Below, piece after piece: positions 1-46,530 of a stretch of DNA of 46,530 nt (the stretch's first letter is position 1; every line of letters starts with the position of its first letter). Source of the DNA: Chitinophagales bacterium. Its GTDB lineage: Bacteria; Bacteroidota; Bacteroidia; Chitinophagales; UBA2359. Where the stretch lies: contig JAEUUX010000236.1 of assembly GCA_016787295.1 (NCBI GenBank), positions 1 through 46,530 of the forward strand, read 5' to 3'. The notes beneath the pieces are model-generated. The model made no database searches and was not told the origin of the DNA. It saw nothing but the letters and a program-made list of their open reading frames with translations. The position numbers and the translations under genes are program-made.

Positions 1-147
1 GTCGTGGACGTAAAAGTTTAGGTCGTGGACGTAAAAGTTTAGGTCGTGGACGTAAAAGTTTAGGTCGTGGACGTAAAAGTTTAGGTCGTGGACGTAAAAG
101 TTTAGGTCGAGAACCTAAAAGTTTAGGTCGAGAACCTAAAAGTTTAG
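1..147. repeat. 21-bp tandem repeat, 7 copies
   Basis: Seven head-to-tail 21-bp units fill the left edge. The first five are identical, each starting GTCGTGGACG and ending AAAAGTTTAG. The last two are identical to each other and differ from the first five at three positions (GTCGAGAACC start). The array begins exactly at base 1, so it probably continues outside the window. One forward frame is open throughout (heptapeptide RGRKSLG, then REPKSLG) and stops at 162-164, so the 3' end of a repetitive coding region cannot be excluded. No start or non-repetitive protein part is visible, so it is called a repeat only. Confidence 0.95.
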
Positions 148-209
148 TAAACACCCTCCTTTAGTTTTATCTGCCCTGCGATTACATTTGCGCCATCTGG
201 GACAAAAAC

Positions 210-252
210 AAAAAACATGGCAGTCTTTTTTGCAAAGGCTACCATGTTTTTT
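210..252. terminator. Terminator hairpin after glutamine synthetase
   Basis: Inverted repeat AAAAAACATGG (210-220) / CCATGTTTTTT (242-252) with a loop of about 21 nt. It lies 16 nt past the stop of the minus-strand glutamine synthetase gene. The A-run at its left end becomes a U-run in that transcript, and the symmetric T-run would also serve plus-strand transcription. Confidence 0.65.
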
Positions 253-268
253 GGGAATGGAGGGTATG

Positions 269-2458
269 TTATCGGATAAACAAGATTTCTCTATATTTGG
301 GCAATGACCAATAGCGGTCGTCGACAATTTGCTCCAATCTGTCGGCGGCGGTGCGAATAGTATCAAAATAAGGTTTCACTTTTTCGCAATACGCATCGGC
401 AATTTGGTGGGCGTGGTGGTGTTCGTTAGCTTTTTCGCGCTCGACAAGCATGGCATCAGTAGCGTTTTTTAAGGTTTTGATACACGCAACACTTTCTTCT
501 AACAAATCTACTATGGGTGTTAGCTCTTTTTTCTTGATTCCCAATTCCTGCAAACCGCGCAAATTAGTAATCAGGTCGTTTTGGTAGCGTACTGCCGAAG
601 GAATGACCATCGTTGTGACCATATCAGATAGTGTGAGGGCTTCTATTTCTATTTTTCGCTTATAGGTCTCCAACTGCACCTCGTAGCGTGCCTCCAATTC
701 GCGCTCCAAATACACGCCATTGTCCACCAACAAGGCTTTGGCTTGGGGAGTCATCAAGAAATCTAAGGCTTTAGGTGTTGTCTTAACGTTCGACAAACCG
801 CGTCGGGCGGCTTCATCTGCCCACTCTTGGCTGTAGTTGTCTCCTTCGAACAAGATGTGTTTCGATTCAACCACATAGCGACGCAATACCCGCAAAATTG
901 CGCCATCTTTGGTTTCTTTTTGTGCAATAAGTTTCTCCACTTCTTCATGAAAACTTTTTAATTGTTGCGCTACAATGGCGTTTAAGATGGTCATTGGATA
1001 GGCACAATTGGCAGATGAACCCACAGCTCGCACCTCAAATTTGTTACCCGTAAAAGCAAAAGGTGAGGTACGGTTTCGGTCGGTATTGTCTAACAATAAA
1101 TCGGGAATTTTGTTGTGGATATCGAGTTTTAGTTCGCTGCGGCTATTGTCGTCCATTTTGCCTGCTTTCACTTTTTCCTCCAATTCCTCCAACACTTTGG
1201 TCAAAGTTGTACCGATGAAAATGGAGATGATGGCGGGCGGTGCTTCGTTGGCACCCAAACGATGATCGTTGTTTGCCGATGCAATGGTAGCCCGCAACAG
1301 GTCGGCATGTTGACTCACGCCTTTGATGGTATTGATAAAAAAGGTAAGAAACTGCAAATTGGTGCGTGGCGTTTTGCCGGGCGACAAAAGGTTTTTACCT
1401 GTGTCTGTTCCCATCGACCAATTGTTGTGTTTGCCTGACCCATTGATACCTGCAAAAGGTTTTTCGTGGAACAATACGCGCAAACGGTGTCTTTTAGCAA
1501 TGCGGTCCATCAAGTCCATCAACAATTGGTTTTGGTCAACGGCTAAATTGACTTCCTCAAACATCGGTGCGCACTCGTATTGTCCGGGTGCCACTTCGTT
1601 GTGGCGTGTTCGGATAGGTATACCCAATTTGTGTGCTTCCACTTCGAGGTCGAGCATATAGGCATATACACGTTCGGGAATAGACGCAAAATAGTGGTCT
1701 TCGAGCTGTTGTCCTTTGGCAGCCGAAGCACCAAGGAGGGTGCGTCCTGTTGCCATAAGGTCGGGGCGTGCCATAAACAAGGCTTCGTCTACCAAAAAGT
1801 ATTCTTGTTCCCAACCCAAAGTGGTGTATACTTTGGTCACGTTGCGGTCAAAGTATTGACAGACAGGCAGGGCAGCATCTTCCAATAGGTGTATAGACTT
1901 GAGCAAAGGAGCTTTGTAGTCGAGCGATTCGCCGGTATAGGATACAAAAATGGTGGGAATACACAAAGTTTTGCCCGAACTACCAACAGACATAATAAAG
2001 GCGGGAGAAGATGGATCCCAAGCCGTATAGCCTCGTGCCTCGAAAGTGACACGCAAACCACCCGAAGGAAAACTCGAAGCATCAGGTTCTTGTTGTACTA
2101 AGGCATCACCACTAAAAGCCTCAATTGCCTTGCCGTCGGCAAGTGTGAAAAAGGTATCGTGTTTTTCGGCAGTAGAGCCGGTGAGGGGCTGAAACCAGTG
2201 GCAATAGGCATTGGCACCGCGCTCCACTGCCCATGCTTTCATGGCAGCGGCTACTTGGTCGGCTACGCGTCGGTCTATTTTTTTGCCTTCTTTCACCGAA
2301 GCCTGCACACTTTCAAACGCTTCTTTCGAAATGTATTGACGCATGACATCAAGCTGAAAAACATTGCTCGCATAATAATCAGATACCTTAGTAGAAGGTA
2401 ACTTAACATCGATACTTGGGCGCAATTGCGCTTGCTCTAATGCACTAAATCGGGACAT
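269..2458 (-). CDS. glnN: Type III glutamine synthetase
   Basis: Makes glutamine from glutamate, ammonia and ATP in the cytoplasm, the main ammonia-assimilation step. The 729-residue product has the length of the large type III enzymes of Bacteroidota, not the roughly 450-470 residues of type I. Visible signatures include FEARGYTAWDPSSPAF near the N-terminus, the NEVAPGQYECAPMFE block, the GINGSGKHNNWSMGT ATP/metal region and NRTSPFAFTGNKFEVRAVGSS. The frame is open upstream to 2515, but the ATG at 2456-2458 (MSRFSALEQAQ) is preferred because it gives the usual family N-terminus and because a consensus promoter with its start point lies inside the longer version. It is a single-gene unit with a promoter at 2493-2522 and a terminator at 210-252. 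No glnB or amt gene is adjacent. Confidence 0.96.
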   Translation of the reverse strand: MSRFSALEQAQLRPSIDVKLPSTKVSDYYASNVFQLDVMRQYISKEAFESVQASVKEGKKIDRRVADQVAAAMKAWAVERGANAYCHWFQPLTGSTAEKHDTFFTLADGKAIEAFSGDALVQQEPDASSFPSGGLRVTFEARGYTAWDPSSPAFIMSVGSSGKTLCIPTIFVSYTGESLDYKAPLLKSIHLLEDAALPVCQYFDRNVTKVYTTLGWEQEYFLVDEALFMARPDLMATGRTLLGASAAKGQQLEDHYFASIPERVYAYMLDLEVEAHKLGIPIRTRHNEVAPGQYECAPMFEEVNLAVDQNQLLMDLMDRIAKRHRLRVLFHEKPFAGINGSGKHNNWSMGTDTGKNLLSPGKTPRTNLQFLTFFINTIKGVSQHADLLRATIASANNDHRLGANEAPPAIISIFIGTTLTKVLEELEEKVKAGKMDDNSRSELKLDIHNKIPDLLLDNTDRNRTSPFAFTGNKFEVRAVGSSANCAYPMTILNAIVAQQLKSFHEEVEKLIAQKETKDGAILRVLRRYVVESKHILFEGDNYSQEWADEAARRGLSNVKTTPKALDFLMTPQAKALLVDNGVYLERELEARYEVQLETYKRKIEIEALTLSDMVTTMVIPSAVRYQNDLITNLRGLQELGIKKKELTPIVDLLEESVACIKTLKNATDAMLVEREKANEHHHAHQIADAYCEKVKPYFDTIRTAADRLEQIVDDRYWSLPKYREILFIR

Positions 2459-2492
2459 AATACTTATTTTTGATGATTGCTTAATTTTGGGG

Positions 2493-2522
2493 CAAAGGTA
2501 AGTATTGTTTTCCAAAAAACAA
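2493..2522 (-). promoter_or_regulatory. Bacteroidota-type promoter for glnN
   Basis: On the minus strand, TTG (2520-2522), 19 nt, then TACCTTTG (2493-2500) matches the sigma-ABfr consensus TTG-N19/20-TAnnTTTG. Transcription would begin about 28 nt upstream of the chosen ATG. This supports the shorter N-terminus. Confidence 0.7.
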
Positions 2523-2855
2523 TATTTTTTTTAGTGTAAGGCTTGTTTTTTGGTGTTTTTTCAAAAAAAAGTCAACTTTTTTTGTTAATAAGCCTAATAA
2601 ATTGCATTTTTTTCGTTTTTTTATTACATTTTTTTTTCTATTATCTATATTAGCGTTGCCACAAAAAGGCTTTTTTAGGTGTCTATGTGGTGTTTGTTTT
2701 CCATTATTAGCCCGATTATAAACTATTAGCGTACAACAATTAAAAAAAGCAATAAACAGCCAATATCTAAAGACCATAAAATAAAAGAATTGTTTTGGGG
2801 AGTAATTTTGCTCCTTATCTGTTCTTTTCAAACTCACTAACTATACTTTATAATA
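2523..2855. other. Divergent intergenic region, very AT-rich
   Basis: Space between the divergent glnN and S66-peptidase promoters. It is dominated by A and T homopolymer runs. No conserved RNA structure, operator-like palindrome or credible small gene was recognised in it. Confidence 0.5.
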
Positions 2856-2886
2856 TTTGGCAAACGATATAAAAGCAGTATCTTTG
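2856..2886 (+). promoter_or_regulatory. Bacteroidota-type promoter for S66 peptidase
   Basis: TTTG (2856-2859), 19 nt, TATCTTTG (2879-2886). This is a full match to the phylum's primary sigma consensus, about 100 nt upstream of the ATG at 2988. Confidence 0.75.
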
Positions 2887-2987
2887 CCTCAAAAACTGCC
2901 TTGCAACCGCAACTTAGCGCAAACAATAGATTTTTGTTGCTGCAATAGGTTATATTTGCTGGGCTTTCTAAAATTTTGTTCTACAAT

Positions 2988-3911
2988 ATGTCTATTCATC
3001 TTCCCAAAATCCAAACGCCACCACCACTCAAAGCAGGTGACACGATAGCTCTTGTGGCTACGGCGCGAAAAATAGAGTCTGATGCCTTGCTTTTTGCAGT
3101 GCAGTTGTTCGAAAGTTGGCAACTAAAGGTGGTGTGGGGTGAAACACTCAATAAATCGCACCACCAATTTGCAGGTACAGACCCAGAACGTAGCAGCGAT
3201 TTACAACAATATGTAGCACAACCCGACATAAAAGCTATTGTTTGTGTGCGTGGTGGTTATGGGTCAATGCGAATTGTCGATGCCATAGATTTTGCGCCAA
3301 TAATGACTACTCCCAAGTGGTTAGTGGGCTATAGCGATGTCACTGTTTTGCATAACCATTTGTATCAACAATGCCATTTGGCAAGTATTCATGCCTCTAT
3401 GCCTATCAATTTTGCTACCAACTCTATGGAGTCTATCGAGTCGTTGCGAAAAGCTTTGTTTGGAGAATCGTTGTGCTACGAAAATATCCCTACACACCCA
3501 CTCAATCGCATAGGTATGGCATACGCGCCTGTGGTGGGCGGTAATCTTTCATTGTTGTGTGCTAACATTGGTACGCCTTCAGAACTCGATACAAGCGGCA
3601 AAATTTTATTCTTAGAAGACCTCGACGAATATCTTTACCACATCGACCGCATGATGGTGCAACTCAAACGAAGCAATAAATTGACAAATTTGGCAGGTTT
3701 AATGGTAGGTGGCATGACCGACATGAAAGACAATGCCATTCCTTTTGGCTCCAATGCCTACGAGATTATTGCCGAACACACAACTGCTTATACATATCCA
3801 GTGGGTTTCAATTTTCCTTTTGGACATATCGACGACAACAGAGCTATAATACATGGCGCGAGGGCAAGGCTGAACGTGGAAGAAAAACATAGTAGTTTGT
3901 TGTTCCAATAG
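2988..3911 (+). CDS. LD-carboxypeptidase family (S66) serine peptidase
   Basis: Member of peptidase family S66 (LdcA/MccF). LdcA enzymes remove the terminal D-alanine from tetrapeptides during murein recycling in the cytoplasm; MccF-type members cleave other amide bonds, so the exact substrate is not fixed. The 307-residue product shows the family order: VCVRGGYGSMR, then the nucleophile Ser116 in GYSDVT, Glu210 in FLEDLDE and His280 in FPFGHIDDN, a complete Ser-Glu-His set. No signal peptide is seen. The ATG at 2988 is chosen; an in-frame TTG at 2976 is the alternative. It has its own consensus promoter and is followed by 269 nt before the AAA ATPase gene. Confidence 0.9.
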   Translation: MSIHLPKIQTPPPLKAGDTIALVATARKIESDALLFAVQLFESWQLKVVWGETLNKSHHQFAGTDPERSSDLQQYVAQPDIKAIVCVRGGYGSMRIVDAIDFAPIMTTPKWLVGYSDVTVLHNHLYQQCHLASIHASMPINFATNSMESIESLRKALFGESLCYENIPTHPLNRIGMAYAPVVGGNLSLLCANIGTPSELDTSGKILFLEDLDEYLYHIDRMMVQLKRSNKLTNLAGLMVGGMTDMKDNAIPFGSNAYEIIAEHTTAYTYPVGFNFPFGHIDDNRAIIHGARARLNVEEKHSSLLFQ

Positions 3912-4105
3912 ACATTGTGTATTGTTTTTGTTTTGCAAAAACCATGTTCCTTCAATCATAGAAATATAGCTCCATTACTATTCCAATACTGTTTAATGTT
4001 TGACAAAGTGGTGGTTATTAAGACTGAGAATGTTAAAAAGTTTTATTATAGGACAAAGAAAATACAAAAAAAGCTTTTAATAGATAAAGGCTAAAAAAAA
4101 ATGCT

Positions 4106-4113
4106 TACCTTTG
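4106..4113 (+). promoter_or_regulatory. -7 element upstream of the AAA ATPase
   Basis: TACCTTTG at 4106-4113 followed by GCGCC matches the -7 element found elsewhere in the window. The expected upstream TTTG is not at the right distance, so this is a partial match only, 67 nt before the ATG at 4181. Confidence 0.45.
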
Positions 4114-4180
4114 CGCCAACTTTGCATACTTAAATACGCTTTTTAACACGCCATTTGGCGTTGATATTTTTGCCTATACC

Positions 4181-6775
4181 ATGAAAGAAAAATATAAATT
4201 TAAAGAAATAAAAACTTACGGTTCCCTAGAAATGTTATTTGAGGGAAACCGTATCTATCGGATTGTACATGACGAATCCGAAACTTGCTACATCAATGCC
4301 GAATTGTCTCTCTACAACCTTTTGTTTCAAGAGAACGAAAGTTGGGAGATGTCGGTTACGTTTCGCGCCGTGCAGCACCAAACAAATCGCGAAATGTGTA
4401 AAATTGATAAACGAGTGTCTGTGTTGCAAGAAGACAATATTGTATATGTGCGCGAAGGTTGGGGAACACCCGAGCCTGGATTTTGGAAAAAAGGAATCTA
4501 TAAGTGGGAGGTGATAGTAGACAGCAAATTGTTGGGTGAGGCATGGTTCTATATTGTGAACAATGGTGTTGTAAATCCTCAAGACAACCCCTATTTCAAT
4601 ATCAAATCTATCAAACTTTTCGAATGTCCTTTTGAAGGCGTACAGTATGGGCAGCGTGAGTATTTGCAGGTGTTTGACCACAAAAAAACGCGTTATATCA
4701 ATGCCGAATTGATTTTGGAAAATAAACTATCCGCCGAACCGCACCTGCCACTTGAGTTGCAATTCAATATTTATAATGATACACGACAGCTCAAAGCACA
4801 TATGGTTTATTTCCAAAACATCTATGATAGCCGCGCCGAAATCGTATTGGATTCGGGCTATGGAACGCGACAACCGGGATTTTGGTATAAAGATAACTAT
4901 ACAGTAGAGGTGGTGTTTATGAATACCATCATTGCCATTGTGCCTTTTAAAGTTGCCGATACCGATGAGCCTTTTTCGGGTGCTTATGATGGATATGAAT
5001 ACCAAACTGAAAACGGTTTTGTTCAACAAAATCCTGTCGAAAAACCCTTTACAGTGGAAGAAGCGCGCAAAGAATTGGACGAGTTGGTCGGTTTGGAAAC
5101 TGTTAAAAAACAAATCAACGAATTAGCTGCCTACATCAAGTTTATTCAGTTGCGGACTAAGCGCGGATTTGTCGAAAAACAAAACTATAATTTACATGCT
5201 ATTTTTACGGGTAATCCCGGAACAGGCAAAACCACAGTAGCTCGCACATTGGGCAATATCTATAAAGCTTTGGGCGTACTAAAGAATGGCAAAGTACACG
5301 AAGTGGGACGCGCCGAATTAGTGGCAGAATACATCGGACAAACGGCTCCAAAGGTGAAAAAAGTGATAGAACAAGCACGTGGCGGCATTTTGTTTATCGA
5401 CGAAGCCTATTCACTCACCAATCGCGGTGATGATGGCAAAGATTTTGGACGCGAAGTCATTGAGGTTGTTCTGAAAGAAATGTCTGACGGCCCTGGCGAT
5501 ATTGCTATTATTTGCGCGGGTTATCCCAAAGAAATGCAACATTTCTTAGATTCTAATCCCGGTTTGGCATCGCGATTTGGACATTTTATCCATTTTCCCG
5601 ATTATACACCCGAAGAATTGATGCAAATTGCCGAATATGCGTGTCACAACCGCAGTGTGACCATCGCTCCCAATGCCTTAGCCACTATCCACAAACAAGT
5701 GGTGGAAAGCTATCGCAACCGCAACCGTATTTTCGGAAATGCCCGCTATATTAATGGCGTTATCGAAGAAGCCAAACGCAACTTGGGTATCCGCATTATG
5801 GCGATGGAAGATCCCGATAATTTAAGCACCGAGCAACTATCAACTATTGCAGTAGAAGATATTAACAAAGTTTTTGAACGCCAAGCCAAAAAGGTAGTGA
5901 AACTACCCATTGCCGAAGACGATTTGCAACAAGCCCTCACCGAACTCAACGGACTGATTGGTTTGAGTAATGTCAAAAACGAAGTTGCCGAAATTGTAAA
6001 ATTGGTGCGTTACTACCACGAAACAGGCAGAGACATACACACAGCATTTTCGCTACATACTGTTTTTACGGGTAATCCTGGCACAGGAAAAACTACAGTG
6101 GCGCGTATCTTGGTGCGAATCTATAAAGCCTTGGGCATATTGGAGCGCGGACATACCGTAGAGGTAGACCGCAAAGATTTGGTGGCTGCCTATATCGGAC
6201 AAACAGCCATGAAAACCAGCGCCAAAATTGACGAAGCTATCGGCGGCGGTTTATTCATCGACGAAGCATATGCTCTGTCGAAAGGAGACAACGACTTTGG
6301 GCGCGAAGCCATTGAAGTATTGCTCAAACGCATGGAAGACGAGCGTGGGCGTTTCATGGCTATTGTAGCAGGCTATACCCAAGAGATGAAACTGTTTATC
6401 GAAACCAATCCAGGGCTGAAATCGCGCTTTGACAAGTACTTTCATTTCAACGATTATACCGAAGACGAACTGATGCAGATTGCCCACGAATTGTATGCCA
6501 CACAAAACTTGAAATTAGAGGATAGTGCCGCCACTTATCTGCGCAACTATGTAGGTAATTTGCTCAAAGCTAAAAACAAATACTTTGGCAATGCCCGTAG
6601 CATCAGAAAAATTGTGGAAGAAAGCACCCGCAAACAGCATTTGCGGCTGGCATCGCTGCCAATTGCGGCACGCACGCCCGAAATGATACAAAGTATTGTG
6701 GTGGACGATTTGCGTTATTTAGAAACCGAAGCTATGGCACAAGACGACCGAACTAAAATAGGTTTTCAAAAATAA
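4181..6775 (+). CDS. Tandem AAA+ ATPase, CbxX/EccA-like, with duplicated N-terminal domain
   Basis: An 864-residue protein built as two duplications. Residues about 10-125 and 150-270 resemble each other: both contain a YINAEL segment and a G(Y/W)GT..PGFW block ending in a beta-strand. Then come two AAA+ modules of the CbxX/CfqX (CbbX, SpoVK, EccA) type. Each has Walker A GNPGTGKTTVAR (Lys350 and Lys637), Walker B LFIDEAY (Asp407-Glu408 and Asp694-Glu695) and a downstream GNAR motif with a sensor-like arginine (FGNARYINGVI, FGNARSIRKIV). CbbX remodels Rubisco, and EccA proteins assist type VII secretion; neither partner gene is nearby, so the client is unknown. Both ATPase sites look intact. 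No signal peptide or membrane segment is seen. The N-terminal repeats are probably the client- or partner-binding part (inference). Confidence 0.85.
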   Translation: MKEKYKFKEIKTYGSLEMLFEGNRIYRIVHDESETCYINAELSLYNLLFQENESWEMSVTFRAVQHQTNREMCKIDKRVSVLQEDNIVYVREGWGTPEPGFWKKGIYKWEVIVDSKLLGEAWFYIVNNGVVNPQDNPYFNIKSIKLFECPFEGVQYGQREYLQVFDHKKTRYINAELILENKLSAEPHLPLELQFNIYNDTRQLKAHMVYFQNIYDSRAEIVLDSGYGTRQPGFWYKDNYTVEVVFMNTIIAIVPFKVADTDEPFSGAYDGYEYQTENGFVQQNPVEKPFTVEEARKELDELVGLETVKKQINELAAYIKFIQLRTKRGFVEKQNYNLHAIFTGNPGTGKTTVARTLGNIYKALGVLKNGKVHEVGRAELVAEYIGQTAPKVKKVIEQARGGILFIDEAYSLTNRGDDGKDFGREVIEVVLKEMSDGPGDIAIICAGYPKEMQHFLDSNPGLASRFGHFIHFPDYTPEELMQIAEYACHNRSVTIAPNALATIHKQVVESYRNRNRIFGNARYINGVIEEAKRNLGIRIMAMEDPDNLSTEQLSTIAVEDINKVFERQAKKVVKLPIAEDDLQQALTELNGLIGLSNVKNEVAEIVKLVRYYHETGRDIHTAFSLHTVFTGNPGTGKTTVARILVRIYKALGILERGHTVEVDRKDLVAAYIGQTAMKTSAKIDEAIGGGLFIDEAYALSKGDNDFGREAIEVLLKRMEDERGRFMAIVAGYTQEMKLFIETNPGLKSRFDKYFHFNDYTEDELMQIAHELYATQNLKLEDSAATYLRNYVGNLLKAKNKYFGNARSIRKIVEESTRKQHLRLASLPIAARTPEMIQSIVVDDLRYLETEAMAQDDRTKIGFQK

Positions 6776-6878
6776 TGTTGTCCTTTTTTTAGACAGCAAA
6801 GTATTTGTAAGCACTATTGTTATTTTTGTTTTGGACAAAATAAAAAACCGACTGCTGGTAGGCAATCGGTTGCATATT

Positions 6879-6917
6879 AAAACCTTTCGGAGACTCAAAA
6901 CCTCCGAAAGGTTTTTT
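6879..6917. terminator. Bidirectional terminator between convergent genes
   Basis: Perfect 14-bp inverted repeat (AAAACCTTTCGGAG at 6879-6892, its complement at 6902-6915) with a 9-nt loop and T-run ending at 6917. It lies between the plus-strand AAA ATPase gene and the minus-strand secreted protein gene and can serve both. Confidence 0.85.
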
Positions 6918-7011
6918 GTATAAAATGGCACTAAACAATATCAACAATTTGCAAAATTACTATACATAAATCGCTGAAAATCAAACAATTGTGAATCAAG
7001 TGTAATAAGTG

Positions 7012-7938
7012 TCATCTATTTATCAACACTTTTTGGCTCCAATACTCTCCCTTGTTAGTGGCAAGAGTACACAGATAGATACCCAATGGCAATTCGGCTA
7101 CCGAAACGTCCATTTGGGTGTTGCTTGGCGATACTGCTTGTTGTAAAACGGCTTGTCCTTGTGCATTATACAGTTTTAAGATACTCCCAAGCGTGTTGGG
7201 TAGCAATTGATAATGCAAAGTAAAAACGTTGTTAGCAGGGTTTGGACTAAGCGCAAAACCACCCGTGTTTGTTAGCGTTTCGATGGCTGTTATGGAGGTA
7301 TAATGGCAGGTATTAGGGTATTTTTGGTAAATTATTTCCTCGTTTTGCTCAAAACAAAGAAGTTCGGCTTCTGGTTCGTCTAATAAGCCTTGATGGGTTC
7401 GGTTAAATAAACCCTTAGAGCTACCTATCCCTTCTATCCATACTTCTTCTTCTGCTCCGCCTCCTACTTGGTTTTGGCTAAGGTATATTTTTTTTCTACC
7501 ACTGTCGTCAAAACTAACTTGTGTTACGGTGAGCAAATGCTCGCCCCACCACCAATCTAAATAATAGCTTGGGTCGGATAAGGTATCGCCTACTTGTAAC
7601 GAAAAATCGTAGAGCAAATGCTCAACAGCCTCGCTGGGATATAGAACATACGAACGCTGTGTTTGCTCATCTTGACGCAGCAAGGCATAAAAACTAAGGT
7701 TATTGAGGTTTAGGATAGAGTCGGGGCAATGATAGTATTTTTGGTAGGTAATACCATTAAGTATCGAGTCGCCCATAACGGTATATTTATGGTTATCGGC
7801 ATATGTATCGAACCACCATTGGGTTTTAGAAGAAACCGACCAAACGGCATCGGCACTCGGAAACGGAAAGTTGGTTTGGGCAAACAATGGTAATTGCCCA
7901 ATTATCCAAAAGACAATATAATGGCTTAAGTTTTTCAT
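7012..7938 (-). CDS. Secreted protein with type A type IX sorting domain
   Basis: A 308-residue exported protein of unknown function. It starts with a signal peptide (MKNLSHYIVFWIIGQLPLFAQ), followed by about 200 residues I do not recognise, rich in aromatic residues. It ends with a type A sorting domain (ALSPNPANNVFTLHY, then LYNAQGQAVLQQ, then ELPLGIYLCTL). Such domains direct transport through the type IX secretion system and are usually cleaved or used to anchor the protein at the surface. The frame is open to 7962, but the ATG at 7936-7938 gives a proper signal peptide and is chosen. The PorV homologue at 25807-26979 is the expected partner. The gene stands alone between two terminators. 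Confidence 0.85.
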   Translation of the reverse strand: MKNLSHYIVFWIIGQLPLFAQTNFPFPSADAVWSVSSKTQWWFDTYADNHKYTVMGDSILNGITYQKYYHCPDSILNLNNLSFYALLRQDEQTQRSYVLYPSEAVEHLLYDFSLQVGDTLSDPSYYLDWWWGEHLLTVTQVSFDDSGRKKIYLSQNQVGGGAEEEVWIEGIGSSKGLFNRTHQGLLDEPEAELLCFEQNEEIIYQKYPNTCHYTSITAIETLTNTGGFALSPNPANNVFTLHYQLLPNTLGSILKLYNAQGQAVLQQAVSPSNTQMDVSVAELPLGIYLCTLATNKGEYWSQKVLINR

Positions 7939-8082
7939 AAAATAGGGTTTATTGTTTAACAAATTTGTCAGTGTTCGGGTAGTATGTATTCAGCTATTTA
8001 TGTTTTTACACTGCAAAAATACACAATTTTCTCCAACAAAAAAAACTTTTTAATACGTTTTTGTGTTGTTTAGACATAAGAA

Positions 8083-8119
8083 AATAGGCGGTATTTCCTT
8101 GTGAGGAATACCGCCTATT
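8083..8119. terminator. Terminator after the dioxygenase-like gene
   Basis: AATAGGCGGTATT-CC stem (8083-8098) with its complement GGAATACCGCCTATT (8105-8119) and a short loop. It begins 26 nt past the stop of the minus-strand gene, so no further coding sequence for that protein can follow in the same message. Confidence 0.8.
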
Positions 8120-8144
8120 GTATTTTATAAATGGTGATGTTTTT

Positions 8145-9083
8145 TTATGGATTCACCTGCAAAATATTCAAAGTTCCTGCTGTGCCTGTCGTCCATTGCA
8201 CAGTCACCGAATTGGTGTTTTGTCCGCTAATAATGGATCCACCCGTAATTGTCCATTGATAAGTAGCATTCGTTACGGCTGGAACGCTGTAGGTATTACT
8301 ACTTGTTTGACATACTTCGACATTACCTGTTATAATAGGTTGTGTGCTACAAACCGTTGTGACTGGTGCATCAACTCCCACAGTAATGGTTCCGTTGTGG
8401 CTGCCATCGGTGTTCACTGTCAAATCCATCAATTGCAAAGTTTGCCATGCCCCGGAGGGAGAGCTGAAAATGCCATCAGCACTTGGATTAACAGGGTCGG
8501 CACCCCAGACCGAATACAAAGCATTGGAAGTATAGAGTTGGTTTTTAATATCTACAGGAAAAGTGAATTGGGAGGTTGCTTCAAGGTGTCCGCCAAGATA
8601 GACGCGGAAGTGAATATGAGCAGTTCTGCCCGGATACCAGCCCGGAAAAATAGTGGTAAAATTCACCTGTCCATTAGCATCAGTAATTTGTATGCCTCTA
8701 CAAAAAGTTTCGCCAATGTGGTTTTGTTGTCCTAAGTGTGCGTTGGTGGTATAGCCCGAATAGTAACCATCTTTGTCGCAATGCCACGCATCGACTCTTG
8801 CTCCCACAATAGGGTTGCAATTGTCGTTGATATTCACAATGGTCATTTGGAAATGTAGCGGCGAACCTTGACGGTCTTCGGCAATGTTTTGGCGATAATA
8901 TGCCATATTGCCACTCAAATTGAGCGGATAAGGACCCGCCGTTTCTTCGGGTACAACAATACAAGTGGGCAAGAATAGTTTTTGTGAAAAACGCAAACCG
9001 CTGGCAGCCTGTAGCAAAGGTTTGTGAAAAATGGCAGATAAACCCAATAAACCTGCATGACGAAGAAATTCTACACGTTTCAT
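8145..9083 (-). CDS. Secreted intradiol ring-cleavage dioxygenase-like protein with C-terminal PKD-like module
   Basis: A 312-residue protein. Residues about 40-220 match the intradiol (catechol/protocatechuate 3,4-) dioxygenase family: ETAGPYPLN carries the first iron-binding tyrosine, and GWYPGRTAHIHF carries the second tyrosine and the two histidines, so the Fe(III) site looks complete. The N-terminus (MKRVEFLRHAGLLGLSAIF) resembles a Tat signal but has Lys-Arg instead of Arg-Arg. Residues about 245-312 resemble a PKD/Ig-like module (TYQWTITGGSII...SVTVQW) of the kind that usually precedes a type IX sorting domain; here the protein simply ends. Aromatic-ring cleavage outside the cytoplasm is a reasonable reading, but substrate is unknown and no other catabolic gene is nearby. 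Confidence 0.82.
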   Translation of the reverse strand: MKRVEFLRHAGLLGLSAIFHKPLLQAASGLRFSQKLFLPTCIVVPEETAGPYPLNLSGNMAYYRQNIAEDRQGSPLHFQMTIVNINDNCNPIVGARVDAWHCDKDGYYSGYTTNAHLGQQNHIGETFCRGIQITDANGQVNFTTIFPGWYPGRTAHIHFRVYLGGHLEATSQFTFPVDIKNQLYTSNALYSVWGADPVNPSADGIFSSPSGAWQTLQLMDLTVNTDGSHNGTITVGVDAPVTTVCSTQPIITGNVEVCQTSSNTYSVPAVTNATYQWTITGGSIISGQNTNSVTVQWTTGTAGTLNILQVNP

Positions 9084-9153
9084 ACGTTTAAATTATTCAG
9101 TTTGGTATTAACATAAAACACGTAGAAATACTATTTTTTGTTGCCTATACAGA

Positions 9154-9537
9154 TCAATTTTTTCCACCAATGCGCGAAATAAGCAGGTCGACAAGGCTGT
9201 TCCATACCATAGTTTGGTCTTGCACTTCGTTTTTTTCAGCAAAATCGGTAATGGCTAAAATCGTGTCGTCGGTCACTTCCGATTTATAGATTCTAAATTC
9301 TAAAAATTCATTTTTTTCGTGATTTTCCATCAAAAAACGCACATATTCATGCTCCATCTGTTCCAATAAGGTGCCATGTTCGGGAAATCCTTCCCAATAA
9401 AACGTAAAATGATTGTCTATAACCTCTACATAATCGGCAAACCATTGGGACAAACCCGATTGCGTAGCAATAAAATTGTAGAGAATATGAGGTGATGACT
9501 TAATAAAATACTCAACTGTATATTTGACTCGCGCCAT
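9154..9537 (-). CDS. START-like (SRPBCC) domain protein
   Basis: A 127-residue cytoplasmic protein of the helix-grip START/SRPBCC superfamily, closest to the short START-like proteins common in Bacteroidota. It shows the AHSA1-like beginning (KYTVEYFIKSSPHILYNFI, then GLSQWFAD), a strand-rich middle and a C-terminal helix (DQTMVWNSLVDLLISRI). Such folds bind lipids or hydrophobic ligands, but no ligand is established for this subgroup. It follows mtgA by 145 nt on the same strand. Confidence 0.8.
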   Translation of the reverse strand: MARVKYTVEYFIKSSPHILYNFIATQSGLSQWFADYVEVIDNHFTFYWEGFPEHGTLLEQMEHEYVRFLMENHEKNEFLEFRIYKSEVTDDTILAITDFAEKNEVQDQTMVWNSLVDLLISRIGGKN

Positions 9538-9682
9538 AATGCAATGGTGTTTTTAGGGTGTTTGGGCGAAAATAGGGGGCTAATGTACTGCAAAAAAATC
9601 AATACAACAAATTTTGGCAACAAAAAATTGAAGTATTGATTAAAATTTCTATTTTGACGCTAAAAACTACTAAAGTAACACC

Positions 9683-10399
9683 CTATTGGTACATATTTTT
9701 CAAGTATCTCAAGCCCCCCAAACGTTGAACTTGGCGCAATGTCCAGTTTTTTCGCTTGACCAAAAAGGTAGTTGGTTTGGTGGGGTTATAGCGAATCGGG
9801 TTGGGCAAACAAACAGCAATAGCTGCACTTTGTTCGAGAGTTAATTTTTCAGGTTTTACCTTATAGTAATGATTGGCTGCCGCTGCAATACCAAAAACCC
9901 TATCTCCCATTTCTATCATATTAAGATACATTTCCATAATCCGTTCTTTGCTCCACAGCAGTTCTATTAAGAGCGTAAAATATACCTCTAAACCTTTGCG
10001 AAGCCAATCACGGTTTTGCCACAAGAATACATTTTTGGCAACTTGTTGCGAGATAGTGCTACCGCCGCGTGTGCGTTCGTGTGTTTGGTTGTATCGAATG
10101 GCGTGGCGTATGGCTTCGATATCAAAACCATAATGAGTCGGAAAATCTTGGTCTTCTGCTGCAATAACAGCTATTGCCATGTTAGGCGAAATATGGTGGT
10201 AGCTCGTCCAACGATAAGTAATAACGGGATTTTCTTCGTTGCCTATCATTGCTTCTATGTAGCGTTGCAACATCAGGAGCGTGAATGGCGGATTTACCCA
10301 CCTATAGACCAAGACCCACAGGAAAGTAAGCACAAAAAACCACAACAAAAAACGCCTGATGCGCGCCACAAGCCTTTGGAGAAACACATTTTTAAACAT
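9683..10399 (-). CDS. mtgA: Monofunctional biosynthetic peptidoglycan transglycosylase
   Basis: Polymerises lipid II into glycan strands at the outer face of the inner membrane. The 238-residue GT51 protein has one N-terminal membrane anchor (RRFLLWFFVLTFLWVLVY) and the family motifs in order: AAEDQDFPTHYGFD with the catalytic glutamate, RGGSTISQQVAKN, then LLWSKERIMEMYLN and IEMGDRVFGIAAAA. The transpeptidase domain of class A PBPs is absent, as expected for MtgA. The frame is open to 10474, but the ATG at 10397-10399 gives the usual length. It lies 58 nt after the Lnb-like gene on the same strand, probably one transcript. Confidence 0.94.
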   Translation of the reverse strand: MFKNVFLQRLVARIRRFLLWFFVLTFLWVLVYRWVNPPFTLLMLQRYIEAMIGNEENPVITYRWTSYHHISPNMAIAVIAAEDQDFPTHYGFDIEAIRHAIRYNQTHERTRGGSTISQQVAKNVFLWQNRDWLRKGLEVYFTLLIELLWSKERIMEMYLNMIEMGDRVFGIAAAANHYYKVKPEKLTLEQSAAIAVCLPNPIRYNPTKPTTFLVKRKNWTLRQVQRLGGLRYLKNMYQ

Positions 10400-10457
10400 T
10401 GCGTAATAATTGAAAAACGGTGTAATGAAGTATTTACACCGTTTTTTTATTGATTTT

Positions 10458-11663
10458 TTATTTAAAATTGGCAAACAAACCCAAATTATCCGCGCTCCTC
10501 ACCACCAACAAAACCAAAACAGGTACAAAACAAACATTGAATTGTTGTGGCGAAAGAAACCACATTAACAAGACTATCAAAGCCCCTGCTAAGGCTGTCA
10601 TCCACCGCATTTGTCGCCACCGCTCGCCAAACCAGCCCATGATGATGAACACCAACAATAGTGGATTTAACCACAAAAGATTGAGGTTGTAGTGTGTCGG
10701 GCGGTGGTCGGTGAATAGCATACCCAACAACAATATGCCCAAAATACCACAAATAATCAGCAAAAAATGGTCGCCAAAGCGGTGAAGTACGGTGCCTTGG
10801 GGAAATAAAGAAAGCAAAAGATAAAAAAAACAGATTGCAGCTATCCAAATAAACGGTTTTTGCCAGATAGAAATTGGTGGTGGCACATTTTGAGCTTGAT
10901 ACAAAACTGTTTTCTTTTTCATAATACGCTGCCAACCATTGGCGGTTTTTACTTCGATGCCATTTTCCACACCCGCAGATAGGTAAGAAGGTAAAAACAT
11001 TTCGTGCCGAAAACCTGCTATTTGGTCGGTGGTTATACCCAAAATAATATCAAAACCCAATTTTATCCAAGTGTCATTGCCTACTTTTTCGCCTAATAGT
11101 TGTCGAAAAGTTTTGGTGTGTGTGGTAGGACTATTGAGGCGCAGCGAATCGGTGAGCTGTTTTTCGAGAATGTCACGCAATTTAGTGGAACAATTGTCAT
11201 AAAAAAAATCGTACCAATAATAGCGATTTTCGGGCAGGTAGTTGTTCTCCAAAAAGTTGATAATGCGCTGATTTTGTTGAGGAGATAGCAAAAGTTGCTG
11301 CTCGACAACAGTGCGGTCTTCTGCTACATATTGGCGCAAAAAACCGCGCATACCTTCGCGCCCCAACATATAGCGAAGTTTGCCGCGTATAAAATTGGTA
11401 TAAAAATTGGGCGCATCAAAATTGAATATACCATAATTATAAACCACATCGACTCCCGAAATGGTGTCGCGCACCCGAAAAGCACTATGCCCGAAAGAGG
11501 TGTATAGTTCGCTGCCCGATGAACAGGTCAGTAGGCTAACTTGGGCGGCGGGCGAGAAAGTTTGGGCGTGGCTGTGGAGGTTCATCAACACTGCCAAACC
11601 AAACGCCCATTGGCGGAGAAAATACAAGCAATTGACAAAACGATTAGACAACTGTTTGACCAT
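10458..11663 (-). CDS. lnb: Lnb/DUF4105 family membrane protein, probable lipoprotein N-acyltransferase
   Basis: A 401-residue protein with a signal peptide (WAFGLAVLMNLHSHAQ), a periplasmic domain of about 240 residues and four to five membrane helices at the C-terminus (about 270-400). The periplasmic part carries TSFGHSAFRV and YDFFYDNCSTKLRDIL; the His and Cys are the expected catalytic pair of this papain-like DUF4105 fold. Family members in Bacteroides have been described as lipoprotein N-acyltransferases, completing tri-acylated lipoproteins where Lnt is missing. Whether this copy does so is inferred from family membership. Its first 20 nt overlap the end of the upstream hydrolase gene, and mtgA follows, so the three are probably co-transcribed. 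Confidence 0.85.
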   Translation of the reverse strand: MVKQLSNRFVNCLYFLRQWAFGLAVLMNLHSHAQTFSPAAQVSLLTCSSGSELYTSFGHSAFRVRDTISGVDVVYNYGIFNFDAPNFYTNFIRGKLRYMLGREGMRGFLRQYVAEDRTVVEQQLLLSPQQNQRIINFLENNYLPENRYYWYDFFYDNCSTKLRDILEKQLTDSLRLNSPTTHTKTFRQLLGEKVGNDTWIKLGFDIILGITTDQIAGFRHEMFLPSYLSAGVENGIEVKTANGWQRIMKKKTVLYQAQNVPPPISIWQKPFIWIAAICFFYLLLSLFPQGTVLHRFGDHFLLIICGILGILLLGMLFTDHRPTHYNLNLLWLNPLLLVFIIMGWFGERWRQMRWMTALAGALIVLLMWFLSPQQFNVCFVPVLVLLVVRSADNLGLFANFK

Positions 11664-12519
11664 TCAAAAATTTTTTGATAGCTATAGTTATTCGGTCTGC
11701 CTGTTCCTCTTGTGGGAAATGTCCTGCTGTGGGAAGTTCTAAGGTTTGGGCAGTGGGAAAAGCAGTTTGAAATTTGGCTAAATAGTGCGGTTTTATAACA
11801 GGGTCTTTCATGCCCCAAAGGAATAGAAAAGCTTTGTCTGCCAAAATATGGCGTTGTTCCCACAAAGAACCGAACCATTTTTGGTCGTTAAGCAACGATT
11901 TAGCAAAAGCTATTGTACCATTTCGTTGGCGGCTATTGGCAAAAGGTGCTGTATATTGACGCAACAGCTTTGGGGGAAGACGATGTTCTCCAAACGATTG
12001 AGGTAAGACAAAACGAGGCGAAAAATTGAAATACTTATACAATAAAGGCAGCAAAGGATTGCGGAGAACTTTGCTAAACTTAATAAAATCAGGATCCGTT
12101 TCGCTATTCCACATCCACGAATTGAGGACAATAATATTGCGAAAAAGTGTGGGGTGTCGCAATGCTACTTGCAAACCAATAGGACCACCAAAGTCATGTA
12201 CCACTAAGGTCAGATTGTCAAGTCTCTTGTCGAGGATAAATTTTTCTAAAGTAAGGCTATGTGTTTGAGTCGAATAGTCGTAATGTTCAGGTTTGTCGGA
12301 CAACCCAAAACCGATATGGTCAATGGCAATACAGCGATGGTCGGAACGCAATTGTTTGATGATTTGTCTAAAGTCAAAACTCCACGACGGAGTGCCATGT
12401 ACAAATAAAATAGGCGAACCTTCTCCCTCGTCAATATAGTGCAAATGGTGTTCATTAACAGCATAATAGCGCGCCTGAAAAGGATATTCGGTAGTATCTA
12501 ACCAAGTAAAATGCGACAT
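11644..12519 (-). CDS. Alpha/beta hydrolase, haloalkane dehalogenase/OleB-like
   Basis: A 291-residue soluble alpha/beta-hydrolase. The nucleophile position is an aspartate in VVHDFGGPIG, not serine, which places it with haloalkane dehalogenases, epoxide hydrolases and OleB beta-lactone decarboxylases. The oxyanion-hole motif HGTPSWSF, the DHIGFGLSDKP block and a C-terminal histidine in TAGHFPQEE complete the set. The residue after the nucleophile is Phe rather than the Trp typical of dehalogenases, so halide binding is doubtful. No oleA, oleC or oleD is present in the window. It overlaps the Lnb-like gene by 20 nt and is separated from recQ by a terminator hairpin. Confidence 0.82.
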   Translation of the reverse strand: MSHFTWLDTTEYPFQARYYAVNEHHLHYIDEGEGSPILFVHGTPSWSFDFRQIIKQLRSDHRCIAIDHIGFGLSDKPEHYDYSTQTHSLTLEKFILDKRLDNLTLVVHDFGGPIGLQVALRHPTLFRNIIVLNSWMWNSETDPDFIKFSKVLRNPLLPLLYKYFNFSPRFVLPQSFGEHRLPPKLLRQYTAPFANSRQRNGTIAFAKSLLNDQKWFGSLWEQRHILADKAFLFLWGMKDPVIKPHYLAKFQTAFPTAQTLELPTAGHFPQEEQADRITIAIKKFLNGQTVV

Positions 12520-12546
12520 TTTATAGGTTTTATTATGATTGTGTGT

Positions 12547-12618
12547 TAAAAAAATGTCATTGTAGGTAGAATGTAAGGTTTATGTTTTCTACAGACACCT
12601 ATTCTCTCTACAATGACA
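12547..12618 (-). terminator. Terminator after recQ
   Basis: Inverted repeat TGTCATTGTAG (12555-12565) / CTACAATGACA (12608-12618), extended by AGAAT/ATTCT closer to the loop. On the minus strand it is followed by a U-run (A-run at 12548-12554). It lies 39 nt past the recQ stop and ends the recQ transcript before the hydrolase gene. Confidence 0.75.
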
Positions 12619-12656
12619 TAATTATTATGGTACTTTTGTATCTATTGTTTGGCAGT

Positions 12657-14873
12657 TTAGTGAGCCATTTTAGACATAAACTGTATTCTTACATAACGAA
12701 TATCGTCTTCGTCATAGATATCGGTGCCCAATTCGCGGGCGGCATCGCTCACCGAGTCGGTTTCGGCAGTCATGAGGTACTCAAAAATTTCTTCTTGCTC
12801 ATCGCGGTCTAAGATATTGTTGATGTGGTAGTCGATATTTAGTTTTGTACCTGCATCTACAATTTTCTCCAACTCTGCCAAAAGTTCGTTGGGTTTTAGG
12901 TCTAAGTTTTTGCCGATGGTAGCTAGCGGGATTTTTTTATCGATTTGTTTGATGATTTCTATCTTGGCTTTCGATTTGTTAGCCACCGATTTCATCACCA
13001 GATCCATTGCTCGTTCGATTTCGTTTTGCTCCACATAATCGGTAATTAGTTTAATGAACTCTTTGCCAAATTTTTCTGCTTTGCCTTTGCTCACACCATT
13101 GATGTTTTCCAGTTCTTCGAGTGTGATGGGATAGAAAGTTGCCATCTCTTCGAGCGAACGGTCTTGGAATACCACATAAGGCGGCACTTTTTTGACCTTT
13201 GCCACGCGTTTGCGCAAATCGCGCAAAGTGTTAAACAAAGTTTGGTCTAAGGTAGTCATTTGTGGCGTTTCGGCTTCGATGGTTGCGCTCACCTCGTCGT
13301 ATTCGTGGTTCAAGGCGCGCAACAGCGGATATGGTTTTTTGATGTATTCGAGTCCTGCTTCTTGTACCTTTAGTATACCATAGTTTTCGATGTCTTTTCG
13401 CAATAGGTCTTCGAGCAAAATTTGGTTGATAACAGTGTTCCAATAATTGCGGTTTTGCTCATCACCTTCGCCAAAATACTCCAATTGGTCGTGTTCGAAA
13501 TCGATGATTTCTTGCGTTTCTTCGCCCAACAAGAAGGTACAAATATACTTGGCATTAAAGTTTTCTTTCAGTCCCAGAATGGCGTTAATAGCTAAAATGG
13601 CGCTGTTGGTCAAGTCTATTTTTTCTTTGGGTTGTAGGCAGTTGTCACAATTGCAGCAATTGGGTTCGTTGTAAGGTTCGCCAAAATAGTGCAACAAAAA
13701 TTCGCGTCGGCAAGTAGCCGATTCGCAATAGCTAATGACTTCGCTCAGGTGTTGTCCGCCTACCTCGCGTTCGGCGACGGGTTTGTCGCGCATAAATTTT
13801 TCGAGTTTCGACATATCCACATGATTAAAAAAGCCCACACAACGTCCTTCGAGTCCGTCGCGCCCTGCACGTCCCGTCTCTTGGTAGTAGTTTTCCAAAC
13901 TTTTGGGCATATTATAATGGATAACATAGCGCACATCGGGTTTGTCTATACCCATACCAAAAGCGATAGTTGCCACGATAATATCTATCTCTTCTGACAA
14001 AAACTGGTCTTGTCTTTCGGTACGCACATGTGGCTCCAAACCCGCATGATAGGCGGCGGCTTTGATGTCGTTGGCGAGCAACATTTCGGCAATATCTTCA
14101 GTTGTTTTGCGGTTTAGGCAATAAATAATACCCGATTTTCCCGTATTTTGTTTAATAAACTGAATAATTTGTTTAATCACCACATCAGGTTTGCCTTTCG
14201 GACGAATTTCGTAGTACAAATTGGGGCGATTAAACGAGTCGATATAGATATTGGGTGCGCGCAATTGCAAGTTTTTCAAAATATCATCTTGCACCTTTGG
14301 AGTAGCAGTTGCAGTTAAGGCAACGATGGGCAATTCGGGGTCTATGGCATCAACAATAGCGCGAATACGGCGATACTCAGGACGGAAATCGTGTCCCCAT
14401 TCTGAAATACAGTGAGCCTCGTCCACAGCCACAAAAGAAATATCCAATTGCTTCAAGAAAGCCACCGTTTCGTCTTTGGTTAAAGTTTCGGGTGCCACAT
14501 AAAGCATTTTGGTGTGTCCGTCGATGAGGTCGGTTTTCACCTGTTTGATTTGTGTACGACTCAAAGACGAATTAAGAAAATGGGCAATATTGTCATTGCT
14601 GCTATAGCCACGCATAAGGTCTACCTGATTTTTCATCAAGGCAATCAAAGGTGATATAATCAAGGCAGTACCCTCTTGCATGATGGCGGGCAACTGATAA
14701 CAAAGCGATTTCCCACCACCCGTTGGCATAATCACCAAAGTATCTGCTTTGTTCAAAATACTTCCGATAATATCTTTTTGGTTGCCCTTAAATGCGTTGA
14801 AGCCAAAATTGTCCAATAAGGCTTGATTAAGCGTCTCGTCCATATCAAGCTCTTGCGTTGTTTTTTCAGACAT
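12657..14873 (-). CDS. recQ: ATP-dependent DNA helicase RecQ
   Basis: A 3'-5' DNA helicase for recombination repair and restart of stalled forks. The 738-residue protein has the full RecQ layout: Walker A IMPTGGGKSLCYQLPA, VDEAHCISEWGHDFRPEYRR (DEAH plus aromatic-rich loop), helicase motif QETGRAGRDG, and the zinc-binding cysteines in CESATCRREFLLHYFGE...CCNCDNC. These are followed by a winged-helix region and an HRDC domain (about 520-610). About 110 further residues follow the HRDC domain, an extension often seen in Bacteroidota RecQ. A consensus promoter lies at 14928-14959 and a terminator follows. Confidence 0.96.
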   Translation of the reverse strand: MSEKTTQELDMDETLNQALLDNFGFNAFKGNQKDIIGSILNKADTLVIMPTGGGKSLCYQLPAIMQEGTALIISPLIALMKNQVDLMRGYSSNDNIAHFLNSSLSRTQIKQVKTDLIDGHTKMLYVAPETLTKDETVAFLKQLDISFVAVDEAHCISEWGHDFRPEYRRIRAIVDAIDPELPIVALTATATPKVQDDILKNLQLRAPNIYIDSFNRPNLYYEIRPKGKPDVVIKQIIQFIKQNTGKSGIIYCLNRKTTEDIAEMLLANDIKAAAYHAGLEPHVRTERQDQFLSEEIDIIVATIAFGMGIDKPDVRYVIHYNMPKSLENYYQETGRAGRDGLEGRCVGFFNHVDMSKLEKFMRDKPVAEREVGGQHLSEVISYCESATCRREFLLHYFGEPYNEPNCCNCDNCLQPKEKIDLTNSAILAINAILGLKENFNAKYICTFLLGEETQEIIDFEHDQLEYFGEGDEQNRNYWNTVINQILLEDLLRKDIENYGILKVQEAGLEYIKKPYPLLRALNHEYDEVSATIEAETPQMTTLDQTLFNTLRDLRKRVAKVKKVPPYVVFQDRSLEEMATFYPITLEELENINGVSKGKAEKFGKEFIKLITDYVEQNEIERAMDLVMKSVANKSKAKIEIIKQIDKKIPLATIGKNLDLKPNELLAELEKIVDAGTKLNIDYHINNILDRDEQEEIFEYLMTAETDSVSDAARELGTDIYDEDDIRYVRIQFMSKMAH

Positions 14874-14927
14874 AATACATTAATTTAAACATATAGACAC
14901 ACTACCACGCCCATCTAATGGACATAA

Positions 14928-14959
14928 CAAAAGTAGTGGCTCTTTTTTTGGTACGCAAA
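14928..14959 (-). promoter_or_regulatory. Bacteroidota-type promoter for recQ
   Basis: Minus strand: TTTG (14956-14959), 20 nt, TACTTTTG (14928-14935). Full match to the phylum consensus, 55 nt upstream of the recQ ATG. Confidence 0.72.
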
Positions 14960-15166
14960 ATTAGCTATTTTATTGCAAATACCAAAGCAAGTACAAAAAA
15001 AAATCCTTTTTTCTCTAAGCAACTTAGATTTTTATTGCAGATATATAAAATATCCCACAAAAATACGATTTTCTGGCAACAAAAATGCCATTACTAACAC
15101 TCCAAAAGCACTTATACATATCGCTAAAAAAAATGTAAAAAAATTTTTCAAAAAAATGCTAAAAAA

Positions 15167-15198
15167 TTTGGCTTTTAGCTAAAAACCCCGTACCTTTG
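15167..15198 (+). promoter_or_regulatory. Bacteroidota-type promoter for the lytic transglycosylase
   Basis: TTTG (15167-15170), 20 nt, TACCTTTG (15191-15198). Start point near 15205, about 33 nt before the ATG at 15238. The rest of the 364-nt gap to recQ is A/T-rich with no other recognised element. Confidence 0.75.
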
Positions 15199-15237
15199 CA
15201 CCATAATAATTGCCCACCTACCTAAATTAGATGACAC

Positions 15238-15954
15238 ATGAAAAAAATAGGAACTTTACCCACAATTTCACTAAACTACAAAAGTTTGGGCATATTGGTT
15301 TTGTTTGTAGTGTTCAGCAATTTTGTTACTTACCAATTTAGCAACCCCACAATAACAAACAACACCAACCTCAAACTTAGCGACAACAAAAGCAACTCCA
15401 ACTTCTATTTAATGGATGAAGCCCAAAGCTATGTGTATGATGCCATCGCTTTTGAGAAAAAAGTCAAATCGGTGGCTCGCAACCTCAACATCGCTCCCGA
15501 ATGGTTAATGGCTATTATGCACGCCGAATCGCGCTTCGATGCCTCTGCTGTCAACAAAAAAGGCGGTGGCACAGCAGGACTTATACAATTCAATGCCGCT
15601 ACAACAGAGAACATGGGCGTTTCATTAGAAAAATTTCGCAACCTCAACCACCTACAACAATTAGAATATGTAGAACGCTATTTTGCAAGCATACAAAATA
15701 GCTATCGACCATTTCAGTCGGTCACCGATACCTATATCGCCATCTTATATCCCGAAGCCCTAAGCGAAGATTATTGCTATACGCTCTATTCCGACCCCGA
15801 AACAGGCTATGTCACCCACTCAGGTTTAGACGAGGATAAAGACGGACGTATTACACTCCAAGATGTAGATAGATTCCTCAAAAGAATTTATCCAACCGCT
15901 TGTGCCTCCCAAAAACCAACACCCACTGTTTTCAGAACAATGTTAGGTTTTTAG
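15238..15954 (+). CDS. Lytic transglycosylase (SLT fold) with EF-hand-like loop
   Basis: A 238-residue exported or membrane-anchored protein. It has an N-terminal hydrophobic segment (LGILVLFVVFSNFVTYQF) and an SLT-type domain from about residue 75. The catalytic glutamate is Glu97 in IMHAESRFD, followed by GGGTAGLIQFNAAT and a conserved tyrosine region (RPFQSVTDTYIAILYP). Near residue 200 there is a calcium-loop-like DEDKDGRITLQDV, as seen in some SLT proteins. It would cleave the MurNAc-GlcNAc bond of murein, or help insert an envelope machine. It is a single-gene unit with its own promoter and terminator. Confidence 0.85.
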   Translation: MKKIGTLPTISLNYKSLGILVLFVVFSNFVTYQFSNPTITNNTNLKLSDNKSNSNFYLMDEAQSYVYDAIAFEKKVKSVARNLNIAPEWLMAIMHAESRFDASAVNKKGGGTAGLIQFNAATTENMGVSLEKFRNLNHLQQLEYVERYFASIQNSYRPFQSVTDTYIAILYPEALSEDYCYTLYSDPETGYVTHSGLDEDKDGRITLQDVDRFLKRIYPTACASQKPTPTVFRTMLGF

Positions 15955-16019
15955 GTTTCACAACAATAAACAATGTTTTTTCAAGGGTTTGCATGTTTTT
16001 TAGTTTCCGGTTTTCGACG

Positions 16020-16054
16020 GGGCTGTTTGGAAGGGATTCCAGCAGCCCTTTTTT
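16020..16054 (+). terminator. Terminator after the lytic transglycosylase
   Basis: GGGCTG (16020-16025) and GGAA pair with TTCC and CAGCCC (16043-16048); a T6 run follows. It lies 66 nt past the stop codon. Confidence 0.85.
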
Positions 16055-16070
16055 GTGTCATTACCACACA

Positions 16071-16106
16071 CAAAAAAAAACTTCGGAGGATAAGTTCTCC
16101 GAAGTT
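16071..16106 (-). terminator. Terminator for the minus-strand kinase/flippase-like unit
   Basis: AACTTCGGAG (16079-16088) pairs with CTCCGAAGTT (16097-16106). On the minus strand the hairpin is followed by U9 (A-run 16072-16080). The transcript of the membrane-protein gene would cross the 114-bp repeat at 16135-16248 before reaching it. Confidence 0.75.
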
Positions 16107-16134
16107 GCTATGCTAATACAAAATATAAATTATT

Positions 16135-16248
16135 TTTGGGCGTTTCCCTGCGGGTCGGGCTGCTACGGGCTTCGCTACGCTTGGTGCTGCGTTGCTCTCC
16201 GCACTGGCTAACGCCACCCTCCGCATCCCTAACGCGCTTCGCCATTCG
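16135..16248. repeat. 114-bp GC-rich dispersed repeat, copy 1
   Basis: Identical base for base to 42703-42816, from TTTGGGCGTTTCCCTGCGGG to the end GCGCTTCGCCATTCG. It is strongly GC-rich against AT-rich flanks. It lies between two convergent genes. On the minus strand it reads as a short open frame (MAKRVRDAEGG...), which is a product of the repeat and not treated as a gene. Similar GGGCGTT-CCC-GGGTCGGGC elements are familiar from many Bacteroidota genomes (recalled, not checked). Confidence 0.93.
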
Positions 16249-16286
16249 CAAAAAATGGTGATTCATTTTGCAATGTCTAATAATTA

Positions 16287-17315
16287 TCACACCAGTCCTT
16301 CATCGCTCATCTTTTTACCACGATTAACCAATGGAAAAGCTAATAATGCCAAAAATCCGCCAATCAACATCATGCCAAACTGAACACCCCACACCAACCA
16401 ACTAAAACCCAAACCCCATTCATATTGAATACCATAGATGGTCAACAAACCCGCCACAATGAGCTGATACGCACCCATGCCGCCTTGTGTGGCAACCATA
16501 CCAAAACTGCCGAACACCAATACCGCCAAAGCCGCACCCAATCCCAAATGACTCGTCAATTCGATGGTGAAAAAACAAACATAAATCATCAAAAAGTACA
16601 TGCACCAAATAAAAGCTGTGTGCGCCAAAAACTGCCAAGGCGACCTTACTTTCTGAATCGAGCGAATACCGTCAGCAATAGACAAAGAAAAATGCCGAAC
16701 TTTTTGATACAAGGATGAATGGGTCATTTTTTTGGAAGCCCACCAGACTATGCCCAACAATACGAAACCTCCGACCACCAGCAGTAGCACAGACTGCCAA
16801 TTGTTGGTAAGGTGTATTATTTTTTGGAGGAGTGGCTGTCCTATTTTTTCGTTGAAATAGGTGCCAATCACCTGAAATTGTGTGACAATAAGCAGCAATA
16901 CCATTACCAGCAAACCCAGTACATCAACAACCCGTTCGGTGATAACAGTACCAAAAGCTGTTAGCGGCGGAATGCCTTCGTATTTGCTAAGGCTACCACA
17001 ACGTGCCACTTCGCCCAAGCGCGGAAAAGCTAAATTGGCTAAATAACCCACCATAACGGCTAAAAAAGTATTGAGCAAATTGGGGCGCTTAACGGCGGCT
17101 TCGAGCAGCATTTGCCAGCGCAAAGCGCGACTAATGTTGCTCAAAATGGCAAATACCACCGACAATGCCAACCAACTATATTGTCCATTTTTGAAAGTAG
17201 TAATGATATTTTGGCGTGCTTCGGGCGTAATACCTTGTAGCGACCACCATACCAAGAAAAAGCCCAATCCTAAAAAAAAGGCGAATTGGGCTATTTTAGA
17301 AAGATTTTTTTTCAA
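16287..17315 (-). CDS. Flippase-like membrane protein, lysylphosphatidylglycerol synthase TM family
   Basis: A 342-residue protein of the UPF0104/LPG-synthase transmembrane family, with about eight membrane helices. The family signature appears as RALRWQMLLEAAV, GYLANLAFPRLGEVARCGSLSKYEGIP, and later GGMGAYQLIVAGLLTIYGI. The soluble lysyl-transferase domain of MprF is absent, so it does not make lysyl-phosphatidylglycerol; stand-alone members are thought to move or help move lipids across the inner membrane. It begins 21 nt after the PfkB-family kinase gene on the same strand, which makes an operon likely. Confidence 0.85.
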   Translation of the reverse strand: MKKNLSKIAQFAFFLGLGFFLVWWSLQGITPEARQNIITTFKNGQYSWLALSVVFAILSNISRALRWQMLLEAAVKRPNLLNTFLAVMVGYLANLAFPRLGEVARCGSLSKYEGIPPLTAFGTVITERVVDVLGLLVMVLLLIVTQFQVIGTYFNEKIGQPLLQKIIHLTNNWQSVLLLVVGGFVLLGIVWWASKKMTHSSLYQKVRHFSLSIADGIRSIQKVRSPWQFLAHTAFIWCMYFLMIYVCFFTIELTSHLGLGAALAVLVFGSFGMVATQGGMGAYQLIVAGLLTIYGIQYEWGLGFSWLVWGVQFGMMLIGGFLALLAFPLVNRGKKMSDEGLV

Positions 17316-17336
17316 AACAAAAATTTTGTAGAACTG

Positions 17337-18245
17337 CTAATAAGTGACCAAAGCGGCAAATTGTGCCAGGCGTTCGGTGAGTTCGGCTTGTTTGAGTGCC
17401 TCCAATCGGTCGATACCAAATTTTTCGACACAAAAAGATGCCATAGCCGATCCATGAATCACAGCTTTTCGCATAGCCTCGAAAGAGATATCGCCGTGCT
17501 GTGCCAAATACCCCATGAAACCTCCTGCAAAAGTATCGCCCGCACCTGTGGGGTCAAACACCTCTTCTAGTGGTAAAGCGGGAGCAAAAAACACATTATC
17601 TTCGTGGAACAACAAAGCACCATGTTCGCCTTTTTTGATAACCAAATACTTGGGACCCATGGTTCTGATTTTGCGGGCAGCTCGCACCAGCGAGTATTCA
17701 CCCGACAATTGGCGTGCTTCTTCGTCGTTGACCATCAACAGGTCTACCATACCAATTGTTTTTGCCAATTCGTCGGGCATAGCCGTCATCCAAAAGTTCA
17801 TCGTGTCCATAGCAATCAAACGTGGACGTTGGTTCATTTGCTCGATGACTTGGCGTTGAACGGTAGGTGTCAAGTTGCCCAACAATACAAATTGTGCATC
17901 TTTCATCGCAGGCGGCACAACAGGATTAAAATCTGCCAAGACGTTTAATTGTGTGTCTAATGTGTCGCGCGTATTCATATCCAAATGGTATTTGCCCGAC
18001 CAAAAGAAACTTTTTTCGCCTACTTTTACCTGCACACCGTCAGTATTCACGCCGCGTTGGTTGAGGTCAGCAATGATGCCCATATCAAAATCTTCGCCAA
18101 CCACCGACACCACCCCAATGTTGGGCGTAAAGAAAGAAGCGGCATAGCAAATATATGTACCTGCACCACCTACGACGCGTGTGGCTTTTCCAAAAGGGGT
18201 TTCTATGTCATCAAATGCCATAGACCCTACAACTAATAAACTCAT
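17337..18245 (-). CDS. PfkB-family carbohydrate/nucleoside kinase
   Basis: A 302-residue ribokinase-fold kinase. It has the N-terminal VVGGAGTYICYAASFF substrate-binding region, a lid region, and the C-terminal signature DPTGAGDTFAGGFMGYL with the catalytic Asp and anion-hole glycines. The sugar or nucleoside substrate cannot be read from sequence. The frame is open to 18275; the ATG at 18243-18245 (MSLLVVGSMAFDD) is chosen because it starts at the first beta-strand, as usual in this family. It is the first gene of a two-gene unit with the flippase-like gene, divergent from the outer-membrane barrel gene. Confidence 0.88.
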   Translation of the reverse strand: MSLLVVGSMAFDDIETPFGKATRVVGGAGTYICYAASFFTPNIGVVSVVGEDFDMGIIADLNQRGVNTDGVQVKVGEKSFFWSGKYHLDMNTRDTLDTQLNVLADFNPVVPPAMKDAQFVLLGNLTPTVQRQVIEQMNQRPRLIAMDTMNFWMTAMPDELAKTIGMVDLLMVNDEEARQLSGEYSLVRAARKIRTMGPKYLVIKKGEHGALLFHEDNVFFAPALPLEEVFDPTGAGDTFAGGFMGYLAQHGDISFEAMRKAVIHGSAMASFCVEKFGIDRLEALKQAELTERLAQFAALVTY

Positions 18246-18427
18246 GCTTATTGTATAAAAAAGGTTTGCTATCAAAATTAAGGTGCAAAGGTCTGCAATT
18301 TTTCTGTAAAAAGAAAATTATTCAGCAAAAGTATAGGGCATAAGAAAAAAAAGCGTAACTTTAAACCTTTTTAAGGGAATATACTCTAATCAATATGTAT
18401 TTCACACACCATAAATTTTGTTACTGT

Positions 18428-19885
18428 ATGAAAAGACAATCCTCTATTGCCGCCCTATTGCTATGTTCCATGCTTCTGTCGCTCGATAGTTGGGCGCAAT
18501 CTGCCAGCGATGCCTTGCGCTATTCTTTGACCAACGGAAGTGGTACTGCCCGCAGCATGGGTGCTGGTGGTGCTTTTGGCGCGTTGGGCGCCGATTTTTC
18601 TTCGGCAAGTATCAACCCTGCGGGTTTGGGTTTATATCAAAAATCGGAATTTACCCTCACCCCTTCCCTTTCATTTTCCAGCTCCGATGCTGAATTTTTG
18701 GGTAATGACTTCACCGACAAACGCAGTAATTTTAATGTAAACAATGTTGGTTTTGTGTTTGCCAACAAATCTAATGGGAATTTTCGAGCCAATTTCGCAA
18801 TGGGAGTCAACCGAATTGCTAATTACAACCAACGTTTTTCCTTCGAAGGCTTGAACACCACCAACTCTGTTACCGACTATTATGCCAAGCTTGCCAGCGG
18901 CACACCCGAAGCAGACCTCTACCTGAAAAACACCGATTTTGCTAGTTTGGCATATAGCAGTTATTTGATTGATCCTGTAGTAGGAGCGGAAAATGAATAC
19001 ATGAGCATCATTCCCAACGGTAATATCCAACAACAACAAAGCACCAATATCAAAGGTGGTAAAGATGAATATTTGATGGGTATGGGCGCAAGTTATAAAG
19101 ACAAAATTTATTTTGGCGCTACACTGGGATTGCCTTATACGCACTATCTTGTCAAAAATACCTATAGCGAAACCGATGTTAACAATGTTGATATACACAA
19201 CGATTTCGAAAGCTTCGAGGAATTAGACGAAATTAATACCACAGGCTTGGGTGTGAATGGCAAATTTGGTTTGCTGTATCGCCCTGCCGACTTTTTGCGC
19301 TTGGGCATTGCAGCCCAAACTCCGACCAATAATCGGTTTAAAGACGATTTTTCGGCAAGTATTTTAGCCAAATTCAACGGTTTTGACCCTGGTTTGCAGA
19401 CAACAGCCGCAAGTGACTTGCAACCTTTTTCCTATACCTTAATCTCGCCTTGGTCTTTTACGGCAAGTGCTGCTGGTATTGTCAAAAAATTGGGTTTTAT
19501 ATCTGTCGACTATCAATGGATTGATTATTCCCAAATGGAGTATCGCTTCGACGACGACCCTTTCATTGCCAACCAACTAAACGAAAACATTCGCAACCAA
19601 TACCAAGCTGTCTCTAACTTGCGCGTTGGTGCCGAATATGCCTATAAAATGGTGCGTGCCAGAGCAGGTTTTGCTTATCAAACCAGTCCTTATAAAGATA
19701 AACCAGAATTTGGTACGCAAAGCATCAGCGCGGGTTTGGGTGTAAGAGAAGAAAGCATTTATGCTGATGTTGCATTTGTTCACACGCTTAACAAAAATAC
19801 TTATTCGCCTTATCCTGATGCGCCAATGGTATCACTCAACAACCGTTTTAATAACTTGTTGTTTACTTTTGGTTATCGCTTCTAA
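18428..19885 (+). CDS. OmpP1/FadL-like outer-membrane transport protein
   Basis: A 485-residue protein with a signal peptide (MKRQSSIAALLLCSMLLSLDSWAQ) and a beta-barrel of the OmpP1/FadL/TodX type, which carries long-chain fatty acids or other hydrophobic compounds across the outer membrane. The N-terminal RSMGAGGAFGALGADFSSASINPAGL motif region is typical of the Bacteroidota members, and the protein ends in aromatic TFGYRF, an outer-membrane insertion signal. The frame is open from 18395, but the ATG at 18428 gives a clean signal peptide. The 182-nt gap to the divergent kinase gene holds only a weak TAACTTTA box near 18356. Confidence 0.83.
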   Translation: MKRQSSIAALLLCSMLLSLDSWAQSASDALRYSLTNGSGTARSMGAGGAFGALGADFSSASINPAGLGLYQKSEFTLTPSLSFSSSDAEFLGNDFTDKRSNFNVNNVGFVFANKSNGNFRANFAMGVNRIANYNQRFSFEGLNTTNSVTDYYAKLASGTPEADLYLKNTDFASLAYSSYLIDPVVGAENEYMSIIPNGNIQQQQSTNIKGGKDEYLMGMGASYKDKIYFGATLGLPYTHYLVKNTYSETDVNNVDIHNDFESFEELDEINTTGLGVNGKFGLLYRPADFLRLGIAAQTPTNNRFKDDFSASILAKFNGFDPGLQTTAASDLQPFSYTLISPWSFTASAAGIVKKLGFISVDYQWIDYSQMEYRFDDDPFIANQLNENIRNQYQAVSNLRVGAEYAYKMVRARAGFAYQTSPYKDKPEFGTQSISAGLGVREESIYADVAFVHTLNKNTYSPYPDAPMVSLNNRFNNLLFTFGYRF

Positions 19886-19907
19886 ATTTGCTCTTGTATC
19901 ATATAGC

Positions 19908-19941
19908 AAAACCCCCGCCTTTTGGATAAGGTGGGGGTTTT
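19908..19941. terminator. Terminator after the FadL-like gene
   Basis: AAAACCCCCGCCTT (19908-19921) pairs with AAGGTGGGGGTTTT (19928-19941); a short loop and T-run make a strong intrinsic terminator 22 nt past the stop. Confidence 0.88.
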
Positions 19942-20448
19942 ATTATTTAGCCAATATAAACACAAAAGTGTTATTCTTATATTCTTGATAAAAAAGATCA
20001 CCACAAACTTTAATCCGACATTCCGAAGTTGTAAAAAAACTATGTATATCTACTTGATTTTCAGGTACTTACAAAAACACATTAAAATAATTTATTTAAA
20101 TTAAATTACATAAAGTGCTGATAATCAGGCAGTTTGCTTTTGGGCTGCTGAAACGCGGTTTAATCACCTAAATAATAGATTAATTAAAAGTTTTTTCAAA
20201 AAAACATCTAAAATTTTGCCAATACAAAGAGAACTCTGTATCTTTGTACCTAAAAAATATAGCGTAAACTTTTGTCGCATTCACTTTCCCAATACACAAC
20301 AACACAGTATTGTTATTTATACCTTATTCACAAAAATGTAGATGAAGCTATTGTTTGTTAGCTGCATTGGTGGAATCGCGCTCACCACCCGAAATTTTGC
20401 AAAACAACCTAATCAACAATTAAATAGTTTTTAATTTTGTAACAAAAA
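19942..20448. other. 507-nt gap before the Crp/Fnr gene, including a long leader
   Basis: The left half is A/T-rich without recognised features. A promoter lies at 20215-20246, so about 195 nt would be 5' leader. Within the leader a small GC-richer patch (20358-20390) contains GGTGG (20369-20373) and CCACC (20385-20389), able to form a short hairpin. No known riboswitch was recognised. Confidence 0.5.
20215..20246 (+). promoter_or_regulatory. Bacteroidota-type promoter for the Crp/Fnr-P450 pair
   Basis: TTTG (20215-20218), 20 nt, TATCTTTG (20239-20246), followed by TACC. Full match to the phylum consensus and the only one seen between the terminator at 19908 and the Crp/Fnr gene. Confidence 0.72.
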
Positions 20449-21015
20449 ATGCGTATGAAATTAGCAGAATATTTGCAGAAAGAAGCGAGACTTTCGCAAG
20501 AAATGGTGACAGTGCTTGACAATTTATTTGACTATAACGAATTGCCCAAAGGTAGCGAACTTTTAAAAGCAGGTAGTCGTTCCAAAAAAGTTTTCTATGT
20601 AGAAGAAGGCTTGATGCGAATATATTACAATAAAGATGGAAAAGACATTACACATCATTTTTTTTCAGAAAAGATGGTATATCTACCTATTGAAAATGTA
20701 TTTCTAAACACCTATTTGCCTTTCAATTTAGAACTGCTCGAAAAAAGCAAGATACGAACCGTTGATTATGCAAAAGTAGAAATGATGATTGATGAAAATG
20801 TAAAATTACAACGCTTTGTTCAGTTTTTAATGACCTCTGTAATAAAAGAACTTACCGAACATTTGCGTTCGATACAATTCCAATCGGCACAAGAACGGTA
20901 TAGCTTACTTATTGAAAAATATCCAAACATTCTTTTACGCGCCCCTCTTGGGCATATTGCCGCTTATTTGGGTATTACCCAGCAAACCTTGAGCGTCATT
21001 AGGGGAGGAAAATAA
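20449..21015 (+). CDS. Crp/Fnr-family transcriptional regulator
   Basis: A 188-residue regulator. An N-terminal cyclic-nucleotide-binding-like beta-roll (about 20-115, GSELLKAGSRSKKVFYVEEGLMRIYY) is followed by the long dimerisation helix and a short Crp-type helix-turn-helix at the extreme C-terminus (APLGHIAAYLGITQQTLSVIR). The Fnr cysteine cluster is absent, so it is not an oxygen-sensing iron-sulphur Fnr; the canonical cAMP-binding arginine is not evident either. The ATG at 20449 is used, with a second ATG at 20455. The P450-reductase gene begins 90 nt downstream on the same strand without an intervening terminator, so co-transcription and control of that enzyme are likely (inference). 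Confidence 0.88.
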   Translation: MRMKLAEYLQKEARLSQEMVTVLDNLFDYNELPKGSELLKAGSRSKKVFYVEEGLMRIYYNKDGKDITHHFFSEKMVYLPIENVFLNTYLPFNLELLEKSKIRTVDYAKVEMMIDENVKLQRFVQFLMTSVIKELTEHLRSIQFQSAQERYSLLIEKYPNILLRAPLGHIAAYLGITQQTLSVIRGGK

Positions 21016-21105
21016 TTTTTTTCAGCCAAAATCATTTTTTAAGATAGATGAAAAACTATCTCACTTCTTGTTCGGAACTTTGCACCAATTTTAAAACAAA
21101 AAAAA

Positions 21106-24100
21106 ATGGCAGACAAAATTCCACAGCCCAAAGTTTATCCCATTGTAAAAAATGTATTAGAACTGGATACCGATGCACCGGTTCAAAGTATGATGCGACT
21201 CGCTCAAGAATTTGGCGGCATCTATAAGTTAGAAATGGGGGACGATAACGCAATTATTATTTCTGATCCCGATTTAGTCAATGAAGTTTGTGATGAAACT
21301 CGATTTGACAAAAAAGTACACCGACCATTAGAAAAAATTAGGGACTTCGCTGGTGATGGGCTATTTACAGCCTATACGCAGGAAGCAAATTGGGAAAAAG
21401 CCCACCGAATTTTAGTGCCTGCCTTTGGACCAAGTGCCATAAAAAGCATGTTTCCACAAATGCTCGACATTGCAGAACAGTTGCTGTTGAAATGGGAACG
21501 ATTGGGCGAAAACACCACCTTAGATGTTCCTGATAATATGACACGGCTCACCTTAGACACCATCGCATTGTGTGCTTTTGACTATCGTTTCAATAGTTTT
21601 TATAGCAAAGAAATGCACCCTTTTGTAAATGCTATGGTGAATGCACTGCATGAGGCAAGTTTGTATAATAGACGTTTACCCATTCAGAACAAGTTAATGT
21701 TTATTACAAAAAGAAATTATGAACAAGAAATTAAACTACTCAAAAGTGTTGCTTCCGAAATAATTTCAAGCCGTAGAAAACAACCCAAAGAAGAATGGTC
21801 AAAAGACTTGTTGTCCTTGATGTTGGAAGGAAAAGACCCTATAACCAATGAAAGTTTGGACGATGAAAATATCATGAACCAAATGATAACCTTTCTGATA
21901 GCAGGACACGAAACTACCAGCGGTTTGTTGTCGTTTGCTTTTTATTTGTTGCTCAAAAATCCTGAAAAACTACAAAAAGCACAAGAACAAGTAGACGAGG
22001 TGCTGAAATCCGAGATACCGACATTTGAACACCTTAATAAACTCACCTATATTGATCAAGTCTTAAAAGAAACGCTTCGGTTGTGGCCTACTGCTCCATT
22101 ATTTGGTCTTAGTGCTTACGAAGACACAGTAATAGGTGGTAAGTATGAAATTAAAAAAGAAGACACCATTTTGGTTTTACTTCCAACTTTACATCGAAAC
22201 AAAAAAATATGGTCAGGTGATATAGAAGCATTTATGCCCGAGCGCTTTGAAACCCAAAATACCAATCAACTACCTCCAAATGTGTACAAACCTTTTGGCA
22301 ATGGTCAACGGGCTTGTATTGGTCGTCCGTTTGCTTTGCAAGAGGCTATTTTGGTAATGGCAATGGTTTTACAACGCTTTGATTTATCATTGGCAAACCC
22401 CAATTATGAATTGAAAGTAAAAGAAACATTGACCCTTAAACCCGATGATTTTTTTATCAAAGTAAAACGCAGGGATATTGTCATCAACACCTCGCATCAA
22501 GGCAACGCGAATAAATCAAAAACCGTTGAGCAAATACAGCAAACAACCAATAGCCACCATATGCCATTATTAGTTCTATTTGGCTCAAATAGTGGTTCTT
22601 GTCAAGATTTTGCTTACAAAATTTCCACCGATGCAACAGCACAAGGATACGATGCTAAAATGGCTTCGTTAGATACATTTGCAGGAAATTTGCCTACCGA
22701 AGGTGCTATAATTATTGTAGCTGCTTCTTATGAAGGACAGCCAACAGATAACGCTAAAAAATTTGTAAATTGGCTGAAAACCGAACAAACTAACAGTTTA
22801 CAAGGCGTACAATATGCCGTATTGGGTTGTGGAAATAGAGATTGGGCAAGAACCTATCAAGCGATACCAACTTTTATTGACAATCGTTTGAATGAACTTG
22901 GTGCAACACGCCTATTTGCTCGAGGTGAAGCCGATGCAAAAAATGATTTCTTTGGTGACTTTGACAGATGGTATGAGCCTATTTGGAATCAACTTGGCAA
23001 CTATTTCAACTTGTCTGTAAATACCGATGCTTCTACCCATTATTCGGTTGAATTTGTTACCGATACACGAGCAAAATTTTTAGGTGAAACAGAAATGCAA
23101 GAGGGAATTATTATTGCTAACAAAGAATTAGTAAATATGACTGCCCCTAATGCGCGTTCTAAACGCCATATTGAAATTGCATTACCACAAGGAATGAATT
23201 ATACAGCGGGTGATTATTTAAAAATAATACCCATAAACAACCGTGAAAAAGTAGATAAAATTTTATCACAGTTTCATCTTGACTACGACACGCAGATAGT
23301 TATCAATACCGACAAGGCACACACCCATTTTCCAACAGGACTTCCAATTTCTGTAGGAGAATTATTAAGCAATTATGTAGAATTAAACAGCGTTGCCACA
23401 CTAAAACAAATCAAAACATTAGTTGGCTATACACAGTGTCCGCCTGAAAAAATCAGGTTGGAGCAATTGACTAATGATGAGGTGTATAAAAAAGAAGTAT
23501 TGGCAAAAAGAATGAGCCTTGCCGATATTTTGCAATTAAATCCTGCTTGTACCGTTCCTTTGGAAGTGTTGTTAGAGATGTTACCAGCATTGAAATCCCG
23601 ACAGTATTCCATTTCATCTTCGCCATTGTGGAATGAAAAACATTGCACCCTTACGATTGCTGTTGTTAATGAACCTGCATTTTCGGGCATTGGTAACTAT
23701 ACAGGAACGGCATCAACTTATTTAGCAAATATAAAAGCAGGTTCAAAAGTTTTGGTTCAGGTAAAAAAATCAGATGAAGCATTTCATTTGCCCCCAAATG
23801 CCACACAACCTATCATTATGATTTGTGCGGGTTCGGGATTAGCACCTTTCAGAGGGTTTATACAAGAAAGGGCTTTGCAAAAGAAAAATGGTGTCAATGT
23901 GGGTGAATCTTTGTTGTTTTTCGGTTGTGATGCCAGAGATGTAGATTTTCTTTACCAAGAAGAACTACAAGAATACGAAAACTTAGGTGTAGTTGCTATA
24001 AAACCAGCCTTTTCAATCACCCAAGAACAAGGAATTGCTTTTGTTCAGCATAGGGTTTGGCAAGACAAAGAAGAAATCAAAAAACTGTTCCAACAGGGAG

Positions 24101-24267
24101 CAACCATATATTTATGTGGTGATGGAAAATATATGGCTCCTGCTGTGAGAGAAACATTGATTAAAATTTACGCAGAAATTATTGACTGCGATTTTGAAAC
24201 TGCCAGTCAACGATGGTTGCAGGAGGTTGAACAAAAACATCGCTTTGTAGTGGATATTTTTGCCTAA
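21106..24267 (+). CDS. Self-sufficient cytochrome P450-reductase fusion, BM3/CYP102 type
   Basis: A 1053-residue protein in which a P450 is fused to its own NADPH reductase; Bacillus P450 BM3 (about 1049 residues) has the same plan. Heme domain: I-helix AGHETTSG near residue 266, ExxR in ETLRLWP, and heme loop FGNGQRACIGRPFA with ligand Cys404. The reductase follows: flavodoxin/FMN domain from about residue 486 (VLFGSNSGSCQDFAYKI), FAD-binding domain (RQYSISSSP, about 830) and NADPH site (AGSGLAPFRGFIQER). BM3 enzymes hydroxylate medium- and long-chain fatty acids near the end of the chain; GLFTAYTQEANW keeps the phenylalanine that corresponds to BM3 Phe87. The gene looks intact and more A-rich in its codons than its neighbours. 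It is flanked by terminators, forming a two-gene unit with the Crp/Fnr regulator. Confidence 0.95.
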   Translation: MADKIPQPKVYPIVKNVLELDTDAPVQSMMRLAQEFGGIYKLEMGDDNAIIISDPDLVNEVCDETRFDKKVHRPLEKIRDFAGDGLFTAYTQEANWEKAHRILVPAFGPSAIKSMFPQMLDIAEQLLLKWERLGENTTLDVPDNMTRLTLDTIALCAFDYRFNSFYSKEMHPFVNAMVNALHEASLYNRRLPIQNKLMFITKRNYEQEIKLLKSVASEIISSRRKQPKEEWSKDLLSLMLEGKDPITNESLDDENIMNQMITFLIAGHETTSGLLSFAFYLLLKNPEKLQKAQEQVDEVLKSEIPTFEHLNKLTYIDQVLKETLRLWPTAPLFGLSAYEDTVIGGKYEIKKEDTILVLLPTLHRNKKIWSGDIEAFMPERFETQNTNQLPPNVYKPFGNGQRACIGRPFALQEAILVMAMVLQRFDLSLANPNYELKVKETLTLKPDDFFIKVKRRDIVINTSHQGNANKSKTVEQIQQTTNSHHMPLLVLFGSNSGSCQDFAYKISTDATAQGYDAKMASLDTFAGNLPTEGAIIIVAASYEGQPTDNAKKFVNWLKTEQTNSLQGVQYAVLGCGNRDWARTYQAIPTFIDNRLNELGATRLFARGEADAKNDFFGDFDRWYEPIWNQLGNYFNLSVNTDASTHYSVEFVTDTRAKFLGETEMQEGIIIANKELVNMTAPNARSKRHIEIALPQGMNYTAGDYLKIIPINNREKVDKILSQFHLDYDTQIVINTDKAHTHFPTGLPISVGELLSNYVELNSVATLKQIKTLVGYTQCPPEKIRLEQLTNDEVYKKEVLAKRMSLADILQLNPACTVPLEVLLEMLPALKSRQYSISSSPLWNEKHCTLTIAVVNEPAFSGIGNYTGTASTYLANIKAGSKVLVQVKKSDEAFHLPPNATQPIIMICAGSGLAPFRGFIQERALQKKNGVNVGESLLFFGCDARDVDFLYQEELQEYENLGVVAIKPAFSITQEQGIAFVQHRVWQDKEEIKKLFQQGATIYLCGDGKYMAPAVRETLIKIYAEIIDCDFETASQRWLQEVEQKHRFVVDIFA

Positions 24268-24282
24268 ATCAACAAAAAAACT

Positions 24283-24318
24283 AAAAGCCCCTAAACAGTA
24301 AAAGTTTAGGGGCTTTTT
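24283..24318. terminator. Terminator between P450 fusion and thiolase
   Basis: AAAAGCCCCTAAAC (24283-24296) pairs with GTTTAGGGGCTTTT (24304-24317). Located between convergent genes, it can act in both directions. Confidence 0.88.
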
Positions 24319-24404
24319 GCAGAAATACTGTGTTTGTTATGATGCACGATTTATCAACAAGTGAAAATCAATGGTTTGAGGAGTTGTTAATCATCATAAT
24401 TTTT

Positions 24405-25685
24405 CTATCCATACCGCTCCAAAACCATAGCATGACCATGTCCACCCGCTGCGCAAGAGGCTAAAAGTGCAAACTCTTGGTTTTCGGAGATAAGGCGATT
24501 GGCGGCGGTTGTCACCAAGCGCGCGCCTGTGGCTCCAAAGGGGTGTCCGATAGACAAGGATCCTCCCCACAAATTAAGCGCGTCCATATCTACTTCGCCT
24601 ACTTTTTGTGAACGTTGGAGATAGTCTTGAGCAAATTTATCGGAGGCTAAACACGCCAAATTAGCTAATATTTGTCCGGCAAATGCTTCGTGAAACTCAA
24701 AAACGCCAATATCTTGCATCTGCAAACCTGCACGTTCTAAGGCAATAGGTGAAGCAAAAGCGGGACCAAGCAACAAATCGGTAGCAGGATTTTGGGCGGT
24801 GAAGCTAAACGAACGGATAGTGGCTTTGGGGCGATAGCCCAACGCAAGGGCTTTTTCTTCCGACATCAACAATACAACTGCTGCTCCATCGGTCAAAAAG
24901 GAGGAGTTGGCAGCCGTCAAAGTGCCGTCGGGACGCGTAAAAGCGGGCGGCAGACTTGTCAATTTGTCCATCGTAGAGTCGCCACGAATACCATTGTCGG
25001 TCGCTATGGTTTCGAAATTAGGTGGTACGTCGACAGATGCCATTTCGCGTGCCAACCAACCTTCTTCGGTGGCTAAGGCAGCCAATTTGTGGGAGCGCAA
25101 CGCAAAAGCATCTTGCTCTTGGCGCGAAATGCCAAAACGGTCTGCCAAGCGGTCGCAGTCCTGTCCCATCGTTTTGCCTGTTGTAAACTCGGCAATAGCA
25201 GGCACTTCGGGTTTAAAATCGGTGGGGCGCAATTGGCTCGCAAATTTTAGGTAATCTTTGATGGATTTCATCTTTTGCGAATCCATTAATTTTTGGCGCA
25301 TTTCTTTGGGAAACTGTATAGGAATATCCGACACCGAGTCGGTACCTCCCGCAATAACCACATCGGCTTGTCCCAAGGCAATTTGATTGTGAGCCTCCGT
25401 GATGGCTTTGTTGGCAGAAATACACGCCATCGTAATGGTGTGGCAAGGGATATAGTTGCCCAAACCCGACGTGAAAGCTGCCTCACGCGCCACATTGCTG
25501 GTGCGCAAATTTTGGATAACGCAACCCAAAATAAGGCTTTGTACTTCGGATGTTGGAATATTCGTTTGGTCGAGCAAACCTTTAATGGCAAATTGTGCTA
25601 ATTGGTATGCCATTAAGTTTTTATAGGCAGTTCCCGATTTTTGAAATGGAATGCGACAGCCGTCTACGAGGACTACTTTTTTCAT
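24405..25685 (-). CDS. Acetyl-CoA C-acyltransferase (thiolase, FadI/HADHB-like)
   Basis: Degradative thiolase that splits 3-ketoacyl-CoA with CoA to give acetyl-CoA, the last step of beta-oxidation. The 426-residue length and overall sequence fit the FadI/trifunctional-beta branch. The nucleophile is Cys in TMACISANKA; HEAFAGQ and SIGHPFGATGARL carry the catalytic histidines, and the second cysteine lies in SCAAGGHGHAM. All catalytic residues are present. No partner hydratase/dehydrogenase is adjacent, so its beta-oxidation partners must be elsewhere. The gene to its right on the same strand, porV, ends 121 nt upstream and is functionally unrelated. Confidence 0.92.
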   Translation of the reverse strand: MKKVVLVDGCRIPFQKSGTAYKNLMAYQLAQFAIKGLLDQTNIPTSEVQSLILGCVIQNLRTSNVAREAAFTSGLGNYIPCHTITMACISANKAITEAHNQIALGQADVVIAGGTDSVSDIPIQFPKEMRQKLMDSQKMKSIKDYLKFASQLRPTDFKPEVPAIAEFTTGKTMGQDCDRLADRFGISRQEQDAFALRSHKLAALATEEGWLAREMASVDVPPNFETIATDNGIRGDSTMDKLTSLPPAFTRPDGTLTAANSSFLTDGAAVVLLMSEEKALALGYRPKATIRSFSFTAQNPATDLLLGPAFASPIALERAGLQMQDIGVFEFHEAFAGQILANLACLASDKFAQDYLQRSQKVGEVDMDALNLWGGSLSIGHPFGATGARLVTTAANRLISENQEFALLASCAAGGHGHAMVLERYG

Positions 25686-25806
25686 GTCTTTGAGTAGATT
25701 TTTAGATAGCAGATACGATGTGTGCAGTTTTGTAATGATGTAAGAATAGCGCAGAGCGAAAAAAAGCGCTGCGCTATTAGTTTAATAGAATTTGGAAAAC
25801 AAAATA

Positions 25807-26979
25807 CTAATCTTCTACATCGCTCAAATCAAATAAAAGAGAGAAGCGCATGGTGTTGTCTAATGGATTGCGTTGGTTCGAAACAGGTACAATGTAGGCA
25901 AAGTTAAAGCCAAGATAACTATACTTTGCTCCTAAGCCTACTGTTAGGTATTTGCGATTTCCTTTGCATTTGTTTTCGTTAAAATGTCCTAAGCGGAAAG
26001 CTATTTGGTTATTATACCAATACTCTACACCAACAGAATAGATAAGTTCTTGCATTTCTTCTTTGAAACCACCGGGAGCATCGCCAAACGAACCAAAAAT
26101 ACCGTTCAGCAACGATTTGTTGCGATAAGAACCAGTCGAATCGTTGGGAGTGGGTGCCATAATTTTATTGATGTCAAAGGCAAAAGAAAAACTATTGAAC
26201 TCGTCCAAAGCTACTGTTAGGTTAGAACCAAGTCCTAAGTTGGCGGGAATGAAATCACGCGTGTCATCTTGTCCATACGATACTTTATTACCGATGTTGG
26301 TGGCAGCCAACCCCAAGGCTAATTTGCTATCACGACCACCTATCAAAAGGTCTTTGGTATAGTAGAAAGATACGTCGGCGGCGGCGGCTTGTGCGGCTTT
26401 GATGATATTTCCGCTACCTACCTCTTGTCCGCGAGCCAAATCGGAACGAACATATTTTAGGGTAACACCTGCGCCAAAGTTGTCGGCAAGGCGGCGCGAA
26501 TAGGCAAGGTCAATTGCAAATTCGTTGGGAGTATAGTTGCCTGAGTCGTTGCCTTGTAAATCGGTAAATTGTATGCTACCCAGCGAAAAATAACGCAACG
26601 ATAAACCAATAGCTTGTGTATTGTTTAGCTTACCATATCCTGCTATTTGTGCAATAAAAATGTCATCGACCAATTGTCGTAACCAGGGTGTATAGGTCAG
26701 GGTTGCGCCGATGCTGTTTTTAGAGAAAGCTAATTTTGAGGCATTGTGAAAAATAGCGCCTACGTCGGGGTCGGTAGCGATACCTACTTCTCCCATACCA
26801 CCTGTACGAGTGTCGGGATTGATGCGCAAGAAAGGAATAGCCGTAAATACAGTATTGGAACAAGCAAATTCGTTCTCTTGTCCATTGGTGCCACCGGTTC
26901 CAATTTGTGCCAAAACAGTAGCCTGATAGCTACAAACTAACAAAACCGTTAAAACGGCTGTGCTAAAAATATTCTTCAT
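25807..26979 (-). CDS. porV: Type IX secretion outer-membrane protein PorV (LptO)
   Basis: A 390-residue outer-membrane beta-barrel with signal peptide (IFSTAVLTVLLVCSYQATVLAQ is the hydrophobic stretch). The N-terminal FLRINPDTRTGGMGEVGIATDPD region and the ending NPLDNTMRFSLLFDL are typical of PorV. PorV sits next to the SprA translocon, binds C-terminal sorting domains and delivers cargo to the attachment complex. Three likely cargo proteins are encoded in this window. A TACCTTTG box at 27124-27131 on the minus strand could be its -7 element, although no upstream TTTG is at the right distance. Confidence 0.9.
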   Translation of the reverse strand: MKNIFSTAVLTVLLVCSYQATVLAQIGTGGTNGQENEFACSNTVFTAIPFLRINPDTRTGGMGEVGIATDPDVGAIFHNASKLAFSKNSIGATLTYTPWLRQLVDDIFIAQIAGYGKLNNTQAIGLSLRYFSLGSIQFTDLQGNDSGNYTPNEFAIDLAYSRRLADNFGAGVTLKYVRSDLARGQEVGSGNIIKAAQAAAADVSFYYTKDLLIGGRDSKLALGLAATNIGNKVSYGQDDTRDFIPANLGLGSNLTVALDEFNSFSFAFDINKIMAPTPNDSTGSYRNKSLLNGIFGSFGDAPGGFKEEMQELIYSVGVEYWYNNQIAFRLGHFNENKCKGNRKYLTVGLGAKYSYLGFNFAYIVPVSNQRNPLDNTMRFSLLFDLSDVED

Positions 26980-27301
26980 ACTAAAAAATGCGATTAATGT
27001 TTTATGAATAATAAAAGTAAAGGTGTACTACATACGGTTTAAAATTTAGACAAAAAAAATACATTGGCACAACAAAAAACGCTTTGGGGGACAAAAACAT
27101 CGTCCTATAAAAATCTTTGAGTGCAAAGGTACGACTATTTTGTAGTTTTATCTGCTAATTGTCGAACTTTTTGCTTCAATTTGCTAGAAAAAGTTATAAT
27201 TTTGCCTTTCCAACAAAATTATTAGCCTCTTTATGTGATTGACGCAAAATGAAATAAAAAGGTTGCATTGCTGTCACAAAAAAGAAAATTTTTTTTTTCC
27301 C
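26980..27301. other. Region upstream of porV
   Basis: Gap of 322 nt, A/T-rich, between porV and the terminator of the metallopeptidase gene. It holds one partial promoter (TACCTTTG on the minus strand, 27124-27131). Nothing else was recognised. Confidence 0.5.
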
Positions 27302-27345
27302 AAAAAAAAACGAAATCCGTTCCAGATAATTTTGGAACGGATTTC
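27302..27345 (-). terminator. Terminator after the DUF4932-like gene
   Basis: GAAATCCGTTCCA (27312-27324) pairs with TGGAACGGATTTC (27333-27345). On the minus strand it is followed by a U9 run. It starts 28 nt past the stop codon. Confidence 0.85.
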
Positions 27346-27372
27346 TGTCCTGCACTTATATCTTTATGTGGG

Positions 27373-28452
27373 TCAACGGCTCACGAGGTTATTGCTCAAT
27401 TCTTGCCAAACGCGCACAATTTCGGGATAAAAACTGTTGAAAGTTGGATATTTTTTGCGCTTATTTTCATATTTTGCCAATGCGTGGAGCAATGGTTCTA
27501 TATAATAGAAACCTGCTTTTTTCTCGCGTTCCAACAAACGGTCGGCGGCTTGTCTGCCTTGTTCTTGCTGTACCAAACGAATGACTATTGCTCGAACCAA
27601 GTGTTCGTTAATGGCAATATCCCAAGAACTGTAGGCTCGCGCTTCCATATCTGCTGCAATGAAGCTATATAAAGTGTCATATTGTTTTAATTCGCTCCAA
27701 TATTTTTCGGTCAAAGGATTGACGAACGAATGACTAAACTCGTGCAACAACAGCGATTTTGTTAAAAAATCGGTATCAAATGTTGGCAAACCATTTTCTA
27801 CGCCATTCGGACCCACTAAAGCATAAAGATGATAGCGATGATTGGGTAGCACAACCGCAGGTCCAAAACCCCCATTGGGCAATAAAGGACTAAAAATAAT
27901 TTCATAGTCGGCTTGTGGCATTCCGTAGTAGGCTTCGAGCAAAGCAACATAGTCTGTTTTGCCCAAACTTTCTACAATAGCTGTAGTTAACGTATCATAT
28001 AAATAGCTATGTTCGTCAAAAAAAACTCTAAAATTGGTTTTTTCGTAAAAATCTTTCAAATAGATGCTCAACAATAGCAGGCTATCTGCTTGCATCACCG
28101 AAGAGGGTTTAAAATCGGCATCATATTGATTAGGTACTAAATCGGGCAAGTTGCCATGTTCTAATACATACTTAAACGGCTCGGAATAAGCAAAATCATT
28201 GGCAGACAGTTCCCTGAAATACCGAACCGCCGCATGATTTTTATAGGTTTGAAAATGTTGCACAACTTCTTTTTTGTAGTCCGATGGATATTTGCTCACC
28301 AAAAAATAGTCTGCCAACAATTGCACTGTTGCTAATAGTTCGACGCGTTCGTCGGCACCCACGCACAACTGACGGTCGGCAGCAATACTCATAAAGGGGG
28401 TAAAAAGGCTATTCGCTATCCAAAAAGCGAAAATTATGCAAGTCATTTTCAT
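27373..28452 (-). CDS. Putative secreted zinc metallopeptidase (DUF4932-like)
   Basis: A 359-residue protein with an N-terminal signal sequence (TCIIFAFWIANSLFTPFMSIAA). The central region carries LLHEFSHSFVNP, an HExxH zinc site with a further glutamate in NEHLVRA some 55 residues later, a gluzincin-like arrangement. The region before it (PNHRYHLYALVGPNG) resembles DUF4932 proteins of Bacteroidota. Substrate and role are unknown. There is no type IX sorting domain, so it probably stays in the periplasm or is a peripheral protein. It is transcribed away from the giant secreted protein. Confidence 0.72.
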   Translation of the reverse strand: MKMTCIIFAFWIANSLFTPFMSIAADRQLCVGADERVELLATVQLLADYFLVSKYPSDYKKEVVQHFQTYKNHAAVRYFRELSANDFAYSEPFKYVLEHGNLPDLVPNQYDADFKPSSVMQADSLLLLSIYLKDFYEKTNFRVFFDEHSYLYDTLTTAIVESLGKTDYVALLEAYYGMPQADYEIIFSPLLPNGGFGPAVVLPNHRYHLYALVGPNGVENGLPTFDTDFLTKSLLLHEFSHSFVNPLTEKYWSELKQYDTLYSFIAADMEARAYSSWDIAINEHLVRAIVIRLVQQEQGRQAADRLLEREKKAGFYYIEPLLHALAKYENKRKKYPTFNSFYPEIVRVWQELSNNLVSR

Positions 28453-28878
28453 AGCCGTGTGTATTTTAGATGTAAAAGAACAAAAAGAAAAAAGCGTTTG
28501 TTTATCGATGTTTTGTTGGATAACCCAACCAACATATTTTAAACGCCAAATACCTACAATTATTGCCTTAGATGGTTTTGCAGGTGAATAGTTTACTCAA
28601 AAAATCGTGCCAAAATTCGGGTATTATTTACACAAACCTCCAAATATGCCTTTGGTGGTTTATCATGAAAATAAAATGGGCAAAGATACCGAATATTTGA
28701 TAACAAAAGCATTTTGACCAAATTTTGACATTATTTTTTTCCAGAATCTATTAAAAAATCAGTAAGTTGTTGGTATAGCGTAGATACCCAAGCATAGAAT
28801 CGTGTTTTTTTTAACAACTTTAAACAATGTGTGCATAATAATTGGGCTTTTTTAACCCTCCTATTGTAAAAATAGCTG
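28453..28878. other. Divergent intergenic region with a possible broken small ORF
   Basis: Gap between the metallopeptidase and the giant protein. On the plus strand a frame runs from ATG 28508 to TGA 28717 with a single internal TAG at 28589-28591 (…IIALDGFAGE / FTQKIVPKFGYYLHKPP…). It is unrecognised and may be chance or a relic. Otherwise the region is A/T-rich. Confidence 0.35.
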
Positions 28879-28886
28879 TACCTTTG
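28879..28886 (+). promoter_or_regulatory. -7 element upstream of the giant secreted protein
   Basis: TACCTTTG at 28879-28886 followed by GCAGC. The expected TTTG 20 nt upstream is missing, so this is only a partial match. It would give a leader of about 150 nt. Confidence 0.4.
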
Positions 28887-29041
28887 CAGCGTTTTTTACA
28901 CCAATTTTCAGTCGTCGAAGTTTTTTTTGACAATTTTGTGGCAAAAAAAAGTTTTTTTGCCCTCTATACACACAATAAGTACACCATATTTACCCACAAA
29001 AAATAATCCATTTATTTTTTCCCTTCCCGTAGATTTTTCCC

Positions 29042-32000
29042 ATGAAAACTATTTATCTTTTCTTTGACATGCTTTGTGTGGGTTGTTTATTATCTATTGG
29101 GGCGCACGCCCAAACGTGGAACAGTAGTGGTTGCGATGCTTTATCGCCCGAAGTGTTGCTCACGATGATAGATGCGTGTGGTGCAGGCACCAATAGCGAA
29201 GAACCTTCCAGCGAATATTTTATGTTTCAAACCAACAGTACGCCTTTTGATGCCAACACGGGCATTGGCGTTCAGGTGGAATGCCCCCAAGGAACAATTA
29301 ACGCAGATTATAGCGGTGCAGTATCCAATCCTGTTGCCGTTGCCGACCTAAATGCTTTGGTGGGCAGTTGTGCCACTCCTGTTTTTATCGATGCCATGTC
29401 GCCTCCCACCAATGGCATTATCCCTCCCGATGCTGTGGTGTGGGCTTTCAATACCGACCAACCCAATCTCTCCTTTTTTGACCCTGCCACTTTTGCCACG
29501 CTTTGTGGTGCCTATCCTATTTATGTCACCTTTGGTACTTATTCGGGTACGCAACCGATGTTTAAAAACCAAGGCTCTTGCACGGCTTGTGGCTGTATTC
29601 GCTATGTCACCCTCACGCTCGGTAGTTGCACCTATAGCTATAGTTATAATATCCAAGAGTTGGTTGACGAAAATGGTGACAATGATAGCCAAGACGGTGC
29701 CTTCATTAGTTTTAATGATGACCAAACAATTAACTATGGCAACAACGAAGCCTCTTGCTTTCCGATAGCCGAATTTTGTACGGTGCCTGATAATCCTATT
29801 GTCGCTACTCCTGCCGTGTCTATTTGTGCTAACGACCCACTTCCTACTTTTGTTTGCAATAATTGCAACGATGCTACTTTGTGGTTCGACCAAGCTGTTG
29901 GTGGTATCTCCATTGCTGACGGTGCGGTTTTTACGCCGCTTAGTGCCAATAGCAGCAGTTTTTGGGTACAAAATATTGGAAACGGCTGCGCCAGTGAGCG
30001 TATTGAAGTCACTTTCACGGTCACACCGCCGCCAAGCGCTATTTTCAATTCGGGCATAGTGGCTTTGTGTCAAGGACAAGGCACGGTTTTTAGCGTACCT
30101 TCGCCGCAGGCAGGTGTTCAATATATTTGGACGCTGACCATGCCTGACAACAGCAGTAGTGTGGTGAGTAATGATATTACTTACGAATTTTGGGGAAATA
30201 TAGTGGGTAATTATACCATCACTCAAACTGCCTCTGTAGGTTCTTGCTCCGATTCGTATAGTCAAAATTTTAGTGTTGCACCACAACCACCCAATTCTAT
30301 TTCTCCTATTCCTGCTCAATATTGCGAAGGACAAACGGCGACCTTGAGCTACAACGGCACGCCTAATGACCCCACAACACAATATCTTTGGCAAATCTCC
30401 AATGCTACCACTGGTGAAATGAATGAATTGCTGGACGATGCCACTATAGATTTAGCTAATTTGGCAACGGGAAGCTACACTGTTCTAATGCAGTATTATT
30501 CGCCAAGTTTGTGTGAAAGCCTGCCAGCTACTGTAAATTTTGAAGTTAGTAGTGGTTTTGTTGCTACTGCTACTGCTGAATGCTTTTCGCCTAGTGCCTT
30601 TGAGGTAACGCTAAATATAGCTGGTGGAACAGCACCATATAATATTAATGGAGCCAATATTGTGGGTAATACTGCCACTTATACCTATCCTGATAATACA
30701 AATTATGTGTTCATGATAGCAGACAATAGCAATTGCCCCGCACAAATGGTCGACGGTTCACTTTCGTGTGACTGCCCGCCCATCATTGCTCCACAACTCA
30801 ATACTTATCTGGCTGAATCCTGTGCCAACGTACCTTTCCCGCCTTTTGTAGTCCAAAATCCGCAAGCTGGCTATAGTTATATATGGTATAACGAAGGTGG
30901 CATAGTACCATTGGCGAACAATAGCCTTTCGTTCCAGCCTACTCAAAGCGGCAACTATTTTGTAATTGCGGTTAATGTTGACGAATGTCCAAGTCAAAAC
31001 GTTGCATTTACCGTAAGTATTTTACCCATTCCCGCCGACCCACCCACTATAGATAATACCTACTGCCTTACTGACCCTATTGGTACATTATATACAGCTC
31101 CCAGCAACAGTCAAGTTGTTTGGGATTGCACCAATTGCGCCGATGATGGTCAGGGTAGTGCTTTTGCACCCAGTTTGAATGGTAGTGGCAGTTATCAATA
31201 CCAACTGTCTACGCAAAACCAAGAAGGTTGCCAAAGTAATACAACTACTGCCAATATCACTTTGCAGGACTGTTCGGTAGTTTGTCCTAGCATTAGCGAT
31301 ATTGTGGCACCAAGTAACTTGTGTAGTGGCGAAACTGCCAATTTGTTGGTCAATATCAACGACCCCGAAGGCACACTCGACCACATTGCTTGGTTTGATG
31401 CCGTAGGGAATTTGTTAAGTAGTGGAGCTAATCTACAGACTACTGCTCAAGTACTTGGCTGTACGCCTTTGATAGAAAGTTATGTAGCGCAAGTTTTTTG
31501 CACTGCTAATCCTGCTAATCCATCGGACACCGAAACCACCCAAGTCACTTTTCACCCTGCTGCAAGTGGCACTATCTCGGTTTTTAATGCTGGTTGTGCG
31601 ATTACTGCCACACCTGTTTGTCCGTCTTTTACTGTTTCGCCTGCTGCACCTATCACCACGACCATCGACGGAGACAATAGCAGCCACAGTTTTACGATAC
31701 AAAACCCCGAAGCTGCTGCTTTGGGACTGACCTGTGCCACCACCGAAATAAGCGGCAACTTGGACTGTTCGCAGCAATGTTTTCAGGTGTTTATCTTAGC
31801 CAATGGCAACGTTGAAACGTGTCATGCCACAATACCCAATCTTTTTCCTATACAAGGTGCTATTTTTGTGAGTGACCCTGCTACTTTTGCAGGTATAAAT
31901 TGGTTTGAAGATGCGGCTTTGTCTATTCCTATTTCGAGCAATACTTTTATGCACTCGAATAATAATTTGTGTGCCAACGAAACACGAACTATTTATGCAG

Positions 32001-35000
32001 GGGCTTTATGCAGCGAAAATCTCAATGCTCCCATATATGCAGGAACGGTACAAGTCACCATTTTTCCACCATTCACTCCGAGTTTTATGGTGGCAACACA
32101 AGGCGTTTGTGGTGTGGTGCCGACCCTTAGTACCACTTGTTCCAACTATATTGTAAGTCCCAATAATGCCTCTATTCCGAGCAGTGTAGATCCTGGTGAC
32201 AATGGCAATGCTATGTGGTTTGTTCGTTATAATGATGGTCCCAACAATAACTCTTGCTTCAACCAAGTGTATAGTGTGCCATATCAATGCGAAGGTGTTT
32301 GTCCACAAGTGAACGTTACACAAACTGCGCCGAGCATGGCTTGTAGTGGCGAACAATTTACCTTAGCTGCCCAAGTCAGTCCACCAAGCGCCGTTTTGGG
32401 CGTTGATTACAGCATACAATGGTTGCGGAACGGTGTGCCGATTCCCGGTGCTAATCAGTTGGTCTATAATGCTACGGCTGTAAGTGGTACGTGCGATACG
32501 ACCGAAGTGGTATATAGTTTGGGATATTCTTGCATCATTCCCGGACAATTGACCGAAACTTATCCCGCAGGTATTACCGAAACACCGCCTACTTATAACG
32601 CTAATAATATCGTAACAAACAATCCCAATTGTCAAGTCCCCACTATTACTTCGCTTTGTGGAGCATATTTAATTAATCCTATCAATGTGCCTAACACCGT
32701 AGGACAAGGCAGCAATGGCACAGCAACTTGGCAAATCACGACAAGCGATAATTGTTTTTCGGAGAACGTGAGTGTTTCCTATACTTGTCCTTTGTCTTGT
32801 CCCAGCATCACAGCACCCCTCAATGCTACTACCAAAATTTGTGCTTCCACCACCCTTAGCGCGGCGCAGTTGTCCAATTGGACGAATGGCATTAATTATA
32901 CCAATGCAGCTAATGCCAATGGTTTTGAATGGTTTGCCGATGCAGCCTTTACTCAAGCTCTCACACCTGCTGCCTATACACATACCAATTTTTGTGCTGC
33001 ACAAATTTTTACGGTTTATGTGGCATTGCGATGTGTGGATAACAGTTTGATTCCAGCAGGTTCGCTCCAAATTACCTCTTATCCAAGTCCCAATAGTGTT
33101 GTACCTGTAGGAGGTTGTTCGTTGGAGGTGCAATCGGCTTGTGGCAATGGTTTAGTTATTGAATACCAAACTTCGCCCAATACATGGTCATCTACTCCGC
33201 CTGCTAATCCCACGACAGGACAAAGCATTGTTTGGCAGAGTTATGTTTCGGGTGCAGATATTGACAACGACGGTACGCCCAACTGTGTGGCGAGCAATAC
33301 AGTGACAGCTACGGCTTGTGAATGTACACCTCCTGCTCCTGCCACAGGTGTTGTCACCAATTTAAGTGTGTGTGAAGGTAGTACAAATACAGCTACCTTT
33401 AGTGTAAGTGTACCTGCCAATGCTTTTGCGGTATGGTACGATTCCAATGGCAATACTTTGGCAACAGGCAGTACTTTTGTTCCCACGCAAATAGGTACTT
33501 ATAGTGTGCAGACTTTTGCGGCGGTAGACAGTTGCGCAGGTGGCAGCATTACAGCAACATTGAGCCAAACGCCTTTGCCAAATGCCAATTTTAGTTATCC
33601 ACAAACGAATTATTGTAGCAGCAACAACACCATCACCCCAGCAGTTACCAATGCAGGAGGTGCTTTTTCTGCCAACAATGGACTAAGTATCAACCCAAAT
33701 ACAGGTGAAATAAGCTTGACAGCAGCAGGAGACTATACCATTACTTATACTGTTGGAACGACCTGTGTGAGCAGTAGCACCCAAAGCATTAGCATTGCAG
33801 CAACGCCCACTTTGCCAAACCTTGCTAACCCCAACCTTAGTATTTGTCCCGATGAAAACAATGCTACGGCTTGGACTTTGAATGTTCCTGCGGGTTTCAA
33901 TACTAATTGGTACAACGCCAATAACCAAGTTGTGAGCAACCAAAGCAGTTTTACAGCCACTGCAATTGGTGCTTATAGTTATCAAATCATTAATGCGAAC
34001 AATGCTGACTGTGTTTCGTCGGAAGGCAACGCCACTTTGAGCAATTATAGCCTCGATAATGCAGCTATTAGTTATCCTATTACCCATTTTTGTATTGGTA
34101 ACGGGCTTGTGCTACCCACTATCAGCGGCACACAAGGCGGTGAGTTTTCTGCCAATGGCATAGACATTGACCCTGTTACGGGTGCTTTTGCGCCAAACAT
34201 AGCGGGCGATTTTGTAATATATTATACCACCAACGGCAACTGCCCTGCCATAGACAGTATAAGTGTTAGCATTAGCGATACCCCTTTATCCATCGAAGCG
34301 GGTGCAGACACGAGCCTTTGTTTAGGCGATACCTTAGCCCTGCTTGCCACCCTCACGGGCAGCGGCGCAGTTAGTTGGAGCGGCGAACATTTGAGCAGTA
34401 CCAATACTGTGGCAAGCACCTTTACTGCCACAGAAGCGGGTGAGTTTGTGGTGAGCATCATCGCCCAAAATGAATGCCAGACCGCCGATGATTCGTTGCG
34501 GATTACGGTTTTTGCTCCCAGTATTTTGTCAATAACGGGTAATACGTCTATTGTGAGCGGCGACAGCACACAACTGTCGGTGAGCGGGGGCAACAATTAT
34601 ACTTGGCAACCCATCACTGACCTAAGCTGTGCCGATTGTGCCAATACGACAGCCGCGCCCACTGCCACCATTACCTATACTGTTTCGACCGATTTGCCTT
34701 GTTCGGAGCCTGCGAGCATTACCATTGAGGTGACAGACCCACCTATCCCGCCCGTCGAGCCGCCGCTTTATGTGATGTTGTTGCCTAATGCTTTCTCGCC
34801 CAACGGAGACGACCGCAACGACGAACTAAAACCGACCAGTTCAGAAAGTGTTTTTGACTACTACTATTTTATGGTATATGACCGCTGGGGACAGTTGTTG
34901 TTCGAGACCAATGAACCAATGGCATCTTGGGACGGTACTTACAAAGGGCGTTCGGCAGCAGTGGGCGTGTATGTCTATTATTTGGAATACGCTTTTGTGG

Positions 35001-35047
35001 GCAAGGCGCGCGAAATAGTTAAAGGCAATGTCACTTTGATTCGTTAA
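29042..35047 (+). CDS. Giant secreted protein with gliding-type (type B) C-terminal sorting domain
   Basis: A 2001-residue exported protein. A signal peptide (MKTIYLFFDMLCVGCLLSIG, cut after AHA) is followed by many Ig/PKD-like segments rich in Ser, Thr, Asn and Cys. Repeated openings such as CSGETANL, CSGEQFTL and CPSI(S/T), and aromatic ends such as YIWYNEGG or YSIQWLRNG, mark the modules. The last 90 residues form the CHU_C/gliding-motility-associated domain (LLPNAFSPNGDDRNDEL, YDRWGQLLFET, WDGTYKG, GVYVYYLEY). Type B domains send the protein through the type IX system, often with a partner membrane protein of the PorP/SprF group, which is not seen here. An adhesin or surface-layer role is likely. 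The many cysteines suggest disulphides between or within modules. Confidence 0.92.
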   Translation: MKTIYLFFDMLCVGCLLSIGAHAQTWNSSGCDALSPEVLLTMIDACGAGTNSEEPSSEYFMFQTNSTPFDANTGIGVQVECPQGTINADYSGAVSNPVAVADLNALVGSCATPVFIDAMSPPTNGIIPPDAVVWAFNTDQPNLSFFDPATFATLCGAYPIYVTFGTYSGTQPMFKNQGSCTACGCIRYVTLTLGSCTYSYSYNIQELVDENGDNDSQDGAFISFNDDQTINYGNNEASCFPIAEFCTVPDNPIVATPAVSICANDPLPTFVCNNCNDATLWFDQAVGGISIADGAVFTPLSANSSSFWVQNIGNGCASERIEVTFTVTPPPSAIFNSGIVALCQGQGTVFSVPSPQAGVQYIWTLTMPDNSSSVVSNDITYEFWGNIVGNYTITQTASVGSCSDSYSQNFSVAPQPPNSISPIPAQYCEGQTATLSYNGTPNDPTTQYLWQISNATTGEMNELLDDATIDLANLATGSYTVLMQYYSPSLCESLPATVNFEVSSGFVATATAECFSPSAFEVTLNIAGGTAPYNINGANIVGNTATYTYPDNTNYVFMIADNSNCPAQMVDGSLSCDCPPIIAPQLNTYLAESCANVPFPPFVVQNPQAGYSYIWYNEGGIVPLANNSLSFQPTQSGNYFVIAVNVDECPSQNVAFTVSILPIPADPPTIDNTYCLTDPIGTLYTAPSNSQVVWDCTNCADDGQGSAFAPSLNGSGSYQYQLSTQNQEGCQSNTTTANITLQDCSVVCPSISDIVAPSNLCSGETANLLVNINDPEGTLDHIAWFDAVGNLLSSGANLQTTAQVLGCTPLIESYVAQVFCTANPANPSDTETTQVTFHPAASGTISVFNAGCAITATPVCPSFTVSPAAPITTTIDGDNSSHSFTIQNPEAAALGLTCATTEISGNLDCSQQCFQVFILANGNVETCHATIPNLFPIQGAIFVSDPATFAGINWFEDAALSIPISSNTFMHSNNNLCANETRTIYAGALCSENLNAPIYAGTVQVTIFPPFTPSFMVATQGVCGVVPTLSTTCSNYIVSPNNASIPSSVDPGDNGNAMWFVRYNDGPNNNSCFNQVYSVPYQCEGVCPQVNVTQTAPSMACSGEQFTLAAQVSPPSAVLGVDYSIQWLRNGVPIPGANQLVYNATAVSGTCDTTEVVYSLGYSCIIPGQLTETYPAGITETPPTYNANNIVTNNPNCQVPTITSLCGAYLINPINVPNTVGQGSNGTATWQITTSDNCFSENVSVSYTCPLSCPSITAPLNATTKICASTTLSAAQLSNWTNGINYTNAANANGFEWFADAAFTQALTPAAYTHTNFCAAQIFTVYVALRCVDNSLIPAGSLQITSYPSPNSVVPVGGCSLEVQSACGNGLVIEYQTSPNTWSSTPPANPTTGQSIVWQSYVSGADIDNDGTPNCVASNTVTATACECTPPAPATGVVTNLSVCEGSTNTATFSVSVPANAFAVWYDSNGNTLATGSTFVPTQIGTYSVQTFAAVDSCAGGSITATLSQTPLPNANFSYPQTNYCSSNNTITPAVTNAGGAFSANNGLSINPNTGEISLTAAGDYTITYTVGTTCVSSSTQSISIAATPTLPNLANPNLSICPDENNATAWTLNVPAGFNTNWYNANNQVVSNQSSFTATAIGAYSYQIINANNADCVSSEGNATLSNYSLDNAAISYPITHFCIGNGLVLPTISGTQGGEFSANGIDIDPVTGAFAPNIAGDFVIYYTTNGNCPAIDSISVSISDTPLSIEAGADTSLCLGDTLALLATLTGSGAVSWSGEHLSSTNTVASTFTATEAGEFVVSIIAQNECQTADDSLRITVFAPSILSITGNTSIVSGDSTQLSVSGGNNYTWQPITDLSCADCANTTAAPTATITYTVSTDLPCSEPASITIEVTDPPIPPVEPPLYVMLLPNAFSPNGDDRNDELKPTSSESVFDYYYFMVYDRWGQLLFETNEPMASWDGTYKGRSAAVGVYVYYLEYAFVGKAREIVKGNVTLIR

Positions 35048-35143
35048 GTAAACCGAATGGCAGGTTTTTGCTACTGTTGTATAGGCTAAGTCCACAAGAA
35101 TGGAACAACAATAACTGAAAATAATGTTCAACAACAGCATAAG

Positions 35144-35180
35144 AAAAGCCCTTCTCCGAAATTTTGGAGAAGGGCTTTTT
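35144..35180. terminator. Terminator between giant protein and RM enzyme
   Basis: AAAAGCCCTTCTCC (35144-35157) pairs with GGAGAAGGGCTTTT (35166-35179) with T-run; it lies between convergent genes and can act in both directions. Confidence 0.88.
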
Positions 35181-35219
35181 GGTGTATGCACCACATTGGT
35201 CTGTAATATATTTAGCTGG

Positions 35220-38192
35220 TTATAGCTTTTTTTGGAAGTAGGCTGTCAGTTTTTCGTAAGTTATTCGTTGCATATAGGCTTCCATATAAGCATAGTCAGG
35301 CGCGCCTTCGGGAGTGATGGGAAGCAGCAATTTTTCACGCTGTATTCTAGCATCATTTATTTCACGGTTAAAACTATATTTTTCATTTAACCTCTTTATT
35401 ATGCTCGCAATAAAAAGATAAATGAACGCATTTAAGTCATTATTTTGAAGTTTGGTAACATGATCACTTGCTACAAAGGAGAAAGGTTGATAAAACGTAG
35501 CTCCAATACTACCACTATTTGCAATTGTTAGACAGTTAGAAAAAATTCTAATATTTTCTTTCTTACCTACAAAAGCATCGATACCATTGTTTAGTGCCGA
35601 AGATGAAACATAAGGTATTATTCCTTTTTTATGATCATCTTTTTTAAACCGTTTTCCTCGTTGTATTTCAACAAAAACTTCATTTAGATAAAACTCTCCC
35701 CACTCTTTTTGCTTAAGTGGTATTGCTGCTCCTTTTTCACCTAAAGCTTTAATTTTTAGAGAAACATAGTCAACATATTTTCGTAATAATTTAGCCTCAA
35801 TACGTCTCATATAGGCTTCCATATAAGCATAGTCAGGCGCGCCTTCGGGGGTGATGGGGAGGAGGAGTTTTAGTTTTTCAGTTCCACTTGTAGCATTATT
35901 ACCGTAGGAAAATTTTACAGACTGTATATTAATCAAAGGACAAAGGAACAATAGGATTTTTTTATTACAATTTTCAAATTTTGCTTCTAATGCTTTTACT
36001 CTTGTTCCTACATAATAATCCAATTTTTGAGTAAACGCATAAAAGTTGCCTCTATCCGCTAAACTTATTGTCTTAGTACTGTCGAATAATTTTTGTTTTT
36101 TAATAACATCTGTCCAACCAGCAACTCCATTATTAAATATAGAGTGCGAAATTACTGGGACATTTCCTTTGGTTATTCTTGAAATTATTAAGTCTCCGCC
36201 TGTATATACATAAAACAAATCCCCAATTTCAAACTCTCCCCACTCTTTTTGTTTAAGAGGGATTAGTTCTGGTTCAGGCTTTTTTTTTTCGTCTGCTGTA
36301 TTGCTATCAAATAGATAGTCTCTGCCCTGCATAATCATACTAAATTCAAAAGTAAGATAGTCTGCAATGGCTTTTTCAAAGTCTGCTTCTTTGGGTATTT
36401 CATCATTGAAATAATAAAAAGAATGCAGCCATTCATCAGTTGCTTCGATGGCAGTTTTTACCATAAATTTGCTATCAGCATCTGCTCTATCAAACCAACA
36501 ATCTAAGAGTTTTGCTCTTTGTGATTTGGCTCTTTCAGTTTCTGTAATACCAATGTGTTTTCGGGTTTTAAAACCGTCATCTTCAAAATTGATGAATTTA
36601 CATCGTTTTTTGAAGTCGTGAGCTTTGTGGGCTGTAAAGACTGCTATACATGGATTTACGCCAATGCTGTAAAAAGTTTCTTTATTGAGGGTAATCACTC
36701 CCTCTAAGCTATGTTTTTCTAAGATGCGTTGTTTTATTTTTTTGTCTTCATTGGTTTTGCCTACCATCGTAGATTGAGGCACAATGACAACACACCTTGC
36801 CCCATCAGCAAGGCTGTTGAGCAAGTGTTCAATAAAATGCACCTCCGATAAGTGAACAGTATCTTTACCTTTGGCTTGAGAGTAGGGTGGGTTCATAAAA
36901 CCAACGGTAAAGTTGTTTTTTCGCAAATCGGTAGCTGGTTTAGTTAAAAAATTGGCAGGTACTAAGTTACTTTTTCCATCGTCTCTCAATATCATGTTAG
37001 TGGTGGCAATAGAAAACATATCTTCTCTAATCTCTATACCGTGTAGTTGGTCAGATTTGATATGTTTTTTCTGTTCGGGGTCATTGGTCATTTTTTCCAT
37101 TCGGTGCATAGCTGCAATTAAAAAAGCAGCAGTTCCACAACAAGGATCAAATACCATATCAGTGGGCTTAAGTTCTACCAAATCGCAAAACAATTCGGTG
37201 ATATGGTCAGGTGTAAGTACCACGCCCAACGATTGTCCATCTCCACCACCATAACGCATAAACTCACTATAAAAATTACCCAAAACATCGCCTTTTGTAT
37301 TGGCTTTAATGGAATGTAAAATATGCGTTTCGACAAATTCAGTAAAAAACTTTAAGGGTGTTTTACTTAGCCGCTCATCTATTTGATTAAGTATGGTTCG
37401 GTCTTTGACAAGAATGAATTGATTAAGTACTTTTTCTTTTTTAGTTTCGGGTGTTACCTGCACTTTTGTCATGTAGGTTTCTATACTTCTAAAAATTTTG
37501 TTGCCATCAGTGTTTACATTATCGCCTGTAAGTTGGTTTGAGTTAAAGTTATTTTTGTCAGCAAGAGCTAACAGAATAGCAGATACAACCAAAGGTTTTT
37601 CTTTATCGCCCAATTGTCCATAATTGCGCAATGCTTCGTGCAGTTCAGTGGCTTTTTTGAGCAATTCTTGGGTTTCTAATATCTTGGGTGGTGTTTCTCC
37701 CAAAATTTGTTCACGATAGTACTGCTCTATGTTTGCTGCACTAAAATTTTCAAAATTTTCTACTTTATCCAACAATTTATAGCCTGTGGCATCTACAAAA
37801 AGAGGTTTGATAATGTGATGTTTTTCATCGCCACTACAGCCAAAGGCAAATACTTTTTTAAAATTTGTTTTTGTTAAAATTTCATTGGCATAGTGCAAGG
37901 CACCATTTTCGGCATAGTCTGTAATGGCTTTGGTATCTATGCTTAAAATAGTGTTATCATCATCGGTATATAGTGCTTGTTTTTCTTGTTCGGCTTTATT
38001 TTCAATAACCAAAACAAAATCTTGGACAATAGCAGTAAATTCAGGAAAACCTGATTTTCCTGTTCCTTTTTTTGAGGCTGTTTTTAAGGCTTTTTGAATT
38101 TCTATATTGTCTGAGCCATTAGGCGTATATTTAATACCTACATTCTCAAGAAGGCGGCTTATAAAAATATCGGTTTTTCTTTCGTTTGCCAT
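35220..38192 (-). CDS. Single-chain restriction-modification enzyme (nuclease, N6-adenine methylase, two recognition domains)
   Basis: A 990-residue protein joining all parts of a restriction system. Residues about 48-68 look like a PD-(D/E)xK nuclease site (FPEF, then LVIENKAE with Glu64 and Lys66). The N6-adenine methylase has motif I FDPCCGTAAF (Asp349) and motif IV NPPY (Asn434). The C-terminal third holds two target-recognition domains (about 645-800 and 825-985), each starting PLKQKEWGEF and ending LLPITPEGAPDYAYMEAYM, like the two halves of a type I HsdS. No ATPase/translocase domain is present. Known enzymes with this plan are the type IIB/IIG group (AloI, CjeI), which recognise split sites and cut outside them. 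The nuclease assignment is less sure than the methylase. The gene is alone; no separate R or S subunit is adjacent. Confidence 0.88.
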   Translation of the reverse strand: MANERKTDIFISRLLENVGIKYTPNGSDNIEIQKALKTASKKGTGKSGFPEFTAIVQDFVLVIENKAEQEKQALYTDDDNTILSIDTKAITDYAENGALHYANEILTKTNFKKVFAFGCSGDEKHHIIKPLFVDATGYKLLDKVENFENFSAANIEQYYREQILGETPPKILETQELLKKATELHEALRNYGQLGDKEKPLVVSAILLALADKNNFNSNQLTGDNVNTDGNKIFRSIETYMTKVQVTPETKKEKVLNQFILVKDRTILNQIDERLSKTPLKFFTEFVETHILHSIKANTKGDVLGNFYSEFMRYGGGDGQSLGVVLTPDHITELFCDLVELKPTDMVFDPCCGTAAFLIAAMHRMEKMTNDPEQKKHIKSDQLHGIEIREDMFSIATTNMILRDDGKSNLVPANFLTKPATDLRKNNFTVGFMNPPYSQAKGKDTVHLSEVHFIEHLLNSLADGARCVVIVPQSTMVGKTNEDKKIKQRILEKHSLEGVITLNKETFYSIGVNPCIAVFTAHKAHDFKKRCKFINFEDDGFKTRKHIGITETERAKSQRAKLLDCWFDRADADSKFMVKTAIEATDEWLHSFYYFNDEIPKEADFEKAIADYLTFEFSMIMQGRDYLFDSNTADEKKKPEPELIPLKQKEWGEFEIGDLFYVYTGGDLIISRITKGNVPVISHSIFNNGVAGWTDVIKKQKLFDSTKTISLADRGNFYAFTQKLDYYVGTRVKALEAKFENCNKKILLFLCPLINIQSVKFSYGNNATSGTEKLKLLLPITPEGAPDYAYMEAYMRRIEAKLLRKYVDYVSLKIKALGEKGAAIPLKQKEWGEFYLNEVFVEIQRGKRFKKDDHKKGIIPYVSSSALNNGIDAFVGKKENIRIFSNCLTIANSGSIGATFYQPFSFVASDHVTKLQNNDLNAFIYLFIASIIKRLNEKYSFNREINDARIQREKLLLPITPEGAPDYAYMEAYMQRITYEKLTAYFQKKL
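35271..35321. repeat. TRD-end direct repeat, copy A
   Basis: A 51-bp block encoding the end of the second recognition domain; it matches 35808-35858 with one mismatch (CATATAGGCTTCCATATAAG start). Together with the block at 35691-35717 it frames that domain. Confidence 0.92.
35691..35717. repeat. TRD-start direct repeat, copy A
   Basis: A 27-bp block (AAACTCTCCCCACTCTTTTT start) matching 36231-36257 with one mismatch; it encodes the KQKEWGEF start of the second recognition domain. Confidence 0.9.
35808..35858. repeat. TRD-end direct repeat, copy B
   Basis: Partner of 35271-35321, here at the end of the first recognition domain. It lies 537 bp from copy A. Confidence 0.92.
36231..36257. repeat. 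TRD-start direct repeat, copy B
   Basis: Partner of 35691-35717, at the start of the first recognition domain. It lies 540 bp from copy A, almost the same offset as the end repeats. Confidence 0.9.
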
Positions 38193-38280
38193 ACTAAGTA
38201 GATAAAGTTTAGCGTTACTTTGATAAGGACATTATTAGGTGGTATTTCAGAAAACGGCAACAATGGTAAAACATTCAAAC

Positions 38281-38448
38281 AAACCCTGAAAGGGTGATAG
38301 GTTTATAGCAAAAAATAGAACAAAAAAAGGCATAAACCCCGAAGGGGTGACATTATTCGACAAAATATGACATCATTTCACCCCGTCGGGGTTTATGTTA
38401 ATTATTCTATTGTTTTGAGACTATAAATGTGTCACCCCGTCAGGGTTT
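38281..38448. repeat. Nested palindromic repeat element
   Basis: Four related GC-rich blocks in inverted nesting. The inner pair is CATAAACCCCGAAGGGGTGA (38331-38350) with TCACCCCGTCGGGGTTTATG (38378-38397). The outer pair is AAACCCTGAAAGGGTGA (38281-38297) with TCACCCCGTCAGGGTTT (38432-38448). Each block is itself a small palindrome (CCCCGAAGGGG, CCCCGTCGGGG). It resembles REP/MITE-like intergenic elements of Bacteroidota (recalled, not checked). It lies in the long leader of the RM gene. Confidence 0.88.
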
Positions 38449-38702
38449 TATTATTTTGAGCTTTGTAATCTTGTCAGCTAATCGGTTTGTTTTGATAATA
38501 ACAAAATAACACCGCAATAAGGTCGTTATCAGATTGTCATTATCAAATATCATTTCACATTTGTCATTTTTTTAGAACAACACAAGCTAAAACTATTTTT
38601 TAATGTCGTTATTAAACTAAGATTTTTTTATTGTTTAAACAATTTTACTGCAAAAAGTAATATTATTGGTATAAAGTACTAATAACTAACAGAATTTTGC
38701 TG
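38449..38702. other. A/T-rich leader between palindromes and promoter
   Basis: A/T-rich, without an open frame or a recognised RNA fold. If the promoter at 38703-38734 is used, all of this is transcribed towards the RM gene. Confidence 0.4.
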
Positions 38703-38734
38703 CAAAGGTAGTTGTTTTTTGGTTTATTGCCAAA
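38703..38734 (-). promoter_or_regulatory. Bacteroidota-type promoter far upstream of the RM gene
   Basis: Minus strand: TTTG (38731-38734), 20 nt, TACCTTTG (38703-38710). Full consensus match, pointing at the RM gene 510 nt away. No nearer match was found, so a leader of about 500 nt, or a separate small transcript, is implied. Confidence 0.68.
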
Positions 38735-38939
38735 TTTTTTAAGATTTTTTTTGCTTTATTCTATCATAAGCAAGCATTTCAACATAGTTGCCTTTATTAT
38801 TTTTGGCATCTTGCTAAACTTAATATAGTGTAATTAGTTAAATAATAATTGTTTTCATGTAAAAAGATACGGTTTCTTTTGGATTATCCGCAATGCCTAT
38901 TAAAAAAACAAGGCTTACCAATAATTTTTCATTTAAAAG

Positions 38940-38982
38940 AACACCCCCGCCCAAAGTTTCCATAGCTTTGAGCGGGGGTGTT
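38940..38982 (-). terminator. Terminator after the 172-residue protein gene
   Basis: AACACCCCCGC (38940-38950) pairs with GCGGGGGTGTT (38972-38982), with inner AAAG/CTTT pairing. On the minus strand it is followed by a short U-rich tail. It starts 18 nt past the stop. Confidence 0.8.
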
Positions 38983-38999
38983 GGCTGTTGGAGGGAGGA

Positions 39000-39518
39000 T
39001 TATTCCACTACAGGAGGCGTGTCGGTGCTAGTGTTGGTAGTGTTTGTATCATCGGAGCGTTTGCCAAAACGACTGTTATAATTATCAATACCAGCTAAGG
39101 CACGGTCTAAATTGGCGTTGTATTCACGAGCTACTTGTAGGCTTTTTAGAATAATATCTACATGGTGCATCAACTCAACACCAATACCTAACACTGTGTC
39201 ATCGACCATCTCTGCCAATTTTTCGACAAGAACCAAAAATTGCTTTAGGTCTTTGAAATGACTGAACAAAGTATACACCAAAGCAATGTCTATATTGCGC
39301 GGCAGAATATCTTCATATTCATTTGCCACGCGCAATATTTCATCGACATAACCTTCGCGTCCTTCTGAAATACCACGTGACGACCTACGGTCATCATTAC
39401 TCATACTTATCATGCCATTGCCCAACTGCGTAATGGCTGATTTAACGGACTGCCGAGCATCCAACAACTGCGAACTTGATGGCAGGTTCTCAACTACAAT
39501 AGGGGTTTTGTATCCCAT
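39000..39518 (-). CDS. Hypothetical helical protein, 172 residues
   Basis: Not recognised. The product is predicted soluble, without signal peptide or membrane helix. Residues about 15-40 are Ser/Gln-rich, about 45-65 are charged (DDRRSSRGISEGREGYVDE), about 65-150 look like long amphipathic helices (YVDEILRVANEYEDILP, LKQFLVLVEKLAEMVDD, ILKSLQVAREYNANLDRAL), and the last 20 residues are a Thr/Asn/Asp tail. It has a TACATTTG box at 39557-39564 on the minus strand and its own terminator, so it looks like a real, separately expressed gene. A structural or scaffold role is possible but not supported by any motif. Confidence 0.72.
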   Translation of the reverse strand: MGYKTPIVVENLPSSSQLLDARQSVKSAITQLGNGMISMSNDDRRSSRGISEGREGYVDEILRVANEYEDILPRNIDIALVYTLFSHFKDLKQFLVLVEKLAEMVDDTVLGIGVELMHHVDIILKSLQVAREYNANLDRALAGIDNYNSRFGKRSDDTNTTNTSTDTPPVVE

Positions 39519-39556
39519 AGTAATAAAAAGATTTAGGATTAGAAATGATTATGGTG

Positions 39557-39564
39557 CAAATGTA
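39557..39564 (-). promoter_or_regulatory. -7 element for the 172-residue protein gene
   Basis: TACATTTG on the minus strand, followed by CACC, 38 nt upstream of the ATG. No TTTG at the proper upstream distance, so a partial match. Confidence 0.4.
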
Positions 39565-39820
39565 CAGCAAAAAATAACACGAACTTAAAATAAACAAATA
39601 TTTCTTGTTTTTTTACAAAAAAATGACATAACTACTGTTTTATAAGGTGTATTTTTTAGCTAAGTAACATAATTTTAAAAAAAATTACCATATATTAACA
39701 AAAAAATGGCTTGATATAGATAGATTCAAAATAATGCAAAATGATTGATAGAAAAGTTTATAGATTTTTAAAGCATTTGCAACAAAGCACCAAATTCATA
39801 TAGCAATTTACTAGGTCAAC

Positions 39821-39988
39821 CTACTAATTTGGTAGGTTGACCTACTTTTTTTGTAGGTAATACCTACTAATTTGGTAGGTTGACCTACTTTTTTTGTAGG
39901 TAGTACCTACTAATTTGGTAGGTTGACCTACTTTTTTTGTAGGTAGTACCTACTAATTTGGTAGGTTGACCTACTTTTTTTGTAGGTA
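39821..39988. repeat. 43-bp tandem array of GTAGGT/ACCTAC half-sites, about 4 copies
   Basis: Units at 39821-39863, 39864-39906, 39907-39949 and a shorter last one at 39950-39988. They are identical except for one base in the first (GGTAATAC instead of GGTAGTAC) and the divergent last end. Each unit carries alternating half-sites: GTAGGT-tg-ACCTAC, seven T, GTAGGTA-g-TACCTAC across the unit junction. Every half-site can pair with its neighbour on either side, so several alternative hairpins or cruciforms are possible. The sequence 39811-39820 (CTAGGTCAAC) looks like a decayed further half-site. The array lies in a 744-nt divergent gap, 162 nt left of the next promoter. Confidence 0.95.
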
Positions 39989-40126
39989 AAAACTTTTTTA
40001 TGTTGCCATTATTCTGCTATTATTTGATTTGGGCAGATGATAAAATATTGGAATCAAAGGTAAAGACGATAATTTCATTAGAATGGTTGCTTGTGTTATA
40101 GTAGGATTTTTTTTTTCTTAGAAAAC

Positions 40127-40157
40127 TTGACAATTGGAGAAAAAATGTGTATCTTTG
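40127..40157 (+). promoter_or_regulatory. Bacteroidota-type promoter for the small DUF7660-like gene
   Basis: TTG (40127-40129), 20 nt, TATCTTTG (40150-40157). Full match, 106 nt upstream of the ATG at 40263. Confidence 0.72.
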
Positions 40158-40262
40158 TGGCGGAATTGTTGCTCTTTTGTTGTAAGAATACCAACAAACT
40201 AAACAGTATTTTTTACTAATAATGGTGGATTATTGTTCATATAATAAATAATAGCCAATTTT

Positions 40263-40520
40263 ATGAATGATGCGGTTTATAACTTTAAAGTAATAGACAG
40301 ACAAACTTTCATCGAGTTTCTTAACTTATTACATAAAGGCTTTTTGGATAATCCTGAAAGTTGGGAAAACAAAACATTACCTGATTTTTTAGCAGCGCTA
40401 AGTTCTTATACAGAGGATATACAAGCTTATTACGACAATATGAAATTGGGTATAAATGCAGACAAACCCGATTGGTCAACTTTTGCAGACATTTTCAAGG
40501 GAGCAACAATTTACGAATAA
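40263..40520 (+). CDS. Small DUF7660-like protein
   Basis: An 85-residue soluble acidic protein. The pattern FIEFLNLLHKGFLDNPESWEN, TLPDFLAALSSYTEDIQAYY and WSTFADIFKGATIYE matches the short DUF7660-type family as I remember it. Such single-domain proteins are often found near toxin or restriction loci, and an immunity-like role has been suggested for similar small proteins; no toxin gene is adjacent here, so none is claimed. It has its own consensus promoter. The preceding 43-bp array might affect its expression. Confidence 0.78.
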   Translation: MNDAVYNFKVIDRQTFIEFLNLLHKGFLDNPESWENKTLPDFLAALSSYTEDIQAYYDNMKLGINADKPDWSTFADIFKGATIYE

Positions 40521-40713
40521 AGCAAAATGAAATGCAAATTGATGGAGCAATTTAAAACGCAAAACCCTTTCTCTAATTGCAATAAGAGAGAGATTTGGGT
40601 ACGTAAAAATAAAGAATCAACACTTAAATACCTCAAAGTATTGCTTATCCTATTGAAAAATATCAGTATTATAAGTCCAGCATGCATTGGTAATTTTGCT
40701 TTATAAAACCTGT
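40521..40713. other. Gap after the small gene
   Basis: Nothing convincing: one short inverted TCTCT/AGAGA pair near 40570-40592 without a T-run, no open frame with coding character. Confidence 0.4.
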
Positions 40714-40797
40714 ATTCTCCCCAGAGTCCTGAAACCTTTGCAAATAGGGGGAGAATTAAATAGTATTGACTTTTTCCAAAATGATGTTGCATACTAC
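40714..40797 (+). repeat. Flanking element, left copy (hairpin plus TAGTAT...ATACTAC block)
   Basis: A hairpin (ATTCTCCCC 40714-40722 with GGGGAGAAT 40748-40756) followed by a 37-bp block starting TAGTATTGAC and ending TGTTGCATACTAC (40761-40797). The same order, with few changes in the second block, recurs at 42565-42658 on the other side of the secreted-protein gene. The block ends are themselves inverted (TAGTAT / ATACTA). Confidence 0.7.
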
Positions 40798-40881
40798 AAT
40801 TGTTATAACGATACTAAAAAAGTGTTTGCGTTCCTTAACCCCTTTTGAGGACTGACATTATTCAACAAAACAACAAATACA

Positions 40882-42474
40882 ATGAAAAATCTAATTTTAA
40901 CATTAGTAGCAGTATTGATAACTATATCAATCAATGCACAAACTACATTTCAAAAAACGTATGGTGGAACAGCTATGGACGAAGCCAAAAGTGTTAAACA
41001 AACTTTTGATGGAGGCTATATTATAGTAGGCACTACAACTAGTTTTGGTGCTGGTGGTAGAGATGTTTTGGTTATTAAAACTAATGCTGTTGGCGATACA
41101 CTCTGGACAAAAACATTGGGAGGTGCTACTGACGACGAATATGGATATTGTGTGCAGCAAACTTTGGATAGTGGATATATTGTATCGGGAGTAGCTTTTT
41201 CCTTTAACGATGTTTCGGGCGATGTTTATGTTGTTAAACTTGCTGCAAATGGTGACATTGTTTGGACAAGAACTTATGGAGGTTTGGGCTATGAATGGGG
41301 TGCTTATATACAGCAAACTTCGGACGGTGGTTATATCATTGCAGGACAAACACCAGCATTTGGAGCAGGTGGATTTGATGCCTATTTGATAAAAATACAT
41401 GCTAATGGAGACTTATTGTGGGCAAAAACTTATGGTGGCTCAGGACTTGAAATTGGTTCGGCTGTTCAACAAACTACTGATGGCGGCTATATCCTTACAG
41501 GACAAGTTGATACGTATGGAGCAGGTAGTGGAGATTTTTACCTCCTAAAAACAGATGCAGCAGGTAACGCCATTTGGAGCAAAGCATACGGTTTATCTGG
41601 TACAGAGGCAGGAATAGCAGTTAGACAAACAACAGATGGAGGATACATTATTGCGGGTACTTCTGAAAATGCCTTGGGACCACTGGGGGCTGATATGTGT
41701 TTGATAAAAACAGACGTTCTGGGAGAAATACTATGGGCAAAATTATATGGAGGCACCCTAATAGATGAATGTTATGATGTTATCCAAACAGAAGATGGTG
41801 GTTATGCGATGTGTGGAAAATCCTTTAGTTTTAGTACTTCGGGCGATTATGACGTTTATATGGTGAAGGTTAATGCTCAAGGAATTATGCAATGGTCTAA
41901 AACTTTTGGAGATTCAGGGAACGCAACAAAAAACGAAATAGGTAATTCCATCTTTCAAACTACCGACAAAGGATATATAATTGGTGGTGAAGCCATGTTT
42001 AGTTTCGGAGTGGGACTAAAAAATGCCTATCTTATCAAAACAGATTCATTAGGAGTAAGTGGTTGTTATGAAGGAAACCCAAACACAATAACTTCCACTC
42101 TTTTGCCACAACAAAACTCGTTTACTTCACTTGTGGCAACAGGAGGAGTAATGAATATACCAAATACTATTGTCGGAAATGGAACAACACCCTCTAATTT
42201 GTGTATTAATATAGTAAATGCAATACAGGAAGTTCCTATATCCCAAGTACAGACTTATCCAAACCCAGTCGGCGATAATTTACACCTACGGTTTAACGCA
42301 ATAAGCAACCAAACTAAAGTAGTAGAAGTTTTTGATAGTACAGGAAAATTATTAATCAGCCAAAAAACAATATCAAATTTGCTAATAAACACAGAAAACT
42401 TAAGTCGAGGTATTTATTTCATTAAAATTACGGAGGAGAATACCACCCAATCAATCAAATTTATTAAACAATAA
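40882..42474 (+). CDS. Secreted repeat protein with type A type IX sorting domain
   Basis: A 530-residue exported protein with a signal peptide (LILTLVAVLITISINAQ). Residues about 25-395 hold seven repeats of about 53 residues with the pattern YGG..DE...V.QT.DGGYI..G.T.SFGAG..D..L.KT...GD.LW.KT, which should form a beta-propeller-like or related repeat fold. A linker with NPNTITSTLLPQ is followed by a type A sorting domain (TYPNPVGDNLHLRF, FDSTGKLLISQ, LSRGIYFIKI). Export through the type IX system with PorV is expected. Binding partner or substrate is unknown. The gene is flanked by imperfect direct repeats (40714-40797, 42565-42658) and its DNA is more A/T-rich in third positions than the giant protein gene. 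Confidence 0.88.
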   Translation: MKNLILTLVAVLITISINAQTTFQKTYGGTAMDEAKSVKQTFDGGYIIVGTTTSFGAGGRDVLVIKTNAVGDTLWTKTLGGATDDEYGYCVQQTLDSGYIVSGVAFSFNDVSGDVYVVKLAANGDIVWTRTYGGLGYEWGAYIQQTSDGGYIIAGQTPAFGAGGFDAYLIKIHANGDLLWAKTYGGSGLEIGSAVQQTTDGGYILTGQVDTYGAGSGDFYLLKTDAAGNAIWSKAYGLSGTEAGIAVRQTTDGGYIIAGTSENALGPLGADMCLIKTDVLGEILWAKLYGGTLIDECYDVIQTEDGGYAMCGKSFSFSTSGDYDVYMVKVNAQGIMQWSKTFGDSGNATKNEIGNSIFQTTDKGYIIGGEAMFSFGVGLKNAYLIKTDSLGVSGCYEGNPNTITSTLLPQQNSFTSLVATGGVMNIPNTIVGNGTTPSNLCINIVNAIQEVPISQVQTYPNPVGDNLHLRFNAISNQTKVVEVFDSTGKLLISQKTISNLLINTENLSRGIYFIKITEENTTQSIKFIKQ

Positions 42475-42564
42475 GGCTACGAAAACGGCATATAAATAGG
42501 CACTTGAAAAATAGTGAGATATAAGCATATAGCTCCACCAATAGACAGACTTTTTTACCCAATG

Positions 42565-42616
42565 AAACTCCCCTCCTTGCAAAAGTTTTCAGAACTTCGG
42601 AAGGAGGGGAGTTTTA
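42565..42616 (+). terminator. Terminator after the repeat protein gene
   Basis: AAACTCCCCTCCTT (42565-42578) pairs with AAGGAGGGGAGTTT (42601-42614), followed by TTATT. It lies 90 nt past the stop and is part of the right-hand flanking element. Confidence 0.8.
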
Positions 42617-42620
42617 TTAG

Positions 42621-42658
42621 ATAGTATTGGCTTTTTCTAAAATATTGTTGCATACTAC
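42621..42658 (+). repeat. Flanking element, right copy
   Basis: ATAGTATTGG start and TGTTGCATACTAC end; about 31 of 37 positions match the block at 40761-40797. As on the left, it directly follows a C-rich/G-rich hairpin. Confidence 0.75.
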
Positions 42659-42702
42659 TGTTCCATTTTGGTTAAATAGTCCGACAATAACACATTGATT
42701 TA

Positions 42703-42816
42703 TTTGGGCGTTTCCCTGCGGGTCGGGCTGCTACGGGCTTCGCTACGCTTGGTGCTGCGTTGCTCTCCGCACTGGCTAACGCCACCCTCCGCATCCCTAA
42801 CGCGCTTCGCCATTCG
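42703..42816. repeat. 114-bp GC-rich dispersed repeat, copy 2
   Basis: Identical to 16135-16248 and in the same orientation. Again between convergent genes, downstream of the 40882 gene and downstream of the GH31 gene. The flanking bases differ on both sides and no target-site duplication is evident. Confidence 0.93.
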
Positions 42817-42930
42817 ACAAACCATATCGTTATTTTTTACAACAAAAACAGCTTTTTTTCGACAAAATAGATAAAATAGAACACTACAATTGTTAAGGAA
42901 TTGATACAAAGGGAGACATCATCACCCCCA

Positions 42931-42980
42931 AACAAAACTATCCCCCCAGAAGCGTCAACTTCTGAGGGGATAGTTTTGTT
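42931..42980. terminator. Terminator after the GH31 gene
   Basis: A long hairpin: AACAAAACTATCCCC... (42931-42952) pairs with its complement CTTCTGAGGGGATAGTTTTG (42959 onward, to 42980). It lies 56 nt past the minus-strand stop and is symmetric enough to act in both directions. Confidence 0.82.
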
Positions 42981-43036
42981 GTGTCATACAAACAATAGTT
43001 TGTCCATTAATAAAGTTTGGCTATGGATAGGTCTAC

Positions 43037-45460
43037 TTAGCGCGCATTCAATGAGACCCAAATTTCGGTGTCCAAATGCTCAAAAAGCACGCTTGGCAGT
43101 TTTTGAATAGTACACAAAGCTGCCTCGCCCGCTGGCACAAAAGGGTCGAAGTCGGAAAGCGGCTGTATAAAACGATAGTCATTGTGTTCGGTGGCATAGC
43201 TTTTTTGGTTGATAGACAAGGTGTTGCGTAGCTGCTCAAAGCCGTGCAAAAACAAGCGAATGTGGGTGAAGTGGGAACTGTAGCCTTGCTTTTGGGCAGC
43301 GGCTATGTGGAGTTGTTGCTGGACGGGCGCGTAGGTATAGGTTCGGCGGTAGTGTTGATGGGTGTCTATGTTTCTGCCATCGTCTTCGTAGTACTCAAAA
43401 GCAGAGTCCGTTTGGTCGGGTGCGGCATAGTATAGATGAATTTCGAGCGTGGTGTCGGGTTTTTCTTGTGTGTGTTGCACCACCGATTGCATAGGCACAA
43501 TGGCTCCGCTTTTGACAAAGACGGGTAAGCGTTCTTTGGGAGAGTCGTGTTTTAGGAATGCCTCGCTATGTGGGGTGTCGGTATATAAGTCGTAGTATTG
43601 GGCATCGGGCAAGTACACCTTAGTGATGTTTTGTTGCGAAATGGTTGGAGCTACCAAGAAGAATTGCCCAAAATAGTATTGGTTTTGGTAGGCAGGGTCG
43701 TAGATGTGTGGGTCATGAGGGTGGTCGATGCACAACGAACGGACGATGGGCATACCATTTTGGGTGGCTTCGTAGAATAAGCTGTACAAATAAGGTAACA
43801 AACGGTAGCGCAGTTTAACATAGTTGCGGGCAATTTCGGTGGCTTCTTCGCCAAAAGCCCAAGGTTCTGCCGAACGGCTATTGATCATCGAATGACAGCG
43901 CAAAAAGGGCGAAAAAGCCGCAACAGCTATCCACCGAGCGAATAGTTCGGGCGAGGCTTCGCCACAAAAACCTCCCACATCATAGCCCGAAAAAGCGATG
44001 CCTGTGAGTCCCATGCTGTTGAGGAGGCGAACACCTGCCAAAAAGTGTTCGTCGCTGGCAACATTGTCACCCGTCCAAACGGCGCTGTAGCGTTGTATGC
44101 CCGCAAAGCCTGCCCGTGTCAGCACAAAATACCGCTCGCCTTTGTCGGCTTGTAAAGTGGCTTCGTAGGTGCTTCGAGCCATTTGCATACCATACACATT
44201 GCGGGCTTCGCGGTGTGTGGTGGGGTGTTCGTCATAGTCAAACAACAAGTTGTTGGGCATAAACTGTCCCCACGTAGCAGGTTCGTTCATGTCGTTCCAA
44301 AAACCTTTGATGCCCTGTTGTATATTAGTTTGGAGGTGTTTTGCCCACCATTGGCGCGTTTCGGGACGTGTGAAGTCGGGAAAAAAGCAAGTACCGGGCC
44401 ACACATCGGCGCTATAGTTTTCGCCATCGTTGTATCGGACAAAAACATCGTTGGCAATGCCGTCGTCCAATACGGGATAATCTGTGGCTGTGCAGCAAAT
44501 GCCGGGGTCGAGAATGACCACCGTATTGAAACCAATTTCTTGGAGGTCGTTTAATAATTGTTCGGGTTGGGGAAAGTATTGTTTATGCCACGTAAAAACG
44601 CGATACCTATCCATGTAGTGAATATCGAGATACATGACATCGGCAGGAATATCTTTTTCGCGGAATGTTTGTGCCACACACAACACTTCTGTATCAGGAT
44701 AATAACTGTAGCGGCACTGCTGCAAACCCAAACTCCACAAAGGCGGCAAAGACATTCTGCCCGTTAGCCAGGTGTAGTCTTCGATGATTTGACGAATAGA
44801 ATTGCCACCAAACAAAAAGTAGTTCATCTCGCCATCTTCTACGCCAAAGGAGGTAAAACGTTTGTTGGAGGCACCAAAGTTGAAATAGGAACGGTGCGAA
44901 TTGTCCAAAAAAATGCCATAACACCCTTTATCATGTATGCCAATATAGAAAGGGGTGGAACAGTAAATAGGGTCGGCGTTGGTGGGATAGGCAAAAAAAT
45001 CGGTGTTCCAATGCGTGTAGGCACTGCCTGAACGGTCTAAATTGCCCGTTTTCTCGCCCAAACCCACAAAACGTTCGTTGGTTTGGCGCTGTTTGTAGGT
45101 TGTTATTTCGGTGCCTATCCAATTTGTTCCGAGTTTAGGCTCGTCAGCATTGAGGAGGTTTCCTGCAAGGTCGTAGAGTTCGAAACGCATGGGGTCGGTG
45201 TGCATTTTCAGACACATTTGGTCGGTATAAATGAACCATGCTTCAGCGGTTTGATGTAAGCGGAACGCTACATTTTGAGGTTGAGCAACAAGAGCGTAGG
45301 AAAAGGCGGTAGATAGCTCTTGTCGCCCAATGCGGATTTGCACAATGGAAGGGCTATAAAAAGTGATGGTGATGTGTGCGTGTTTCGTTGTGAAGTCAAA
45401 ACCTGTGGGTCGGAGGTTATGGGTTTGTAACTTACCTATAGGCTGTGGGAGATTTTTCAT
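43037..45460 (-). CDS. Glycoside hydrolase family 31 alpha-glucosidase
   Basis: Releases glucose from the non-reducing end of alpha-glucosides. The 807-residue product shows an N-terminal beta-sandwich, then the GH31 barrel. GFWNDMNEPATWG holds the catalytic aspartate nucleophile, and RAGFAGIQRYSAVWTGDN holds the region with the acid/base aspartate. LWSLGLQQCRYSYYPD, near residue 220, is also typical. A C-terminal beta domain (FVKSGAIVPMQSV, YYEDDGRN) follows. There is no signal peptide (MKNLPQPIGKLQTHNL), so it probably acts on imported oligosaccharides in the cytoplasm. No SusCD or other sugar-use genes are nearby. The next gene upstream ends 94 nt away on the same strand. Confidence 0.93.
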   Translation of the reverse strand: MKNLPQPIGKLQTHNLRPTGFDFTTKHAHITITFYSPSIVQIRIGRQELSTAFSYALVAQPQNVAFRLHQTAEAWFIYTDQMCLKMHTDPMRFELYDLAGNLLNADEPKLGTNWIGTEITTYKQRQTNERFVGLGEKTGNLDRSGSAYTHWNTDFFAYPTNADPIYCSTPFYIGIHDKGCYGIFLDNSHRSYFNFGASNKRFTSFGVEDGEMNYFLFGGNSIRQIIEDYTWLTGRMSLPPLWSLGLQQCRYSYYPDTEVLCVAQTFREKDIPADVMYLDIHYMDRYRVFTWHKQYFPQPEQLLNDLQEIGFNTVVILDPGICCTATDYPVLDDGIANDVFVRYNDGENYSADVWPGTCFFPDFTRPETRQWWAKHLQTNIQQGIKGFWNDMNEPATWGQFMPNNLLFDYDEHPTTHREARNVYGMQMARSTYEATLQADKGERYFVLTRAGFAGIQRYSAVWTGDNVASDEHFLAGVRLLNSMGLTGIAFSGYDVGGFCGEASPELFARWIAVAAFSPFLRCHSMINSRSAEPWAFGEEATEIARNYVKLRYRLLPYLYSLFYEATQNGMPIVRSLCIDHPHDPHIYDPAYQNQYYFGQFFLVAPTISQQNITKVYLPDAQYYDLYTDTPHSEAFLKHDSPKERLPVFVKSGAIVPMQSVVQHTQEKPDTTLEIHLYYAAPDQTDSAFEYYEDDGRNIDTHQHYRRTYTYAPVQQQLHIAAAQKQGYSSHFTHIRLFLHGFEQLRNTLSINQKSYATEHNDYRFIQPLSDFDPFVPAGEAALCTIQKLPSVLFEHLDTEIWVSLNAR

Positions 45461-45554
45461 TTGTTATCTGGATTTAAACATGGTGATGGTTAGAGCGGTT
45501 GATTTATATTGTTTAGGAAAACGCGTTATGCTTGTTCACAAAATTAGGTGTTTT

Positions 45555-46475
45555 TTATTTCCACCAACGCAAATAAAAAGGTAATTGGTTGCGGATAACG
45601 TGCCAATAGGTGACGGGCGTGGCTCCAAAACCAGCAAAGAACTGCGCCATACCTGCTTCGTTGCCACCTTCAAAATCCAATAGGCGGGAAGTATTGCTAT
45701 ATTGCTGCACAAGGTAGTCTATTAACCCAAATGTTGCTCCCGAATGTCGCCCGATTTCGGTGGATAGATTGACAAGGTTGACAAGACGTTGCTCGGTATG
45801 CCAATGGAAATGAACAGTGTGCAACTGTTGTTGGCGGTCACGGACGGCTAAGGTTTTACCTATTTGGTGTTGTTGAGCATGGTGGAGGAGTTGTCGAAGT
45901 TGGTGGAAATGAACATCTTGTAAGCGCGGATTTTTTTGCAGCAATAGCGGTTGCACGGTTTGTAGCAATAGGTCTATGGGTAGCGTATCGATGTGCAAAT
46001 CATGTTTTTGTGCCTTTTGGAGTCTTCGCAAATGGTGTTTGCTGTAGCTTTTCCGCAATGTTTCGTAGTTTGGCGACAAGTCGAGAAGGTAGTTGGAACG
46101 GGAGTGATGGGATAGTGTGGCAATGGAGGTGGGAGGTGTCTGTTGTTCATTGGCATATAGGTCTGTCCAAACAAAACGCTTGGGAATGGCTGCCCAAAAA
46201 GCATCGACGGTAAATAGAGTGAGGATTTGAGGAGCAAAAATGCCGAGTTGTTGTGTCCATGCGGGTTGATAGATATAGTAGAGGTGCGCGCGACGGCGAT
46301 AAGGTAGCGGAAAAACAGCAGTGTAGTCGTCTGCTACAATACCTGCCCACTGTTGTTGTGCAACAATGTCCAAATACCATGTATAGGGATATGGCAAACC
46401 TGCTGCGCAACGTGCTATGCAGTTGTTCCACTGAGTATCGTCTATCTCATGGCGCTGTAGATAGTATAATTGCAT
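45555..46475 (-). CDS. FemAB/GNAT-like acyltransferase family protein
   Basis: A 306-residue soluble protein. The first half (YPYTWYLDIVAQQQWAGIVADDYTAVFPLPYRRR) and the middle (LSPNYETLRKSYSKHHLRRLQKA) resemble the FemAB-like GNAT proteins common in Bacteroidota, in which a tandem GNAT fold transfers an acyl or aminoacyl group. The C-terminal half keeps SGATFGLIDYLVQQY and LDFEGGNEAGMAQFFAGFGA, like the CoA/tRNA-binding GNAT core. The substrate is unknown. It is rich in Gln and His (LLHHAQQHQIGK). The start at 46473-46475 leaves 55 nt to the window end, where no promoter is evident. Confidence 0.75.
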   Translation of the reverse strand: MQLYYLQRHEIDDTQWNNCIARCAAGLPYPYTWYLDIVAQQQWAGIVADDYTAVFPLPYRRRAHLYYIYQPAWTQQLGIFAPQILTLFTVDAFWAAIPKRFVWTDLYANEQQTPPTSIATLSHHSRSNYLLDLSPNYETLRKSYSKHHLRRLQKAQKHDLHIDTLPIDLLLQTVQPLLLQKNPRLQDVHFHQLRQLLHHAQQHQIGKTLAVRDRQQQLHTVHFHWHTEQRLVNLVNLSTEIGRHSGATFGLIDYLVQQYSNTSRLLDFEGGNEAGMAQFFAGFGATPVTYWHVIRNQLPFYLRWWK

Positions 46476-46530
46476 ATTATTTTGGGAAAACCTATAATAA
46501 AATGGAAATGTTGTACTGGTTTTTTGAAGG

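Follow-up and report, generated by a model that had tools for sequence, protein, structure and literature searches.

What does a tandem array of alternating, mutually complementary half-sites do between two small divergent genes of a Chitinophagales bacterium? The array lies in a window of 46,530 nt (the whole stretch of DNA that was analysed, contig JAEUUX010000236.1 of assembly GCA_016787295.1), which belongs to a genome of 5.42 Mb in 296 contigs. Its reality, as claimed by the original prediction, was confirmed by the 43-bp period reported by TRF (97% matches) and by the half-sites counted (Table 1). The palindrome GTAGGTTGACCTAC, with up to two mismatches, has nine matches in the window on both strands against 0.15 expected from shuffles, which rules out that the array arose by chance. 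The core of the repeat is TAGGT-N2/3-ACCTA, and its 7-nt loops alternate between TAATTTG and TTTTTTT. Half-site spacing alternates 21, 22, 21, 22 bp and so on, which makes the 43-bp composite, and TRF also reports a 21-bp sub-period at 39805-39987. The array had therefore been placed correctly, but its limits of 39821-39988 were too narrow, as it spans about 39811-39994. Among the spacers given for it (2 nt, seven T or 1 nt), the uniform run of seven T does not hold, and the last is 1 nt between 7-bp arms or 3 nt between 6-bp arms. None of the listed ORFs of at least 60 aa overlaps the array, and in single-stranded form its folding is much stronger than that of shuffles (z -9.0), which any array of inverted repeats would show. 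The contig opens with another 21-bp tandem array (window 1-147; GTCGTGGACGTAAAAGTTTAG, 7 copies by TRF).

The flanking genes are divergent and one of them is unrecognised, as had been stated: gene A has no family match, and the other encodes a DUF7660 protein, a family absent from those common to the neighbours of family genes elsewhere. The repeat just 3' of gene A looks terminator-like by eye, and a scan for such signals did not report it. TACATTTG and TATCTTTG, upstream of gene A and of the DUF7660 gene, respectively, resemble the Bacteroidota -7 promoter box; a promoter-like TTGACA-17-TATCTT overlaps TATCTTTG, and such matches are no commoner here than in shuffles. Beyond gene A lies a type IIG restriction-modification gene. 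The module copy on contig C196 of the same genome also adjoins a type IIG gene, but such genes are generally missing from the neighbourhoods in other genomes. Neighbour proteins in this genome carry Por-secretion tails. A defence-island module was considered and dropped, since despite the two copies beside type IIG genes no defence family matches more than one of 95 neighbour proteins elsewhere. The neighbours are varied overall, with no Pfam family matching more than 9 of the 95.

Table 1. Features around the half-site array in the window, and further arrays of the same kind in the same genome
Feature	Position	Strand	Basis or remark
Inverted half-site array	39811..39994	.	8 GTAGGT + 8 ACCTAC + ninth TAGGT
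43-bp composite units, 4.2 copies	39812..39989	.	TRF
Gene A, 172 aa, uncharacterised array-linked protein family (P0001)	39000..39518	-	ORF and family searches
GC-rich inverted repeat with trailing CTTTT, immediately 3' of gene A	38940..38982	-	terminator-like by eye
TACATTTG upstream of gene A	39557..39564	-	read from sequence
TATCTTTG upstream of DUF7660 gene	40150..40157	+	read from sequence
DUF7660 protein, 85 aa, divergent neighbour	40263..40520	+	family match
Type IIG restriction-modification enzyme, beyond gene A	35220..38192	-	family match
Further array	C281:3563-4019		own genome
Further array, reaching contig end	C93:28563-28882		own genome
Further array	C188:10947-11314		own genome
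Further array	C196:226-573		own genome
Array stub	C32:593-650		own genome

Searching this genome and others for the array pattern, much as originally proposed, returned more arrays of the kind in both. The window's own genome holds four further clear arrays and one stub (Table 1). The 43-bp design is common to the window array and those on C93 and C281, while the arms on C196 differ (ACCTAGC/GCTAGGT and ACCTAAT/ATTAGGT), the loop arms changing together. The further arrays lie outside larger ORFs, with one 79-aa frame overlapping the C188 array. The C93 array is upstream of a gene for an EAD11 effector-associated domain (L005:7264-8256), beside a repeat-rich 845-aa gene. The genome also encodes seven members of the gene A family, on C262, C196, C86, C238, C20, C84 and C103. 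A 21-bp array lies 5' of the gene at the first six (about 600 bp away at C84), and the C103 gene has no array within 700 bp. The C86 and C238 arrays have a common unit, and neither these two nor the arrays at C20 and C84 are of the AGGT type. The window protein is 45% identical to the protein of the gene beside the C196 array. The C238 gene (L137:6420-6740) lacks its N-terminal part, with a palindrome and the 21-bp array at the break.

In the original prediction the neighbouring gene was a bystander, but it proved decisive: family genes usually lie beside 21/22-bp arrays. With an array defined by a TRF score of at least 50 and a period of 20-22, 40-44, 60-66 or 80-88, one lies beside 95 of the 133 family genes tested outside the window's genome and beside 6 of 7 within it. 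The first sample gave 20 of 27 genes with an array within 1.5 kb, and a second gave 16 of 19 at the same distance (9/12 in Taibaiella soli, 5/5 in a Tannerella-labelled assembly and 2/2 in Flavobacteriaceae SJ88), T. soli and SJ88 having been reached through their AGGT arrays. A class-wide sample, tested after the hypothesis was formed, gave 51 of 64 genes from other genomes within 700 bp, one array (L230/L276b) being counted for two adjacent genes; among close relatives the figure was only 8 of 23. The class search had returned 94 rows, of which 14 were already known, some of them from the window's genome; testing covered 66 of the 80 new rows (64 from other genomes and 2 from the window's), the 14 rows left unfetched being mostly the weakest. 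The close-relative search returned 34 rows, from which 7 of the window's genome and 1 known were set aside; 23 of the remaining 26 were tested, and 3 had no locus. Control stretches on the same contigs contained arrays in 0 of 19 and 1 of 19 cases (1/38 together), and control stretch L284 (G571:C66:5993-8445) has a 21/42-bp array of its own. At the relatives' loci L308/L320 and L301 (G011), some family genes form closely spaced convergent pairs, and between the L308/L320 pair there is a lag-21 signal without a TRF array.

An independent lag test on either flank (z of at least 4) gave 21/27, 18/19 and 52/64 in the three samples, 5/6 in the window's genome, 10/23 in relatives and 3/38 in controls. 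Because the controls are mostly coding, a cleaner test is to compare different lags within one and the same set of 3' flanks. Across 110 such flanks, excess identity was 0.118 at lag 21, 0.108 at lag 42 and 0.090 at lag 63, with 0.036 at lag 22, 0.030 at lag 43 and raised values at 44, 64 and 66, whereas lags 18, 19, 20, 23 and 24 were at or below 0.005. The codon harmonics at lags 18 and 24 are absent from the 3' flanks and present in controls; the arrays are without coding signal. Coding heptad repeats were dropped as an explanation, given the 22- and 43-bp units and the missing codon harmonic. The unit sequence differs at most gene copies, yet the 21/22-bp period stays and diverged units keep phase. 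Because units recurring every 21-22 bp correspond to two turns of B-DNA, the sites fall on the same face of the helix.

The family proteins are as a rule about 150-175 aa long, acidic (median pI 5.2, n=111; pI 4.9 for the window protein) and predicted to be all-helical, although the model is weak (mean pLDDT 68). No credible family was found in Pfam or NCBIfam for 32 members, a Gag_p15 (Pfam) match of one of the 32 at 2e-4 being taken as chance, nor in PHROGs for six members or PADLOC for two. The PDB gave no credible relative by sequence (best E 0.004, to designed and repeat helical proteins) and none for the predicted model by fold at E<=0.001. The family is present in 19 of 395 genomes sampled across the phylum (HMM of 6 sequences, E<=1e-4) and in 39 of 395 sampled across the class (HMM of 32 sequences, E<=1e-8), the window's genome included in both, and reaches 12 gene copies in T. 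soli against 7 in the window's genome.

The arrays were also approached from the DNA side. With one genome per species, 84,980 species were scanned for pairs of AGGT-type cores 21-22 bp apart, and 30 stretches in 21 genomes, mostly Bacteroidota, were returned. Clear arrays were found in T. soli (several contigs), Flavobacteriia S06.Bin215, SJ88 and Porphyromonas gulae; many of the others are short, and among the 30 genome matches and 7 viral ones are isolated short hits that chance or coding repeats may account for. Several of the assemblies are MAGs, and a Tannerella-labelled contig (L090) resembles P. gulae DNA. A stricter three-core pattern matched 2 of 395 phylum genomes, the window's own included, against 0 for the reversed control pattern, and the exact ACCTAC pattern occurred in the window's genome only, among 119 genomes. 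When loci pulled by the array pattern alone were searched with the family by tblastn, homologs were found beside the arrays at T. soli L071 and L095 and at SJ88 L088. The original prediction had held that an absence of other occurrences near functional loci, together with a fixed copy number and no protein binding, would point to neutral repeat expansion; instead the arrays recur and the gene family travels along. At one locus without gene A beside it, an orthologous array could be compared between two genomes that are 94% identical over 4.1 kb, one copy starting at a contig end. None of the 13 differences falls in the 80 half-site positions among 164 (p 1e-4).

Protein and array sequences vary together to some degree. 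One protein subclade is paired with one half-site: among 116 family loci (the C238 copy and the close-relative sample left out, no GREGY protein being flagged in the latter), at least two copies of AGGTNNACCT occur within 700 bp for 6 of 6 GREGY proteins and for 0 of 110 others, five of the six having been found via the array pattern and the sixth (L202) not, though its genome was. The GREGY arrays are of the AGGT-N2-ACCT type. Mantel tests of protein against array similarity, which left out the C238 copy, gave r 0.16 (p 3e-4) over 89 loci, with three double entries left out, and r 0.075 (p 0.023) for pairs below 50% identity. Within single genomes, where L198 was also left out for its runs of N, the correlation was strong for the 8 loci of T. 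soli (r 0.83, p 6e-4), absent for 5 loci of the Tannerella-labelled assembly (r 0.01, p 0.48) and not significant for 4 loci of the window's genome (r 0.69, p 0.17). Part of this correlation is due to shared descent of paralogs or recent duplicates. A sliding-window search for recognition residues gave a weak signal, and the idea was dropped.

Three readings had been offered for the array: a regulator-binding array, a replication- or partition-like site and a slipped-strand variable locus. The data agree best with an array that binds a protein, since arrays recur, half-sites are kept in the orthologous pair and the gene family travels along. The best reading is that it is a same-face cluster of sites for the gene A protein, or for a complex containing it. 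With a probability of roughly one half, we take the array to be the cis half of a two-part module with that protein, the half-site pairs serving as putative binding sites. Each half-site pair would then be one binding site, and a row of protein copies, perhaps assembled cooperatively on same-face sites, would most likely build a nucleoprotein filament or an anchor at the locus. Family members may each be tuned to their own unit sequence; members so tuned would let a single cell hold several modules, insulated between paralogs, and the protein could also act in trans on additional arrays that carry its half-sites at other places in the genome. Against this reading stand the acidity of the proteins, the lack of a match to a DNA-binding family and a weak model without a PDB relative. 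The arrays without significant dyad symmetry (40 of 79), the weaker association in close relatives, the pattern-reached genomes in which gene A was not detected and the one plasmid homolog, which has no array, count against it too.

The same acidity would suit a different arrangement, in which the array binds another regulator and the product of gene A, as a structural or signalling partner, makes no contact with DNA. At T. soli loci L071, L085, L095 and L096, four AGGT-type arrays have XRE/HTH_3 genes 0.1-3 kb away that are close relatives of one another, so that an XRE-type regulator could be the alternative binder there; L223 has a 42-44% relative of these genes near a family gene. Moreover, gene A was not detected (E<=1e-4) in 18 of the 21 genomes reached by the array pattern, several of which rest on single short matches and some of which are MAGs. 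No XRE relative was found, however, in the loci fetched from the window's genome, and no other protein family recurs widely beside family genes or beside arrays that lack gene A. Among the 116 family loci, GREGY proteins also correspond one to one with AGGT arrays. We consider this arrangement unlikely, if worth keeping in view.

Improbable in our view is that the array is transcribed into a stem-loop repeat RNA bound by the neighbouring protein, as in type III toxin-antitoxin systems. Tandem repeats adjoining the gene of a small protein (about 160-170 aa), the 5' position of the arrays in the window's genome, as for type III antitoxin RNA, and the strong single-strand folding would all agree with it, and the concerted change of the loop arms in the C196 array is the main hint towards RNA. 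The placement of the arrays elsewhere argues otherwise: 82 of 91 bounded arrays lie on the 3' side of the gene, at a median distance of 93 bp from the stop codon and with a median length of 178 bp, and 9 are 5', five of these in the window's genome. Likewise 5' are the five TRF arrays from other genomes of the family to which the window belongs (L316, L309, L317, L323 and L321), so that placement looks lineage-specific. A terminator-like hairpin separates stop codon and array at 44 of 77 3'-array loci against 0.15 expected from base shuffles, and the next gene beyond the array is convergent in 31 cases and on the same strand in 34, with none seen in 4. With terminators before the array and the next gene either way round, most arrays are not 3' UTRs, nor do they belong to a promoter in any fixed way; the idea that they serve as promoter arrays for the following gene was dropped because the orientation of that gene is random.

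Symmetry and mismatches were examined in TRF-bounded arrays, which replaced an earlier palindrome test on longer segments (49/114 at p<0.05). A dyad-symmetric consensus (p<0.05) was found in 39 of 79 arrays against about 4 expected, 12 of the 91 having been left out for fewer than three units. The dyad words vary (AGGT-N2-ACCT, GACT-N2-AGTC, GAAC-N2-GTTC and others). The other 40 are not significantly palindromic; they include the window array (p 0.05), in which the 21/22 alternation blurs a fixed-period fold while the palindromes are plain by eye. In 38 of the 39 significant arrays (one lost to rounding), the sense strand carries 80 G-T against 60 A-C mismatches, a difference that is not significant (p 0.11), and only 25 cells are compensatory, compared with 365 in which pairing is lost. 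There is accordingly little support for the switching between hairpins or cruciforms originally suggested, G-T and A-C being about equal and compensatory changes rare, although the C196 loop arms do change together. Together with a period that stays at two turns of B-DNA, a constraint of no use to an RNA hairpin, and with the terminators, these near-equal mismatches and few compensatory changes favour double-stranded DNA. Nor does any ToxN/CptN/TenpN-type endoribonuclease match the family in Pfam or NCBIfam (32 members) or PADLOC (2 members).

It is quite improbable, too, that gene A and its array are a selfish mobile unit, the arrays being MITE- or REP-like debris of replication or recombination. 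Patchy distribution, several paralogs per genome and dispersed array copies would be expected of one, and the window's genome is rich in other dispersed palindromes. One of about 40 bp, TTCTCCGTAG..GTTTAAAC..CTACGGAGAA, occurs at L039:1-40 and 591-634, L040:558-592, L114 and on other contigs; its 18-bp core, with up to three mismatches, has 46 sites in the genome against 6 for the reversed control pattern, and two copies bracket the C196 array while one abuts the C32 array. Another, AACCCTTTGGGGGTTTTGAACCCCCAAAGGGTT (L136:116-150, L137 near 6745-6780 and L114), adjoins the 21-bp arrays at C86 and C238 and has a variant at C203. A mobile unit is nevertheless not what the flanks suggest: among six arrays of the genome, C93 and C281 have an exact 18-bp boundary in common and C93 and C32 a 147-bp segment at 80%, other pairwise matches are shorter, and no leader, tail or terminal repeat is common to all. 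Searches for tRNA and Rfam matches were empty. The family has no catalytic match, and Y1 tyrosine transposases of the RAYT type gave 0 matches in the window's genome, the control matching in 5 of 14 genomes. One query each found no family match in viral contigs or phage records, and six queries found one distant homolog in 72,556 plasmid records, gammaproteobacterial and with no array beside its gene. The conserved half-sites, finally, argue for use. Neutral expansion of a minisatellite, in which case the link to the gene would merely follow from intergenic regions being rich in repeats, agrees with the near-identical units of some arrays and with the reshuffling of unit types between close genomes, but is very improbable, being already disfavoured by an association that repeats in a new sample, by lags of 21/22 far above the others in the same flanks, and by units that diverge yet keep phase with their half-sites conserved.

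Returning to the reading of gene A and array as a two-part module, the pair is apparently a recurring bacterial module that is undescribed; the open-access literature gave no description of it, subscription journals being mostly outside the scope of that search. It is possible, though we would stop short of an even bet, that this is a new class of module made of small helical proteins, each with a co-diverging tandem array fixed at two helical turns per unit, in mutually insulated pairs and with array copies in trans. Jointly with the module reading, we hold equally tentatively that the class is widespread though patchy in Bacteroidota. If so, an unnamed protein family would be linked to a definite DNA partner open to testing, and a set of intergenic tandem arrays that would otherwise pass for junk or assembly trouble would be explained. 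The paralogous pairs, with fixed helical phase and changing sequence, would form a natural set for studies of recognition and co-evolution. Even if the proposed mechanism is wrong, a gene-array link this strong needs some explanation.

Among known systems, type III toxin-antitoxin loci encode a repeat RNA 5' of the toxin gene and resemble the present loci in having a protein gene beside tandem repeats. They differ in that the repeats here are mostly 3', often beyond a terminator, and phased to B-DNA, and in that the protein is predicted to be all-helical and is without a ToxN-family match (for ToxIN and CptIN, see the available parts of PMC8860590 and PMC4627078). REP/BIME elements with RAYTs likewise consist of clustered short palindromes and, in the available text of PMC3733652, carry an unpaired GTAG or CGTC tag at the palindrome end, unlike the GTAG here, which lies inside a palindrome where GTAGGT pairs fully with ACCTAC. 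BrickBuilt, a minisatellite-MITE of Porphyromonas gingivalis with a 23-nt unit (consensus AGAYCATARTATCCTCTCRTRTG), is also a Bacteroidota, intergenic tandem repeat with a unit of about two helical turns and several loci per genome; its leader and tail carry terminal repeats like those of IS5-family elements, and the available part of PMC4596501 describes no companion protein for it. The units here are 21/22 bp and by eye unrelated to the BrickBuilt consensus, and the arrays of the window's genome are without a common leader or tail with terminal inverted repeats.

Iteron- and parS-type site clusters adjoin the gene of their binding protein. The present module differs from them in being solitary and, as far as seen, chromosomal, in a unit sequence that changes while the 21-bp period stays, in the absence of a widely recurring partner gene from the neighbour tallies, and in that binding here is putative. 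No ParA-type ATPase or replication gene is among the best 25 of the 84 families for the 95 neighbour proteins; since all families matched by at least two neighbours are among those 25, at most one neighbour could belong to any single family of that type. What the two have in common is a small protein gene beside a cluster of helix-phased dyad or direct repeats, and such phased repeats do adjoin the gene here, with gene A as the putative gene of the binder.
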